In this document: positions 1 through 64,000 of the stretch, in pieces
Numbering within the stretch: position 1 is the stretch's first letter
Layout: each line of letters opens with the position of its first letter
Source of the DNA: Kutzneria kofuensis
GTDB lineage: Bacteria > Actinomycetota > Actinomycetes > Mycobacteriales > Pseudonocardiaceae
Direction: 5' to 3'
NCBI RefSeq assembly: GCF_014203355.1
Contig: NZ_JACHIR010000001.1
Span: 5,272,038 to 5,336,037 of the forward strand
Length of the DNA stretch: 64,000 nucleotides
Notes under the pieces: model-generated
Seen by the model: the letters and a program-made list of their open reading frames with translations, nothing else
Databases searched by the model: none
What the model was told of the DNA's origin: nothing
Translations under genes and position numbers: made by a program

Positions 1-450
1 GCACCGGTCCTGCTCGACGTGGTGGACACGGTGCTCGGCGGCGAGCCCGCGCGGCAGGTCTACGCGCAGACCAACAGCATCCTCAGTGGACGGTCGGACG
101 TCGAGAGCGCCGCGGTCGTCACGGTGACGTACGCCAACGGCGTCGTCGCCTCGTTCGACTGCAGCTGGAGCCAGGAGCCGACGGCCGGCCCGGTCGTGAG
201 CTTCGTCGGCGACAAGGCGACCGTGGAGTACACCGCCTCGCCGCGCATGCTCGGCGGCGTCGACACCGCCGGCCATCGGCGGGAACTCGGCGGCGGCGAC
301 CAGATTTCGGCCATGCTGACGGATTTCCTCGGCACGGTCGAGACCCGTGCGGGCAGCGGACCGGACGGCCAGGCCGCGCTGCGCACCCAGCGCGTCATCC
401 AGGCCGCCTACGAGTCGGCGCAGACCGGACAGCCTGTCGATCTCAAGTGA
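1..450 (+). CDS. rifT: Gfo/Idh/MocA-family oxidoreductase, C-terminal part (RifT-like), cut by window edge
   Basis: The reading frame is open from base 1 and stops with TGA at 448-450, leaving about 149 C-terminal residues. The fragment has the substrate-domain beta-sheet features of NAD(P)-dependent Gfo/Idh/MocA dehydrogenases (VTVTYANGVVASFD, then WSQEPTAG and FVGDKATVEY). The Rossmann domain would lie to the left of the window. In the known rif cluster two such dehydrogenases, rifS and rifT, lie upstream of the orf0 P450 and rifA, so position argues for RifT. They are thought to act late, in tailoring the ansamycin, but substrate cannot be read from this fragment. Family assignment is firm; the RifT versus RifS choice rests on gene order alone. 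Confidence 0.6.
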   Translation, partial: APVLLDVVDTVLGGEPARQVYAQTNSILSGRSDVESAAVVTVTYANGVVASFDCSWSQEPTAGPVVSFVGDKATVEYTASPRMLGGVDTAGHRRELGGGDQISAMLTDFLGTVETRAGSGPDGQAALRTQRVIQAAYESAQTGQPVDLK

Positions 451-571
451 CATAACCGAAAACAACAACAGGATCGGTCGTATTTCCCGCATACAGAGCC
501 ACTGAATGTCGGGGCGGTCAGCGCGCGCCCTTTTCCGGGCGGTATGACCCGGCGAAGCAAGGGAGATCATG
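451..571 (+). promoter_or_regulatory. Intergenic leader with a small hairpin upstream of the DUF5988-like gene
   Basis: This 121-bp gap begins with an A-rich stretch (around 452-470) unlike the surrounding GC-rich coding DNA. A short inverted repeat, CGCCC at 526-530 and GGGCG at 537-541 with a TTTTCC loop, could be a weak terminator or leader hairpin. A ribosome binding site GGGAG lies at 561-565. I see no convincing -35/-10 pair. The gap is the most likely place for a promoter serving the P450 and rifA, because the next gaps downstream are only about 40 bp. Confidence 0.3.
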
Positions 572-787
572 ATGAGTGCCACCTCGGTGAAGATCGCGTT
601 GAGCGGCGGCCCGGTCGACCTGGCGGCGGCCGACCGCAGTGTGCCGGAGGCGGAATTGGGGCAGACACTCAAGATTCGCCACGGTGCCGGGTACGAGCAC
701 TTCGTCCACGACGGCGAGCGGCAGACGGTGGACGGGTGCGAGGTGGCGGTCTTCCGCTGGGCGCACCGCACGAAGATCGCCGAGTGA
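572..787 (+). CDS. Small DUF5988-like protein
   Basis: Encodes 71 residues from the ATG at 572; GGGAG at 561-565 is better spaced for this ATG than for the overlapping ATG at 569. The protein has the pattern I associate with DUF5988 of actinomycetes: an early LSGGP, a central GAGYEHF and a C-terminal FRWAHRTKIAE. No catalytic motif, signal peptide or membrane segment is visible, and no function is established for the family. It lies 41 bp upstream of the P450 gene in the same direction, so the two are probably co-transcribed. The reading is supported by the ribosome binding site and high third-position GC. The family name is from memory of short motifs and should be treated as probable. Confidence 0.65.
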   Translation: MSATSVKIALSGGPVDLAAADRSVPEAELGQTLKIRHGAGYEHFVHDGERQTVDGCEVAVFRWAHRTKIAE

Positions 788-828
788 CGGCACTTTTTCC
801 GTAGATTCTCTAGAGCGAGAAGGACTCC

Positions 829-2022
829 ATGACCGACGCCATTTCCTTCGAGGAGCCGTGGGCCCGGATCGACAAGTTCGATCCGCCCGCGGTGTTCGAC
901 TCGCTGCGCGCAGAACGTCCCCTCGCCAAGATGGTCTACCCGGACGGCCACATCGGCTGGATCGTGTCCAGCTACGAGCTGGTGCGGGAGGTGCTGAGCG
1001 ACCCGAAGTTCAGCCACAGCTGCGAGGTCGGGCACTTCCCGGTGACCCACCAGGGCCAGGTCATCCCGACCCACCCGCTGATCCCCGGCATGTTCATCCA
1101 CATGGACCCGCCGGAGCACACCCGGTACCGCAGCCTGCTCACCGGCGAGTTCACCGTCCGCCGCACGGCCCGGCTGGCCCCGCACGTGGAGGCGGTGGCG
1201 GCGGAGCAGATCGAGGTCATGCGTGAGCACGGCGCCCCCGCCGACCTGGTCAAGACGTTCGCGAAGCCGCTGGTGCTGCGGGTGCTGTCGCAGATGGTCG
1301 GCCTGCCGTACGAGGAGCGCGACCGGTACCTGCACGCGGTGACGCTGCTGCACGACGCGGAGGCCGACCCGGCCGAGGCGGCCGCCGCCTACCAGGTGGC
1401 GCAGGCGTTCTTCGACGAGGTCGTCGAGCGCCGCCGCAAGCAGCCCGAGGACGACCTGATCAGCGCCCTGGTCGCGGACGAGGACCTGACCGACGAAGAG
1501 CGGCGCAACATCATCGCGCTGCTGCTGTTCGCCGGCTACGAGACGACGGAGAGCGCGCTGGCCGTCGGCGTGTTCGCGCTGCTGCACCACCAGGACCAGC
1601 TCGCGGCGCTGCGGGCCGACCCGGACAAGCTCGACGGCGCGATCGAGGAACTCCTGCGCTACCTGACGGTGAACCAGTACCACACGTACCGCACCGCGCT
1701 GGAGGACACCAAGCTCAACGGCGAGGTGATCAAGAAGGGGGACACGGTCACGGTGTCGCTGCCGGCGGCCAACCGCGACCCGGCCAAGTTCGCCTGCCCG
1801 GCCGAGCTGGACATCGAGCGCGAGACCTCCGGTCACGTGGCGTTCGGCTTCGGCGTGCACCAGTGCCTCGGCCAGAACCTGGCCCGCGTCGAGCTGCGGG
1901 TCGGCCTGTCGGCACTGCTGCGGGCGTTCCCCGACCTCCGGCTGGCCGTCTCGGCCGACGAGGTTCCGTTGCGGCTGAAGGGCTCCGTCTTCGCGGTGCA
2001 GAACCTTCCGGTCGCCTGGTGA
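829..2022 (+). CDS. Cytochrome P450 monooxygenase (rif orf0-like)
   Basis: Encodes 397 residues, normal for a soluble bacterial class I P450, with a good ribosome binding site (GAGAAGGA, 817-824). The I-helix oxygen-activation motif is AGYETT (residues 235-240). The K-helix ExxR is in EELLRY. The heme-binding loop is FGFGVHQCLG with axial Cys346. It has no membrane anchor and needs external ferredoxin and reductase, neither of which is in the window. It lies 41 bp upstream of rifA, the place of rif orf0 in the Amycolatopsis cluster, so it is probably a tailoring oxidase or an accessory enzyme of the pathway. The exact site of oxidation cannot be read from sequence. Confidence 0.9.
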   Translation: MTDAISFEEPWARIDKFDPPAVFDSLRAERPLAKMVYPDGHIGWIVSSYELVREVLSDPKFSHSCEVGHFPVTHQGQVIPTHPLIPGMFIHMDPPEHTRYRSLLTGEFTVRRTARLAPHVEAVAAEQIEVMREHGAPADLVKTFAKPLVLRVLSQMVGLPYEERDRYLHAVTLLHDAEADPAEAAAAYQVAQAFFDEVVERRRKQPEDDLISALVADEDLTDEERRNIIALLLFAGYETTESALAVGVFALLHHQDQLAALRADPDKLDGAIEELLRYLTVNQYHTYRTALEDTKLNGEVIKKGDTVTVSLPAANRDPAKFACPAELDIERETSGHVAFGFGVHQCLGQNLARVELRVGLSALLRAFPDLRLAVSADEVPLRLKGSVFAVQNLPVAW

Positions 2023-2063
2023 GCGTGTTCTCCAGCTAGAGTCCCGAAAGGAACTGCCGCACC

Positions 2064-3900
2064 GTGCGCACCGACCTCATCAAGCCACTGCCCGTCGCAC
2101 TCCAGGTGAACGCGTCCCGCTTCCCCGGCAAGGTGGCTTTCGAGGACGACCGGCGGGCGGTCACCTACGCCGAACTCGACGCGCGCACGCGCAGGCTGGC
2201 CGGGCACCTGGCCGGCCTGGGCGTGCGCCGCGGCGACCGGGTGGCCATCTGCCTGCGCAACACGGTGTCCACTGTGGAGTGCTACCTGGCCGTCGTGCGC
2301 GCCGCCGGCATCGGGGTGCCGCTCAACCCGGCCTCCTCGCTGGCCGAGCTGGAGTACCTGCTGTCCGACAGCGGCGCCACGGTGGTCATCACCGACGCTG
2401 CGCAGGCCGAGCGGTTCCGGGTTTCGAACGTCACGGTGCTGGTGACGGGTGACGCCCCGACGGGAACGCTCTCGTACGACGAACTCGCCACCACCGAGCC
2501 GACCGAGGCGGCCCGGGACGACCTGGATCTCGACGACGTGGCGTGGATGTTCTACACGTCGGGCACGACCGGCCGGCCCAAGGGCGTGCTGTCGACGCAG
2601 CGCAACTGCCTGACGTCGGTGGCTTCCTGCTACGTGCCGATCCCCGGGCTGAGCGAGCAGGACCGGGTGCTCTGGCCACTCCCGTTGTTCCACAGCCTTT
2701 CCCACATCGCCTGCGTTCTGTCGGTCACGGTGGTCGGCGCGACCGCGCGGATCCTGGACGGCGGCGCGGTGCAGGACGTGATCCGAGCGCTCCGCGAGGA
2801 GGAGCCGACCTTCCTCGCCGGCGTGCCGACGACGTACCACCACCTCGTGACGGCCGCCCGCCGGGACGGATTCTCCGCGCCCAGCCTGCGTATCGGCCTG
2901 GCCGGCGGCGCGGTCCTCGGGGCCGGGCTGCGCCGGGAGTTCGAGGAGACCTTCGGCGTCCCGCTGATCGACGCCTACGGCAGCACCGAAACCTGCGGCG
3001 CCATCACCATGAACCCGCCGGACGGCCTTCGCGTCGACGGCTCCTGCGGCCTGCCGGTGCCGGGCGTCGGCGTTCGCATCGTCAACCCCTCCACCGGGCT
3101 GGACATGCCGGTCGGCGAGGAGGGCGAGGTGTGGGTCAAGGGGCCGAACGTCATGGTCGGCTACCACAACAGCCCGGAGGCGACCGCCGCCGCGATGCGG
3201 GACGGCTGGTTCCGGACCGGCGACCTGGCCCGCCGCGACGAGAACGGCTACTTCAGCATCTGCGGCCGGATCAAGGAGCTGGTGATCCGCGGTGGGGAGA
3301 ACATCCACCCGGCCGAGGTGGAGGCGGTCGTTCGCGCCGTCCCGGGTGTGGTGGACGTGGCGGTGGCCGGGCTGCCGCACGACACCCTCGGCGAAGTTCC
3401 CGTCGCCTATGTGATTCCCGGTCCCGACGGCTTTGACGCTCAGGCACTGCTGGCCGCCTGCCGGGAGCAGTTGTCGGCGTACAAGGTGCCCGAGCAGGTT
3501 CGTGAGGTGGAGAGCATTCCCCGGACGGCTTCGGGCAAGATCCAGCGTCGCCTGCTGGCGGAGCAGCCGAGCCGGCTGGTGTACGCGGCGACCGAGTACG
3601 ACAACGCGCCGGTGAGCGAGCCGGACGCGGTCGTGGCGGAGGCCCTGCGCCAGCGCCTGTCTGGTGTGGACGGTTTCCTGCTGGAGGACCTGGTTCGGGA
3701 ACTGGCCGCCGAAGTGCTGGGGCAGCCGGTTCCGGCCGACCGTGCCTTCCGCGACCTGGGCTTCAGCTCGGCGGCCATTGTCGAGCTGCGCAACCGGCTG
3801 ACCGCGGCCACCGGGCTGCGGCTGCCCGCCGCTGTCGTCTTCGACCACCCGACCCCGATGGCGCTGGCCGGTTTCCTGCGGGCGGAGCTCCTCGGCGACG
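2064..3900 (+). other. RifA loading module: adenylation (CoA-ligase-like) domain and acyl carrier protein
   Basis: The adenylation domain has the phosphate-binding motif FYTSGTTGRPKG (residues 163-174), the GSTE motif (about 306), WFRTGDL, and a C-terminal catalytic lysine in SGKIQRR (Lys492). This is the aryl/acyl-CoA ligase architecture used in rifamycin-type PKSs to activate AHBA as an adenylate. It replaces the KSQ-AT loading domains of typical macrolide PKSs. The following carrier protein has LGFSSAAIVEL, with the phosphopantetheine serine at residue 569. The usual GFDS is GFSS here. There is no ketosynthase or AT before the first extension KS at residue 627. Confidence 0.93.
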
Positions 3901-6900
3901 CGCGGCCGGTGGTCGAGACGATCACCGCCGCCGACCCGGACGAGCCGATCGCCATCGTGGGCATGGCCTGCCGCCTGCCCGGTGGCGTGGCCGGGCCGGA
4001 CGATCTGTGGCGGTTGGTGGCCGACGGAGTCGACGCCGTCTCCGACTTCCCCGACGACCGAGGGTGGGACCTGGACCGGCTGTTCGACCCCGACACCGAG
4101 CGCCCCGGCACTTCGTACACGAACAAGGGCGGCTTCCTCAGCGAAGCCGGCATGTTCGACGCCGGCTTCTTCGGGATCTCGCCACGTGAGGCGCTGGCGA
4201 TGGACCCGCAGCAGCGGTTGCTGCTGGAGACGTCGTGGGAGGCGTTCGAGGCCGCCGGTGTCGATGCGACGTCGTTGAAGGGCAGCGATGTCGGCGTGTT
4301 CGTCGGTGTCTTCGGTCACGGCTACGGCGTCGGCGTTGACCTGCCGGAGCTGGAGGGCTTTGCCACCACCGGGTCGGCGTCGAGTGTGGCGTCGGGACGA
4401 CTGTCCTATGTGTACGGCTTCGAGGGCCCGGCGGTCACCGTCGACACGGCGTGTTCGTCGTCGCTGGTGGCGATGCACCTTGCCGCGCAGGCGTTGCGGC
4501 AGGGCGAGTGCTCGATGGCGCTGGCCGGTGGCGCCACCGTGATGGCCACGCCGGGAACCTTCGTGGAGTTCTCCCGGCAGCGGGCCCTGGCCCCCGACGG
4601 CCGGTGCAAGGCGTTCGCCGCTGCGGCCGACGGGACCGGCTGGGCCGAGGGCGCGGGCGTCGTTGTGCTGGAACGGCTGTCGGTGGCCCGTGAGCGTGGG
4701 CACCGGGTGCTGGCGGTGCTGCGGGGTTCCGCCGTTAACCAGGATGGTGCCTCCAACGGTCTGACCGCCCCGAATGGCTTGTCCCAGCAGCGGGTCATCC
4801 GCCGGGCGCTCGCCGCCGCCGGACTCGCGGCGTCCGATGTGGACGTTGTCGAGGCGCACGGCACCGGTACGTCGCTGGGCGACCCGATCGAGGCGCAGGC
4901 TCTCGTTGCCACCTATGGACAGCGGGACGCCGAGCGGCCGCTGTGGTTGGGGTCGTTGAAGTCCAACATCGGTCACACGCAGGCGGCCGCCGGGGTCGCC
5001 GGTGTGATCAAGATGGTTCAGGCGCTGCGGCACGGGGTTGCGCCGGCGACCTTGCACGTGGATGCGCCCACGCCCGAGGTGGACTGGTCCGCCGGGGCCG
5101 TGGAGTTGTTGACCGAGGCCCGCGAGTGGCCCCGGAACGGGCGCCCGCGTCGTGCGGGCGTGTCGTCGTTCGGCGTCAGTGGGACGAATGCGCACGTGAT
5201 CCTGGAGGAGGCTCCCGAGGAGCCGGCCGCCGCCGAGGCCGCTGTGGACGGCGTCTTCCCGCTGGTGGTGTCGGCGCGGAGCACCGAGTCGCTGGCGGCG
5301 CAGGCCAGCCGGCTAGCCACCGTTGTTGAGAACAACGAGCTTTCGGCCGTGGCCGGGGCGTTGGTGTCGAAGCGGGCGGTGCTAAGCGAGCGGGCCGTTG
5401 TGGTAGCGGGTTCCCGCGAGGAGGGGCTGGCCGGCTTGACCGCGCTGGCCCACGGTGAGCACTCGCTGACCGGCAGCGCGGACGTGCCGGGCAAGCTGGT
5501 CTGGGTGTTCCCGGGCCAGGGCACGCAGTGGGCCGGCATGGGCCGGGAACTCCTGGATTCCTCGCCGGTCTTCGCCGAGCGGGTGGCCGAGTGCGCCGCC
5601 GCGTTGGAGCCGTACACCGACTGGTCGCTGGTCGACGTGCTCCGTGGCGACGCCGAGCCCGAACTGATGGAGCGGGTCGACGTGCTGCAGCCCGCCTGTT
5701 TCGCCGTGATGGTCGGTCTGGCGGCGGTGTGGTCGTCGGTCGGTGTGAAGCCCGACGCCGTGATCGGTCACTCCCAGGGGGAGATCGCCGCCGCGTGCGT
5801 GTCCGGGGCGCTGTCCCTTGAGGATGCGGCGAAGGTGGTTGCCCTGCGCAGCCAGGCCATCGCCGCCAAGCTGTCTGGTCGCGGCGGCATGGCTTCCGTC
5901 GCGCTGAACGAAGAAGACGCTCTGGCCCGGTTGCAGCCGTGGGCCGGCCGGGTCGAGGTCGCCGCGGTCAACGGGCCGTCCTCGGTGGTGATCGCCGGGG
6001 ACGCCGAGGCGTTGGACGAGGCGCTGAAGTCGTTGGAGGCCAGCGAGATCAGGGTGCGGCGAGTCGCGGTGGACTACGCCTCGCACACCCGGCACGTCGA
6101 GGACATCGAGGAGACACTGGCCGAGACCCTGGCCGGGATCGAGGCCCGTACGCCGGCCATCCCGTTCTACTCGACGGTGACCCGCGAGTGGAACGAGGTC
6201 GTCGACAGCGGCTACTGGTACCGGAACCTGCGCAACCGGGTCGGCTTCGGGCCGGCGGTCACGGACCTGGTCGAACTCGGGCACCGCATGTTCGTGGAGA
6301 TCAGCGCCCACCCCGTGCTGGTGCAGCCGATCACCGAGATCCCGGGCGTGGTGGCCAGCGGTTCGCTGCGGCGCGAGGAGGGCGGCCTGCGCCGGCTGCT
6401 GACCTCGATGGCCGAGCTGTTCGTACGGGGCATCGCCGTCGACTGGGCGGCGCTGCTGCCGCCGGTGGCCGGCTGGGTGGACCTGCCGACCTACGCCTTC
6501 GACCGCCAGCACTACTGGCTCAACCCCACGCAGTCGACCGATGCGGCGTCGCTGGGGCAGGCGACGGCCGATCACCCGCTGCTGGGCGCGGTCGTCAGCC
6601 AGCCCGACTCGGCCGGCTTCACGGCCACCTCGCGGTGGTCGCAGCGGTCGCACTCGTGGCTGGCGGAGCACGTCGTCGGCGACGGCGTCCTGGTGCCGAA
6701 CGCGACCCTGGTCGAACTGGCCATCCGGCTCGGCGACCTGGCCGACGCTCCCGTGCTCGACGAACTGACCGTCGACGCGCCGGTGGTGCTGCCGCTGCGC
6801 GGCGGCCGGGACATCCAGGCCGTCGTGGGCGAGCCCGACCAGACGCGGCGGCGGACCGTGCAGATCTACTCTCGCGCGGCGGACGCCCCGCTCGATGCGC

Positions 6901-9900
6901 CGTGGACCCGTCACGCGCACGGCACGCTGGCTCCAACGACCACCACGGCGACGCTGGAAACCGGTGCTGGCACCGAGATCAGCCTGAACGGCCTCCGCGA
7001 CGCCGACCGCTACGGCCTGCACCCCGCGCTGCTCGACGCCGCCGTCCGCATGATCCTCCCCGCCGGCACGCTGCCGTCGGTGTGGACCGGCGTGACCCTG
7101 CTGGCCTCGGGCGCGGCTGCGGTGCACGTGTCGGAGCGGGGCGACGGCCTCGCGCTGACCGACGGCGCCGGGCAGCCGGTCATGACCATCGGCGGGATCG
7201 TGGCAGCGCCCTACGAAGGCGCGAGCACGTTGCCGCACGACTCCCTGTTCCGCATCGAGTGGACGGAACTCCCGCTCTCCACAGTGGACGGTCTGCTCGA
7301 CATCGTGCCGATCACGACCGCGGAGGACGTTGCCGCGGCGGGAACTCCGTACTTTCTGCTGTACGAAGCCATTCCCGGCAGCCCGAGGGAGTCGGTCAAC
7401 GCCGCGCTGGCGGTGCTGCGGGCCTGGCTGGCCGAGCCGGCTCTGGCCGACACCCGGCTGGCCGTCGTCACCGGGGACGCCGACGAGCTCGGAGCGGCGG
7501 CGGTGTGGGGCCTGGTGCGGTCGGCCCAGTCGGAGCACCCGGGCCGGATCGTGCTCGCCGACCTCGACGACAACGCAGCGCTAGCGGCCGTTCTGACCAG
7601 CGGCGAACCGCAGCTGCGGGTGCGCAACGGCGTCGCAACGGTGCCGCGCCTGGCCCGCGTCACCCCCGACCAGACGCAGCGGCCGCTCGATCCGAACGGC
7701 ACCGTGCTCATCACCGGCGGCACCGGCACTCTCGGCGCCATCGCCGCCCGGCACCTCGTCACCAAGCACGGCATCCGGCACCTGGTGTTGGCCAGCCGCC
7801 GGGGCCACGCCCCGGAGCTGTACGACGAGTTGACCGCCCTCGGCGCGACGGTCACCATCGCCGCCTGCGACACCGCCGACCGGCCGCAGGTCGAGGCCGT
7901 CCTGGCGAACATCCCGGCCGAGCATCCGCTCACCGCCGTCCTGCACACCGCCGGTGTCCTGGACGACGGCGTGCTCACGGAACTGAGCCCCGCCCGCGTC
8001 GACACCGTGCTGCGGCCCAAGGTCGACGCCGCGCTCCACCTGCACGAACTCACCCGCGACCTCGACCTCGCCGCGTTCGTGCTGTTTTCCTCGGCAGCTG
8101 GCGTGCTGGGCAACCCCGGGCAGGCCAACTACGCGGCGGCCAACGCCTGCCTCGATGCCATCGCCCGCCAACGGCACCGCGAAGGCTTGCCGGCGGCCTC
8201 GATCGCCTGGGGCTACTGGTCGACGGTCAGCGGCATGACCCAGCACCTGGGCACCGCGGACCTGCACCGCAACAAGCGAACCGGCATGAGCGGTCTGTCC
8301 GCTGACGAGGGCATGGCCCTGCTGGACGCCACCCTGACCGCCACCGACACGTTCGTGGCGGCGAAGTTCGACGTGCCGGCGCTGCGCCGCGCGGCGGCGG
8401 CCGGCGAGTCGCTGCAGCCGCTGTTGCGTGGCCTGGCCCCGTCCCCGCGACGGACGGCGAAGGCTGCGGGCTCGCTGTCGCTGGCGGACCGCCTGGCCGG
8501 CCTGGCCGACGCCGAGCAGGCCGAGGCGGTGCTGGACCTGGTCCGCAAGCACGCCGCCGAGGTCCTTGGGCACGCCTCCGCCGACGCCGTGCACCCCGGC
8601 CGCACGTTCAAGGACGCCGGCTTCGACTCGCTGACGGCGGTGGAGCTGCGCAACCGGCTGGCCGCCGCGACCGGGCTCACCCTGTCGCCGGCGATGATCT
8701 TCGACTACCCGAAGCCGCTCGCGCTGGCCGAGCACCTCCGTACCAAGCTCCTCGGCGGTGCCTCGCAGCACTCGGTGCAGGCGTCCGTCGCCACCGACGA
8801 GCCGATCGCGATCGTGGCGATGGCCTGCCGGTTCCCGGCCGGCGTGCACAGTCCCGAGGACCTGTGGCGAGTGGTGGCCGACGGGACCGACGCCGTCACG
8901 GAGTTCCCGGCCGACCGCGGCTGGGACACCGACGGTCTGTACCACCCCGATCCCGACCACGAGGGCACGACCTACGTCCGCCACGGCGCGTTCCTCGACG
9001 ACGCCGCCGGATTCGACGCCGCCTTCTTCGGCATCTCGCCGAACGAGGCGTTGGCGATGGACCCGCAGCAGCGCCTGCTGCTGGAGACCTCGTGGGAGGC
9101 CTTCGAGCGGGCCGCTATCGACCCGACTTCGCTGGCCGGTCAGGACGTCGGAGTGTTCGTCGGCGTCAACAGCCACGACTACAGCATGCTCATGCAGCGG
9201 GCGGCCGGTGTTGAGGGTTTCCGCCTCACCGGCAGCTCCGGCAGCGTGATCTCCGGCCGCGTGGCCTACCACTTCGGCTTCGAGGGGCCGGCCATCACGG
9301 TCGACACGGCTTGCTCGTCGTCACTGGTGGCGCTGCACATGGCCGCGCAGGCGCTGAACCGCGGCGAGTGCTCGATGGCCCTGGCCGGTGGCGTGATGGT
9401 GATGGGCACCGTCGAGACCTTCGTCGAGTTCTCCCGGCAGCGCGGCCTCGCGCCCGACGGCCGGTGCAAGGCGTTTGCCGACGGCGCGGACGGCACCGGC
9501 TGGTCCGAGGGCGTCGGCCTGCTGCTGGTGGAACGGCTGTCCGACGCTCGCCGGAACGGCCACCAGGTGCTGGCCGTGGTGCGCGGCAGCGCGGTCAACC
9601 AGGACGGCGCGTCGAACGGCCTGACCGCGCCGAACGGTCCGTCGCAGCAGCGGGTCATCCGCAGGGCGCTGGCCAACGCCGGACTGTCCACTTCGGACGT
9701 CGATGCCGTCGAGGCGCACGGCACCGGCACGACGCTCGGCGACCCGATCGAGGCCGAGGCGCTCATCGCGACCTACGGCCAGGACCGGGCCGAGCCGCTG
9801 TGGCTGGGGTCGGTGAAGTCGAACATCGGCCACACGCAGGCGGCCGCCGGTGTGGCCGGCGTGATCAAGATGGTCATGGCGATGCGGCACGGCGTTCTGC

Positions 9901-12900
9901 CGCGGACACTGCACGTGGACCAGCCGTCGTCCAATGTGGACTGGTCGGCGGGAAGCGTCGAACTGCTGACCGAAGCCCGGGACTGGCCGGCGACCGGCCG
10001 TCCGCGCCGGGCCGGCGTGTCGTCGTTCGGCATCGGCGGCACCAACGCGCACGTGATCATCGAAGAGCCACCGCTGGACGAATCGCCAGAACTCCGCGAG
10101 GTCGCGCCGTCCTCTGGAGCCGCGGGCCGGGAAAATCGCGTCTTTTCAGCGGTTTTTCCGGACAAGGCGAAGAGGGCGGATCGGAGCGACCTCGCCCCGC
10201 CCGGTACGGGCGGAGAAGGCACTGTGACGACCACCTCCGAACCGGAGCCGAGCGGCTTCCCGGTGCCGGTGGTCCTGTCGGCGCGGACCGCCGCCGGGCT
10301 GCGCGGCCAGGCCGGCCGGCTGGCCCGGTTCTTCGCGGACAGCGAGGGCGTGGGCGTGGCCGACGCCGCCCACGCCCTCGTCACCACCCGTGCCCACCTC
10401 GACCACCGCGCGGTTGTCCTGGCCACCGACCGGGACGAGCTCTGCGCGGACCTGAGCGCGATCGAGGGCGGCAAGGAGAGCCCGGCGGTCGTGACCGGCG
10501 CGCCGGTCACGGGCAAGGTGGCGATCCTGTTCACCGGCCAGGGCAGCCAGTGGGCCGGCATGGGCCGGGAACTGGCCGAGACCTTCCCCGTCTTCCGTGA
10601 CGCCTTCGCCACCGCTTGCTCGGCCGTGGACAAGCACCTGGGTGGGCGGCCGCTGCGGGACGTGGTGTTCGACGGCGAGCTGCTCGACCAGACGATGTAC
10701 ACACAGGGCGCGCTGTTCGCCCTGGAGACGGCACTGTTCCGGCTGATCGAGTCGTGGGGCGTGCGCCCGGACCTGCTGGCCGGCCACTCGATCGGCGAGA
10801 TCACCGCTGCGCACGTCGCCGGGATGCTCGATCTGGAGCAGGCGGCCAAGTTGGTGGCCACGCGCGGGAAGCTGATGCAGAACCTGCCCGCCGGCGGCGC
10901 GATGGTCGCTGTGCAGGCGACCGAGGCCGAGGTCGAGCCGCTGCTCGCGCCGGTCGACGGCGTGGTCTGCATCGCGGCGGTGAACGGCCCCGATTCCGTT
11001 GTGCTGTCCGGCGATGAGGCGGCGGTGCTTGCGGTCGTCGCTGAGCTGCCAGGCCGCAAGACGCGGCGACTGCCGGTCAGTCACGCCTTCCACTCGCCGC
11101 TGATGGCCCCGATGCTGGACGAATTCCGTTCCGTGCTGGCGGATCTGGAGTTCCGGCCGGGGGCGCTGCCCATCGTGTCGACGCTGACCGGCGCTCCGGG
11201 TGGCCTTGACACCGTGGACTACTGGGTCGACCAGGCCCGCAACGCCGTCCGGTTCGCCGACGCCGTCACCACGCTGGGCGAGCTCGGCGCGACGACGTTC
11301 CTGGAGATCGGCCCGGGCGGGGCGCTGGCGGCGATGGCGCTCGGCGTGCTCGGCGGGCCGGAGCAGAGCTGCCTCGCCGTGCTTCGCAAGGACGGCAAGG
11401 AAAGCGCCGACGTCGTCGCCGCGGTCGCCGGGCTGCACGTGCGGGGCGTGGACGTCGACTGGACGGCGCTGCTGGGCCGGCGCAACGCCGTCGAGCTGCC
11501 GACCTATGCGTTCCAGCACCAGCGCTACTGGGTGGAGACCGAACCCGTTGCCGTATCGACGGTTCGCCCCGTGATCGAGCAGGACGATCCGGCCGGTGAC
11601 GCGTTCGCGGACCGGTTGGTCGGGCTGGCGGAGGTCGAGCAGCTGCGGGTCGTGATGGACCTGGTCCGGGCGAGCACGGCGATCGTGCTCGGGCATCGCG
11701 AGGCGGACGCGTTCGACGAGGAGCAGTCGTTCAAGAGCCTCGGCTTCGACTCGCTGAGCGCGGTCAAGCTCCGCAACCGCTTGCAGGACTTCACCGGCGT
11801 GAGCCTGCCGACCACGCTGGTGTTCGACTACCCGACGCCGGCCGTGCTCGCCGCCCACCTGCGGGCCGAACTCCTCGGTGAGCGCCGGGAAGTCGCCGCG
11901 ACGACTGCCCCGGTGACGACCGACGAGCCGATCGCGATCATCGCGATGAGCACCCGGCTGCCCGGCGGCGCGGACACGCCCGAGGAGCTGTGGAACCTGG
12001 TGGTGGAGGGCCGGGACGCGATCGCCGGCTTCCCGGTCGACCGCGGCTGGGACCTCGACGGCCTGTACCACCCGGACCCGGCCAACCCGAACACCAGCTA
12101 CACCCGCTCGGGCGGATTCCTGTACGACGCCGCGCAGTTCGACGCCGGCCTGTTCGGGATCTCGCCGCGCGAGGCGCTGGCGATGGACCCGCAGCAGCGG
12201 CTGCTGCTGGAGACGTCGTGGGAGGCGCTGGAGCGGGCCGGCATCAACCCGTTGTCGGTCAAGGGCAGCGACATCGGCGTCTTCACCGGCATCGTCCACC
12301 ACGACTACGTGACCCGGCTGAACAAGGTGCCCGACGACGTGCAGGGCTACCTGATGACCGGCACCGCGTCGAGCGTGGCGTCCGGTCGTGTGTCCTATGT
12401 GTTCGGTCTGGAGGGCCCGGCGGTCACCGTCGACACGGCGTGTTCGTCGTCGCTGGTGGCGATGCACCTTGCCGCACAGGCGTTGCAGCGCGGCGAGTGC
12501 TCAATGGCGTTGGCCGGCGGCGCGACCGTGATGGCCAGCCCCGACGCCTTCCTGGAGTTCTCCCGGCAGCGCGGCCTGTCGGCCGACGGCCGCTGCAAGG
12601 CTTATGCGGAGGGTGCGGACGGCACCGGCTGGTCCGAGGGCGTCGGCGTTGTGCTCATGGAGCGCCTGTCGGTGGCGCAGGAGCTCGGGCATCCGATCCT
12701 GGCCGTGCTGCGCGGTTCCGCAGTCAACCAGGACGGTGCCTCGAACGGCCTGACCGCGCCCAACGGCCCGTCGCAGCAGCGGGTGATCCGCCAGGCGTTG
12801 GCCGCCGCCGGCCTCAAAGCGTCCGATGTGGACGTTGTGGAGGGCCATGGCACCGGGACGTCACTCGGCGACCCGATCGAGGCGCAGGCTCTGCTGGCCA

Positions 12901-15900
12901 CGTATGGGCAGCGGGATCCCGAGCACCCGTTGTGGCTGGGGTCGTTGAAGTCCAACATCGGTCACACGCAGGCGGCCGCCGGTGTCGCCGGTGTGATCAA
13001 GATGATTCAGGCGCTGCGGCACGAGGTGCTGCCGGCGACCCTGCACGTCGAGACGCCGACGACCCAGGTCGACTGGTCGGCGGGCGCGGTGCGGGTGCTC
13101 ACCGAGGCCCGGGAGTGGCCGCGCAACGGCCGTCCGCGTCGGGCCGCCGTGTCCTCCTTCGGCGCCAGCGGCACCAACGCGCACGTGATCCTGGAGGAGG
13201 CTCCCGAGGAGCCGGCCGCCGCCGAGACCGCTGTGGACGGCGTCATTCCGTTGGTGGTGTCGGCGGGAACTTCCGCCGCACTGGCGGGGCAGGCCGGCCG
13301 GCTGGTGTCTTTCCTCAAGGGTTCCGGCTTGTCGCCGGCCTCGGTGGCCGGCGCGCTGCTCTCCGGCCGGGCGATGCTCGCCCAGCGGGCCGTGGTCGTG
13401 GCGGGCTCGACGGACGAGGCGCTGGCCGGGCTGAACGCGTTGGCCCGTGGCGAGAATGCGCCGGCGCTGGTGACCGGCAGTGTGGATGTGCCGGGCAAGG
13501 TCGTGTGGGTGTTCCCGGGCCAGGGCTCGCAGTGGGTGGGCATGGGCCGTGAGCTGCTCGACGCGTCGCCGGTGTTTGCGGCGCGGATCGCCGAGTGCGC
13601 GGCCGCGTTGGAACCGCACATCGACTGGTCCCTTGTGGACGTTCTGCGCGGCGACACCGCCCCGGAGATGCTGGAGCGCGTCGATGTCCTGCAGCCGGCC
13701 AGCTTCGCGATGATGGTCGGCCTGGCGGCGGTGTGGTCCTCGGTCGGCGTCAAGCCCGACGCCGTGGTTGGTCACTCGCAGGGCGAGATCGCCGCCGCCT
13801 GCGTGGCCGGGGCGTTGTCGCTGGCTGACGCGGCAAGGGTGGTTGCCCTGCGCAGCCAGGCCATTGCCGCGAAGTTGTCCGGTCGCGGCGGCATGGCTTC
13901 GGTGGCGCTGGCTGAAGAAGACGCTTCGAGCCGGTTGCTCCCGTGGGCGGACCGGGTCGAGGTGGCGGCGGTGAACAGCCCGTCCTCGGTCGTGGTAGCC
14001 GGTGACGCCGAGGCGTTGGACGAGGCCCTGAAGACCCTGGAGAGCCAGGGAGTTCGCGTGCGGCGGGTGGCGGTGGACTACGCCTCCCACAGCCGTCACG
14101 TCGAGGACATCCAGGCCGCGCTGGCGGAAACCCTGGCCGGGACCGAAGCCCAGGCGCCGGCGATCCCGTTCTACTCGACGGTGATCGGGGAGTGGATCCG
14201 CGACGCGGGGATCGTCGACGGCGCCTACTGGTACCGGAACCTGCGCAACCAGGTCGGCTTCGGGCCGGCGGTGGCGAGCCTGGTCGAGCAGGGGCACGGG
14301 GTGTTCGTGGAGCTCAGTGCCCACCCGGTGCTGGTGCAGCCGATCACCGAGATCACCGACGGCCTGGTGGCCGGCTCGCTGCGCCGCGACGACGGCGGCC
14401 TGCCGCGGCTGCTGGCGTCGATGGCCGAGCTGTTCGTGCGGGGCATCGCCGTCGACTGGACGTCGATGGTGCCGGCGGCCGGGCGCGTCGATCTGCCGAC
14501 CTACGCCTTCGAGCACCGGCACTACTGGCTGCACGAGGCCGAGACCACCGACGAGACGGTTGCGGCCGAGGGCGCGGACTCCGACTTCTGGTCCGCGGTC
14601 GAGCACTCCGACCTGGACTCCTTGGCGTCACTGCTGGAGTTGGGGGCCGACCAGCGCACTGCGCTGACCACGGTTGCCCCGGTGCTGGCGGACTGGCGGA
14701 AGAAGCGCCGCGAGAGCTCGTCCGCGGAGAAGCTGCGCTACAACGTCACCTGGCAGCCGCTCGACCGGGAAGCCGCCGGCGTGCCCGGCGGGCGCTGGCT
14801 CGTCGTCGTGCCGGCGGGGCACCAGGACGACGCCCTGCTGGCCGAGCTGACCGGGCAGGGACTCGACCTGGCAGTGCTGGAGGTCGGTGACCGCACCCGG
14901 GAACACATCGCCGGCCTGGTTCCCGACCACGACCTGAGCGGCGTGCTGTCCCTGCTGGCGCTGGACCCGCAGCCGCAGGACCCGACCACGGTCGCGGCGA
15001 CGACGCTCGCGCTCGTCCAGGCTTTGGGCGACCGTAACGTCACTGCCCCGCTGTGGTGCGTGACCCGGGGTGCGGTCAACATCGGCATCCAGGACGCGGT
15101 CACCGCGCCGGCCCAGGCGGCGTTGTGGGGCCTCGGCCGCGCCGTGGCGTTGGAGCGCCTCGACCGTTGGGGCGGCATGGTCGACCTGCCGGCGTCCAGT
15201 GACGCGCGCACGGCGCAGAGCCTGCTCGGTGTGCTGACGGGCGCCTCCGGTGAGGACCAGCTCGCGATCCGGCGGTCCGGCGTCTACGGCCGGCGGTTGG
15301 TCCGCAAGCCCGTGCCGGAGACCTCGGCCGACAGCCGTTGGCAGCCGCGGGGAACGATCCTGGTCACCGGTGGCGCCGAGGGCTTTGGCCGGCATGCGTC
15401 CGTCTGGCTTGGACTGTCCGGAGTGGACCGACTCATCGTCACGACCACCGCGCACGCGCCGGAGGACTGCGTGGCGAACCTACGGGCCGAGCTGGCCGGC
15501 CTCGGCGTCGACACGGTGGTGGAGACCTGCGCCGACACTGACCGGGACGCGATCACGGCGCTGGTGTCCGCGGCGAAGGTCTCGGCCGTCGTGCACACCG
15601 CCGACATCACGCAGACCAGTGCCGTCGACGACACGAGCCTGAGTGACCTCGCCGGGGTCTTCGGGGCCAAGGTCGACACCGCCCTGTGGCTGGACGGGCT
15701 GTTCGAGGACACGCCGCTCGACGCGTTTGTGGTGTTCTCCTCGATCGCCGGCGTGTGGGGCGGTGGCGGCCAGGGGCCGTCGGCCGCGGCCAACGCCGTG
15801 CTCGACGCGTTGGTCGAATGGCGGCGGGCGCGGGGCCTGCGGGCGACGTCGATCGCCTGGGGCGCGCTGGACGAGGTCGGCGTGGGCATGGACGAGGCGA

Positions 15901-16649
15901 CGCTGAACCAGTTGCGCCGCCGAGGCGTGCTGCCGATGGCGCCGCCGCTGGCCGTGACGGCGATGGCGCAGGCGGTGCGGGGCAACGAGAAGTTCGTATC
16001 GGTTGTGGACATGGACTGGGGCGCCTTCATCCCCGCCTTCACGTCGGTTCGCCCGAGCCCGCTGTTCGCCGACCTGCCCGAGGCGAAGGCGGCCCTGGCG
16101 GCGTCGCAGCCCGACGCCGAGAATAGCGACACGGCCGCGTCGCTGGCCGACTCCCTGCGGGGCGTCGCCGACGGCGAGCAGAACCGCATCCTGCTCAGGC
16201 TGGTCCGCGGGCACGCCTCGACGGTCCTCGGCCACAGCGGGGCGGAGGGCATCGAGCCGCGGCAGGCCTTCCAGGAGGTCGGCTTCGACTCGCTGGCGGC
16301 GGTGAACTTCCGCAACAGCCTGCAGTCGGCCACCGGACTGAAGCTGCCGGCGACCCTGATCTTCGACTATCCGACGCCGGAGTCACTCGTCGGCTACCTG
16401 CGTGAGGAGTTGTTGCGGGAGCCCGAGGACGACTTTGCTGGACGGGAGGACGAACTGCGGCGGGTGTTGGCCGCGGTGCCGTTCGACCGGTTCCGCGAGG
16501 CGGGGGTGCTGGAGACCCTGCTGGGACTGGCCGACGCGGAACCGGCGGCGGACGTCCCGGCGGCGGTCCCGGCGGCGGCCGACGACGAGCTGATCGACGA
16601 GCTGGACATCGCCGCTCTTGTCCAGCGCGCGCTGGGCAAGACGAGCTGA
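2064..16649 (+). CDS. rifA: RifA: ansamycin PKS, AHBA loading module and extension modules 1-3
   Basis: Encodes 4861 residues from the GTG at 2064, preceded by AAAGGA at 2047-2052. Domain order is A-ACP / KS-AT-DH*-KR-ACP / KS-AT-ACP / KS-AT-KR*-ACP / C-terminal docking (asterisks mark domains that look dead). The adenylation domain loads AHBA. Modules 1-3 then add a methylmalonyl, a malonyl and a methylmalonyl unit, giving the chain that is cyclised to the naphthalenic core. The C-terminus (about residues 4800-4861) has a helical stretch (FDRFREAGVLETLL) and an acidic tail (DELIDELDIAALV) like that of RifB, a docking partner for the N-terminal coiled coil of RifB. The gene is followed after 33 bp by rifB. 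The module 2 linker carries an odd in-frame insertion (separate entry). Confidence 0.97.
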   Translation: MRTDLIKPLPVALQVNASRFPGKVAFEDDRRAVTYAELDARTRRLAGHLAGLGVRRGDRVAICLRNTVSTVECYLAVVRAAGIGVPLNPASSLAELEYLLSDSGATVVITDAAQAERFRVSNVTVLVTGDAPTGTLSYDELATTEPTEAARDDLDLDDVAWMFYTSGTTGRPKGVLSTQRNCLTSVASCYVPIPGLSEQDRVLWPLPLFHSLSHIACVLSVTVVGATARILDGGAVQDVIRALREEEPTFLAGVPTTYHHLVTAARRDGFSAPSLRIGLAGGAVLGAGLRREFEETFGVPLIDAYGSTETCGAITMNPPDGLRVDGSCGLPVPGVGVRIVNPSTGLDMPVGEEGEVWVKGPNVMVGYHNSPEATAAAMRDGWFRTGDLARRDENGYFSICGRIKELVIRGGENIHPAEVEAVVRAVPGVVDVAVAGLPHDTLGEVPVAYVIPGPDGFDAQALLAACREQLSAYKVPEQVREVESIPRTASGKIQRRLLAEQPSRLVYAATEYDNAPVSEPDAVVAEALRQRLSGVDGFLLEDLVRELAAEVLGQPVPADRAFRDLGFSSAAIVELRNRLTAATGLRLPAAVVFDHPTPMALAGFLRAELLGDARPVVETITAADPDEPIAIVGMACRLPGGVAGPDDLWRLVADGVDAVSDFPDDRGWDLDRLFDPDTERPGTSYTNKGGFLSEAGMFDAGFFGISPREALAMDPQQRLLLETSWEAFEAAGVDATSLKGSDVGVFVGVFGHGYGVGVDLPELEGFATTGSASSVASGRLSYVYGFEGPAVTVDTACSSSLVAMHLAAQALRQGECSMALAGGATVMATPGTFVEFSRQRALAPDGRCKAFAAAADGTGWAEGAGVVVLERLSVARERGHRVLAVLRGSAVNQDGASNGLTAPNGLSQQRVIRRALAAAGLAASDVDVVEAHGTGTSLGDPIEAQALVATYGQRDAERPLWLGSLKSNIGHTQAAAGVAGVIKMVQALRHGVAPATLHVDAPTPEVDWSAGAVELLTEAREWPRNGRPRRAGVSSFGVSGTNAHVILEEAPEEPAAAEAAVDGVFPLVVSARSTESLAAQASRLATVVENNELSAVAGALVSKRAVLSERAVVVAGSREEGLAGLTALAHGEHSLTGSADVPGKLVWVFPGQGTQWAGMGRELLDSSPVFAERVAECAAALEPYTDWSLVDVLRGDAEPELMERVDVLQPACFAVMVGLAAVWSSVGVKPDAVIGHSQGEIAAACVSGALSLEDAAKVVALRSQAIAAKLSGRGGMASVALNEEDALARLQPWAGRVEVAAVNGPSSVVIAGDAEALDEALKSLEASEIRVRRVAVDYASHTRHVEDIEETLAETLAGIEARTPAIPFYSTVTREWNEVVDSGYWYRNLRNRVGFGPAVTDLVELGHRMFVEISAHPVLVQPITEIPGVVASGSLRREEGGLRRLLTSMAELFVRGIAVDWAALLPPVAGWVDLPTYAFDRQHYWLNPTQSTDAASLGQATADHPLLGAVVSQPDSAGFTATSRWSQRSHSWLAEHVVGDGVLVPNATLVELAIRLGDLADAPVLDELTVDAPVVLPLRGGRDIQAVVGEPDQTRRRTVQIYSRAADAPLDAPWTRHAHGTLAPTTTTATLETGAGTEISLNGLRDADRYGLHPALLDAAVRMILPAGTLPSVWTGVTLLASGAAAVHVSERGDGLALTDGAGQPVMTIGGIVAAPYEGASTLPHDSLFRIEWTELPLSTVDGLLDIVPITTAEDVAAAGTPYFLLYEAIPGSPRESVNAALAVLRAWLAEPALADTRLAVVTGDADELGAAAVWGLVRSAQSEHPGRIVLADLDDNAALAAVLTSGEPQLRVRNGVATVPRLARVTPDQTQRPLDPNGTVLITGGTGTLGAIAARHLVTKHGIRHLVLASRRGHAPELYDELTALGATVTIAACDTADRPQVEAVLANIPAEHPLTAVLHTAGVLDDGVLTELSPARVDTVLRPKVDAALHLHELTRDLDLAAFVLFSSAAGVLGNPGQANYAAANACLDAIARQRHREGLPAASIAWGYWSTVSGMTQHLGTADLHRNKRTGMSGLSADEGMALLDATLTATDTFVAAKFDVPALRRAAAAGESLQPLLRGLAPSPRRTAKAAGSLSLADRLAGLADAEQAEAVLDLVRKHAAEVLGHASADAVHPGRTFKDAGFDSLTAVELRNRLAAATGLTLSPAMIFDYPKPLALAEHLRTKLLGGASQHSVQASVATDEPIAIVAMACRFPAGVHSPEDLWRVVADGTDAVTEFPADRGWDTDGLYHPDPDHEGTTYVRHGAFLDDAAGFDAAFFGISPNEALAMDPQQRLLLETSWEAFERAAIDPTSLAGQDVGVFVGVNSHDYSMLMQRAAGVEGFRLTGSSGSVISGRVAYHFGFEGPAITVDTACSSSLVALHMAAQALNRGECSMALAGGVMVMGTVETFVEFSRQRGLAPDGRCKAFADGADGTGWSEGVGLLLVERLSDARRNGHQVLAVVRGSAVNQDGASNGLTAPNGPSQQRVIRRALANAGLSTSDVDAVEAHGTGTTLGDPIEAEALIATYGQDRAEPLWLGSVKSNIGHTQAAAGVAGVIKMVMAMRHGVLPRTLHVDQPSSNVDWSAGSVELLTEARDWPATGRPRRAGVSSFGIGGTNAHVIIEEPPLDESPELREVAPSSGAAGRENRVFSAVFPDKAKRADRSDLAPPGTGGEGTVTTTSEPEPSGFPVPVVLSARTAAGLRGQAGRLARFFADSEGVGVADAAHALVTTRAHLDHRAVVLATDRDELCADLSAIEGGKESPAVVTGAPVTGKVAILFTGQGSQWAGMGRELAETFPVFRDAFATACSAVDKHLGGRPLRDVVFDGELLDQTMYTQGALFALETALFRLIESWGVRPDLLAGHSIGEITAAHVAGMLDLEQAAKLVATRGKLMQNLPAGGAMVAVQATEAEVEPLLAPVDGVVCIAAVNGPDSVVLSGDEAAVLAVVAELPGRKTRRLPVSHAFHSPLMAPMLDEFRSVLADLEFRPGALPIVSTLTGAPGGLDTVDYWVDQARNAVRFADAVTTLGELGATTFLEIGPGGALAAMALGVLGGPEQSCLAVLRKDGKESADVVAAVAGLHVRGVDVDWTALLGRRNAVELPTYAFQHQRYWVETEPVAVSTVRPVIEQDDPAGDAFADRLVGLAEVEQLRVVMDLVRASTAIVLGHREADAFDEEQSFKSLGFDSLSAVKLRNRLQDFTGVSLPTTLVFDYPTPAVLAAHLRAELLGERREVAATTAPVTTDEPIAIIAMSTRLPGGADTPEELWNLVVEGRDAIAGFPVDRGWDLDGLYHPDPANPNTSYTRSGGFLYDAAQFDAGLFGISPREALAMDPQQRLLLETSWEALERAGINPLSVKGSDIGVFTGIVHHDYVTRLNKVPDDVQGYLMTGTASSVASGRVSYVFGLEGPAVTVDTACSSSLVAMHLAAQALQRGECSMALAGGATVMASPDAFLEFSRQRGLSADGRCKAYAEGADGTGWSEGVGVVLMERLSVAQELGHPILAVLRGSAVNQDGASNGLTAPNGPSQQRVIRQALAAAGLKASDVDVVEGHGTGTSLGDPIEAQALLATYGQRDPEHPLWLGSLKSNIGHTQAAAGVAGVIKMIQALRHEVLPATLHVETPTTQVDWSAGAVRVLTEAREWPRNGRPRRAAVSSFGASGTNAHVILEEAPEEPAAAETAVDGVIPLVVSAGTSAALAGQAGRLVSFLKGSGLSPASVAGALLSGRAMLAQRAVVVAGSTDEALAGLNALARGENAPALVTGSVDVPGKVVWVFPGQGSQWVGMGRELLDASPVFAARIAECAAALEPHIDWSLVDVLRGDTAPEMLERVDVLQPASFAMMVGLAAVWSSVGVKPDAVVGHSQGEIAAACVAGALSLADAARVVALRSQAIAAKLSGRGGMASVALAEEDASSRLLPWADRVEVAAVNSPSSVVVAGDAEALDEALKTLESQGVRVRRVAVDYASHSRHVEDIQAALAETLAGTEAQAPAIPFYSTVIGEWIRDAGIVDGAYWYRNLRNQVGFGPAVASLVEQGHGVFVELSAHPVLVQPITEITDGLVAGSLRRDDGGLPRLLASMAELFVRGIAVDWTSMVPAAGRVDLPTYAFEHRHYWLHEAETTDETVAAEGADSDFWSAVEHSDLDSLASLLELGADQRTALTTVAPVLADWRKKRRESSSAEKLRYNVTWQPLDREAAGVPGGRWLVVVPAGHQDDALLAELTGQGLDLAVLEVGDRTREHIAGLVPDHDLSGVLSLLALDPQPQDPTTVAATTLALVQALGDRNVTAPLWCVTRGAVNIGIQDAVTAPAQAALWGLGRAVALERLDRWGGMVDLPASSDARTAQSLLGVLTGASGEDQLAIRRSGVYGRRLVRKPVPETSADSRWQPRGTILVTGGAEGFGRHASVWLGLSGVDRLIVTTTAHAPEDCVANLRAELAGLGVDTVVETCADTDRDAITALVSAAKVSAVVHTADITQTSAVDDTSLSDLAGVFGAKVDTALWLDGLFEDTPLDAFVVFSSIAGVWGGGGQGPSAAANAVLDALVEWRRARGLRATSIAWGALDEVGVGMDEATLNQLRRRGVLPMAPPLAVTAMAQAVRGNEKFVSVVDMDWGAFIPAFTSVRPSPLFADLPEAKAALAASQPDAENSDTAASLADSLRGVADGEQNRILLRLVRGHASTVLGHSGAEGIEPRQAFQEVGFDSLAAVNFRNSLQSATGLKLPATLIFDYPTPESLVGYLREELLREPEDDFAGREDELRRVLAAVPFDRFREAGVLETLLGLADAEPAADVPAAVPAAADDELIDELDIAALVQRALGKTS
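3942..8760 (+). other. PKS module 1: KS-AT(methylmalonyl)-DH(decayed)-KR-ACP
   Basis: The KS has catalytic Cys797 in DTACSSS and the histidine motifs EAHGTGT and SNIGHTQ. The AT has GHSQGE (Ser1237) and YASH at 1338-1341, the methylmalonyl signature. The DH looks inactive. Its HxxxGxxxxP motif reads HVVGDGVLVP from His1536, with Gly replaced by Asp at 1540. The block that normally carries YGPxFQG is missing, and the HPALLDAA motif is followed by V-R instead of L-H/Q. The KR is intact: GGTGTLG near 1886, Tyr2023 in NYAAANA, and LDD, a B-type KR. ACP Ser2189. Loss of dehydration here fits the oxygenated ring carbon expected in the naphthalenic core. Confidence 0.9.
8799..11890 (+). other. PKS module 2: KS-AT(malonyl)-ACP, no reduction
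   Basis: The KS has Cys2417 in DTACSSS. The AT has GHSIGE (Ser2909) and HAFH at 3007-3010, the malonyl-CoA signature, and clearly belongs to a different AT lineage from the methylmalonyl ATs of this cluster (ATRGKLMQ in place of ALRSQAIA after the serine). The ACP follows the AT almost directly, with Ser3230 in LGFDSLSAV. No KR or DH is present, so the beta-keto group is kept for the aromatic cyclisation. Between KS and AT the linker is about 50-55 residues longer than in other modules because of the inserted element at about 10084-10245. Confidence 0.92.
10096..10195 (+). repeat. Foldback (palindromic) element inserted in frame in the RifA module 2 KS-AT linker
   Basis: GCGAGGTCGC at 10096-10105 is matched by its exact reverse complement at 10186-10195. 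Inside lie CCGGGAAAA (10127-10135) and TTTTTCCGG (10153-10161), a second near-complementary pair. Just after it is CCGCCCG-GTA-CGGGCGG, a perfect 7-bp hairpin. The translation (residues near REVAPSSGAAGREN and FSAVFPDKAKRADR) has no counterpart in the linkers of the other nine modules, and the DNA has unusual A and T runs for this gene. The surplus keeps the reading frame. It looks like a small palindromic mobile or repetitive element tolerated between domains, similar in style to protein-coding palindromic elements in other bacteria. Confidence 0.6.
11925..16649 (+). other. PKS module 3: KS-AT(methylmalonyl)-KR(inactive)-ACP and docking tail
   Basis: The KS has Cys3460. Its N-terminal signature reads IIAMSTRLPGG, with Thr where the other modules have Cys (not a catalytic site). 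The AT has GHSQGE (Ser3905) and YASH from 4006: methylmalonyl. There is no DH. The KR is degenerate: the cofactor loop is GGAEGFG, near residue 4437, instead of GGTGxLG. The catalytic tyrosine is replaced by Ser4573 (QGPSAAANA where others have GNYAAANA), and the LDD region reads ADITQTS. ACP Ser4743. A dead KR leaves the keto group needed for ring closure, as in the known rifamycin module 3. Confidence 0.92.
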
Positions 16650-16682
16650 CCACCGATGGTGAACGAACGTGGAGGACGAGTT

Positions 16683-32300
<15,618 letters not shown>

Positions 32301-32339
32301 CTCCGTGCGTGGCATCTACCGAGTGATGGGGGGCGCCTG

Positions 32340-35300
32340 GTGAGCGCGTCGTATGAGAAGGTCGTCGAGGCGCTGCGGAAGTCGCTGGAAGAGGTCGGCG
32401 AGCTGCGCAAGCGCAACCGCCGGCTGGCGGACGCGGCTCGCGAGCCGATCGCCATCGTCGGCATGGCGTGCCGGCTGCCCGGCGGCGTCACCGGTCCGGC
32501 CGACCTGTGGCGGCTGGTGGCCGAGGGCGGGGACGCGGTGTCGAGCTTCCCGACCGACCGCGGCTGGGACCTGGACCACCTGTTCGACCCGGATCCCGAC
32601 CACGCCGGCACCTCCTACGTCAGCCAGGGCGGCTTCCTGCACGACGCCGGACAGTTCGACGCCGGCTTCTTCGGCATCTCGCCGCGCGAGGCGCTGGCCA
32701 TGGACCCGCAGCAGCGGCAGCTGCTGGAGGCGTCCTGGGAGGCGTTCGAGCACGCGGCGATCGACCCGATCTCGTTGAAGGGCAAGGACGTCGGTGTGTT
32801 CATCGGCGCCGCCCCGCAGGGCTACGGCTCCGGCCCGATCGGCCCGGAGATGCAGAGCTTCGCCGGCACCGGCGTGGCCGGCAGCGTCATCTCGGGCCGG
32901 CTGTCGTACGTGTTCGGGTTCGAGGGCCCGGCGGTCACCATCGACACGGCGTGCTCATCCTCGCTGGTGGCGATGCACCTTGCGGCACAGGCACTTCGCG
33001 CCGGCGAGTGCTCGGTGGCGCTGGCCGGTGGGGCGATGGTCATGTCCAGCACCAACTCGTTCGTCGTGTTCTCACGGCAGCGAGGGCTGGCAGCCGACGG
33101 CCGCTGCAAGGCGTTCGCCGAGGGCGCTGACGGCATGGGCATGTCCGAGGGCGTTGCTCTGGTGCTGCTGGAGCGGCTGTCGGTGGCGCAGGAGCGCGGG
33201 CACCGGATCCTGGCGGTGCTGCGGGGTTCCGCGGTGAACCAGGACGGCGCCTCCAACGGTCTCACCGCGCCGAACGGACCGTCGCAGCAGCGGGTCATTC
33301 GCCAGGCACTGGCCAACGCCGGGCTCGAACCGTCCGAAGTGGACCTCGTCGAGGGGCACGGCACGGGGACGTCCCTGGGCGATCCGATCGAGGCCCAGGC
33401 GTTGCTGGCGACGTACGGGCAGGACCGCGAGCCGGGCAAGCCGTTGTGGCTGGGGTCGTTGAAGTCCAACATCGGCCATGCGCAGGCGGCGGCCGGTGCG
33501 GCGTCCGTGATCAAGGTGGTGGAGGCGCTGCGGCACGGCGTGCTGCCCTCCACCCTGCACGTCGACGCTCCGTCGACCGCGGTCGACTGGTCCGAGGGCG
33601 CGGTGGAGTTGCTGACCGAGTCGCGGCAGTGGCCGCGCAACGGTCATCCGCGTCGGGTCGGCGTGTCGTCGTTCGGCGTCAGCGGCACGAACGCGCATCT
33701 GATCATCGAGGAGGCGCCGCTCGACGAGCCGGCTGCCGAGATCGTGTTCGACGGTGTGGTTCCGCTGGTGGTGTCGGCCCGGAGCACGGCATCCCTGGCC
33801 GGACAAGCTGATCGGCTGGCCAAGCTGCTGGGTGAGGCCCCGCTGGCGAGCGTGGCCGGCGCGTTGGTGCGCGGCCGGGCGGCGCTGGACGACCGGGCCG
33901 TGGTGGTGGCCGGTTCGACCGAGGAAGCCCTGGCGGGCCTCACTGCGTTAGCCCGTGGCGAAGACGCCGTCGGTGTCGTGACCGGCCGCGCCGGCGCGCA
34001 CGGCAAGCTGGTGTGGGTGTTCCCGGGCCAGGGCACGCAGTGGGTCGGCATGGGCCGGGAACTCCTCGACTCCTCGGCCGTTTTCGCGCACCGGATCGCC
34101 GAGTGCGCGACGGCGCTGAAGCCGTGGACCGACTGGTCGCTGGAAGACGTGCTGCGCGGCAACACCGATCCCGCCCTGATGGAGCGGGTCGACGTGCTGC
34201 AGCCGGCCTGCTTCGCGGTGATGGTGGGTCTGGCGGCGGTGTGGTCGTCAGTCGGTGTGAAGCCCGACGCCGTGATCGGTCACTCGCAGGGCGAGATCGC
34301 TGCTGCCTGCGTGTCCGGCGCACTGTCCCTTGAGGACGCGGCGAAGGTGGTTGCCCTGCGCAGCCAGGCCATCGCCGCCAAGCTGTCCGGTCACGGCGGC
34401 ATGGCTTCCGTTGCGTTGAGCGAAGAAGACGCTCTGGCCCGGTTGCAGCCGTGGGCCGACCGGGTCGAGGTGGCGGCGGTCAACAGCCCGTCGTCGGTGG
34501 TGGTGGCCGGGGACGCCGAGGCGTTGGACGAGGCGCTGAAGTCGTTGGAGGGGCAGGATGTCCGAGTTCGCCGAGTGGCTGTCGACTACGCCTCGCACAC
34601 GAGGCACGTGGAAGACATACAAGGCGCCCTGGCCGAGGCATTGGCCGGAATTGACGGTCACGTACCGGTCATTCCGTTCTACTCCACCGTCACCGGCGAA
34701 TGGATCACCGACGCCGGCGTGGTGGGTGGTGAGTACTGGTATCGGAATCTTCGCAACCAGGTGCGGTTCGGGCCGGCCGTCGCCGCGCTGATCGAGCAGC
34801 GGCACGGCATCTTCCTGGAGGTCAGCGCCCACCCGGTGCTGGTGCAGCCGGTCAGTGAGCTGGACGGCGTGGTGGCGACCGGGTCGCTGCGCCGCGACGA
34901 CGGCGGCCAGCGCCGGCTGCTGACCTCGGTGGCCGAGCTGTTCGTCCGCGGCGTCGCGGTGAACTGGAACGCCGTGCTGCCGGCCGTCAGTGGGCACGTG
35001 GAGCTGCCGACTTACGCCTTCGACCACGAGCACTACTGGCTGCACTCCGTCGAATCGGTGACCGACGCGACGGCGCTGGGGCAGGCGACCACGGATCATC
35101 CGCTGCTGAGCGCGGCCGTGCGGATGCCGCAGTCCGACGGCGTGGTGTTCACCTCGCTGCTGTCGCTGCGCACGCACCCGTGGCTGGCCGACCACGCGAT
35201 CAACGGCGTGGTGCTGTTCCCCGGCACCGGCCTGGTCGAGCTGGCCGTCCGGGCCGGCGACGAGGTCGGCTGCCCGGTGCTGGACGAGCTCGTCACGCAG

Positions 35301-37730
35301 ACGCCGGTCGTCGTCCCCGAGCACGGCGGCGTCCGGATCCAGGTCGCCGTCGGCGGGCCGAACGAGAACGGCGCCCGCACGGTGGAGATCTACTCCCTGC
35401 GTGAGGACGGCGGCGATGTGTGGACGCGGCACGCCACCGGTGTGCTGTCCGCCGGCCCGACCGTGGCGCCGGGCTTCGACTTCACGGCGTGGCCGCCGGC
35501 CGGCGCCGAGCCGGTCGAGGTCGGCGACTTCTACGAGGGCCTGACCGAGCGCGGATACGCCTACGGCCCGGCGTTCCAGGGTGTGCGGTCGGTGTGGCAG
35601 CGCGGCGAGGAGGTCTTCGCCGAGGTTGCGCTGCCTGACGAGCACGTCGAGGATGCCGCCGCCTACGGCCTGCACCCCGCGCTGCTGGACGCCGCCCTGC
35701 AGACCGGGACCGTTGCCGCCGCGGCGGCGGCCGCCCGGGGCGAGGCGACCGGCCGGTCGGTGATGCCGTTCGCGTGGAACGGCCTTGCGCTGCACGCCGT
35801 CGGCGCCTCCGCCCTGCGGGTCCGGGTCGTGTCGGGCCCGGAGTCGATGGTCGTCGAGGCCGCCGACCAGACCGGCGGCCCGGTGCTGACGATGGATTCC
35901 CTTGTCCTGCGCGAAGTTGCCACGCAGCAGGCCAACACCAGCTCGCTCTACCACGTGGACTGGACGGAACTCCCTTACACCGCAGAGCCTTCGCCGACGT
36001 GGGTGCCGGTGACCTCCGCCGACGACGTGGCGGATCTGCCCGCGGCGGTCGAGGCGGCGGTGTTGGTGGCGATCGGCGACGGCGACGCGCTGGGTGTGAC
36101 GTCACGGGTGCTGGCGGTCGTGCAGGCCTGGCTGGCGGCCGAGCTCGACGAGTCGCAGCTGGTGATCGCCACCCGCGGCGCGATGCCCGCCGGCGACGGC
36201 GCGGTGACCGACCCGGCGGCGTCGGCCGTGTGGGGCCTGGTGCGCGCCGCGCAGACGGAGAACCCGGACCGGATCGTCCTGCTGGACCTCGAACCCGACG
36301 GCGACATCGAGCCGATCCTCGGCGCGGTGCTGGCCAGCGGTGAGCCGCAGGTCGCCGTGCGCGGGACGACGCTGTCCGTGCCGCGCCTCGCCCGTGCTAC
36401 CCAGACCACCGACTCGGTGGCGTTCGGTCCGGACTCCACGGTGCTGGTCTCCGGCGGCGGCACGCTCGGCGCACTCGCGGCCCGGCACCTGGTGACGCGG
36501 CACGGCGTGCGACGCCTGGTGCTGGCCAGCCGTCGCGGATCCGCCGCCGAGGGTGTCGCGGAACTGGTTGCGGAGCTCAAGGAACACGGCGCCGAGGCGA
36601 CGGTTGTCACCTGCGACGCGTCCGACCGCGGCCAGGTCAAGGCCGTGCTGACCGAGCACCGCCCGACCGCCGTCGTGCACACGGCGGGCGTGTTCGACGC
36701 CGGCGTGGTCGGGGCGCTGACCCCGGCGAAGCTGGCCAAGGTGTTCGCGCCCAAGGTCGATGCGGCCCGGCACCTGGACGAGTTGACCCGGGACATGGAC
36801 CTCGACGCGTTCGTCATGTACTCCTCCGCGTCGTCGATCTTCATGGGCGCGGGCAGCGGCGGCTACGCGGCCGCGAACGCGTTCCTGGACGGCCTGATGG
36901 CCCACCGCCGGTCGCTCGGCCTGCCCGGCCAGTCGCTGGCCTGGGGCCCGTGGCAGCAGGTCACCGGCATGGCCGACACGATCGACGACGTCACGCTGAG
37001 CCGGATGAGCCGGCGCGAGGGGCGCGGCGGCGTGCGGGCGCTCGGCTCCGAGGACGGCATGGAGCTGTTCGACGCCGCCCTGGCGTCCGGGCACTCCCTG
37101 CTGGTGCCGGTGAAGCTGGACCTGAAGGAGGTCCGCGCCGACGCCACGGGCGGCGGCGTGCCGCACCTGCTGCGCGGCCTGGTCCGCGTGACCAAGCAGG
37201 CGGCACGGGCGACGTCCGGCGGCGACAGCGGGCTGGCCGAGCGGCTCGCCGGCATGACGCCGGCGGACCAGGAGGCGACGCTGCTGGAGCTGGTGCGCAG
37301 CCAGGTCGCGGTCGTGCTGGGGCACTCCGGCGCGGCGGCCGTGCGGCCGGACATGGCGTTCAAGGACGCCGGCTTCGACTCGCTGACCTCGGTGGAACTG
37401 CGCAACCGGCTGCGCGAGGCGACGGGGCTGAAGCTGCCGGCCACGCTGGTCTTCGACCACCCGAACCCGCAGGTCCTCGCCCGTCACCTGCGTGACGAAC
37501 TGGGCGTCGGCGAGACGTCCCCGGTCGACTCCGTGCTGGCCGGCCTGGCCGGGCTGGAGTCGGCGATCGGGTCCGCGGCGGACGACGAGGCCGCCCGCGA
37601 GCGGATCACCCGCCGGCTGCGGGAGCTGCTCAAGGCGGCCGAGACGACCGCCGAGCCGGCGGCGTCCGACGACGAGCTGGACGCCGCCAGCGACGAGGAG
37701 CTGTTCGCCCTCGTGGACCGCTTCGCCTGA
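32340..37730 (+). CDS. rifC: RifC: ansamycin PKS, module 7 (KS-AT-DH-KR-ACP)
   Basis: Encodes 1796 residues from the GTG at 32340, with a G-rich ribosome binding site about 9 bp upstream. The N-terminal docking helix ([20 protein letters not shown]) matches that of RifB. KS Cys205 in DTACSSS; AT GHSQGE (Ser649) and YASH from 750, methylmalonyl. DH His952 with [17 protein letters not shown] and HPALLDAAL are all present, though rifamycin keeps a hydroxyl here. KR: loop GGGTLG, FDA in place of LDD (A-type-like), Tyr1509. ACP Ser1681. The C-terminus ([20 protein letters not shown], then [11 protein letters not shown]) is of a different docking class from the RifA and RifB tails. Codon 537 (33948-33950) is the rare leucine codon TTA. 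Confidence 0.96.
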
Positions 37731-37773
37731 CCACCCATCGACGTGACGCACACATTTCCGGGAGCTGAGTTCA

Positions 37774-40700
37774 GTGGCTGACGAGGGGCAACTCCGCGAT
37801 TACCTCAAGCGGGCCATCGCCGACGCGCGCGATGCCCGCAAGCGGCTGCGCGAGGTCGAGGACCAGGCCCGGGAGCCGATCGCCATCGTCGGCATGGCCT
37901 GCCGGTACCCCGGCGGGATCTCCTCGCCGGAGGACCTGTGGCGGGTCGTCGCGGACGGGATCGACACGGTGGCGGGCTTTCCCTCCGATCGCGGCTGGGA
38001 CCTGGACGCCCTGTTCGACCCGGACCCCGACCGGCCGGGCACGTCCACCACCAGCCAGGGCGGCTTCCTGCACGACGCCGGGCTGTTCGACGCCGGCTTC
38101 TTCGGGATCTCGCCGCGTGAGGCGCTGGCGATGGATCCGCAGCAGCGGTTGCTGCTGGAGACGTCGTGGGAGGCGTTGGAGCGGGCCGGCATCAACCCGT
38201 TGGCGTGGAAGGGGCGGGACGTCGGTGTCTTCACCGGCCTGTCCAGCCAGGGCTACGGCGTCGGCTCCGGGCCGGTCGCGCCGGAGCTGGAGGGCTTCGC
38301 CGGCACCGGCGCGGCCCCGTGCATCGCCTCCGGCCGCGTGTCGTACGTGTTCGGGTTCGAGGGCCCGGCGGTGACGGTGGACACCGGCTGCTCGTCGTCG
38401 CTGGTGGCGATGCACATGGCGGCTTTGGCGCTGCGGCAGGGCGACTGCTCGGTGGCGCTGGCCGGCGGCGCGATGGTGATGGCCAAGCCCGGCTCGTTCC
38501 TGTCGTTCTCCCGGCAGCGGGCGCTGGCCGCCGACGGCCGGTGCAAGGCGTACGCCGACAGCGCGGACGGCATGGGCCTCGCCGAGGGCGTCGGCGTGAT
38601 CGTGCTGGAGCGGCTGTCGGTGGCGCAGGAGCGCGGGCACCGGATTTTGGCTGTGCTGCGGGGAACCGCCCTGAACCAGGATGGCGCGTCGAACGGCCTG
38701 ACCGCGCCGAACGGTCCGTCGCAGCAGCGGGTCATCCGCGAGGCGCTGGCCAATGCCGGACTCGTTCCGTCCGATGTGGACATCGTCGAGGGGCACGGCA
38801 CCGGCACGGTGCTGGGCGATCCCATCGAGGCGCAGGCGCTGCTCGCCACCTACGGCCAGGGCCGCGAGCCCGGCAAGCCGCTGTGGCTGGGCTCCGTGAA
38901 GTCGAACATCGGCCACACGCAGGCGGCCGCCGGCGTGGCCGGCGTGATCAAGATGGTGGAGGCGCTGCGCCGCGGCGTGCTGCCGCCGACCCTGCACGCG
39001 GAAACGCCCAGCAGCCAGGTGGACTGGACGGCGGGCGCGGTGGAGTTGCTGACCGAGGCGCGCGAGTGGCCGCGGGGCGACCGTCCGCGCCGCGCGGGCG
39101 TGTCCTCGTTCGGCATCAGCGGCACCAACGCCCACCTGATCATCGAGGAGGCTCCGGCCGAGGAGCCGGTTGCCGGCGTCGCTTTCGACGGGGTGTTGCC
39201 GCTCGTGCTGTCGGCGCGGAGCCTCGGTTCCCTGGCCGGGCAGGCGGATCGGGTGGCGGCGCTGCTGGAGCGGGCCCCGTTGGTGGGTATTGCCAACGCG
39301 TTGGCGGACCGGGCGCTGCTGACCGACCGGGCCGTGGTGGTGGCCGGGTCGACCGAGGAAGCCTTGGCCGGCCTGGGTGCGTTGGCGCGCGGCGAGAATG
39401 CTCCCGCGCTGGTGACCGGCAGCGTCGGTGACGCCGGCAAGCTGGTGTGGGTGTTCCCGGGCCAGGGGTCGCAGTGGGTCGGCATGGGCCGGGAACTGCT
39501 GGAGTCCTCGCCGGTGTTCGCCGAGCGGATCGCCGAGTGCGCGGCCGCGTTGAAGCCGTGGATCGACTGGTCGCTGGTGGACGTGCTGCGCGGCGAGAAT
39601 CCCGGGCTTCTGGAGCGGGTCGACGTCGTGCAGCCGGCCAGCTTCGCCGTGATGGTCGGCCTGGCGGCGGTGTGGTCGTCGGTCGGCGTTGTCCCCGACG
39701 CCGTTGTTGGTCACTCGCAGGGCGAAATCGCCGCGGCCTGTGTTTCCGGGGCGCTGTCGTTGGAAGACGCGGCACGGGTGGTCGCGTTGCGCAGCCAGGC
39801 CATTGCCGCGAAGCTGGCCGGTCGCGGCGGCATGGCTTCCGTTGCGTTGTCGGAAGACGACGCGCTGATCCGGCTGGCCCCGTGGGCGGACCGGGTCGAG
39901 GTTGCGGCCGTCAACAGCCCCTCCTCGGTGGTCGTCGCCGGTGATGCCGAGGCGTTGGACGAGGCGCTGAAGTCGTTGGAAGAGCAGGGTGTTCGGGTTC
40001 GGCGGGTCGCGGTGGACTACGCCTCGCACACCCGGCACGTCGAGGACATCGAGGAGACGCTGGCCGAGGCGCTGGCGGGGATCACCGCGCAGGCCCCGCT
40101 GGTGCCGTTCCACTCGACGGTGACGGGCGAGTGGATCCGGGACGCAGGTGTCGTCGGCGCCGACTACTGGTACCGGAACCTGCGCAACCAGGTCGGTTTC
40201 GGCCCGGCGGTGGCCCGGCTGGTCGAGCAGGGCTTCACGGCGTTCGTTGAGGTCAGTGCACATCCGGTGCTGGTGCAGCCGGTCAACGAGATCGTGGACG
40301 ACGCCGATGTCGTGGTCACGGGGACGCTGCGCCGGGACGACGGCGGCCGGCGCCGGCTGCTGACGTCGATGGCCGAGCTGTTCGTCCGCGGCGTGGCCGT
40401 GGACTGGAACAGCGTTTTACCGAAGGTTGCCGGGCACGTCGAGCTGCCGACCTACGCCTTCGACCACCAGCACTACTGGTTGCACGCCGAGGAAGCCGCC
40501 ACCGACGCGGAGTCGCTCGGCCAGACGGCGACGGACCACCCGCTCCTGGGCGCGATGGTTCAGCTGCCCCAGTCCGAGGGCTGCGTCTTCACCTCGCGCC
40601 TGTCGCCGAAGACGCAGCCGTGGCTGACTGACCACGCCGTTCTCCCCAGCAGCGCGCTGGTGGAACTCGCCGTGCGCGCCGGTGACGAGGTCGGCTGCCC

Positions 40701-42975
40701 GGTGCTGGACGAACTCGTCACGGAGTCGCCGCTGGTCGTGCCGACGCAGGGCGTGCGGGTCCAGGTGGCGCTGAGCGGTCCCGGCGACCACGGCCTGCGC
40801 ACGGTCGAGGTCTACTCCCGGCCCGACGACGCGGACGTGTGGACCCGGCACGCCACCGGCGTCCTGTCCGACGCCTCGGTCCCGGCACCGGACTTCGACT
40901 TCACGGCTTGGCCGCCGGCCGGCGCGGAGCAGGTCGGGGAGGCGATGTGGCAGCGCGGCGAGGAGACCTTCGCCGAGATCACGCTGCCCGAGGAGCTGCA
41001 GAAGGACGCCGCCGGCTTCGGCATCCACCCGGCGCTGCTGGACGCCGCCCTGTTGAGCGACGAGCCTCGGCTGCCGCTCGACTGGACCGGCGTCACGCTG
41101 CACGCTACCGGCGCTTCGGCGCTGCGGGTGCGGCTGGCGCCGGCCGGTGACGACGCCGTGTCGCTGGCGGCGGCCGACGGCATCGGCGGCCTGGTGCTGA
41201 CCGCCGATTCGGTGGCGTTCCGGACGGTCTCCGTCGAGCAGCACGCCACCACCCGCGACTCGCTGTTCCGGGTGGAGTGGACCGAACTTCCCACGCCGGC
41301 AACGCAATCCGCCGACCCGGTCGAGATCCTGGAAGTGACCGGCGGCGACGATGCCCTCGCCGCTGCCTCGCACGTGTTGGCGGCGGTGCAGGCTTGGCTG
41401 GCCGGCTCGGACGAATCGCGGCTGGTGGTCGCGACCCGCAACGCCGTGCCCATCAACGGCGCGGTGACCGACCCGGCTGCGGGGGCGGTGTGGGGCCTGG
41501 TGCGGTCCGCCCAGGCGGAGAACCCGGACCGGATCGTGCTGCTGGATCTTGACGGTGACATCGACAAGGTCCTGGGCGCGGTCTTGGCCACCGGCGAGCC
41601 GCAGGTTGCCGTGCGCGGCAACGCCTTCTACGTCCCGCGTCTCGCCCGTGCCGACGAGCAGGTGCCGGAGGCACCGGCCGTGTTCCGTCCCGACGGTACG
41701 GTCCTGATCTCCGGCGCCGGTGTGCTCGGCGCGGTGCTCGCCCGGCATCTAGTCACCAGGCACGGCGTCCGCCGCCTCGTGCTGGCCAGCCGTAAGGGGC
41801 CGGCCGCCGACGGTGTGACGGACCTGATCGCCGAGCTCGAAAACGCCGAAGTCACGGCCGTCGCCTGCGATCTCGCCGACCGTGGCCAGGTGGCGGCACT
41901 GCTGGCCGAACACCGTCCGACCGCGATCGTGCACACGGCCGGCGTCCTGGACGACGGCGTGATCGGGGCCCTGACTCCGGAGCGGCTGGCCAGGGTCTTC
42001 GCCCCCAAGGTCGACGCGGTGCCGATCCTGGACGAGCTGACCCGGGACATGGACCTTGACGCCTTCGTGGTGTTCTCCTCCGGTTCCGGCGTGTTCGGCT
42101 CGCCCGGCCAGGGCAACTACGCGGCGGCCAACGCCTTCCTGGACGCGGCCATGGCCAACCGCCGGGCCGCCGGCCTCCCCGGTCTCTCGCTGGCCTGGGG
42201 CCTGTGGGAGCAGGCCACCGGCATGACCGCGCACCTCGGCGGCGCCGACCAGGCCCGCATGAGCCGCGGCGGCGTGCGACCGATGACCGCCGCCGAAGGC
42301 ATGGATCTGTTCGATGCCTCGCTGATGTCCGACCAGGCCCTGCTGGTGCCGGTGAAGATGGACCTGCGCGAGGCACGGGGCGGCACCGTGCCGCACCTGC
42401 TCCGCGGCTTGGTCCGGCCGGGACGGCAGCAGGCGCGGACGGCGTCCACAAGCGACAGTGGCCTGGCCAAGCGGCTCGCCGGGCTCGCCCCGGCCGAGCA
42501 GGACGAGCTGCTGCTCGACCTGGTCCGCAACCAGGTCGCGGTCGTGCTCGGGCACGCCGGCGCGAATGCCGTCCGCCCGGACGGCGCGTTCAAGGACGCC
42601 GGCTTCGACTCGCTGACGTCCGTCGAACTCCGCAACCGGCTGCGCGAGGCGACCGGTCTGAAGCTGCCGGCCACGCTGGCCTTCGACTACCCGACCCCGG
42701 TGGTGCTCGCCCGCCACCTGCGGGCCGAACTCGGGGCGGGCGGGGATGCGTTGTCCCAGGTCAACACCCGGATCGAGGAGATCGAGTCGCTGATCGGCGG
42801 CCTGGCCCTCGACGAGTCCACGAGATCCGCCATGACGCTCCGGCTGCAGGGCCTGGTGGCCAAGTGCAACGGGGTCCGCGAGCCGGCCGGCGGCGTCGCG
42901 GTGGCGGAGCAGCTCGAAGCCGCGTCCGCCGACGAGGTCCTCGACTTCATCGACGCGGAACTCGGGCTGACCTGA
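37774..42975 (+). CDS. rifD: RifD: ansamycin PKS, module 8 (KS-AT-DH(deleted)-KR-ACP)
   Basis: Encodes 1733 residues from the GTG at 37774. The N-terminal docking helix is of the [11 protein letters not shown] type. KS Cys206 lies in DTGCSSS. AT GHSQGE (Ser648), YASH from 749: methylmalonyl. The DH has lost two blocks. After His954 the motif reads HAVLPSS, so about five residues containing the conserved Gly are gone, and the stretch carrying YGPxFQG is absent ([15 protein letters not shown]). It cannot be a working dehydratase, in line with the hydroxyl that rifamycin keeps at this position. KR: SGAGVLG, LDD (B-type), Tyr1449. ACP Ser1613. The tail ([14 protein letters not shown], then [11 protein letters not shown]) resembles that of RifC. 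Codon 882 (40417-40419) is TTA. Confidence 0.96.
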
Positions 42976-43025
42976 TCCCGGTTCGAGGCCCCGCCCCATC
43001 AACACCTTCGTGAGGACAGACGACA

Positions 43026-46000
43026 ATGGCCACGGACGAGAAACTCCTCCAGTACCTCAAGCGTGTCACGGCCGAGCTGCACACTCTCAAGCAGCAGGGC
43101 TCGCGGCACGCCGACGAGCCGCTCGCCATCGTGGGCATGGCGTGCCGGTTCCCTGGCGGCGTGGCCTCGCCCGAGGACTTCTGGCGGCTGGTGTCCGGCG
43201 GGGCCGACGCGCTGTCCGACTTCCCGACCGACCGGGGCTGGAACCTGGACGGCCTGTTCGACCCGGATCCCGATCGTCCCGGCACCTCCTACGCCAGCCA
43301 GGGCGGGTTCATCGAGGGCGCTGGGGGTTTCGACGCCGGCTTCTTCGGGATCTCGCCGCGTGAGGCGCTGGTCATGGACCCGCAGCACCGGTTGCTGCTG
43401 GAGACGTCGTGGGAGGCGCTGGAGGACGCCGGTGTCGACGTGACGTCGCTCAAGGGCACCGATGTCGGCGTGTTCTCCGGCGTCTTCACCCAGGGCTACG
43501 GGGCCGGTTCGATCACGCCGGAGCTGGAGGGGTACGCCGGCACGGGGTCGGCTTCCAGCGTGGCCTCCGGCCGTGTGTCCTACACCTTCGGCTTCGAGGG
43601 CCCGGCGGTCACGATCGACACCGCCTGCTCGTCCTCGCTGGTGGCGATTCACCTTGCCGCGCAAGCACTGCGGCTGGGGGAGTGCTCGATGGCGCTGGCC
43701 GGCGGCGCGACCGTGATGCCGACGCCCGGCACCTTCGTGGCGTTCTCCCGCCAGCGCGTGATGGCCACCGACGGGCGGAGCAAGGCGTTCGCCGCCGCCG
43801 CGGACGGCACCGGCTGGTCCGAGGGCGTCGGCGTGCTGGTGCTGGAGCGGCTGTCGGTGGCGAAGGAGCGTGGGCACCGGATCCTGGCGGTGATCCGTGG
43901 CAGCGCGGTGAACCAGGACGGCGCCTCGAACGGCCTGACCGCGCCGAATGGTCCGTCGCAGCAACGGGTCATCCGCAAGGCGCTGGCCGGCGCCGGCCTC
44001 GTTGCGTCCGATGTGGACGCTGTGGAGGCGCACGGCACGGGTACCGCCCTCGGTGACCCGATCGAGGCACAGGCGCTGATCGCCACCTACGGCCAGAACC
44101 GGTCGACGCCGTTGTGGCTGGGATCGGTGAAGTCCAACATCGGCCACACGCAGGCGGCCGCCGGTGTCGCCGGTGTGATCAAGATGGTGCAGGCGCTCCG
44201 GCACGGCGTACTGCCGCCCACGCTGCACGTGGACGAGCCGACGCCGCAGGTCGACTGGTCGGCCGGTGCGGTGGAGCTGCTGACCGAGGCCCGCGACTGG
44301 CCGCGCACCGAGAATCCGCGCCGCGCCGGCGTTTCCGCCTTCGGAATCAGTGGCACCAACGCGCACGTCATCCTCGAAGAGGCTCCTCTAGACGAAGAAA
44401 CCCCGGCCACGTCCGGGACTCCCACGGGCGCGGTGCCGCTCGTCCTGTCGGCGAGCAGCTCGGCTTCCCTTGCCGCCCAAGCGGATCGGCTGGCGTCGTT
44501 CCTCGACGACACTGAGCTGCCGCTGGGGCGCGTGGCCGGGGCGCTGCTGTCCGAGCGGGCGCTGCTGAACCACCGCGCGGTGGTGGCCGCCGGTTCGACC
44601 GGGGAGGCGCTGGCCGCGCTGCGTGCGCTGGCCAACGGCGAGGCAGCTCCCGGCGTGGTGACGGGGTCGGGTGTGGACGGCAAGGTCGTGCTGGTGTTCC
44701 CGGGCCAGGGTTCGCAGCGGGTGGGCGCGGGCCGTGAGCTCTACGAGCGGTATCCGGTGTTCGCGCAGGTCTTCGACGAGGCGTGCGAACACCTGGACGC
44801 GGCGCTGACCGGCTGGACCGACCACCCGGTGAAGGACGTGGTGCTGGGTCGCCTGCCGCGCAGCGCCGACCTGTTGAACCAGACGGTGTTCACCCAGGCC
44901 GGGCTGTTCGCGGTGGAGAGCGCGCTGTACCGGCTCGTCGAGTCGTGGGGCGTGCGGGCCGACGCGGTGATCGGCCACTCGATCGGCGAGATCACCGCCG
45001 CCTACGCCGCCGGTGTGCTGTCGCTGGCTGATGCGGCACGGATCGTCGCCGCGCGGGGCCGGATGATGCAGGCCCTGTCGCCGCACGGGGCGATGGTCGC
45101 CGTGGCCGCGAGCGAAGCCGAGGTGGCCGACCTGCTGGGCGACGGCGTGGAGCTCGCGGCGATCAACGGCCCGACCTCGGTGGTGCTGTCCGGCGACAAC
45201 AACGCCGTGCTCGCGGCGGCCGACCGGCTGCGCGAGCGTGGCCACAAGACGAAGCAACTCGTTGTCTCGCACGCGTTCCACTCGCACCAGATGGAGCCGA
45301 TGCTGGCCGACTTCGCCGCCGCGATCGCCGACGTGGCGTGGCAGCCGGCGGTGATCCCGGTGATCTCCAACGTCACCGGCCGGCTGGCTGAGCCCGATGA
45401 GCTCGCCGACCCGCGGTACTGGGCCGAGCACGTGCGCCGGCCGGTCCGGTTCGCCGACGGCATCGCGGCCGCGGCGGAGTACGGCGCCGACCTGTTCGTG
45501 GAACTGGGTCCGGGCGCGGCCCTGACCGCGATGGTCACCGAGACCGCCGCCGAGGCGATCTGCGTGCCGGCGCTGCGCGACGGCCGCCCGGAGGACCAGA
45601 CCCTGCTGGCCTCGGTGGCGGAGCTGTTCGTGCGCGGCGTGACCGTGGACTGGAGCAGCCTGCTGCCCGAGGCCACCGGGCACGTCGACCTGCCGACCTA
45701 CGCCTTCGACCGGCAGAACTACTGGCTGCCGCCCGGCGAGGCGGCGACCGACGCCGCGTCCCTGGGGCAGTCGGCGGTCGACCACCCGCTGCTGGGCGCG
45801 CTGGTGCGGCTGCCGCAGTCCGACGGCGTCGTGTTCACGTCCCGGCTGTCGCTGCGGACGCACCCGTGGCTGGCCGACCACGTCATCGGCGGCGTGGTGC
45901 TGGTCGCCGGCACCGGGCTGGTCGAGCTGGCCGTCCGGGCCGGCGACGAGGTCGGCTGCTCGGTGCTCGAGGAACTCGTCATCGAGCAGCCGATGGTCGT

Positions 46001-49000
46001 CCCGCAGCACGGCGGCGTTCGGGTGCTGGTGTCCGTCGGCGCCCCTGGTGCCACCGGGTCGCGCAGCTTCGACGTGTATTCGCTGCGTGAAGACGGCGAC
46101 GAGTGGATCCGCCACGCCACCGGCTTCCTGTCCGACGGGCCGGCCACGCGCGGCACCGGCTTCGACTTCACCGCCTGGCCGCCGGCCGGCGCCGAGCGGG
46201 TCGAGGTCGGGGACTTCTACCCCGGGCTGGTCGAGAGCGGTTACACCTACGGACCGTCGTTCCAGGGCCTGCGGGCGGTGTGGCGGCGCGGCGAGGAGAT
46301 CTTCGCCGAGGTTGGTCTGCCCGAGGAACTGCACAAGGACGCCGGCCGGTTCGGCATCCACCCCGGGCTGCTGGACTCCGCCCTGCACGCCGGCATGATC
46401 GCCGTTGCGGCGGCGGAGGAATCCGGCCCGCCCGTGCTGCCGTTCGCGTGGAACGGCATGGCCCTGCACGCCGCCGGTGCCTTGGCGCTGCGCGTACGGG
46501 TCGTGTCGGCCGGCCCCAGCGCCATCTCCGTGGAGGCCGCCGACGAGGCCGGTGGGCTTGTCGTGTCGGTGGATTCCCTGGTGTCGCGGCCGGTGTCCAC
46601 CGAGCAGTTGGACGCGGCGGCGGCCCGGACCCGCGACGCGCTGTTCCGCGTGGAGTGGACGGAGGTGCCGGCCGATGCACAGCCGGTGCCGGCCGACGTC
46701 GCCACCCTGGAGGTCGCCGGCGAGAACGACGCCCTGGCCGTGACTTCCCGCGTGCTGGCGGCTGTGCAGGAATTGCTGGCAGCTGAGGACTCGCGACTCG
46801 TGGTCGTGACTCGCGGTGCGGTGCCGGCCAATGGCGTCGTCACCGATCCGGCCGCGGCGGCGGTGTGGGGTCTGGTCCGGTCCGCCCAGGCCGAGAACCC
46901 GGAGCGGCTCGTCCTGCTCGACGTCGACGGCGACATCGAGCCGGTGCTGGGCGCGGCGCTGGCCACCGGTGAGCCGCAGGTGGCAGTCCGAGGAGGCAAG
47001 TTCTACGCCCCACGCCTGGCCCGTGCGGATGTCACGGAGGCGCCGGCGGTGTTCGGTCCACACGGGACGGTCCTGGTCTCCGGCACCGGCTCGCTGGGCG
47101 CACTTGTCGCACGGCACCTGGTGTCCCGGCACGGCGTCCGCCACCTGGTCCTGACCAGCCGGCGCGGCCGTGACGCCGACGGCATGGCGGAACTGCTTGC
47201 CGAGCTGGAAAACCAGGGCGCAGAGGTGACGGCCGTCGCCTGCGATCTGGCCGATCGCGACCAGGTGGCGTCGCTGCTGGCCGAGCACCGTCCCACCAGC
47301 ATCGTGCACACGGCCGGTGTCCTGGACGACGGCGTGATCGCGGCGTTGACGCCGGAGCGGCTGGCGACGGTGTTCGCGCCGAAGGTCGAGGCGCTGCGGC
47401 ATCTCGACGAGCTGACCCGGGACATGAACCTCGACGCCTTCGTGGTGTTCTCTTCCGCCTCGGGCGTCTTCGGCTCGGCCGGCCAGGGCAACTACGCGGC
47501 GGCCAACGCCTTCCTGGACGCGACCGTCGCCCAGCGGCGCGCAGCCGGCCGGCCGGGCGTGTCGCTGGCCTGGGGCCTGTGGGAGCAGACCGATGGCATG
47601 ACCGCGCACCTCGGCGGTGCCGACCAGGCGCGGATGAGCCGCGGCGGCGTCCTGGCCATCGGGCCGGCCGAGGGCATGGAGCTGTTCGACGCCTCGCTGG
47701 CGTCCGAGCAGGCCCTGCTGGTGCCGGTGAAGCTGGACCTCCGGGCCTCCCGGGCCGACGTGCCGCACCTGCTGCGCGGCCTGGTCCGCCCGGCCCGGCA
47801 GCAGGCGCGGGCGGCGGCCACCGACGACAGCGGGTTGGCGCACAAGCTGGCCGGACTCGCTCCGGCCGAGCAGGAGGCCCTGCTGTTGGACCTGGTCCGC
47901 GGCCAGGTCGCGTTCGTGCTCGGCCACGCCAGCGCCGACGCCGTCGCGGCGGACACGGCGTTCAAGGACGCCGGCTTCGACTCGCTGACCTCGGTCGAAC
48001 TCCGCAACCGGCTGCGCGAGGCGACCGGCCTCAAGCTGCCGGCCACGCTGGTCTTCGACTACCCGAACCCCCAGGTGCTCGCGCGTCACCTCCGTGACGA
48101 ACTGGGCGACACCGCGGCCGGCACGCCGGCGACCGTCGTCACGGCGGCGGCCCCCGACGAGCCGATCGCCATCGTGGGCATGGCCTGCCGGCTGCCGGGT
48201 GGCGTCGCCAATCCGGACGACCTGTGGCGACTGGTGTTCGAGGGCCGCGAGGGCGTGTCGCCGTTCCCCGACGACCGGGGATGGAACCTCGACGAGCTGT
48301 TCGACGCGGACCCCGACCGCACCGGCACGTCCACCACCAGCAAGGGCGGATTCCTGCAGGGTGCGGGCCTGTTCGACGCCGGGTTCTTCGGCATCTCGCC
48401 GCGTGAGGCGCTGGCGATGGATCCGCAGCAGCGGTTGCTGCTGGAGACGTCGTGGGAGGCCCTGGAGAGCGTCGGCGTCGACCCGAACTCGTTGAAGGGC
48501 ACCGATGTCGGCGTCTTCACCGGCGTGTCGGCGCAGGGCTACGGCATCGGCGTCGCCGCGCCGGAGCTGGAGGGCTTCGCCAGCACGGCCGGGGCGTCGA
48601 GCGTGGCCTCCGGTCGTGTGTCGTACGTCTTCGGCTTCGAGGGCCCCGCAGTCACGATCGACACGGCGTGCTCGTCGTCGCTGGTGGCGATGCACCTTGG
48701 CGCGCAAGCGCTTCGGCAGGGCGAGTGCTCGATGGCGTTGGCCGGTGGCGTGACCGTGATGGCCACGCCGGGCACCTTCGTGGCCTTCTCTCGGCAGCGG
48801 GGCCTCGCCGGTGACGGCCGCTGTAAGGCGTACGCCGACGGCGCGGACGGCACCGGCTGGGCCGAGGGCGTCGGCGTTGTTGTCCTGGAACGGCTTTCCG
48901 TCGCCCGGGAACGCGGGCACCGGATCCTGGCCGTGCTGAAGGGAAGCGCGGTGAACCAGGACGGCGCCTCGAACGGCCTGACCGCGCCGAACGGTCCGTC

Positions 49001-52000
49001 CCAGCAGCGGGTGATCCGCCGGGCCCTGGCCAGTGCTGGCCTTTCGCCGTCCGATGTGGACGTTGTCGAGGGTCATGGCACCGGGACCACCCTGGGCGAC
49101 CCCATCGAGGTGCAGGCCCTGCTGACCACCTACGGCCAGGACCGGGAGCCCGGCAAGCCGCTGTGGCTGGGGTCGATCAAGTCCAACATCGGCCACACGC
49201 AGTCCGCGGCGGGCGTGGCCGGCGTGATCAAGATGATCCAGGCGCTGCGGCACGACGTGCTGCCGCCGACGCTGCACGTGGACGCGCCGACGAGCCAGGT
49301 CGACTGGTCCGAGGGCGCGGTGGAGCTGCTCACCGAGGCGCGGGAGTGGCCGCGCAACGGGCATCCGCGCCGCGCGGGCGTCTCGTCGTTCGGCGTCAGC
49401 GGCACGAACGCGCACGTGATCATCGAGGAGCCACCGCTGGACACGACAATCGACGAGGTCGTGTCCGGCGGTGTTCTGCCACTGGTGGTTTCCGCGCGAA
49501 GCGCGGGATCCCTGGCGGGGCAGGCGGGGCGCCTCGCGGCGTTCATGGAGGACGCCGACGGGGCGTCACCGGCCGGCGTGGCCCGGGCGTTGTTGTCCGG
49601 GCGCGCCGTGTTCGGTGAGCGCGCGGTCGTGGTGGCGGAATCCCGTGAGGAGACGCTGGCCGGCCTGCGGGCGCTGGCCCTGGGCGAGAAGGCCGCCGAC
49701 GTGGTGGTCGGCAAGGTGTCGGCCTCGGGCGTGCCGGGCAAGCTGGTGTGGGTGTTCCCGGGCCAGGGCACGCAGTGGGTCGGCATGGGCCGCGAGCTGA
49801 TGGACGCCTCCCCGGTGTTCGCGGCGCGGATCGCCGAGTGTGCCGCCGCACTGCAGCCGCACGTCGACTGGTCGCTGGTGGACGTGTTGCGCGGCAACAC
49901 CGATCCGGCCCTGATGGACCGGGTCGATGTCCTGCAGCCGGCCAGCTTCGCCATGATGGTCGGCCTGGCGGCGGTGTGGTCGTCCGTGGGGCTGAAGCCC
50001 GATGCTGTGGTCGGCCACTCGCAGGGCGAGATCGCGGCGGCCTGCGTCGCCGGTGCACTGTCGCTTGTGGACGCAGCAAAGGTGGTTGCCCTGCGCAGCC
50101 AGGCCATCGCCACCACGCTGTCCGGCCGCGGCGGCATGGCTTCCGTCGCGCTGAACGAAGAAGACGCTCTGAACCGGTTGCAGCCGTGGGCCGACCGGGT
50201 CGAGGTGGCGGCGGTCAACAGCCCCACTTCCGTGGTAGTCGCCGGTGACGCCGAGGCGTTGGACGAGGCGCTGAAGTCGTTGGAGGCCGACGGTGTCCGG
50301 GTGCGGCGGGTTGCGGTGGACTACGCCTCGCACACGCGGCACGTCGAGGACATCGAAGGCACGCTGGCCGAGACCCTCGCCGGGATCACCGCCCAGGCGC
50401 CGGCCATTCCCTTCTACTCCACGGTGATCCGCGACTGGATCGAGGACGCCCGTGTGGTCGACGGCGGCTACTGGTACCGGAACCTGCGCAACCAGGTGCG
50501 GTTCGGGCCGTCGATCGGCGACCTGATCGCCCACCGGCACGGGGTCTTCCTGGAGGTCGGCGCCCACCCGGTGCTGGTCCAGCCGATCACCGAGATCACC
50601 GACGACACGGACGCGATCGTCGTCGGGTCGCTACGACGGGATGAGGGTGGCCTGCGGCGGCTGCTGACCTCCATGGCGGACCTGTTCGTCCGCGGCGTCG
50701 CGGTGGACTGGAACGGCATCCTGCCCGCCGCGACCGGTCGGGTGAGCCTGCCGACCTACGCCTTCGACCACCAGCACTACTGGCTGCGTGCCACGGAGAC
50801 CGCCACCGATGCGACGTCGCTCGGGCTGGCCGGGGCCGACCACCCGATGCTCGGCGCGGTCGTGCAGCTGCCGCAGTCCGACGGTCTGGTCTTCACCTCA
50901 CGGCTGTCGCTGCGCACCCACCCCTGGCTGGCGGACCACGCCGTCAAGGGTGTTGTGATCATCCCCGGCACCGGGCTGGTCGAGTTGGCCGTGCGGGCCG
51001 GCGACGAGGCCGGTTGCTCGGTGCTCGACGAACTCGTCATCGAGGCGCCGCTGGTGGTGCCCCGCCGGGGCGGGGTCCGCGTGCAGGTCGCGGTGAGCGG
51101 CCCTGACGACAACGGTTCCCGCACGGTCGACGTGTTCTCCCGGCGTGACGACGACAACAGCGGGGAGTGGACGCGTCACGCCACTGGTGTGCTGACCAAC
51201 GCACCCGTGGCACAGCAACGGTTCGACTTCGCGGTGTGGCCGCCGGTCGACGCGCGGCCGGTGGACATCAGCGACGGCTACGGCCGGCTGGCCGAGGTCG
51301 GCTACGAGTACGGGACGACATTCCGGGCCGTGCGGGCGGTCTGGCGGCGTGACGACGAGATCTTTGCCGAGATCGCGCTGCCGGAGGACCGCCGCGAGGA
51401 TGCCGCCCGGTTCGGCATCCATCCCGCGCTGTTGGACGCGGCCCTGCACTCGACGATCCTGATCGCCGACGGGGAATCGGACGAGCGGGAGGTGTCGCTG
51501 CCGTTCGCGTGGAACGGCCTGCGGCTGCACGCCGCCGGCGCATCCGTGCTGCGGGTGCGGATCACCAACCCCGAGCCCGACGCGATGTCGCTCGAAGCCG
51601 TGGACGAGACCGGCGGCCTTGTCGTGACGATGGATTCCCTCGTCGGCCGGCCGATCTCCCGCGAGCAGCTCGACGCGGCGGCGGCCGGCACCGCCCGCGC
51701 GAACTCCTTGTTCCGGGTGGACTGGACCGGCCTGCCGGTGGCGCTGGGACAAGTCGCGCCGTCGTGGGTGGCGGTGGCCGACGCGGAACAGGTGGCGACG
51801 CTCGCCGACGACGTGCTCTCGGGCAACGCCGAGGCGCCAGCGGTCGCGATCATGGAGGCGACCGGCGGCGACGTGCTGGAGCTGACCACCCGCGTGCTGG
51901 ACGTCGTCCAGTGCTGGCTGGACGGCGGCGGGTTCGAGGAGACGCGGCTGGTGATCGCCACCCGCGGCGCGGTGCCCGCCGGCGACGGCGCGGTGACCGA

Positions 52001-53312
52001 CCCCGCCGGCGCAGCGGTGTGGGGCCTGGTGCGCGCCGCGCAGGCGGAGAACCCGGACCGGATCATCCTGCTGGATGTCGACGGTGACGTCGAACCCGTA
52101 CTGGGCGCGGTAATCGCCAGCGGCGAGCCGCAGGTTGCCGTCAGGGGCACGGCGTTGTCGGTGCCGCGACTCACCCGCGCCGCCGGCCAGCTGCCGGACG
52201 TGCCGGCGACTTTCCGTCCGGAAGGGACGGTTCTGGTCACCGGCGGCACCGGGTCGCTGGGCAGCCTCGTCGCCAAGCACCTGGCCGGCCGGCACGGGGT
52301 GCGGAACCTGGTGCTGACCAGCCGGCGGGGCCCGGATGCCGAGGGCGTGGACGCGCTCGTCGCCGACCTCGCCGAGCAGGGCGCGAAGGTGTCGGTCGTG
52401 GCCTGCGACATGGCCGACCGCGACCAGGTGGCGGCCCTGCTCACCGAGCACCGTCCGACCGCTGTCGTGCACACGGCCGGCGTCGCGGACGCGGGGGTCA
52501 TCGGGACGGTGACCCCGGAGAAACTGGCGGAGGTGTTCGCGCCGAAGGTGGACGCGGTTCGGCATCTGGACGAGCTGACCCGCGACCTCGACCTCGACGC
52601 CTTCGTCGTCTACTCGTCGGTGTCGGCGGTGTTCATGGGCGCGGGCAGCGGCAGCTACGCCGCCGCGAACGCGTTCCTGGACGGGCTGATCGCCCACCGC
52701 CGGTCACTGGGGCTGCCTGGGTTGTCGCTGGCGTGGGGACTCTGGCAGCAGACCACCGGCATGGCCGCCGGCACCGACGACCTGGCCAAGACCCGGATGA
52801 GCCGGCGCGGCGGCCTGCTTTCCCTGAGCCCGGACGAAGGCATGGAACTCTTCGACGCGGCACTGGGTTCCGGGCAGCCGCTGCTGGTGCCGGCCAAGCT
52901 GGACCTCGGCAGCGTGCGGGCGGACGCGGCGGCCGGCACGGCCGTGCCGTACCTGTTGCGCAACCTGGTCCGGGCGGGCCGGAAGCAGGCGCGCACGGTG
53001 AACGTCGGCGACGAGCGCGGGCGGCTGGCCGAGCGACTGGCCGGATTGCCGGCGGCGGAACAGAAGCAGGTCCTGCTCGACGTGGTGCGGGCGCAGGTGG
53101 CTTCGGTGCTCGGTTACGACGCGAGCCACCACATCGACGCCGACCAGGGCCTGTTCGAGCTCGGCTTCGACTCGCTGACCGCCATCGAGCTGCGCAACCG
53201 GCTGCGCGACATCACCGACCGCAAGATCGCGGCCAACCTCGTCTTCGCGTACCCGACCGCCGAGATGATCGCCGCGCACCTGCACGAGCTGACGACCGCC
53301 ATGGCGATCTGA
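43026..53312 (+). CDS. rifE: RifE: ansamycin PKS, modules 9-10
   Basis: Encodes 3428 residues from the ATG at 43026 (GAGGA upstream). It begins with the N-terminal docking helix LLQYLKRVTAELHTLKQQ, related to that of RifD, and ends about 45 residues after the last ACP serine. There is no thioesterase, reductase or condensation domain, so the finished chain must be released by the separate amide synthase RifF encoded 14 bp downstream. Module 9 adds the second malonyl unit and module 10 the last methylmalonyl unit. Both have reducing loops that should yield the conjugated diene next to the amide. Confidence 0.97.
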   Translation: MATDEKLLQYLKRVTAELHTLKQQGSRHADEPLAIVGMACRFPGGVASPEDFWRLVSGGADALSDFPTDRGWNLDGLFDPDPDRPGTSYASQGGFIEGAGGFDAGFFGISPREALVMDPQHRLLLETSWEALEDAGVDVTSLKGTDVGVFSGVFTQGYGAGSITPELEGYAGTGSASSVASGRVSYTFGFEGPAVTIDTACSSSLVAIHLAAQALRLGECSMALAGGATVMPTPGTFVAFSRQRVMATDGRSKAFAAAADGTGWSEGVGVLVLERLSVAKERGHRILAVIRGSAVNQDGASNGLTAPNGPSQQRVIRKALAGAGLVASDVDAVEAHGTGTALGDPIEAQALIATYGQNRSTPLWLGSVKSNIGHTQAAAGVAGVIKMVQALRHGVLPPTLHVDEPTPQVDWSAGAVELLTEARDWPRTENPRRAGVSAFGISGTNAHVILEEAPLDEETPATSGTPTGAVPLVLSASSSASLAAQADRLASFLDDTELPLGRVAGALLSERALLNHRAVVAAGSTGEALAALRALANGEAAPGVVTGSGVDGKVVLVFPGQGSQRVGAGRELYERYPVFAQVFDEACEHLDAALTGWTDHPVKDVVLGRLPRSADLLNQTVFTQAGLFAVESALYRLVESWGVRADAVIGHSIGEITAAYAAGVLSLADAARIVAARGRMMQALSPHGAMVAVAASEAEVADLLGDGVELAAINGPTSVVLSGDNNAVLAAADRLRERGHKTKQLVVSHAFHSHQMEPMLADFAAAIADVAWQPAVIPVISNVTGRLAEPDELADPRYWAEHVRRPVRFADGIAAAAEYGADLFVELGPGAALTAMVTETAAEAICVPALRDGRPEDQTLLASVAELFVRGVTVDWSSLLPEATGHVDLPTYAFDRQNYWLPPGEAATDAASLGQSAVDHPLLGALVRLPQSDGVVFTSRLSLRTHPWLADHVIGGVVLVAGTGLVELAVRAGDEVGCSVLEELVIEQPMVVPQHGGVRVLVSVGAPGATGSRSFDVYSLREDGDEWIRHATGFLSDGPATRGTGFDFTAWPPAGAERVEVGDFYPGLVESGYTYGPSFQGLRAVWRRGEEIFAEVGLPEELHKDAGRFGIHPGLLDSALHAGMIAVAAAEESGPPVLPFAWNGMALHAAGALALRVRVVSAGPSAISVEAADEAGGLVVSVDSLVSRPVSTEQLDAAAARTRDALFRVEWTEVPADAQPVPADVATLEVAGENDALAVTSRVLAAVQELLAAEDSRLVVVTRGAVPANGVVTDPAAAAVWGLVRSAQAENPERLVLLDVDGDIEPVLGAALATGEPQVAVRGGKFYAPRLARADVTEAPAVFGPHGTVLVSGTGSLGALVARHLVSRHGVRHLVLTSRRGRDADGMAELLAELENQGAEVTAVACDLADRDQVASLLAEHRPTSIVHTAGVLDDGVIAALTPERLATVFAPKVEALRHLDELTRDMNLDAFVVFSSASGVFGSAGQGNYAAANAFLDATVAQRRAAGRPGVSLAWGLWEQTDGMTAHLGGADQARMSRGGVLAIGPAEGMELFDASLASEQALLVPVKLDLRASRADVPHLLRGLVRPARQQARAAATDDSGLAHKLAGLAPAEQEALLLDLVRGQVAFVLGHASADAVAADTAFKDAGFDSLTSVELRNRLREATGLKLPATLVFDYPNPQVLARHLRDELGDTAAGTPATVVTAAAPDEPIAIVGMACRLPGGVANPDDLWRLVFEGREGVSPFPDDRGWNLDELFDADPDRTGTSTTSKGGFLQGAGLFDAGFFGISPREALAMDPQQRLLLETSWEALESVGVDPNSLKGTDVGVFTGVSAQGYGIGVAAPELEGFASTAGASSVASGRVSYVFGFEGPAVTIDTACSSSLVAMHLGAQALRQGECSMALAGGVTVMATPGTFVAFSRQRGLAGDGRCKAYADGADGTGWAEGVGVVVLERLSVARERGHRILAVLKGSAVNQDGASNGLTAPNGPSQQRVIRRALASAGLSPSDVDVVEGHGTGTTLGDPIEVQALLTTYGQDREPGKPLWLGSIKSNIGHTQSAAGVAGVIKMIQALRHDVLPPTLHVDAPTSQVDWSEGAVELLTEAREWPRNGHPRRAGVSSFGVSGTNAHVIIEEPPLDTTIDEVVSGGVLPLVVSARSAGSLAGQAGRLAAFMEDADGASPAGVARALLSGRAVFGERAVVVAESREETLAGLRALALGEKAADVVVGKVSASGVPGKLVWVFPGQGTQWVGMGRELMDASPVFAARIAECAAALQPHVDWSLVDVLRGNTDPALMDRVDVLQPASFAMMVGLAAVWSSVGLKPDAVVGHSQGEIAAACVAGALSLVDAAKVVALRSQAIATTLSGRGGMASVALNEEDALNRLQPWADRVEVAAVNSPTSVVVAGDAEALDEALKSLEADGVRVRRVAVDYASHTRHVEDIEGTLAETLAGITAQAPAIPFYSTVIRDWIEDARVVDGGYWYRNLRNQVRFGPSIGDLIAHRHGVFLEVGAHPVLVQPITEITDDTDAIVVGSLRRDEGGLRRLLTSMADLFVRGVAVDWNGILPAATGRVSLPTYAFDHQHYWLRATETATDATSLGLAGADHPMLGAVVQLPQSDGLVFTSRLSLRTHPWLADHAVKGVVIIPGTGLVELAVRAGDEAGCSVLDELVIEAPLVVPRRGGVRVQVAVSGPDDNGSRTVDVFSRRDDDNSGEWTRHATGVLTNAPVAQQRFDFAVWPPVDARPVDISDGYGRLAEVGYEYGTTFRAVRAVWRRDDEIFAEIALPEDRREDAARFGIHPALLDAALHSTILIADGESDEREVSLPFAWNGLRLHAAGASVLRVRITNPEPDAMSLEAVDETGGLVVTMDSLVGRPISREQLDAAAAGTARANSLFRVDWTGLPVALGQVAPSWVAVADAEQVATLADDVLSGNAEAPAVAIMEATGGDVLELTTRVLDVVQCWLDGGGFEETRLVIATRGAVPAGDGAVTDPAGAAVWGLVRAAQAENPDRIILLDVDGDVEPVLGAVIASGEPQVAVRGTALSVPRLTRAAGQLPDVPATFRPEGTVLVTGGTGSLGSLVAKHLAGRHGVRNLVLTSRRGPDAEGVDALVADLAEQGAKVSVVACDMADRDQVAALLTEHRPTAVVHTAGVADAGVIGTVTPEKLAEVFAPKVDAVRHLDELTRDLDLDAFVVYSSVSAVFMGAGSGSYAAANAFLDGLIAHRRSLGLPGLSLAWGLWQQTTGMAAGTDDLAKTRMSRRGGLLSLSPDEGMELFDAALGSGQPLLVPAKLDLGSVRADAAAGTAVPYLLRNLVRAGRKQARTVNVGDERGRLAERLAGLPAAEQKQVLLDVVRAQVASVLGYDASHHIDADQGLFELGFDSLTAIELRNRLRDITDRKIAANLVFAYPTAEMIAAHLHELTTAMAI
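43116..48110 (+). other. PKS module 9: KS-AT(malonyl)-DH-KR-ACP
   Basis: KS Cys201. AT GHSIGE (Ser652) with HAFH at 749-752: malonyl. The N-terminal AT motif reads GQGSQRVGAG instead of GQGxQWxGMG. DH: His952, but the proline of HxxxGxxxxP is Ala961 (HVIGGVVLVA); YGPSFQG and HPGLLDSAL remain. The DH should be active, since rifamycin has an alkene here, so the substitution is notable. KR: SGTGSLG, LDD (B-type), Tyr1490. ACP Ser1653. A B-type KR with DH predicts the E alkene C18=C19. Confidence 0.92.
48159..53312 (+). other. PKS module 10: KS-AT(methylmalonyl)-DH-KR-ACP, terminal
   Basis: KS Cys1882; AT GHSQGE (Ser2332), YASH from 2433: methylmalonyl. DH His2638 with HAVKGVVIIP is complete, but the YGPxFQG motif is altered to [16 protein letters not shown] is kept. 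KR: GGTGSLG, LDD replaced by ADA (A-type-like), Tyr3211. The ACP (Ser3383 in ELGFDSLTAIEL) is divergent from the others in the cluster, as expected for a carrier that hands the chain to RifF. An A-type KR with DH predicts a Z alkene, as at C16=C17 of rifamycin. Confidence 0.92.
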
Positions 53313-53326
53313 AAGAGGGTGACGAC

Positions 53327-54106
53327 GTGTTCGACGTGGACCGCTACCTCCGGCGGATCGGCTGCGACGGTATGACCGGCGTGGATCTGGAAACGCTGCG
53401 AACGCTGCAGAAGCGGCATCTGATGGCGATTCCGTACAACAGCCTGGCCTACAGCGTCGATGACGGCATCGAGATCGTCGACCTTGACGACGACGAGGTG
53501 TTCGAGAAGACCATTGTGGACGGTCAGGGCGGCGCCTGCTACCACCTCAACCGGATGTTCCACCGGCTGCTGGCCGAACTGGGCTACGACGTGTCCCTGC
53601 TGGCCGGCAGCACCGCCGAGGGCCGGCAGAACTTCGGCACCGACATCGAGCACATGTTCAACCGGGTCACCCTGGACGGCGACGAGTGGCTCGTCGACGT
53701 CGGCTACCCGGGCCCGACCTACGTGGAGCCGGTGCGGGTCGGCGACGAGGTGCAGCGCCAGTACGGCAGCCAGTTCCGGATCGTCGACCACGAAGGCGGA
53801 TTCGCCCTGCAGCGCCGGGGAGCGGCCACCCGCTGGGGCGTGACCTACACGTTCACCACGAAGGCGCGGCAGTGGAGCGACTGGAAGGAACTGGAGGACA
53901 ACTTCCGGGAGCTGGTGGCCGACTCGGGTCGCACCGACACCCAGGAGGTGTTGTGCGGCCGGGCTTTCGGCGACGGCCAGGTCTTCCTGCGCCAGCGCCG
54001 GCATCTCACCGTGCGCAACGGCCGTGAGCAGGTGCGCACGATCACCGACGACAACGAGCACCGGATGCTGCTGGACCGCATCCTCTCCGGCGACGACCTC
54101 GACTGA
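53327..54106 (+). CDS. rifF: RifF: amide synthase (arylamine N-acetyltransferase fold) releasing and closing the macrolactam
   Basis: Encodes 259 residues from the GTG at 53327, with AAAGAGGG a few bases upstream. It has the arylamine N-acetyltransferase catalytic triad: Cys71 in GGACYHLN, His109 in DIEHMFNRV and Asp124 in WLVDVGYPGP. The length fits that of ansamycin amide synthases. It takes the full-length chain from the last ACP of RifE and forms the amide with the aryl amine of AHBA, giving proansamycin. Position directly after the last PKS gene supports this. The NAT consensus RGGxCFELN is GQGGACYHLN here. Confidence 0.96.
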   Translation: MFDVDRYLRRIGCDGMTGVDLETLRTLQKRHLMAIPYNSLAYSVDDGIEIVDLDDDEVFEKTIVDGQGGACYHLNRMFHRLLAELGYDVSLLAGSTAEGRQNFGTDIEHMFNRVTLDGDEWLVDVGYPGPTYVEPVRVGDEVQRQYGSQFRIVDHEGGFALQRRGAATRWGVTYTFTTKARQWSDWKELEDNFRELVADSGRTDTQEVLCGRAFGDGQVFLRQRRHLTVRNGREQVRTITDDNEHRMLLDRILSGDDLD

Positions 54107-54135
54107 GCTCGCGCTGGGCAGAAGGGGGAAAACGA

Positions 54136-54272
54136 ATGAAGAACGAGGGTCGTCCGGTCGCGTGGTTCGCCGACTTCTACTGGACCGCCTACGAGTCCTA
54201 CGTCCGCTACATCCACGACATCGACGGCGAGGAGCAGGACTCGGACGTCACGGAGACCTTGGAGCTGACGCC

Positions 54273-54276
<4 letters not shown>
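54136..54276 (+). CDS. Small 46-residue ORF between rifF and rifG, overlapping rifG
   Basis: ATG at 54136 follows a strong ribosome binding site (AAGGGGGAA, 54122-54130). The stop TGA (54274-54276) overlaps the GTG start of rifG by four bases (GTGA), which suggests translational coupling. The protein is rich in aromatic residues in its first half (WFADFYWTAYESYVRYIHD) and acidic in its second (DIDGEEQDSDVTE). No known domain, signal peptide or cysteine motif is recognised. It might be a regulatory or stabilising partner of a neighbouring enzyme, or only a leader for rifG; that is speculation. The ribosome binding site, overlap and fit between two pathway genes make it more than a chance ORF. 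Confidence 0.6.
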
Positions 54277-56538
<2,262 letters not shown>

Positions 56539-56539
<1 letters not shown>

Positions 56540-57345
56540 TGACCGCGATCAGTGGAACCACAAGGCTTTACGTCGTCCTCGGCGATCCCGTCACGCAGGT
56601 CCAGTCGCCGGGGATGATGAACCCGCTGTTCGAGCAGCTGGGCATCGACGCGGTGCTGGTTCCCGTGCACGCCAAGCCCGAACACCTCGACGTGGTCGTC
56701 CGCGGGCTGCGCGCGGCCGGCAACGTCGACGGCATCTTCGTGACGGTGCCGCACAAGGTGGCGATCGTGGCGCTGGCCGACCGGTGCAGCCCGATGGTGG
56801 AGATCACCGGCAGTGCCAACGCGATGCGGCGTGAGGCCGACGGCCGTTGGTACGCCGAGAACTTCGACGGCCTAGGCTTCGTCACCGGCCTGACCGACGC
56901 CGGCCACGACCCGAAGGGCAAGCGGATCACGCTGGTCGGGGCCGGCGGCGCGGGCAGCGCCATCGCGGCGGCGCTGCTGGCCGCTGGCGCGGACCGGCTG
57001 TCGATGTGTGACCCGGACACCGCGAAACTCCAGGCGCTGCAAACCCGTCTGGAATCGCACTGGCCGGACCGGACCGTCATCTCGGACACGCCGGAGCTGG
57101 CCGGGGCCGACATCGTCGTGAACGCGACACCGTTGGGCCTGAAGGCCGATGACCCGTTGCCATTCCGGCCGGATCTGCTGTCACCGGGTTGTGTTGTGGC
57201 GGACATCATAATGAAACCCCGCGAAACCCGTCTTCTCCGCGAAGCCGCAGCTCGCGGCCACGAGGTCCATTACGGAATCCACATGCTCGACGGCCAGTTG
57301 GACTCCTACCGCGCCTTTTACGGCCTGGACGACTACCAGACCTAG
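56539..57345 (+). CDS. rifI: RifI: aminoquinate/shikimate dehydrogenase-like protein
   Basis: Encodes 268 residues; the start ATG shares one base with the rifH stop (TGATG). It is of the shikimate/quinate dehydrogenase family: substrate motif QSPGMMN, VTVPHK with Lys73, the conserved Asp110, and NADP/NAD loop GAGGAGSA (134-141). The usual NTDGxG motif around the aspartate is NFDGLG here. In rif clusters the gene belongs to the aminoshikimate set, but its precise role in AHBA supply is less clear than that of RifG, H and K. It ends the rifF-rifI block; a 120-bp gap follows. Confidence 0.93.
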
Positions 57346-57465
57346 GGATGTGGACCGCCGCGGTGCGTCCATACCATGGCTTGAGAGGCTGAGTCATATT
57401 TCTCGCCGAAGGACCGTCTTTCACGCTTTTTCTCGATCGGACCCACCACGGAGAATCGGAGAGAC
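57346..57465 (+). promoter_or_regulatory. Intergenic region with probable promoter for rifK-rifN
   Basis: This is one of the few gaps over 100 bp in the cluster. It is richer in A and T than its flanks (CATATTTCTCG near 57395-57405, CTTTTTCTCG near 57425-57435) and ends in a good ribosome binding site, CGGAGAGA, before the rifK ATG. I could not identify a well-spaced -35/-10 pair. Its place between two tightly coupled blocks (rifF-I and rifK-N) argues for an internal promoter. Confidence 0.35.
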
Positions 57466-58632
57466 ATGAACGCGCGACAGGCACCAGAATTCCCCGCGTG
57501 GCCTCAGTACGACGACGCCGAGCGGGACGGCCTGATCCGTGCGCTCGAGCAGGGCCAGTGGTGGCGCATGGGCGGGGACGAGGTGAACTCCTTCGAGCGC
57601 GAGTTCGCCGAGCACCACGGCGCCGAGCACGCCCTCGCGGTCACGAACGGCACGCACGCGCTGGAGCTCGCCCTGCAGGTGATGGGCGTCGGCCCGGGCA
57701 CCGAGGTCATCGTGCCGGGCTTCACGTTCATCTCCTCCTCCCAGGCGGCCCAGCGGCTGGGCGCGGTGACGGTCCCGGTCGACGTCGACCTGAACACCTA
57801 CAACATCGACCCGGCCGCCGTCGCCGCCGCGATCACGCCGCGCACCAAGGTGATCATGCCCGTGCACATGGCCGGCCTGATCGCCGACATGGACGCGCTG
57901 GCCAAGATCTCGGCCGAGACCGGCGTGGCCGTGCTGCAGGACGCCGCGCACGCGCACGGCGCGCGCTGGCAGGGAAAGCGGGTCGGCGAGCTGGGCAGCA
58001 TCGCCACCTTCAGCTTCCAGAACGGCAAGCTGATGACCGCAGGCGAGGGCGGCGCCGTGGTGTTCCCCGAGGGCGAGACCGAGAAGTACGAGACGGCCTT
58101 CCTCCGCCACAGCTGCGGCCGCCCCCGCGACGACCGCCGCTACCTGCACCAGATCTCCGGTTCCAACATGCGGCTCAACGAGTTCTCCGCTTCCGTGCTG
58201 CGGGCGCAGCTGCGCCGCCTGGACGAGCAGGTCGCGCTGCGCGACGAGCGCTGGGCACTGCTGTCCAAGCTGCTGGGCCAGATCGACGGTGTCGTGCCGC
58301 AGGGCGGCGACGTGCGTGCCGACCGCAATTCCCACTACATGGCCATGTTCCGCGTCCCCGGCATCACCGAGGACAAGCGCAACGAGCTGGTGGACCGGCT
58401 CGTCGCCGCCGGCCTGCCGGCGTTCGCGGCGTTCCGCGCGATCTACCGCACCGACGCCTTCTGGGAGTTCGGCGCGCCGGACGAGACCGTCGAGCAGATC
58501 GCCGAGCGCTGCCCCAACACCGACGCCATCAGCCAGGACTGCATCTGGCTGCACCACCGCACCCTGCTGGCCGGCGAGCCGGAGATGCACGCCACGGCCG
58601 AGATCGTCGCCGGCATCGTGGCGGGGGCATGA
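57466..58632 (+). CDS. rifK: RifK: AHBA synthase (PLP-dependent, DegT/DnrJ/EryC1 fold)
   Basis: Encodes 388 residues, the usual length of AHBA synthases. The PLP-binding lysine is Lys188 in FSFQNGKLMTAGEGG; other family motifs are VTNGTHALELAL, PGFTFISSSQ and QDAAHAHGARW. It forms AHBA by dehydrating and aromatising 5-amino-5-deoxy-3-dehydroshikimate. With RifL it is also thought to transaminate a keto sugar on the way to kanosamine. AHBA synthase is the diagnostic gene of ansamycin and related clusters, and here it heads a compact rifK-L-M-N block. The stop overlaps the ATG of rifL (ATGA). Confidence 0.97.
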   Translation: MNARQAPEFPAWPQYDDAERDGLIRALEQGQWWRMGGDEVNSFEREFAEHHGAEHALAVTNGTHALELALQVMGVGPGTEVIVPGFTFISSSQAAQRLGAVTVPVDVDLNTYNIDPAAVAAAITPRTKVIMPVHMAGLIADMDALAKISAETGVAVLQDAAHAHGARWQGKRVGELGSIATFSFQNGKLMTAGEGGAVVFPEGETEKYETAFLRHSCGRPRDDRRYLHQISGSNMRLNEFSASVLRAQLRRLDEQVALRDERWALLSKLLGQIDGVVPQGGDVRADRNSHYMAMFRVPGITEDKRNELVDRLVAAGLPAFAAFRAIYRTDAFWEFGAPDETVEQIAERCPNTDAISQDCIWLHHRTLLAGEPEMHATAEIVAGIVAGA

Positions 58633-59783
58633 GCGAGCTTGCGAGCGAATCATTCAACGCAGAGCGTCCGCGAACGCGGACGCCGAGCGCTAGCGAGGCG
58701 CCCGCAGTGAGCGTGCGGGTCGCCGTCGTCGGGCTCGGGTGGGCGGGGCGTGAGCTGTGGCTGCCCCGGTTCCGCGAGCACGCCGACTTCGAGGTGGTCG
58801 CCGCCGTCGACGCCGATCCGGCGTCGCGGCAGGCGTTCACCGAGGAGACGGGCATTCCCGCGTACCCCGCGATCGATGCCCTGACCGCGTTCGACATCGA
58901 CCTGGCCGTCGTCGCGGTGCCGAACCACCTGCACGTCGAGGTGGCCGGCGCGCTGCTGGCCGCCGGGATCTCCGTGTTCATCGAGAAGCCGGTGTGCCTG
59001 ACCTCGGCCGAGGTCGACGTCCTGGCGGCGGCCGAGCGCACCGGCGGCATGCTGCTGGCCGGCAGCGCCGCCCGCTACCGCGGCGATGTGCAGGCGTTGC
59101 ACCGGCTCCTGCCCGACCTGGGCGAGATTCGGCACGTCAGCCTGGGCTGGGTCCGGGCCCGGGGCGTGCCGCGGGCGGGCGGCTGGTTCACCCAGCGCGA
59201 CAAGGCCGGCGGGGGAGCGCTGTTCGACCTCGGCTGGCACCTGCTCGACACGCTCGCCTTCCTGGCCGGCCCGGCCGCCTTCACGCAGGTGATCGGCGTG
59301 ACGTCGGACGACTTCGTCAACGCTGGCGCGTGGCGGGCGGCGTGGCGGCAGGACGAGCCCGGCGCGGCCGCCGCCGACGTGGAGGACACCGCGCGCGGCT
59401 TCCTCGTCCGTGAGGACGGGATTTCCGTGTCGCTGCGGGCAAGTTGGGCCTCGCACCAGGACAAGGACGTCTCGCTGATCCAGGTCGAGGGCAGCGGCGG
59501 CATCGTGGAACTGCGGTGCACCTTCGGGTTCAGCCCCAACCGCGACCCCGAGCCGGTGCTGACGCTGGCCCGCGAGGGCACGACCACGCGGGTCGCGCTG
59601 CCGACCGAGCCGATCGGCGTCGAGTACGGCCGGCAGGTGGACCGGCTGGCCGCGATGCTGGCCGACCCCGCCACCCGGGGGCAGGCGCTGGCCGAGGCCC
59701 GCCCGATCGTCTCGGTGATCGAGAACTTCTACGCGTCGGCCGGCTCCGCGCGGGCCCGGCGGGCGGTGCCCGCGTACCAGTAG
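58629..59783 (+). CDS. rifL: RifL: Gfo/Idh/MocA-family oxidoreductase for aminosugar (kanosamine) supply
   Basis: Encodes 384 residues from the ATG at 58629, which overlaps the rifK stop, or 358 from an in-frame GTG at 58707 preceded by GAGG. The conserved protein begins with the Rossmann strand VRVAVVGLGWAGRE; the 26 extra residues come from a palindromic repeat at the gene start (separate entry). Family motifs include AVPNHLHVEVA, the EKPVCLT loop and GWHLLDTLAFLAGP. RifL is thought to oxidise a sugar nucleotide so that RifK can transaminate it, yielding the amino sugar for aminoDAHP. It lies between rifK and the phosphatase rifM. Which start is used is uncertain. Confidence 0.93.
   Translation: MSELASESFNAERPRTRTPSASEAPAVSVRVAVVGLGWAGRELWLPRFREHADFEVVAAVDADPASRQAFTEETGIPAYPAIDALTAFDIDLAVVAVPNHLHVEVAGALLAAGISVFIEKPVCLTSAEVDVLAAAERTGGMLLAGSAARYRGDVQALHRLLPDLGEIRHVSLGWVRARGVPRAGGWFTQRDKAGGGALFDLGWHLLDTLAFLAGPAAFTQVIGVTSDDFVNAGAWRAAWRQDEPGAAAADVEDTARGFLVREDGISVSLRASWASHQDKDVSLIQVEGSGGIVELRCTFGFSPNRDPEPVLTLAREGTTTRVALPTEPIGVEYGRQVDRLAAMLADPATRGQALAEARPIVSVIENFYASAGSARARRAVPAYQ
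58630..58713 (+). repeat. Palindromic repeat at the start of rifL, flanked by TGAGCG copies
   Basis: TGAGCG occurs at 58630-58635 and again at 58708-58713. Between them lies a perfect inverted repeat GCGTCCGCG-AA-CGCGGACGC (58664-58683), with GAGCGAGC-type stretches on either side (GAGCTTGCGAGCG on the left, GAGCGCTAGCGAGG on the right). Removing 78 bp, one TGAGCG plus the element, would restore ATGAGCG joined to TGCGGGTC, that is MSVRVAVVG, the expected RifL start. The element therefore looks inserted exactly after the start codon, in a multiple of three. Elements of this general style, beginning with ATGAGCGAG, are common at gene starts in actinomycete genomes (from memory). Confidence 0.7.
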
Positions 59784-59794
59784 AGAGGTGCCCC

Positions 59795-60496
59795 ATGGCG
59801 TACCCGATCGTCGACCGGCCCGATGCCGAGGCGGATCCCTCGGTCTCGGTCAGGCACGCGGTCATCTTCGATCTCGACGGTGTCGTCGTCGACAGCTTCG
59901 CGGTGATGAGCGAGGCCTTCGCCATCGCCTACAACGAGGTGGTCGGCGACGGTCCCGCGCCGTTCAAGGAGTACCGGCGCCACCTCGGCCGGTACTTCCC
60001 GGACATCATGCGGATCATGAACCTACCGCTGGAGATGGAGGAGCCGTTCGTCCGCGAGAGCTACCGCCTCGCCGACCAGGTCCACGTCTTCGACGGCATC
60101 CTGGAACTGCTGCTCACGCTGCGGGTGCGCGGCATGAAGCTGGCCATCGCCACCGGCAAGACCGGGCCGCGTGCCCGGGACCTGCTCGGTCAGCTGGGCC
60201 TGCTGCCGTTCTTCGCGCACGTCATCGGCTCGGACGAGGTGCCCCGGCCGAAGCCGGCCCCGGACATGGTGTTCCACGCGCTGGACCTGCTGGGCGTGGA
60301 GCCGGAGAAGGCCATCATGATCGGCGACGCGCCGACCGACATCGCCAGCGCCCAGGGCGCCGGCGTCGCCGCGGCCGCCGCGCTGTGGGCCCCGCCGGAC
60401 GACATCGGCGAGCTGCTTGCCGCCGGCCCCGACGTGGTGCTGCAGCGGCCGGCCGACCTGCTCGCGCTCTGCCCGGCCGTCCCCGCCGTTCGCTGA
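59795..60496 (+). CDS. rifM: RifM: HAD-family phosphatase of the AHBA pathway
   Basis: Encodes 233 residues from the ATG at 59795 (GAGAGG upstream). It is a haloacid dehalogenase-type phosphatase: nucleophile and acid/base Asp26 and Asp28 in FDLDGVVVDS, motif II Thr in IATGKTG, motif III Lys in RPKPAPD, and motif IV IGDAPTD. The small cap domain fits phosphoglycolate phosphatase-like enzymes. In AHBA clusters it is placed in aminosugar supply, freeing the sugar that RifN phosphorylates again; the exact substrate is inferred from family studies. It lies between rifL and rifN with gaps of only 11 and 3 bp. Confidence 0.93.
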   Translation: MAYPIVDRPDAEADPSVSVRHAVIFDLDGVVVDSFAVMSEAFAIAYNEVVGDGPAPFKEYRRHLGRYFPDIMRIMNLPLEMEEPFVRESYRLADQVHVFDGILELLLTLRVRGMKLAIATGKTGPRARDLLGQLGLLPFFAHVIGSDEVPRPKPAPDMVFHALDLLGVEPEKAIMIGDAPTDIASAQGAGVAAAAALWAPPDDIGELLAAGPDVVLQRPADLLALCPAVPAVR

Positions 60497-60499
60497 CGC

Positions 60500-61399
60500 G
60501 TGGAGACGGCCCACTACCTCGGCATCGACGTCGGCGGCACGAAAGTCGCCCTGCGGGCCGAGAACGACGCCGGGTGTGTCCAGGAGACCTCGTTCGCCTG
60601 GGCGCCCCGGCTCAGCGCTGCCCGGGATCTCGACCAGCTCGCCGAGCACGTCGCCAAGATGCGGGCACTGCTCGGAACGCCGTTGCGAGCGGTCGGCGTT
60701 GCCATGCCGGCGACCGTCGACGCCGAAGGTCGGGTCACCGCCTGGCCCAGCCGTCCGGAGTGGACGGACGTCGACTTCGGTGCGGCGCTGCGAAAGCTGT
60801 TCCCCGAGGCGGCCGTCGTCTGTGCGGACGACGGTGATGTCGGTGCGTTGGCCGAGGCGCGGGCGGCCGGCTGTGACGACCTGCTCTACATCGGCGTCGG
60901 CACCGGTATCGGCGGCGGTCTCGTGCTGCGCGGCGAGCCGTGCCCCGGGCTCGGCCGGGGATCGTTCGAGATCGGGCACGTCATCGTCGACCTGGGCGGA
61001 GCTCGGTGTGTCTGTGGCCGGCGCGGCTGCCTGCAGGCGATCGCCTCCGGCCCGGCCACACTGCGCCGCGCGGAGTTGTTGCGGGGCGCGGCCGTCCCCT
61101 TCGACGAGCTGCGGGATGCGTTGCAAGACGAGGAATCCTGGGCCGTCACGGCGATCGACCAGACCTGCCGGGCCCTGGCCGCGGCGGTCGCCGGCGTGCA
61201 GGAACTGGTTCATCCGCAACGCGCGCTGATCGGCGGCGGTTTCGCGGCCGGCATCCCCGAGATCATCGACCGGGTGGCCGCGCATCTCGCCGCGCTGGCG
61301 CGGCCCGGCCACGACCCGCTGCCGGTCGCGCCGGCCAAGCTCGGCGGCCTGTCTTCGTTGCACGGCGCGGTGTCGCTGGCCCGCCTGATCGGGCAGTGA
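60500..61399 (+). CDS. rifN: RifN: ROK-family sugar kinase (kanosamine kinase)
   Basis: Encodes 299 residues from the GTG at 60500, three bases after the rifM stop. ROK features are the ATP-phosphate loop DVGGTK (10-15), IGVGTGIGGG (131-140) and the zinc site His160 with CVCGRRGC (Cys170, Cys172, Cys177). The glutamate that normally follows the last cysteine (CxCGxxGCxE) is Gln179 here. In the rifamycin pathway RifN phosphorylates kanosamine to kanosamine 6-phosphate, which feeds aminoDAHP formation. It closes the rifK-N block and converges with rifQ across 41 bp that show no clear terminator. Confidence 0.93.
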   Translation: METAHYLGIDVGGTKVALRAENDAGCVQETSFAWAPRLSAARDLDQLAEHVAKMRALLGTPLRAVGVAMPATVDAEGRVTAWPSRPEWTDVDFGAALRKLFPEAAVVCADDGDVGALAEARAAGCDDLLYIGVGTGIGGGLVLRGEPCPGLGRGSFEIGHVIVDLGGARCVCGRRGCLQAIASGPATLRRAELLRGAAVPFDELRDALQDEESWAVTAIDQTCRALAAAVAGVQELVHPQRALIGGGFAAGIPEIIDRVAAHLAALARPGHDPLPVAPAKLGGLSSLHGAVSLARLIGQ

Positions 61400-61440
61400 G
61401 CCTCAGCCCGGGCCGGCAGTGACCACTCTCGCCCTGCCTC

Positions 61441-62028
61441 TCAGCCCTCGCCGCCGCTGCGCAGCAGCGGCATCACGACCGTGTCGATGATCTCCTCGAG
61501 CGTCTCGTCCGGCACGGGCTTGAGGGTCTGCAGCATTTCCAACTGCAGCATGGTGAACGGCAGCCCCCGGATCCGGGCGGACAGCCGCGAAGGCTCGATC
61601 TCCCCGCGCGCGGCGGCCCGCTCGTAGACGACGTCCAATGCGTGCGGGCGGCCGTACCGGATGGCGTCGCGCAGGTCGGCGGGGTTGGTGCCGGACTCCT
61701 CGAAGTAGCCGGCCAGGTGCACGCCCATCATGGTGACGAACTGCGCCCGCGTCCGGCTGATCTCCCGCATCAGGGCCAGCAGGTCGCCGCGCAGCGAGCC
61801 GGTGTCCTCGGGCGCCTGGACCCGGTTGCGCTCCAGGACGTGCACGATCGTCGCGCGCATCAGCTCGAGCCGGTCGCTCCAGCGCCGGTACAGCACCGGG
61901 CGGCTGGTGCCGGCACGCGCCGCGACGGCGTCCATGGTGAAGCGCGCGTAGCCGCCTTCCTCCAGCTCCTGCCAGGACGCGTCCAGCAGCGCCTGTTCCA
62001 GGACCGCGCCCCGTCGCCGCTCGCCCAT
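61441..62028 (-). CDS. rifQ: RifQ: TetR-family transcriptional repressor
   Basis: Encodes 195 residues, read leftward from the ATG whose complement is at 62026-62028, with a strong ribosome binding site (GAGGGAG). The frame stays open far upstream, through the antisense of rifP, but the binding site and TetR length fix this start. The N-terminal helix-turn-helix is TMDAVAARAGTSRPVLYRRW (31-50), and the rest is the helical ligand-binding domain with a TetR C-terminal pattern. Divergent placement next to the exporter gene rifP suggests that it represses rifP, and itself, until the antibiotic or an intermediate binds. Confidence 0.9.
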   Translation of the reverse strand: MGERRRGAVLEQALLDASWQELEEGGYARFTMDAVAARAGTSRPVLYRRWSDRLELMRATIVHVLERNRVQAPEDTGSLRGDLLALMREISRTRAQFVTMMGVHLAGYFEESGTNPADLRDAIRYGRPHALDVVYERAAARGEIEPSRLSARIRGLPFTMLQLEMLQTLKPVPDETLEEIIDTVVMPLLRSGGEG

Positions 62029-62130
62029 CGGTACTCCCTCACTCACGTGCAAGACACACTTGCGTATCTTAACCGGCCGACCTACAGTAGCCGTCAATAA
62101 GAAACAGCGACGTATCTTGGGATGTGCCCA
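62029..62130 (+). promoter_or_regulatory. Divergent rifQ/rifP promoter and probable RifQ operator
   Basis: For rifP, TTGCGT at 62060-62065 and TACAGT at 62083-62088 are 17 bp apart and look like -35 and -10 boxes. On the other strand TAAGAT (complement of 62066-62071) could be a -10 for rifQ. CAAG-ACACA-CTTG (50-62 of this hundred) is a short inverted repeat that overlaps the rifP -35, and CGTATCTT is repeated at 62063-62070 and 62111-62118. These overlapping repeats are good candidates for RifQ binding sites. The region is clearly less GC-rich than its flanks. Confidence 0.5.
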
Positions 62131-63588
62131 ATGTCCTCGTCCAGCAAGCCCGCTTCCGAACGCATCGACCCCGAGGTGCTGAAGCTGGCGTTCACGATCA
62201 TCGTCGGCGCGCTGGCGCCGATGTTCGACACGACGATCGTCAGCGTCGGCATCAACGACCTCGCCCGCGAACTGCGCGCTCCGCTCGGCACGATCCAGTG
62301 GGTGAGCACCGGCTACCTGCTGGCCATGTTCGTCGCCATCCCGCTCGTCGGCTGGTTCCAGTCCCGGCTCGGCGGCAAGCGGGTCTGGCTCGGCTCGCTC
62401 GGGCTGTTCCTGGTCGGCTCCGTGCTGTGCGCGCTGTCCTGGGACGTCACCAGCCTGATCGTGTTCCGGGTCCTGCAGGGCGTCAGCGCCGGCGTGATGA
62501 TGCCGATGATGATGACGCTGATCATGCAGGCCGCCCGGGGGCGCAACACCGGCCGGCTGATGGCCACCGTCTCGCTGCCCATCGCGCTCGGCCCGATCCT
62601 CGGCCCGGTGCTGGGCGGCCTGCTGCTGGCCTCGGGCATCTGGCAGCTGCTGTTCCTGATCAACATCCCGTTCTGTGTCGTCGGCCTCTGGCTCGCCGTC
62701 CGGAACCTGCCGGAGGACAAGCCCGCCGGCGACCGGCCGCCGCTCGACGTCGTCGGCATCCTCCTGCTGCCGCCGGGCGCGGCCGCCCTCATCTACGGCC
62801 TGTCCCAGATCGGCGGCGCCGGTGGCTTCGGCGCTCCCCAGGTGCTGATCCCGCTGCTGGCCGGCGCCGTCCTGATCGCCGTCTTCATCGTGCGGTCGCT
62901 GCCACGCGGGGCCAAGGCACTGGTCAACATCTCCCTGTTCGGCCACCGCTCGGTCGCCTCGTCCTCGGTGCTGTACTTCCTCAGCGGCGCCACCCTGTAC
63001 GGGGCGATGCTGCTGCTGCCGCTGTTCTGGCAGCAGGCCCGGGGCGAGGACGCTCTCGGCGCCGGCCTGCTGCTCATCCCGCAGGGCATCGGCACGCTGC
63101 TGTCCCGGTTCGTCGCCGGGCGCTACACCGACAAGGTCGGCGCCCGCTGGGTCGCGCTGATCGGGTTCGCCGCCGTGGTCCTGACCACCGTGCCGTTCAC
63201 GTTCGTCACCGCCGACACGTCCAACCTGGTGCTGACGGGCCTGTTGCTGCTGCGCGGCCTCGGCATGGGCGTCGCCACCATCCCGCTGGCCAGCGCCGCC
63301 TACGTCGGCCTGGACCACGCGTCCATCCCCAGCGCCACCATGATCGTCCTGATCATCCAGCAGATCGGCGGCTCGCTGGGCATCGCCGTGCTGGCCGTGA
63401 TCCTGCAGCGGGCCTCCGCCGGCGCGACCGACCTGACCGCCCTCACCCACGCGTTCAGCACCACCTTCTGGTGGTCGATCGGCCTCACCGCGCTGGCCGT
63501 GCCGCTGTGCCTGCTGCTGCCCGGCCGGCCCAAGCCCGCGCCGGCCGCCGAGACCACCGCCGGAGCCGAAGTCCCTGCCGAGGCCTGA
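62131..63588 (+). CDS. rifP: RifP: major facilitator drug efflux transporter (DHA2/EmrB-QacA type)
   Basis: Encodes 485 residues from the ATG at 62131; GGGA at 62119-62122 suits it, while an in-frame ATG at 62122 would add three residues. It is an integral membrane protein with about 14 hydrophobic segments. An MFS motif A-like loop (FQSRLGGKRVWLGSLG) and motif C (LGPILGPVLGG) are visible. It probably exports the ansamycin by proton antiport and gives self-protection. It is divergent from rifQ, which should control it. A hairpin follows the stop codon. Confidence 0.93.
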   Translation: MSSSSKPASERIDPEVLKLAFTIIVGALAPMFDTTIVSVGINDLARELRAPLGTIQWVSTGYLLAMFVAIPLVGWFQSRLGGKRVWLGSLGLFLVGSVLCALSWDVTSLIVFRVLQGVSAGVMMPMMMTLIMQAARGRNTGRLMATVSLPIALGPILGPVLGGLLLASGIWQLLFLINIPFCVVGLWLAVRNLPEDKPAGDRPPLDVVGILLLPPGAAALIYGLSQIGGAGGFGAPQVLIPLLAGAVLIAVFIVRSLPRGAKALVNISLFGHRSVASSSVLYFLSGATLYGAMLLLPLFWQQARGEDALGAGLLLIPQGIGTLLSRFVAGRYTDKVGARWVALIGFAAVVLTTVPFTFVTADTSNLVLTGLLLLRGLGMGVATIPLASAAYVGLDHASIPSATMIVLIIQQIGGSLGIAVLAVILQRASAGATDLTALTHAFSTTFWWSIGLTALAVPLCLLLPGRPKPAPAAETTAGAEVPAEA

Positions 63589-63611
63589 GCTGGCCTTTCG
63601 GGCCCGCCAGC
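63589..63611 (+). terminator. Hairpin just after rifP, possible terminator
   Basis: GCTGGC at 63589-63594 pairs with GCCAGC at 63606-63611 around an 11-base loop that itself contains GGCC-type pairing. It starts at the base after the rifP stop codon. There is no following T run, as is usual for terminators in high-GC actinomycetes, so this is only a candidate. Confidence 0.4.
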
Positions 63612-63764
63612 GCTGTCAGGTTGGGGGATGTTGGGCGGATTCGTCCTTCCTATGGTTCCCCGACGGGGCAGTGTGCCCGCCCCACGCCAGCGACCCGGTC
63701 ACACGGCCGAGGCAGCCGGTGAGTCGTTCTCGGTGACCCGGAATCCTCTTCGATGGAGTACGTC

Positions 63765-64000
63765 ATGAGCGAGACAACCCTCGAGTGCCAGCGGCCACGG
63801 CCGTTCCCGCTGGAGCGCACGTCGGTGCCGGAGCCGGCGGGCGACTACCGCCGGCTGCGCGCGGAGCAGCCGATCATCAAGGTCTCGCTGCCGACCGAGC
63901 AGGAGGCGTGGCTGGTCACCCGGTACTCCGACGTCCGCGCGCTGCTGATCGACGAGCGCATCAGCGCCGACCGCAGCCACCCGAACTTCCCGCTGCGCCG
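63765..64000 (+). CDS. Cytochrome P450, N-terminal part, cut by window edge
   Basis: Starts at the ATG at 63765, with GGAG at 63755-63758; an in-frame ATG at 63753 is possible but would place the binding site inside the gene. The 78 visible residues (FPLERTSVPEPAGDYRRLR, then WLVTRYSDVRALLIDERIS and SADRSHPNFP) are typical of the N-terminal A/B-helix region of actinobacterial CYP105-like P450s. The heme-binding part lies outside the window. In the known rif cluster P450 genes (orf4, orf5) follow rifP/rifQ, one of them responsible for the oxidative opening of the naphthalenic ring, so this may be such a tailoring enzyme. The 153 bp between the rifP hairpin and this gene hold only the small palindrome CCCC-GAC-GGGG at 63658-63668. 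Confidence 0.85.
   Translation, partial: MSETTLECQRPRPFPLERTSVPEPAGDYRRLRAEQPIIKVSLPTEQEAWLVTRYSDVRALLIDERISADRSHPNFPLR

Follow-up and report, generated by a model that had tools for sequence, protein, structure and literature searches.

The insert in the RifA module 2 linker

The window, a 64,000-nt stretch of the Kutzneria kofuensis genome (10,435,448 bp in 5 contigs; G000), carries a modular PKS gene which we take to be rifA, the name given to it by the original prediction (Table 1). After GTNAHVIIEE, the KS-AT linker of module 2 contains a palindromic element read in frame, with codons 10095-10214 translating as REVAPSSGAAGRENRVFSAVFPDKAKRADRSDLAPPGTGG; as predicted, no stop codon interrupts the insert, and the frame is open across the whole gene. 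The distance between the KS and AT motifs is 494 residues in module 2 vs 442-453 residues in seven other modules (8 of 10 modules were measured, those in which both motifs were found), a surplus of 41-52 residues that upholds the predicted lengthening of the linker, though its size does not quite equal the proposed 50-55 residues. Similarly, the element had been placed at 10084-10245; the location stands, while the element proper is somewhat smaller, its end being set at the 3' hairpin by the element-free sites of other copies.

Table 1. Coordinates of the rifA insert and its parts in the window, and of the PKS genes in a second Kutzneria genome (G004) that carry related copies
Feature	Position	Strand	Basis or remark
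rifA-like modular PKS ORF carrying the insert	2064..16649	+	module 2 matches PDB PKS KS-AT chains
Palindromic element proper, 118 bp, in frame	10096..10213	+	covariance-model match, alignment, translation
Outer stem P1, 5' arm GCGAGGTCGC	10096..10105	+	
Outer stem P1, 3' arm GCGACCTCGC	10186..10195	+	
Second stem P2, 5' arm CCGTCCTCT	10107..10115	+	
Second stem P2, 3' arm AGAGGGCGG	10171..10179	+	
Apical stem, 5' arm	10125..10139	+	
Apical stem, 3' arm	10149..10163	+	
Separate 3' hairpin CCGCCCG-GTA-CGGGCGG	10197..10213	+	
12-nt tail AGAAGGCACTGT, fits consensus CRWRRNMACWGY beside the 3' hairpin	10214..10225	+	72-copy profile, element-free sites
G004 PKS gene with a full in-frame copy	L216 9594-15572		after GTNAHVIVEE, rifA phase
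Adjacent G004 PKS gene with a 61-nt, internally deleted form	L216 4683-9587		after GTNAHVIIEE, rifA phase
G004 2062-aa PKS ORF with a 5'-truncated copy (3' part)	C1:3690453		after GTNAHVILEE, rifA phase

The 10-bp outer arms lie where they had been predicted and are exact complements, with complementarity extending to 14 nt at 93%, and the flanking 7-bp hairpin (arms 10197-10203 and 10207-10213) is indeed perfect. In most aligned copies of the element this hairpin reads CCGCGCG-NNN-CGCGCGG, and the rifA version is a compensated change. The fold of 10090-10226 beats 200 of 200 dinucleotide shuffles (z of -4.3 with RNA parameters and -3.8 with DNA parameters). The codon usage of the insert is foreign to rifA, in agreement with the foreign A/T runs that had been reported: GC3 is 0.698 in the insert (10095-10223) vs 0.919 over rifA, and 26 of 4818 rifA windows of 43 codons have GC3 as low, insert-overlapping windows counted among them.

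The insert is absent from the relatives closest to the module, so that the comparison with orthologues that had been proposed as a check comes out in favor of the prediction. The PDB chain 11sz_A, deposited under the name DEBS/EryA2, aligns on both sides of the insert and has three residues where the window has 52, a surplus of 49; since it scores 1503 bits vs 887 for the next PDB chain, it is probably a chimera carrying a module orthologous to RifA module 2. Likewise, a locus of Amycolatopsis sp. CA-126428 (L032) has a KS that is 91% identical and no insert, giving a surplus of ~53 codons (1080-nt match for a 413-residue query).

In an AlphaFold model built with 27 aligned sequences (mean pLDDT 86.9), the insert has a pLDDT of ~30, and residues 431-484 fall below 50 between strands 417-424 and 491-497; because the aligned relatives lack the insert, low pLDDT is expected there in part. 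As modeled, the insert is probably an unfolded, floppy loop of ~50 residues between well-folded domains.

A dispersed family, its stems and its putative target site

A BLAST search with 10070-10260 as query returned nine further matches at E<1e-6 in the same genome and a weaker series below them, in keeping with the dispersed copies that had been proposed as support for a small palindromic repeat turned protein. A covariance model built from an alignment of 36 copies matches the rifA copy with 136 bits (10096-10225), the only convincing match within the window (the next has E 0.32), and finds 46 matches at E<1e-3 in the whole genome. Across the genus, at E<=0.01, the model returns 55 matches in this genome, 122 in G001, 19 in G002, 64 in G003, 77 in G004 and 24 in K. 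viridogrisea (G006; L078 is from K. viridogrisea DSM 43850), a total of 361 matches in six of seven Kutzneria genomes, some of them opposite strands of one palindrome. Five of the six sister genomes thus have 19-122 matches, and the sixth, the 4.7-Mb G005, has none at this threshold. In a draw of 200 genomes from the family, the model matches 18 at E<=0.001, and these represent 6 of 46 genera; in a draw of 397 genomes from the order the seven with matches at E<=1e-4 all belong to the family of the window. Plasmid and phage records gave no element match at blastn level.

Of the 361 genus matches, 133 + 23 copies were inspected. The family layout has an outer and a second stem, then an internal loop (in its common form GGA/GA) and an apical hairpin of variable form, followed by the separate 3' hairpin; four inspected copies from other genera (L171-L174) keep this layout. 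Full copies span ~110-150 bp without the tail, a dispersed palindromic repeat of ~100-150 bp as in elements of the RPE (Rickettsia palindromic element) kind; counting the tail, matches to long forms measure 144-162 nt, and the most reduced forms retain just two hairpins. Two copies consist of the 3' part only (C1:265610 in the same genome and a G004 PKS copy), which hints at 5' truncation. At L289 5611-5650, a 5'-truncated copy with just the 3' arm and 3' hairpin lies one base past a stop codon.

The consensus fold of the 36-copy alignment has 43 pairs, 27 of which show double compensatory changes that keep pairing. Pair cells are paired in 98.3% of cases vs 83.8% in shuffles and 28-42% in slid structures, and 200 cells have a change on both sides vs 59.5 in shuffles; the structure was derived from the same alignment as was tested, which gives it an advantage over slid versions, but hardly of the observed degree. 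None of 500 shuffles reached the observed value for pairing or for two-sided changes. Of the 1544 pair cells, 1492 hold a Watson-Crick pair and 25 a G-T pair, which leaves 27 with neither.

In three pairs of intergenic copies, taken as orthologous on the grounds of flanking ORFs and flank sequence, there are eight two-sided changes, no one-sided change and one broken pair; the corresponding numbers are 16, one and five in another three pairs whose flanks resemble each other (L159/L118, L144/L134 and L144/L136). The six pairs together, a small sample, hold 24 base pairs changed on both sides, one changed on one side and six broken. The flanks and junctions of L159 (this genome) and L118 (G003) are alike and their inner subtypes differ by 12 double changes, as would be expected had one copy replaced another at this site. 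Two one-sided (G-T) changes and a single two-sided one separate the rifA copy from the full PKS copy of G004. Because changes are mostly two-sided, this small sample favors a process in which the hairpin templates its own correction, or in which one copy replaces another, and speaks less for slow compensation as the way in which the stems may change. The element stems offer a test case for selection on structure vs hairpin-templated correction of DNA.

In a profile of 72 copies, the 12-nt stretch after the 3' hairpin fits CRWRRNMACWGY, beyond which information is at background, and the base preceding the element is C or T in 69 of the 72. Without L216, L113, L130 and L235 there were 94 rows, of which 22 from K. 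viridogrisea were set aside and the other 72 make up the profile; for one of these copies (L181) the script picked the wrong hairpin. Element-free sites were compared for seven of ten loci prepared. The element present at C1:4395487 in this genome is missing from the corresponding places in five sister genomes; the tail (CATTAA.CTC) is present in four of the five element-free sister sites and altered in G006. Similar tails stand in the element-free sites corresponding to C1:1523589 (in G001) and C1:795590 (in G002), and G003 also has a copy between the flanks matching the latter site (C1:2234274). The places matching C1:5259670 (in G001) and C1:4964382 (in G002 and G003) are element-free as well, and too diverged for the tail to be read. 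As the tail stands in element-free sites, we conclude that it is target DNA lying outside the element.

The original prediction called the element mobile. Mobility is probable from several places at which one species has the element and the matching place of at least one other species lacks it. At E<=1e-5, no Y1/RAYT transposase (PF01797) was found in the seven Kutzneria genomes, the control search giving matches in 5 of 14 named genomes. Additionally, six places with partial matches were examined for an autonomous long element with the same ends and showed no convincing far left end; they hold minimal, degenerate or 5'-truncated copies, with ORFs listed for one of them.

Coding copies and the PKS linkers

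The genomic context was counted for 133 copies in five genomes with our own codon-usage ORF caller rather than a standard gene finder, leaving out K. viridogrisea and the G004 PKS copies (L113, L216) and counting one copy twice. Of the 133 copies, two (rifA and L337) are contained entirely within an ORF and 12 share >15 nt with one, 116 nt of a weak ORF in the case of L193; with so few copies in genes, coding insertions are rare. The second coding copy sits whole and in frame in a D-serine-deaminase/alanine-racemase-type ORF of G001 (L337 232-1635, minus strand, contig C23; PF14031, PF01168), which has 46 residues where its homologue PDB 3gwq has eight, and it is read in the same phase as in rifA. 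Both rifA, compared with 11sz_A, and L337, compared with 3gwq, are thus in-frame insertions in unrelated protein genes whose homologues lack them. This phase is open in 54 of 67 short-form copies vs 22-42 for each of the other five phases, so stop-free read-through is a property of the family and not a rare accident. Four different genes of G001 (L315, L316, L317 and L319) end inside the element and thereby have much the same C-terminal tail, RSRRxLDRxLxSIESxHRSS.

We consider it very probable that the extra residues of RifA module 2 come from a dispersed, non-autonomous palindromic repeat, a copy of which entered the KS-AT linker and now yields a translated loop of ~50 residues. Insertion would have taken place in the phase that is open in most family copies, and the loop would follow the final KS strand and precede the linker domain that leads to AT; it would be disordered, and RifA would tolerate it with no or little effect on catalysis. 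That the KS-AT linker is an ordinary one which happens to be long in this lineage, and that its inverted repeats arose by chance, has next to no probability: KS-AT linkers do vary in length (a Lentzea PKS has 165 residues between the KS and AT motifs vs 171 in RifA module 2), but the dispersed copies of the same fold refute this reading, and covariation, foreign GC3 and the closest module relatives without the insert likewise speak against it.

Three PKS genes of G004 carry related copies at the same junction (Table 1). The four PKS copies resemble one another in tail and phase, and in the two neighboring G004 genes the junctions are similar on either side. The rifA copy groups with the full G004 copy as its sister (support of 0.93 with 67 copies and 0.87 with 121 copies), and both have the P2 subtype, which among 156 screened copies occurs once, in rifA, and is otherwise found in L113, the full G004 PKS copy. 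Moreover, these two copies are 94% identical over 118 nt, vs 77% for the adjoining KS ends; the KS end of rifA module 2 is 80-85% identical to those of five compared modules of its own cluster. We read the sister copies, the common P2 subtype and the difference between 94% and 77% identity as passage between linkers: after entry into one PKS linker, the insert may have spread among KS-AT linkers by recombination among PKS genes. Two protein-search matches, the PKS linker at G004 C1:2240393 and C1:330015 in the genome of the window, were found not to be the element.

The main rival to linker-to-linker passage is that one sublineage of the element hit each PKS linker independently, the linker carrying a preferred target. 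We regard such independent hits as possible but doubtful. The same identities, 94% between the rifA and G004 copies vs 77% between the adjoining KS ends, would also suit separate insertions, and the PKS tails fit the general target consensus. Against this, none of 155 other screened copies from the 361 genus matches has the P2 subtype that the two full PKS copies share, tails and phase agree in all four PKS copies, and the junctions of the two neighboring G004 genes are similar on both sides.

Possible functional constraint and relation to known palindromic repeats

Alternatively, selection may maintain each copy primarily because it works as a structured RNA or DNA site, the rifA copy still doing so in the mRNA; we judge this improbable, although several observations are in its favor. 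Covariation is very strong, pairing at matching sites has mostly survived the divergence of the species, and placement between ORFs is tight, with 59 of the 125 copies that have two flanking ORFs lying within 60 nt of the ORFs on both sides. In K. viridogrisea most copies are farther from ORFs. A terminator role was considered: convergent neighbors (32) are twice as numerous as divergent ones (16), raw counts taken without a genomic expectation, but neighboring genes show every one of the four arrangements (43 same, 34 opposite, 32 convergent and 16 divergent). Several sites are element-free in other species, and the 24 two-sided changes vs one one-sided change and six broken pairs are more like hairpin-templated correction or copy replacement. 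G-T pairs account for only 25 of 1517 standard pairs, a share that is low for a selected RNA. A known structured RNA family was rejected as a candidate, since a search of 12 loci gave no Rfam match on the element, all six matches at E up to 5 lying elsewhere. One Rfam model, the ASpks antisense RNA, scores above its gathering score inside the KS coding DNA of rifA (L001 1181-1249, minus strand), possibly as KS homology only.

An assembly or contamination artefact can be dismissed almost entirely, since the same structure at the same junction recurs in a second, one-contig genome (G004, 11,609,901 bp).

For insertion of the repeat into the linker, a structure-dependent process acting on single strands, or templated by RNA, would choose the 12-nt target abutting the 3' hairpin. 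More speculatively, and with considerably more doubt than confidence, the family might represent a class of mobile repeat new to science, dependent on structure, present in Pseudonocardiaceae and mobilized neither by RAYT/IS200 nor by a MITE-type transposase, in which the 3' hairpin would be anchored to the 12-nt target and the stems changed on both sides by a DNA-level hairpin process, and which would have become a self-standing, linker-to-linker KS-AT module of PKS evolution in Kutzneria.

The phenomenon resembles the RPE, which are reported as palindromes of 105-146 bp present in many copies, both between genes and, in frame, within protein genes that are unrelated to one another; an enzyme bearing such a palindrome is active (PMC2229807, PMC10969869). 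The element is like RPE and the coding palindromes of Wolbachia in its small size, palindromy, copy number and in-frame coding insertions, a likeness by description and not by RPE sequence. In contrast to these, its hosts belong to a different phylum with different GC content, it has a separate 3' hairpin and an adjoining 12-nt target motif, its copies are mostly intergenic, and its host genes include modular PKS. The original prediction, which held such palindromes turned protein to be known in few bacterial groups, was too narrow: REP-type palindromes beyond Rickettsia and Wolbachia occur inside coding regions of different organisms, according to a report whose text does not mention Actinobacteria (PMC3733652). 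Rickettsia and Wolbachia are the best-known hosts of palindromic repeats turned protein, and REP-type cases exist elsewhere; the present ones are in large, GC-rich actinobacterial genomes and in an antibiotic assembly line. Nature has here tested what length of added sequence a KS-AT linker can bear, and the insert might serve as a marker for PKS genes that have recombined; the repeat family is also one whose mobilizer can be looked for.

The repeat family is apparently undescribed, and the family and its PKS setting appear new. The predicted novelty in PKS genes stands as far as the open-licence PMC literature goes, where, among the matches listed, neither the repeat nor palindromic repeats in PKS linkers are described; in one report no repeat regions were counted for K. 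kofuensis and Kutzneria sp. CA-103260 (PMC10232511).

Other dispersed palindromes share some of these traits. MITEs have terminal inverted repeats and usually target duplications, whereas the ends of the element are not mutual inverted repeats, and target duplication is not visible at the five sites aligned, where flanks have diverged. A DDE-type MITE was rejected, the 5' end being an outer-stem arm and the 3' end a separate hairpin, with no terminal inverted repeats. ERIC sequences are ~100-150 bp long. Along with MITEs such as Correia and RUP, they are like the element in being non-autonomous, multi-copy, imperfect palindromes (PMC2229807). The GTAG- or CGTC-tagged REP/RAYT palindromes are likewise dispersed and in some cases coding; REPs measure 20-40 bp with an unpaired GTAG or CGTC at one end, whereas the element is 118 bp long, starts with GCGAGG, ends in the 3' hairpin and is untagged. 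A REP/RAYT origin was rejected by this form and, like an IS200/IS605-derived MITE, by the lack of Y1 transposase in the seven Kutzneria genomes. CGTC does occur in K. viridogrisea copies, but within the outer-stem arm. Some copies in that genome stand in tandem ~136 bp apart (L217 3066-3467, L218 3003-3267), with the outer stem GCGTCTTCGC typical of the genome and partly shared sequence downstream.
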